DNA from: an uncultured Bacilli bacterium
GTDB taxonomy: Bacteria > Bacillota_I > Bacilli_A > RF39 > UBA660
Assembly (NCBI GenBank): GCA_947627965.1
Contig: CANQYA010000026.1
Location: forward strand, 1 to 10,078
Direction of reading: 5' to 3'
DNA: 10,078 nucleotides
The notes beneath the pieces are model-generated. The model was not told the DNA's origin and ran no database searches. It saw nothing but the letters and a program-made list of their open reading frames with translations. This document shows, piece after piece, positions 1-10,078 of this stretch. A program made the translations under genes and the position numbers. How positions within the stretch are numbered: the first letter of the stretch is position 1; the number at the start of each line of letters is the position of its first letter.

Positions 1-1275
1 AAAGCCTGTATCAGCTATATAGCTGTCAAAATTTAATAAATTATTCTTATACCATCCTTCTAATTTAGTTTTAATATTGGAGTCCACTTCGTTCGCATGA
101 GCTTGTTCATATGAAGTTGAAAAATATCCTGCATGGATTTCCCCTCCCCATAATTGATAATTATTTTCGCTTTGCTTAGTTTGGGTTATTTTAATCATTT
201 GTACACATTTTGTACTTTGATTGCAACATGTATAGTAATTATGGTATGTTTCTGTATAAGTTCCATTTACTACTGGTTCAGATAAAGTATATACACCAGT
301 TTGGGAATTAAAAGTATAACTTTGTGACATCTTTACTGTTCCGGTGGTACTTGTCCATGCCCAACCACTATAATTACCTTTACCATCAGTATAATTATTA
401 GTTGGTGTACCATGCATATAACCACCAAAAGCATTATCACCCATCATCGAATTAAAAGGACTTGTTTCTATTCGAGTATTAGTTCCTGTATCAGTAGGTT
501 TCGTTCCCTGATAAATTAACCTTATACTTCCGTCCTCATTTATCCTTATTATTCTCCAATAATATCCAGCAAAAGATACATAGTTATTATCTACTGCACC
601 ACGGAAATAGTAAGTTACTCTATTATCTTCAGTATTTTTATTAGTATAATATAATCCTTTTCCATTACTATCACTACTTATTTGTGAGAAATTAATACCT
701 GTATCAGGTTCCTCAACATTATCATAAAGTATCTTTTGCGATAGTCTTGTTGGTATTATATCCGGTTCTTTTTCGGGCTTTTCTTTTAAATCTTGTATAT
801 ATGTTATATCTATTTGTAATTCATTATCTTTTAAATTAGGATCGTCTACTATTTCTCCATTATAACTTATAATTACATTAAATACTTTACTTTCACCATG
901 ACTTAGTTTATCTCCTTCTTTAATTCCACTTATTTCAAACTTTATCGCATCACTTCCTAACTCGGTTGCATTTATTTTATTTATAACTGCATTTAAACTT
1001 CCTTTATTCTCTACTGTTATTTCATAAACTATCTTATCTCCTGGCTTAGTAAAAGCAACATTGAAAGTAGCTAGGGTTCCTCTTGCTTTTGGGTCTTCTT
1101 TAACATTTACGCCACTAGTCTTTGATACTTCTTTTATATTAGTAAACAAAATATTCCAGGTACTTGTTATATTTGCTGTACCATTTATTTTAATATTAGA
1201 AATAAAAGCTGAGTATCCTATAGTCATAATAAGTATTGCTACACACATAGATAGTATTATTACTTTTTTATTCAT
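1..1275 (-). CDS. Surface-exposed protein, N-terminal part (runs off the window)
   Basis: An open frame of 425 codons runs from an ATG at 1275 to the left edge without a stop, so the C-terminus lies outside. A signal peptide or membrane anchor is visible at residues 4-23 (MNKKVIILSMCVAILIMTIG). Residues about 26-160 look like a beta-rich Ig-like region (FNVAFTKPGDKIVYEITVEN). After a charged, proline-containing linker (about 163-177) a second region begins, with the segment YVSFAGYYWRIIRINEDGS near 232-250 and IKTKLEGWYKNNLN near the edge. I recall this second type of region from large secreted proteins of uncultured Firmicutes; that is memory, not a search. Two adjacent cysteines and a third close by (TCCNQSTKC) could form disulfides. 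The start is supported by GGAG at 1286-1289 and AAGGA directly before the ATG. Expression is probably controlled by the promoter with the G10 spacer. Ligand and function are unknown. Confidence 0.85.
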   Translation of the reverse strand, partial: MNKKVIILSMCVAILIMTIGYSAFISNIKINGTANITSTWNILFTNIKEVSKTSGVNVKEDPKARGTLATFNVAFTKPGDKIVYEITVENKGSLNAVINKINATELGSDAIKFEISGIKEGDKLSHGESKVFNVIISYNGEIVDDPNLKDNELQIDITYIQDLKEKPEKEPDIIPTRLSQKILYDNVEEPDTGINFSQISSDSNGKGLYYTNKNTEDNRVTYYFRGAVDNNYVSFAGYYWRIIRINEDGSIRLIYQGTKPTDTGTNTRIETSPFNSMMGDNAFGGYMHGTPTNNYTDGKGNYSGWAWTSTTGTVKMSQSYTFNSQTGVYTLSEPVVNGTYTETYHNYYTCCNQSTKCVQMIKITQTKQSENNYQLWGGEIHAGYFSTSYEQAHANEVDSNIKTKLEGWYKNNLLNFDSYIADTGF

Positions 1276-1312
1276 TCCTTACCATCTCCGAATATATTAT
1301 TCTTTATAATAC

Positions 1313-1342
1313 ATTATACCCCCCCCCCTAGGGTTTTGGCAA
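1313..1342 (-). promoter_or_regulatory. SigA-type promoter with a G10 homopolymer in its spacer
   Basis: On the minus strand the -35 box is TTGCCA (1342-1337, 5 of 6 to consensus) and the -10 box is a perfect TATAAT (1318-1313). The 18-bp spacer is AAACCCTA followed by ten G (1328-1319). The expected transcription start is near 1306, giving a leader of about 30 nt before the surface-protein ATG. A G10 run is very unlikely by chance in such AT-rich DNA. Homopolymers in promoter spacers are known to change length by slippage and so switch or tune transcription, as in Neisseria porA and opc and, with poly-A, Mycoplasma hyorhinis vlp. At 18 bp the spacer is one above the usual optimum. That the tract varies here is inference. 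Confidence 0.75.
1319..1328. repeat. Mononucleotide tract, C10 on plus / G10 on minus
   Basis: Ten uninterrupted C on the plus strand, then TAGGG, so that the minus strand reads CCCTA and G10. It is the only long G/C homopolymer I see in the window and it lies entirely between the -35 and -10 boxes of the surface-protein promoter. Such tracts are prone to slipped-strand mispairing. Confidence 0.95.
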
Positions 1343-1354
1343 GTACAAAAAATG

Positions 1355-1385
1355 AATAAAAAAAAGAAACTATTTAGCTTCTTCC
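1355..1385 (-). terminator. Likely intrinsic terminator of rny, overlapping its stop codon
   Basis: On the minus strand the last rny codons form the left arm GGAAGAAGC (1385-1377), the loop is TAAATA (1376-1371), and the right arm GTTTCTTTT (1370-1362) merges into a T run. The stem is about 9 bp with several G-U pairs, so it is weak. The stop codon TAG (1372-1370) lies across the loop and the foot of the right arm. Confidence 0.45.
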
Positions 1386-2920
1386 TGAGCTCTTGTTTCT
1401 CTTACAACTGTAACCTTAATCGTTCCAGGATATTGCATAGTTTCCTCAATTTTATCTTTAATATCTCTTGCTACTTTATGAGCAGTTAAATCGTCTATTT
1501 CTTCCGGTTTAACAATTACTCTTAACTCACGCCCTGCCTGTACGGCATACGTTTTATCGATACCTGGCATTTCATTACCAATACTTTCTAATTGTTCTAA
1601 ACGTTTAATATAATTTTCTAATGAATCGTTTCTTGCTCCAGGACGTGATGCTGATAAACTGTCAGCTATGGCAACAATTACTGATATAATTGATGTTGCT
1701 TCAGCGTCGCCATGATGTGATGCGATAGAATTAATAACTACTTCATTTTCATTATACTTCTTAGCTAAATCAACACCTATATCGACATGGCTTCCTTCTA
1801 CTTCATGGTCAATAGCTTTTCCTATGTCATGTAATAGACCTGCTCTTTTAGCAAGGCTTACATTTTCTCCTAATTCACCTGCTATTAATCCTGATAAATG
1901 TGCTACCTGCTTAGAATGTTCTAAGGCATTTTGACCATAACTTGTCCTAAAGTATAATTTTCCAATTATTTCTATTAAAGCTGGATCTACTTTCGTAATT
2001 CCTAATTCAAATAAAGCATCATTACCATATTCAATAATTTTAGCTTTCATTTCCTTACTTACTTTATCGTATATTTCTTCAATCCTTGTCGGATGAATAC
2101 GTCCATCTTTTAATAAAGTTTCTAGGGTTACTTTAGCCATTTCTCTACGTAATGGATCGAAACTTGATAAAACAACTGCCTCGGGAGTATCGTCTATTAT
2201 CAAATCAACTCCTGTAATGGCTTCAATTGTTCTTATGTTTCTTCCTTCACGTCCAATAATTCGCCCTTTCATTTCATCATTTGGCAATGTTACTACTGTA
2301 ACTGTTTGTTCATTTGCTAAATCTGATGCATATCTTTGCATAGATAAAACAATTAAATTTTTAGCTTTTTTATCAGCTTCGAGTTTAGCTTCGTTTTCTC
2401 TTTCTTTTATGTATACAGCTATCTCTTTTGACATTTGTTCTTCTACTTTTTTCATCATCAATTCATGAGCTTTTTCTTTACTCAATCCTGATATTTTACT
2501 TAGTGTTTCTAGTTGCTCCTGTTTCAAATCTTCCACTTTTGCACGTTCGTTTTGGATCTCCTCTTGTTTCAATAATAAACTACTTTCTCTTTCGTCTAAA
2601 GCTACATCACGTTTTTGATATAGTTCTTCTCTCTTATCCATATTATTTTCACGTTGAATAAGACGATCCTCAGAAATTTTTAATTCACTTTTTCTCTCTT
2701 TTATTTCTCTATCAGCTTCCATTTTTAATTTGTGCATTTCTTCTTTTGTTTCTAATAGAGAATCTCTTTTAGCTTTTTCAGCTTCTTTTTTAGCTTTTTC
2801 AATTATTTCTTCTGCTTTTTTACTAGAACTTTTTTCTTTTAAATTATTAACCAAAAAAGTTCCGCCAGCACCTAATGATAATCCAATTACGACTAGCAAA
2901 ATGGAGAATAATATGTCCAT
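1370..2920 (-). CDS. rny: Ribonuclease Y
   Basis: RNase Y is a membrane-anchored endoribonuclease that starts bulk mRNA decay and processes some operon transcripts in Firmicutes. The 516-aa product has the full family layout: one N-terminal membrane helix (residues 2-24), a long charged coiled coil (about 27-190), a KH RNA-binding domain with the GRIIGREG loop (219-226), and an HD metal-dependent hydrolase domain with H335, the HD pair in LLHDIGKA (364-365), H378, SHHGD (H402-H403) and D420. Length is close to the usual 520 aa. A longer frame opens with GTG at 2971, but the ATG at 2920 is chosen because GGAGG lies 7 nt before it, the protein then begins with the anchor as in homologues, and the predicted transcription start is about 2973, leaving no leader for the GTG. 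It follows recA, as in Bacillus subtilis, but has its own promoter. Confidence 0.97.
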
Positions 2921-2927
2921 ATTTTTA

Positions 2928-2932
2928 CCTCC
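2928..2932 (-). promoter_or_regulatory. Ribosome binding site that fixes the rny start
   Basis: GGAGG on the minus strand, 7 nt upstream of the ATG at 2920. It supports this start over the in-frame GTG 17 codons upstream, which sits almost on the transcription start and has no Shine-Dalgarno sequence. Confidence 0.85.
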
Positions 2933-2979
2933 ATTTCTATATATGTTAAATTTATTAAATACTTTTAACACCTATTTAT

Positions 2980-3008
2980 ATTGTAGTTTTTATTCGACAA
3001 ATAGTCAA
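2980..3008 (-). promoter_or_regulatory. SigA promoter of rny
   Basis: Minus strand -35 TTGACT (3008-3003), spacer of exactly 17 bp, -10 TACAAT (2985-2980). The start of transcription should be near 2973, giving a leader of about 50 nt. The -35 box begins immediately after the T run of the recA terminator. Confidence 0.8.
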
Positions 3009-3036
3009 GAAAAAAAGAATACTATGCATTCTCTTT
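3009..3036 (-). terminator. Intrinsic terminator of recA, overlapping its stop codon
   Basis: The minus strand reads GAGAATGC, then a 3-nt loop ATA, then GTATTC and a run of seven T (3016-3010). The core is 6 bp with one G-U pair, and the stem can extend into the A- and T-rich flanks up to 3036. The left arm is the last coding part of recA, and the stop codon TAG (3024-3022) spans the loop and the first base of the right arm. Confidence 0.75.
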
Positions 3037-4035
3037 AATAGTAATACCGTAGTATTCTCTTATTTTATTTTCTAATTCGTCACATAGTTCTTTCTTTTCT
3101 TTCAATAACATTTTAACGTTTTCTTTACCTTGTCCTAATTTTTCTCCGTTATATGCGAACCATGCTCCACTTTTTTCAATGATATTAGCATTGCATGCTA
3201 ATTCGATAATATCTCCTTCTTTGCTGACACCTTCACCATACATAATATCTACTGTTGCTGTCTTGAATGGTGGTGCTACCTTATTTTTAACAACTTTAAC
3301 GGTTGTCTTACTACCTATAACATTTTCACCAACTTTAATTTGTTCGCTACGACGTACTTCTAATCTTATAGTCGAATAGAATTTTAAAGCTCTACCACCA
3401 GTTGTTGTCTCAGGATTTCCAAACATAACGCCTACTTTTTCTCTTAATTGATTGATAAAGATTGCTATAGTTTTAGTTTTATTAATTGTTCCTGACAATT
3501 TTCTTAAAGCTTGAGACATCAATCTTGCTTGAAGACCAACATGTGAGTCCCCCATATCGCCATCTATTTCAGCCTGTGGTACTAAAGCAGCAACTGAATC
3601 AATAACAATGATGCTTACTGCTTCACTACGAACTAAAGCCTCACATATTTCAAGAGCTTGTTCGCCAGTATCAGGTTGTGATAAAAGTAATTCGTTTATA
3701 TCGACACCTAAATTTTTAGCATAAGTTGGATCAAGTGCATGTTCAGCATCGATAAAAGCTGCTCTACCTCCACGTTTTTGAACTTCAGCTATCGCATGTA
3801 AAGCAAAAGTAGTTTTACCACTTGACTCTGGTCCAAATATTTCAATTATCCTTCCCTTAGGGAAACCACCAACTCCCAAAGCTAAATCCAAAGCTAAAGA
3901 TCCACTAGGACAAACATCTATTTCCATATGTTTACTGTCACCAAGTTTCATAATAGATCCTTTACCGAATTGTTTTTCAATATCACTTAATACTTGTTCT
4001 AAGGTTTTATCCTTATTATCTGCAATTTTATTCAT
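3022..4035 (-). CDS. recA: Recombinase A
   Basis: RecA forms ATP-dependent filaments on single-stranded DNA, carries out homologous pairing and strand exchange, and stimulates LexA self-cleavage. The 337-aa protein shows the Walker A motif GPESSGKT (68-75), the catalytic glutamate in FIDAEHA (E98), Walker B VIDSVAA (D146), the [18 protein letters not shown] region and DNA-binding loop L2 (about 193-216), and the C-terminal domain ending with a short, mildly acidic tail. Length is slightly below the usual 345-350 aa, the difference being in the tail. The ATG has GGGAGG (4050-4045) 9 nt upstream. The gene lies between pgsA and rny as in many Firmicutes, but cinA, normally just upstream, is missing. 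It has its own promoter, a LexA-like box and a terminator, so it is probably a single-gene unit. Confidence 0.98.
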
Positions 4036-4068
4036 TTTATATTACCTCCCAAAATTCATTACACATTA

Positions 4069-4097
4069 ATCATACATTATTTTTTTCATAAATGCAA
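4069..4097 (-). promoter_or_regulatory. SigA promoter of recA
   Basis: Minus strand -35 TTGCAT (4097-4092), spacer of exactly 17 bp containing an A run, -10 TATGAT (4074-4069). The predicted start near 4062 gives a leader of about 27 nt to the recA ATG. Confidence 0.8.
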
Positions 4098-4105
4098 GTG
4101 TTTTT

Positions 4106-4119
4106 TAAACAGTTGTTCG
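4106..4119 (-). promoter_or_regulatory. Likely LexA (DinR) operator of recA
   Basis: Minus strand CGAACAACTGTTTA matches 12 of 14 positions of the Gram-positive SOS box as I recall it (CGAACRNRYGTTYC). It ends 8 bp upstream of the recA -35 box. The position in front of recA, a classic LexA target, adds weight. No lexA gene is in the window, so the regulator itself is assumed. Confidence 0.6.
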
Positions 4120-4149
4120 ATTTTAAAAATTACTATTATTTTGACACAC

Positions 4150-4186
4150 AAAAATACGATTTTCGCCTAAGGGAAAATCGTATTTT
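4150..4186 (-). terminator. Strong intrinsic terminator after pgsA
   Basis: A perfect 14-bp inverted repeat, AAAATACGATTTTC (4151-4164) and its complement (4173-4186), surrounds an 8-nt loop. On the minus strand it starts at the base after the pgsA stop codon and ends in a run of five T. It separates the rodZ-pgsA unit from recA. Confidence 0.85.
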
Positions 4187-4786
4187 CTAATCTTCTTTTT
4201 TATCAAAAATTAACTTTTTGTTTAAATTGTAATATTCTATCATCGATATAATTGACATAATAGTAGCAAAATATAATAAGAAATCGCTTACTCTTAAATT
4301 AATTAATTCAAATGGTAAGTTATAAAAGAATGTAAGTGATACTCCGACCATTAAACTAGCTGTTTTTAATTTTCCTGAAGATATCGCTGCTACTACCTTA
4401 CCTCTACTTGCTGCTTCCATTTTTATAGCATTTACTACTATATCTCTTAAAACAATTACGACTGGTACAATCGCATGAATAAACCCATTAGCTGATAAAA
4501 TAATCAAAACACTATTAACTAATACTTTATCAGCAATAGCGTCAAGCATCTTACCAGTATTAGTAATAAGTCCATATTTTCTTGCAATATAACCATCTAA
4601 GAAATCAGTTAAACTTCCAATTATAAATAAAACACCTGCAATTATATATCTTAAATCAATTAAAACACCATTGACACTATACTGTGGAAAATTAATATTT
4701 ATCGCATAAAAAGGAAATAACAAAATAATTATAATAATAATAGATATAATTATCCTAGATATAGTTAATTTGGTTGGAATATTCAT
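4187..4786 (-). CDS. pgsA: CDP-diacylglycerol-glycerol-3-phosphate 3-phosphatidyltransferase
   Basis: This enzyme transfers the phosphatidyl group from CDP-diacylglycerol to glycerol-3-phosphate, making phosphatidylglycerol phosphate, the committed step to phosphatidylglycerol and cardiolipin. The 199-aa membrane protein carries the complete CDP-alcohol phosphotransferase signature D-x2-D-G-x2-A-R-x8-G-x3-D-x3-D, read here as D61, D64, G65, A68, R69, G78, D82 and D86. Several hydrophobic segments follow, and there is a very isoleucine-rich first helix (about 10-27). The N-terminus MNIPTKLTISR is typical of PgsA. The ATG at 4786 is chosen because GAGGTG (4798-4793) is 6 nt upstream; the in-frame GTG at 4795 is part of that site. 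The start overlaps the end of the rodZ-like gene by 32 bp, implying co-transcription and probably translational coupling. A terminator follows directly. Confidence 0.95.
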   Translation of the reverse strand: MNIPTKLTISRIIISIIIIIILLFPFYAININFPQYSVNGVLIDLRYIIAGVLFIIGSLTDFLDGYIARKYGLITNTGKMLDAIADKVLVNSVLIILSANGFIHAIVPVVIVLRDIVVNAIKMEAASRGKVVAAISSGKLKTASLMVGVSLTFFYNLPFELINLRVSDFLLYFATIMSIISMIEYYNLNKKLIFDKKED

Positions 4787-5261
4787 ATAATACACCTCGA
4801 TTTACTAATTCTTTATTTATTACTGGTTTCTTAGGTTGTAATAATTTAAGAAGTAAAATTAATAGTAACAGTAAAATTAAAATACTTAATATAACTATTA
4901 AAACTTTCTTTTTATTTACTTTTTTCTTTCTAATAATGGTATAAGGAGATTTAATTTTTTTATTATTTGTCTCATTCATTTTCTTTTCTGCTTCTAAAAT
5001 ATCACTAAGAGATATTTTAGAAGTATGTTCAAACATAAAATCATTAAACTCATCCGTAACTTTTTCAGGATCTAGACCTAAGTATTTAGCATAGGCTTTT
5101 ATTTTCGTTTTTAATCCTAAGACATCTTTAAAGGCTCTAATATTTCCTTCTTCGATATTTTCTAAATCGTCTAAATCGATATTTAAGTCTTGGGATGCTT
5201 CTTCTAGCCCTATGCCGTTAGATTCTCTATGTTCTTTTAAAAACTCGCCTAATTCTTTCAA
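4755..5261 (-). CDS. rodZ: RodZ-like (YmfM-type) membrane-anchored HTH protein, short form
   Basis: RodZ links the MreB cytoskeleton to the membrane and cell-wall synthesis in rod-shaped bacteria. This 168-aa protein has an N-terminal Cro/RodZ-type helix-turn-helix domain (about 1-70, LGEFLKEHRESNGIGLEEAS), a charged linker with a lysine cluster (101-119), one membrane helix (about 119-141) and an outside tail of only about 27 residues. Standard RodZ proteins end in a larger extracytoplasmic beta domain, absent here. The start is TTG at 5261 with GAGGTG 5 nt upstream, and the domain begins right there as in homologues. The position before pgsA matches B. subtilis ymfM-pgsA and is the main support for the name. 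The 3' end overlaps pgsA by 32 bp. I see no convincing promoter upstream. Whether it works in cell shape depends on MreB being present, which cannot be seen here. Confidence 0.8.
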   Translation of the reverse strand: MKELGEFLKEHRESNGIGLEEASQDLNIDLDDLENIEEGNIRAFKDVLGLKTKIKAYAKYLGLDPEKVTDEFNDFMFEHTSKISLSDILEAEKKMNETNNKKIKSPYTIIRKKKVNKKKVLIVILSILILLLLLILLLKLLQPKKPVINKELVNRGVLYEYSNQINYI

Positions 5262-5325
5262 GATAACACCTCTTAACGAACAAAACGATCTATAAAATAA
5301 TCATGCCATCTGATATTTCTTTTTC

Positions 5326-5355
5326 ATGGGTTCATTATTTTTCTTCTAAACCCAT
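5326..5355. repeat. Inverted repeat in the rnpB-rodZ gap
   Basis: ATGGGTT (5326-5332) and AACCCAT (5349-5355) are perfect complements around a 16-nt AT-rich loop. No T run follows on either strand, so it is not an obvious terminator. The rest of 5262-5429 is AT-rich and holds only very short frames and no promoter I trust. Confidence 0.35.
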
Positions 5356-5429
5356 CTTACATATCACAATCACCCTTATTTTTTGATTATTTTAATTAGT
5401 TTTTGTTCTATTTCTTATATACCTAATAT

Positions 5430-5785
5430 AAAAAAATAATACTTTATAAGCCATGTTCTGTTCCTATTGCTAGGCGACAAACATTTATCTACCATTACTG
5501 GTCCTTAACGCCGTTTGTTTCCTTTGTTAAAGCTCCCCTACCAAATTTGGGTTTCTCGCTCGCGGGGGTTGCCACGTTCCACTTTAGCCATTTCTAGCCT
5601 ATTCGTCACTTTGGTCCTTTATAACTACTATAATCATATCTATAGACTTAGATTATTTCGTTTCCGTTAGATTTCTCTACCTAAGGTTATTTTTTCCCTT
5701 AGCACGATCACTAAGAACATCACAGTTCTTGCGAGCATGGACTTTCCTCTACATATTTCTATATAGCGTTTGTCAAAGTATTATT
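5430..5785 (-). ncRNA. rnpB: RNase P RNA, bacterial type B
   Basis: This is the catalytic RNA of RNase P, which removes 5' leaders from pre-tRNAs. On the minus strand the universally conserved segment GAGGAAAGTCCATGCTCGC lies at 5749-5731 and the closing segment ACAGAACATGGCTTATAA at 5461-5444. The internal AAACCCAAATTTGGTAGGGG resembles the P15 loop region of Bacillus type B RNAs. The ends pair as P1: AATAATACTTT (5785-5775) with AAAGTATTATT (5445-5435), 11 bp. P2 is GACAAAC with GTTTGTC, and P3 is a short hairpin with a GAAA loop. About 350 nt is shorter than the roughly 400 nt of B. subtilis. A T run directly follows P1 on the 3' side. The 5' end overlaps the gpsB stop codon. Exact ends are inferred from P1 pairing. 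Confidence 0.95.
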
Positions 5786-6122
5786 CTTTATTATCTTCAT
5801 CATCTTTACCATATACAATTTTTTCAAGTTGTGATAAACGTTTCATAATATCAATATTGGTAACTTCTTTAGGATCACCACTCTTAGCAATTTCGATACT
5901 CATCTTTAAATTTCTATTTTCTTGCTTCAAATTCATTATTTCCTCAAGCAATTCTTCTTTTTCTTTATCATTTTCTTTTAAAAGATTAATAAACTGCTGA
6001 TAATCGCTAATAACAATATCAAGAAATTGATCAACTTCTTTTAAACGGTACCCTCTTGTATCAATTTTAAATTCTTTCTCTAAAATATCCTGTGGTGTTA
6101 GAGTTATTTTATTTTGGTACAT
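5781..6122 (-). CDS. gpsB: Cell-division / cell-wall adaptor GpsB
   Basis: GpsB is a small DivIVA-like cytoplasmic protein that binds the cytoplasmic tails of penicillin-binding proteins and moves wall synthesis between septum and side wall. The 113-aa protein has the DivIVA/GpsB N-terminal domain (LTPQDILEKEFKIDTRGYRL, 8-27), a coiled coil (about 33-75), and the C-terminal trimerisation segment IMKRLSQLEKIVYG, close to the B. subtilis sequence. The PBP-binding pocket residues known from B. subtilis, Y25, D31 and D35, sit at the same positions here. The ATG at 6122 follows GGTGAT and has its own strong promoter. Placement directly before rnpB and divergent from recU-ponA is a known Firmicutes arrangement, but ypsA, often upstream of gpsB, is absent. 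Its stop codon lies inside the first helix of rnpB. Confidence 0.95.
   Translation of the reverse strand: MYQNKITLTPQDILEKEFKIDTRGYRLKEVDQFLDIVISDYQQFINLLKENDKEKEELLEEIMNLKQENRNLKMSIEIAKSGDPKEVTNIDIMKRLSQLEKIVYGKDDEDNKE
5790..5818 (-). promoter_or_regulatory. Candidate rnpB promoter inside the 3' end of gpsB
   Basis: Minus strand -35 TTGTAT (5818-5813), 17-bp spacer, -10 GATAAT (5795-5790). Initiation about 7 bases on would fall at 5782-5785, which is the predicted first base pair of P1. That agreement is the main support, since the -35 match is only 4 of 6. Transcription from the gpsB promoter followed by processing is the alternative. Confidence 0.55.
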
Positions 6123-6147
6123 ATTATCACCAATCCCTTATGTTTAT

Positions 6148-6176
6148 ATTATCACAAAATTTGTATACTTTGTCAA
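6148..6176 (-). promoter_or_regulatory. SigA promoter of gpsB
   Basis: Minus strand -35 TTGACA (6176-6171, perfect), spacer of exactly 17 bp, -10 GATAAT (6153-6148, 5 of 6). The start near 6141 gives a leader of about 20 nt carrying the gpsB ribosome binding site. This is the closest match to the SigA consensus in the window. Confidence 0.85.
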
Positions 6177-6187
6177 TAAATACACCC

Positions 6188-6286
6188 TTAATTTCTTCTA
6201 CGAATTCTACTTCGATAAACTAATTTAGATATCATTACATTCTCACTTAGTCTATTTAAAGCATCAATTACATTTTCTCTTATCAT
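6188..6286 (-). CDS. Unrecognised small protein, 32 aa
   Basis: A 33-codon frame from ATG at 6286 to TAA at 6190-6188. AAAGGAGG (6298-6291) lies 4 nt before the ATG and is the best Shine-Dalgarno match in the window. The product begins MIRENVIDALNRLSENV and ends in a strongly basic tail (YRSRIRRRN); the first half could form an amphipathic helix. There is no signal peptide, membrane helix or cysteine. It lies between the divergent gpsB and recU genes, where many Firmicutes carry ypsA, but it does not resemble YpsA. A TATAAT at 6300-6305 upstream has no good -35 and sits close to the Shine-Dalgarno. Its stop is 11 bp before the gpsB promoter, so readthrough into gpsB is possible. I do not recognise it; the case for a gene rests on the ribosome site and the undisturbed frame. 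Confidence 0.5.
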   Translation of the reverse strand: MIRENVIDALNRLSENVMISKLVYRSRIRRRN

Positions 6287-6290
6287 AGTC

Positions 6291-6298
6291 CCTCCTTT
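6291..6298 (-). promoter_or_regulatory. Near-perfect Shine-Dalgarno of the 32-aa ORF
   Basis: AAAGGAGG on the minus strand with a 4-nt gap to the ATG, slightly shorter than usual. In a gap of about 250 bp between divergent genes this is the main reason to take the small ORF seriously. Confidence 0.6.
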
Positions 6299-6323
6299 AA
6301 TTATATTACAACTTAAATTAGCA

Positions 6324-6343
6324 TTTGTCTTAAATTCGACAAA
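6324..6343. repeat. Inverted repeat in the divergent gpsB/recU region
   Basis: TTTGTC (6324-6329) and GACAAA (6338-6343) are perfect complements with 8 nt between them. The element lies about 40 bp upstream of the recU -35 box and upstream of the small ORF. It could be an operator, but no regulator is identified and a 6-bp arm can arise by chance. Confidence 0.3.
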
Positions 6344-6384
6344 ACTAGTTAAAATATAACAATTTAGTAATATAAATAAATGTA

Positions 6385-6413
6385 TGGAAAAAAATTGTAA
6401 TATATAGTATAAT
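6385..6413 (+). promoter_or_regulatory. Likely SigA promoter of recU-ponA
   Basis: Perfect -10 TATAAT (6408-6413), 17-bp spacer, weak -35 TGGAAA (6385-6390, 4 of 6). The transcription start near 6420 leaves a very short leader before the AGGTGG ribosome site (6421-6426), so initiation may be slightly upstream of the canonical distance. Confidence 0.55.
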
Positions 6414-6430
6414 TTAGTATAGGTGGTTTT

Positions 6431-7003
6431 ATGAAATACCCTAGTGGAATAAAATTAAATACAACTAAGACTATTTCCTATGATAATAGAGGTATGGATT
6501 TAGAAGAAGATATAAATATTACTAATCAATATTATTTAGAAAAAGGAATAGCTTTTATTTATAAAAAACCTACACCTATACAAGTTACAAAAGTTACTTA
6601 TTCAAAGAGAAAAGCAATTATAAAAGAAGCTTATTTTAAAGAACCTTCAACTACTGATTACAATGGTTTATATAAGGGTTTATATATTGATTTTGAAGCT
6701 AAGGAAACCAATAGTGCTACTTCTTTTCCTTTAAGTAATATTCATAAACACCAAATAGTACATATAAAGAATATTTATGAAAACAAAGGTATAGCATTTA
6801 TTATAGTAAGATTTAATAAATTACATAAAACTTACTTATTATTTGCTAAAGATTTACTAAGCTTTATCAAAAATAATATGAGGAAATCAATACCAGTTGA
6901 ATATTTTATGGAAAAAGCTTATTTATTAGAAGAAAAATATATACCTAGAATAGATTATTTAAAAATAATTGATCAAATTGGAGGTTGTTATGAAAAAGAA
7001 TAA
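6431..7003 (+). CDS. recU: Holliday junction resolvase RecU
   Basis: RecU cuts four-way DNA junctions symmetrically at the end of recombinational repair, works with RuvAB in Firmicutes, and can modulate RecA. The 190-aa protein is near the family length (about 200). It contains the PD-(D/E)xK-type active site: D76 in STTDYNG, then E89 and K91 in GLYIDFEAKET. The spacing of 13 and 2 residues is the same as D88, E101 and K103 of B. subtilis RecU. Another family-like segment is FPLSNIHKHQIVHIKNI (99-115), and the basic N-terminal arm includes MKYPSGIKLN. The ATG at 6431 has AGGTGG 4 nt upstream. Its end overlaps the start of the ponA gene by 14 bp, an operon pairing common in Firmicutes. No truncation or missing catalytic residue is visible. 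Confidence 0.96.
   Translation: MKYPSGIKLNTTKTISYDNRGMDLEEDINITNQYYLEKGIAFIYKKPTPIQVTKVTYSKRKAIIKEAYFKEPSTTDYNGLYKGLYIDFEAKETNSATSFPLSNIHKHQIVHIKNIYENKGIAFIIVRFNKLHKTYLLFAKDLLSFIKNNMRKSIPVEYFMEKAYLLEEKYIPRIDYLKIIDQIGGCYEKE
6980..6984 (+). promoter_or_regulatory. Ribosome binding site that fixes the ponA start
   Basis: GGAGG inside the end of recU, 5 nt before the ATG at 6990. It favours this ATG over the in-frame TTG at 6969, which lies upstream of the site and has none of its own. Confidence 0.85.
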
Positions 7004-9842
7004 AAAGAATAATGGGGTTACCTATCATAAAAAAACTAATTCTAACAATAGTAAAGAAAAGAAAGAAAGAAAAAAACAAAATAATTTTATTAAAGAATTA
7101 AAGAAAGATCCTAGTCTTTTAGTAATACTAATTATAGCTTTAATAGGTATCGTAGTAGCGTATTTTACGATAGGAAAGTTATTTACAGCTATTTTAGTAA
7201 TTGGTATTATTTTAATTCTTTTGATGTCTCATTTAATTCATATCATTAAAAGAAAGAAAAAATTACTAATAGTTGTCAATATCTTTTTGGTTATTATTCT
7301 ATTATGTTGTATCGGTGGTAGTATTGCGGTAGGATCGTTCCTATTATATGTAATTAAACAGGCACCTGAATTCGATGTAACACGTCTTGAACGTTCTGAG
7401 ACTACTTTAGTTTATGATATAAATAACAAATTAGTAGGAGAACTTGGTGCCGAAAAAAGAGAAAATATTACCTATGATCAAATTAGTCAATCATTTATCG
7501 ATGCTTTGATTGCTACAGAGGACTCAAGATTTTTTCAACACAATGGATTTGATGCGGCAAGATTTTTAAAAGCTTCTCTAGGTCAAGCTGCTGGTCAAGA
7601 TGCTGGTGGAGCTTCGACTATTTCAATGCAAGTTATTAAAACTAATTTTACTGATGCTAATATCACTAAAGGGTTACCTGGTATCATTCGTAAATTTACG
7701 GATATTTATATGGCTGTCTTTAAACTTGAAAAGAATTATAGTAAACAAGAAATTATCGAATTTTATGTCAATAATAACTATATGGGAGACGTTGCTCATG
7801 GTCTAGAGCAAGCTTCACAGACATATTTTGGAAAAACAGCAAGAGATTTAAACTTAGCTGAAGCTTCCCTTTTAGCAGGACTTTATAAATCTCCTTATAC
7901 TCTTAATCCTTATCTTAACCCCGAAAACGCTACAGCAAGGCGTTCACAAGTATTAAACCTTATGGTTTTACATGGATATATTACTGAAAATGAACGTGAT
8001 ATGGCTAATAGTATACCAGTTGAATCCTTACTAGTTGGTAAAAGTGCTTCTAATTATCAATATCAATGGTATATTGATGCGGCAGTATCAGAAATAGAAA
8101 ATAAATTTAATGTTAATGCTTATAATACACCAATGATTATTTATACTAATATGGACGCTAATAAACAAAAAGGTTTAGACGATATTGTTTATGGTAAAAG
8201 TTATAATTGGCGTGACGATAAAATGCAAACAGCTATTGCGGCAATCGACGTCGATACTGGTAAAGTTGTAGCTATAGTTGGAGGAAGAAATAAAGGACAA
8301 CGTATCAGCAATAGAGCTATTGAAATGAAAAGACAAATTGGTTCTACTGCTAAGCCAATATTTGACTATGCTCCTGGTATGGAATTCCTTAACTGGTCAA
8401 CTTATACGATGTGGGAAGATAAAGAGTATTATTACTCATCTGGTCAACCTATGAATAACTCTGACCGTCAATATATGGGTTGGTTAACGACGAGACGTGC
8501 CTTAGCATTCTCGCGAAACGTACCTGCCCTACAAGCTTTCCAAGCTTTAGCTAAAAATAATGTCGATGTTATTAAGTTTGTTACTTCTTTAGGAATAACA
8601 CCTGAAATCGAGGGTGGTAAACTTCACGAAGCCCACTCTATCGGTTCATTTAATGGTTCTAACCCATTAGAGATGGCAGCTGCTTATGCGGCATTTGCTA
8701 ACGGTGGAACTTATTATAAACCTTATTTCGTTAGTAAAGTTGTCTTTAGAAATACAGGTACAGAATATGAATTTAAACCTGAAGGTAATAAAGTAATGAG
8801 TGATTCTACAGCTTTCATGATTACTGATTGCTTAAAATCAGCCGTTAATGAAGGTGCCAGTGGTGCGGCTAAAGTTAGTGGTGTCAATGTCGCTGCTAAA
8901 ACAGGTACTACTAACTTCCCTGAAAGCTTATTAGTAAGTGCTGGAGCTCCATTCGATTCAGTAAACGATGCATGGATTATAGGATACGATCCTGAATACT
9001 CAATCGGTATGTGGGTTGGTTACGACGACTTTAAAGATGGTCACTTAACTCCTGAGTCGGCTACAACGGAACGTGCTAGAATATTTAATGCTGCTGGTAA
9101 TGCTGTATTCAATAAAAACGGTCAAGATTTTAAAGTTCCTAGCAGTGTTGTTTATTCAGCTGTCGAATTAGGTACTTACCCTATTTCGCTACCAGGTCCT
9201 GATACACCACAAGATATGATTACTTACGAATACTTTAAAGCAGGAACTGAACCTACCGAAGTATCAACTAAATTTACTAAACTTAAAAATGTTACTAATC
9301 TAAAAGTTACATATAATCCAAGTACTTTAACTGTTAACCTATCATGGGATGAAGCTAAAAAACTGCAAAACGAACAAAGTAGTTACGGTGACTTTGGTTA
9401 TAATGTGTATAAAGATAATGAGCTTCTAGGATTTACAACAGATAACTTCTATGAAATTTCTGATATTGAAGATCCATTTGGTACTTATAAAGTTGTTACT
9501 ACTTATGAAAAATATAATTCTTCCGATAGTCCTGGTGCTACATATAAATTAGTTGATGAAGTTAGCTATTCTTCTGAATTATTGGTACCTGCTGAAAACC
9601 GATATAAAGTTGGAGATAATTTAGAAAGTTGGGATTTAAAACCTTCTAAAAGCGATTTAAAAGTATATGCTGACGGCGAAGAAATAACTAACTTTACAGT
9701 AACAATATCAATTAAAAATACTAAAAATGAAGTTATGGCTAGTGTCGATACGACAGCTAAAGAAACATTTACTATTACTTATACAGTAATGGTCGAAGAA
9801 AAAGAAATTGGTACAATGACACGAACGATAATTATAGAATAA
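6990..9842 (+). CDS. ponA: Class A penicillin-binding protein (PBP1 type)
   Basis: A bifunctional peptidoglycan synthase that polymerises glycan strands from lipid II and cross-links their stem peptides outside the membrane. In the 950-aa protein, a basic cytoplasmic tail (1-42) is followed by about three hydrophobic helices (roughly 43-63, 64-86 and 92-122), then a GT51 glycosyltransferase domain (about 150-325) with the catalytic glutamate in ATEDSRFF (E177) and GGASTISMQ. The transpeptidase domain (about 410-705) carries SxxK as STAK (S452-K455), SxN as SRN (508-510) and KTG (637-639). The C-terminus adds a fibronectin III-like region (about 758-865) and a beta-rich tail (868-950). Class A PBPs normally have one membrane helix; three still place the catalytic domains outside. 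The start overlaps recU by 14 bp, suggesting translational coupling. A strong terminator follows. Confidence 0.96.
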   Translation: MKKNKKNNGVTYHKKTNSNNSKEKKERKKQNNFIKELKKDPSLLVILIIALIGIVVAYFTIGKLFTAILVIGIILILLMSHLIHIIKRKKKLLIVVNIFLVIILLCCIGGSIAVGSFLLYVIKQAPEFDVTRLERSETTLVYDINNKLVGELGAEKRENITYDQISQSFIDALIATEDSRFFQHNGFDAARFLKASLGQAAGQDAGGASTISMQVIKTNFTDANITKGLPGIIRKFTDIYMAVFKLEKNYSKQEIIEFYVNNNYMGDVAHGLEQASQTYFGKTARDLNLAEASLLAGLYKSPYTLNPYLNPENATARRSQVLNLMVLHGYITENERDMANSIPVESLLVGKSASNYQYQWYIDAAVSEIENKFNVNAYNTPMIIYTNMDANKQKGLDDIVYGKSYNWRDDKMQTAIAAIDVDTGKVVAIVGGRNKGQRISNRAIEMKRQIGSTAKPIFDYAPGMEFLNWSTYTMWEDKEYYYSSGQPMNNSDRQYMGWLTTRRALAFSRNVPALQAFQALAKNNVDVIKFVTSLGITPEIEGGKLHEAHSIGSFNGSNPLEMAAAYAAFANGGTYYKPYFVSKVVFRNTGTEYEFKPEGNKVMSDSTAFMITDCLKSAVNEGASGAAKVSGVNVAAKTGTTNFPESLLVSAGAPFDSVNDAWIIGYDPEYSIGMWVGYDDFKDGHLTPESATTERARIFNAAGNAVFNKNGQDFKVPSSVVYSAVELGTYPISLPGPDTPQDMITYEYFKAGTEPTEVSTKFTKLKNVTNLKVTYNPSTLTVNLSWDEAKKLQNEQSSYGDFGYNVYKDNELLGFTTDNFYEISDIEDPFGTYKVVTTYEKYNSSDSPGATYKLVDEVSYSSELLVPAENRYKVGDNLESWDLKPSKSDLKVYADGEEITNFTVTISIKNTKNEVMASVDTTAKETFTITYTVMVEEKEIGTMTRTIIIE

Positions 9843-9857
9843 AAGTATTTCCATATG

Positions 9858-9908
9858 AAAAAAAGAAGATTTTGAGTATAATTCTTAAAATCTTCTTTTT
9901 ATTTTTTT
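9858..9908 (+). terminator. Strong bidirectional terminator between ponA and the ZIP gene
   Basis: A 17-bp stem, 9860-9876 with 9884-9900 (14 perfect pairs plus a G-U and two more), closes a 7-nt loop TATAATT. The plus-strand side runs into TTTTTATTTTTTT. Read on the minus strand it ends in seven T (9864-9858), so it can also stop the convergent transporter gene. Confidence 0.9.
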
Positions 9909-9938
9909 AAAACTTTATTCTAACTAAGTATACAATCC

Positions 9939-10078
9939 CTAAGTTAAAAAATGACAAATACTCATAAACATAACCCCTACCATAAAAAAGATAATACTTT
10001 TTTTAATATCTTTGTATTTTAATGAAGCTGGTATCAATTCATATAAAGATATAGAAGTCATAATTCCTGAAATAACAG
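9939..10078 (-). CDS. ZIP-family metal transporter, C-terminal end only
   Basis: The last 46 codons of a minus-strand gene that enters from the right edge and stops with TAG (9941-9939). The visible sequence has the segment ISGIMTSISLYELIPASLKY followed by a final membrane helix, FFMVGVMFMSICHFL. This matches my memory of the end of ZupT/GufA-type ZIP transporters (AGIMVALSVDELMP, a short loop, then a last helix), which import zinc or related divalent metals. The core metal-binding helices are outside the window, so the assignment rests on this short stretch. It is convergent with ponA and shares its terminator. Confidence 0.7.
   Translation of the reverse strand, partial: VISGIMTSISLYELIPASLKYKDIKKSIIFFMVGVMFMSICHFLT

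Follow-up and report, generated by a model that had tools for sequence, protein, structure and literature searches.

The closest described systems are surface-protein genes with a repeat in the promoter. In Neisseria meningitidis porA, a tract of 9–11 G lies between the -35 and -10 boxes and expression is reported to be graded by length (PMC3639595), with surface expression down 2-fold when 11G becomes 10G and 13-fold at 9G. In Treponema pallidum, several surface genes (tp0126, tprL and tprE/G/J) have promoter poly-G tracts; according to PMC7864442, the tp0126 promoter is strongest when the boxes are 17 bp apart, and the tracts of tprL range from 7 to 11 within isolates. In Mycoplasma gallisepticum, every promoter of the large vlhA family has a variable repeat; initial reports had a single member expressed at any one time, and later work cited in the same source (PMC6258824) found further members expressed too. 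Neisseria opc also has a homopolymer in its promoter, a poly-C tract that encompasses the -35 box. In open-access articles, switching by poly-G or other repeats was described chiefly in pathogens among the matches listed, and none of those matches reported it for uncultured Bacilli. A word search of a 2025 review of phase variation found no mention of poly-G, homopolymeric or Firmicutes.

The window analyzed here (10,078 nucleotides) is a whole contig (C26) of an 891,957-bp draft genome (G000) with a completeness of 67.65%. An earlier note on this DNA had pointed to a G10 tract in a promoter spacer about 40 bp before the ATG of a signal-peptide protein. This arrangement was confirmed on the minus strand, where the sequence and a promoter scan gave a TTGCCA -35 box (1337..1342), an 18-bp spacer (1319..1336) made of AAACCCTA followed by the G10 tract (1319..1328), and a perfect TATAAT -10 box (1313..1318). 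The element matched the consensus at 11 of 12 positions, with the TG extension absent; the same spacer element occurs in relatives, and a TTG lies within range in 66 of 69 promoters assembled from the genus. The ATG at 1275 is 37 bp downstream of TATAAT on the minus strand and opens an exported-type protein, and it is preceded by a ribosome-binding-site-like CGGAG (1286..1290) that is present before paralogues too. Promoter-like sites in general were not enriched in the window (3 found, shuffle mean 3.2). The G10 tract occurs once in the window and is far above chance expectation, with a mean of 0.01 across 200 dinucleotide shuffles. As in porA and tp0126, a homopolymer of slip-prone length separates the two boxes; unlike in opc, a clear TTGCCA stands upstream of the tract. 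By the 17-bp optimum of tp0126, the window promoter would be a single base away from the strong register, and the remark that loss of one G would give 17-bp spacing is apt for this copy.

The downstream gene (1..1275, minus strand) runs for 425 codons and is open at the contig end; a complete paralogue on C107 encodes 579 aa. Matches to the protein family numbered 27, 48, 99, 51 and 34 in this genome and its congeners (G000–G004). A Pfam search of the exported protein family returned no family above cut-off, and an NCBIfam match to TasA (E 0.0019) fell far below cut-off, as did matches to repeat domains. AlphaFold2 was run on 13 paralogues; the model considered here, that of the C58 copy and not of the window protein, had a mean pLDDT of 58.9, with a hydrophobic helix at the N-terminus, a beta-sandwich scoring about 80 and poor modelling over the C-terminal half. 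Searching the PDB with this paralogue model gave generic beta-sandwich matches and one hit with E < 0.001 and a low TM-score. Because the paralogue model is of low confidence, the PDB matches are generic and the TasA match is below cut-off, we describe the product only as likely to be a surface protein. Three paralogues in G004 (L071, L081 and L086) have a common N-terminus and different C-termini; for two of them the contig stops short of the promoter, and the promoter of the third has only G3. SipW-like genes of other subfamilies (the G004 C20 cluster and G003 C28) had no G tract upstream.

The earlier note had recommended looking for other surface-gene paralogues whose promoters have a tract in the same place; the outcome was strongly positive in this genome, in its congeners and in the family. 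All ten G8+ runs in G000 lie within a TTG-N-G-run element, eight in the form TTG..AAACCCTA-Gn and two, both on C4, as TTGCCAAACCTTTA-G10. TATAAT directly adjoins the run in six of the ten and comes after TGG in one (C99), and the contig end cuts off the -10 region on C89 and C101. The genes behind the C21 and C75 runs are paralogues of the window gene. The C8 run is followed by an exported-type protein that is cohesin-like by reading of the sequence and has no Pfam match, the C99 run by a hybrid histidine kinase with a receiver domain, and the C4 runs by small genes, with a weak WXG100 match nearby that stayed below cut-off (E 0.007); C46, C89 and C101 stop before any downstream gene. Many paralogues of the family have their own repeat-bearing promoter, which makes vlhA the nearest repertoire model, although the vlhA repeat (PMC6258824) consists of GAA units located upstream of the core promoter, with activity at 12 units, and is not a spacer homopolymer. 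On C4 (L033), two copies of a small-gene operon with identical G10 promoters form a 288-bp exact repeat (8024-8311 and +1593).

Several G000 contigs break off at the tract or shortly downstream of it, and on C75 (L037) a G12 run (1309-1320) leads straight into a paralogue at around its codon 7, with no -10 box or start codon, through either deletion or misassembly. Both features would be expected if the tracts were artefacts of short-read assembly at G runs. That explanation is nevertheless highly improbable, as a G8TATAAT search of the family gave 353 sites from many assemblies against 0 for the reversed control pattern in every one of 386 genomes, and the element also occurs in named genomes from many submitters.

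With the exact motif ACCCTAG7 or AAACCNTAG6, the element would have seemed a species oddity, as it was found in the window's genome only (one of five genomes in one search and one of 386 in another). This idea was dropped once the left flank was relaxed, which revealed the wider element. Congeners have the same promoter layout before paralogues, with CCGTA (G004), CCGAT (G003) or TTTCCT (G002) as the left flank in place of the CCCTA seen here; the flank varies between species, and the G run persists. In G001, three starts were found among ten upstream regions, with no clean tract, and a separate scan found four tracts, three of them interrupted. The start filter of this upstream-region survey overlooked many starts, and the survey is therefore not a full census of the congeners.

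Across the family, the 353 G8TATAAT sites are spread over 49 of 386 genomes and 31 of 150 genera, and the remaining 337 genomes have none. One locus each from 30 of the 49 carrier genomes provided 33 tracts, 30 of which have an ORF downstream; as judged by reading N-termini, these ORFs encode SipW/TasA-like, prepilin-like and other exported proteins, two ABC-ATPases and some others. One 1.3-Mb genome (G162) has 76 sites, many of them spaced at roughly 1.1 kb within arrays that encode a single exported family; the other three members of its genus included in the search had none. Over the N-termini printed, proteins from two family loci (L173 and L174) match those of L262 (Lapin-004__bin24) and L228 (S21_Bin6), labelled by their submitters 'uncultured Bacilli bacterium' and 'Bacillota bacterium', respectively. 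These submitters' labels give the lineage, and the setting differs from that in Treponema: spirochaete outer-membrane proteins there, and exported-family paralogues with relatives labelled Bacilli or Bacillota here.

This distribution bears on the idea that the cassette was merely co-copied with duplicating paralogues and that the tract is now functionless. The 5' leader and N-terminus are indeed conserved along with the promoter. However, the element also precedes the hybrid histidine kinase on C99, the other exported protein on C8 and the small genes on C4, it lies family-wide before prepilin-like, exported and ABC-ATPase genes as identified by N-terminus, and the G runs remain where flanks have diverged. 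We regard co-copying as very unlikely.

In the 21 carrier genomes for which both were counted, there were 305 G8TATAAT sites against 503 G8+ runs (for G004, only the runs were counted). The ratio was high in G162 (76/79), G136 (34/35), G003 (28/35), G002 (15/19) and G000 (6/10) and low in G135 (15/52) and G074 (5/46). Nine genomes that lack G8TATAAT together have 81 G8+ runs, and TATAAT does not directly follow any of these. In one of these nine, G008 (L376-L381), seven of the eight runs seen are G8-G9 runs that have fixed flanks and stand at a distance of 14 bp before TATAAT; they occupy the place of the -35 box within a longer conserved motif and resemble the opc type more. Thirty stretches with G9TATAAT (L177-L206) were found on viral contigs; no viral contig had the genus-type motif, in a collection that may omit records close to this genome. 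TTGACA-N-G8+-TATAAT promoters (L207-L286) occurred in records with labels including Clostridia, Saccharibacteria, Spirochaetia, Streptobacillus, Streptococcus and Helicobacter, among others, and often precede exported-type proteins.

We then compared spacer lengths. The 69 genus promoters comprised 67 from a pattern scan and two that were added, and the three without a TTG in range were dropped, leaving 66. The scan required six pure Gs before TATAAT and so misses sites with G at the first position or near contig ends; a G18 copy (L384), an interrupted copy (L127) and a G3 copy (L096) stand outside the count. Spacers of 17, 18, 19, 20 and 21 bp occurred 4, 19, 31, 10 and 2 times, so that 62 of the 66 are off 17 bp and, by the tp0126 rule, 60 lie one to three bases from the optimum. 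One 17-bp promoter was present in each of G000 (C21), G002, G003 (C31) and G004, amounting to 1/7, 1/15, 1/29 and 1/11 of their promoters, and none in G001 (0/4). Given four such sites among 62, the conditional chance probability of one per genome is 0.06, so the pattern is only a hint. The 17-bp spacing arises from a left flank shorter by one base, and not from the G run, on C21 and C31, and from a shorter G run in G002 and G004.

The same avoidance was seen outside the genus. A scan of named genomes, with a searchable spacer range of 11–20 bp, gave 80 loci from at least 119 stretches and 86 distinct sites; among the matches listed, spacers of 14 to 20 bp occurred 1, 10, 14, 3, 21, 28 and 9 times, forming two modes at 15–16 and 18–19 bp with unrelated left flanks. 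Tract-free TTGACA-N-TATAAT controls peaked at 17 bp (4/12 at the same named loci and 15/32 at other loci, including viral ones), compared with 17 bp in 4/59 tract sites of the other collected loci; these control sets are small and the spacer sets partly overlap. Depletion was weaker in a phylum sample of 392 genomes, 14 of which provided 25 sites (including one site from the window's genome); there, spacers of 15, 17, 18, 19 and 20 bp occurred 2, 4, 7, 9 and 3 times (17 bp in 4/25). Spacers of G-tract promoters therefore under-use the 17-bp register. An optimum shifted to 18–19 bp for G-rich spacers is disfavoured by the 17-bp optimum of tp0126 and by the bimodal named-genome set, since one shifted optimum would not give two modes. 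Compensation between the non-G part of the spacer and tract length was also considered and set aside, the correlation in the named-genome set being weak (Spearman -0.20, P 0.065).

Tract lengths, which come from consensus assemblies and may be one base off, differed within the genus and were nearly fixed in genomes of two other genera. Pure tracts ranged from G9 to G14 across the 66 genus promoters and varied both among paralogues within a genome and among species. The five most alike G003 pairs matched at 67 or more of 69 flank bases (97% identity or higher); in two of these pairs the tracts were one G apart and in three they were equally long. The one-G differences imply that length shifts on a timescale of few flank substitutions. 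Eight of the 66 promoters had tracts interrupted by A or T with a total length of 11–12 and both boxes intact, so slip-proneness is not strictly conserved. In G162, 60 of the 63 distinct sites among the 76 end in G9, two in G8 and one is interrupted; a script placed 49 spacers at 19 bp, three at 18 bp and one, before a prepilin-like gene (L370), at 17 bp, and for the remaining ten a tie led it to another -35 box, although by eye these ten also contain TTGCAA at 19 bp. In G136, all seven tracts seen were G10. A paralogue promoter on G004 C1 (L096) has only G3 and an 11-bp spacer, and is perhaps a dead or locked-off copy.

The near-fixed 19-bp spacing in G162 and G136 would suit a static promoter class, in which a fixed G-rich spacer of 18–19 bp, structural or regulator-bound, co-regulates genes and length differences are neutral drift. 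Two further features are consistent with it: the interrupted tracts still total 11–12 bases, and seven of the eight G008 runs seen belong to an extended conserved motif and lie 14 bp before TATAAT. A static class would not readily account for the two spacer modes with unrelated left flanks in named genomes, nor for pure tracts 9 to 14 long in otherwise similar genus promoters, and poly-G promoters elsewhere (porA and tp0126) are length-responsive according to the papers cited above. We consider this explanation improbable, though a real competitor.

The best explanation, to which we assign a probability of roughly 0.65, is a slippage switch of the porA/tp0126 type acting over a repertoire of paralogues and mostly resting in a weak register. 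The G run would serve as the slippage-prone spacer of a sigma-A-type promoter, and gain or loss of one G during replication would alter the distance between the -35 and -10 boxes, with 17 bp as the strong register and 18–20 bp or 15–16 bp as weak ones. As many members of a large, variable family of exported proteins have their own copy of the promoter, each cell might express a changing small subset. Slippage within the population, its effect on transcription, surface exposure of the products and a benefit to the cell are all presumed in this proposal. In porA, by comparison, a single gene is involved and both switching and its effect on expression are proven; here, many paralogues are involved and are known from sequence. 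The more specific version, a stochastic repertoire with one or few members on, in which tens of exported surface-protein genes have poly-G spacers one or two bases off 17 bp and single slips switch members, is a tentative idea that we would doubt rather than accept.

The phase-variable reading in the earlier note was thus borne out in part. Tract-bearing paralogues, their varying lengths and the predominance of off-17 spacers support the slippage switch. A fixed tract length, which that note had named as evidence against switching, is nearly what was found in two other genera of the family, those of G162 and G136, before other genes. These near-fixed tracts, the interrupted tracts, the equal G003 pairs, the two 17-bp promoters that owe their spacing to the left flank, the weaker depletion in the phylum sample, the presence of MutS and the 337 family genomes without a site count against a switch. 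Loss of mismatch repair was rejected as a cause, as a MutS match was present in 11 of 11 genomes tested. Near-fixed lengths, interruptions and the presence of MutS are compatible with slippage that is slow, with gene conversion, with a shared resting state or with a static class. In G001, which is 76% complete, the MutS match (C6:37859-38398) has an internal stop; its G8TATAAT count is the lowest of the four congeners for which sites were counted.

The observation is confirmed and is far larger than first noted. This kind of mechanism is already known, and we found no account of it at such scale in such bacteria. If the slippage switch is correct, uncultured bacteria with small genomes vary their surfaces in the manner of pathogens, and the TTG-N-G8+-TATAAT signature could map switchable genes in metagenomes, with the off-17 bias as a test that needs assemblies alone. 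Elsewhere in the window, a full-length class B bacterial RNase P RNA lies at 5442-5781 on the minus strand.
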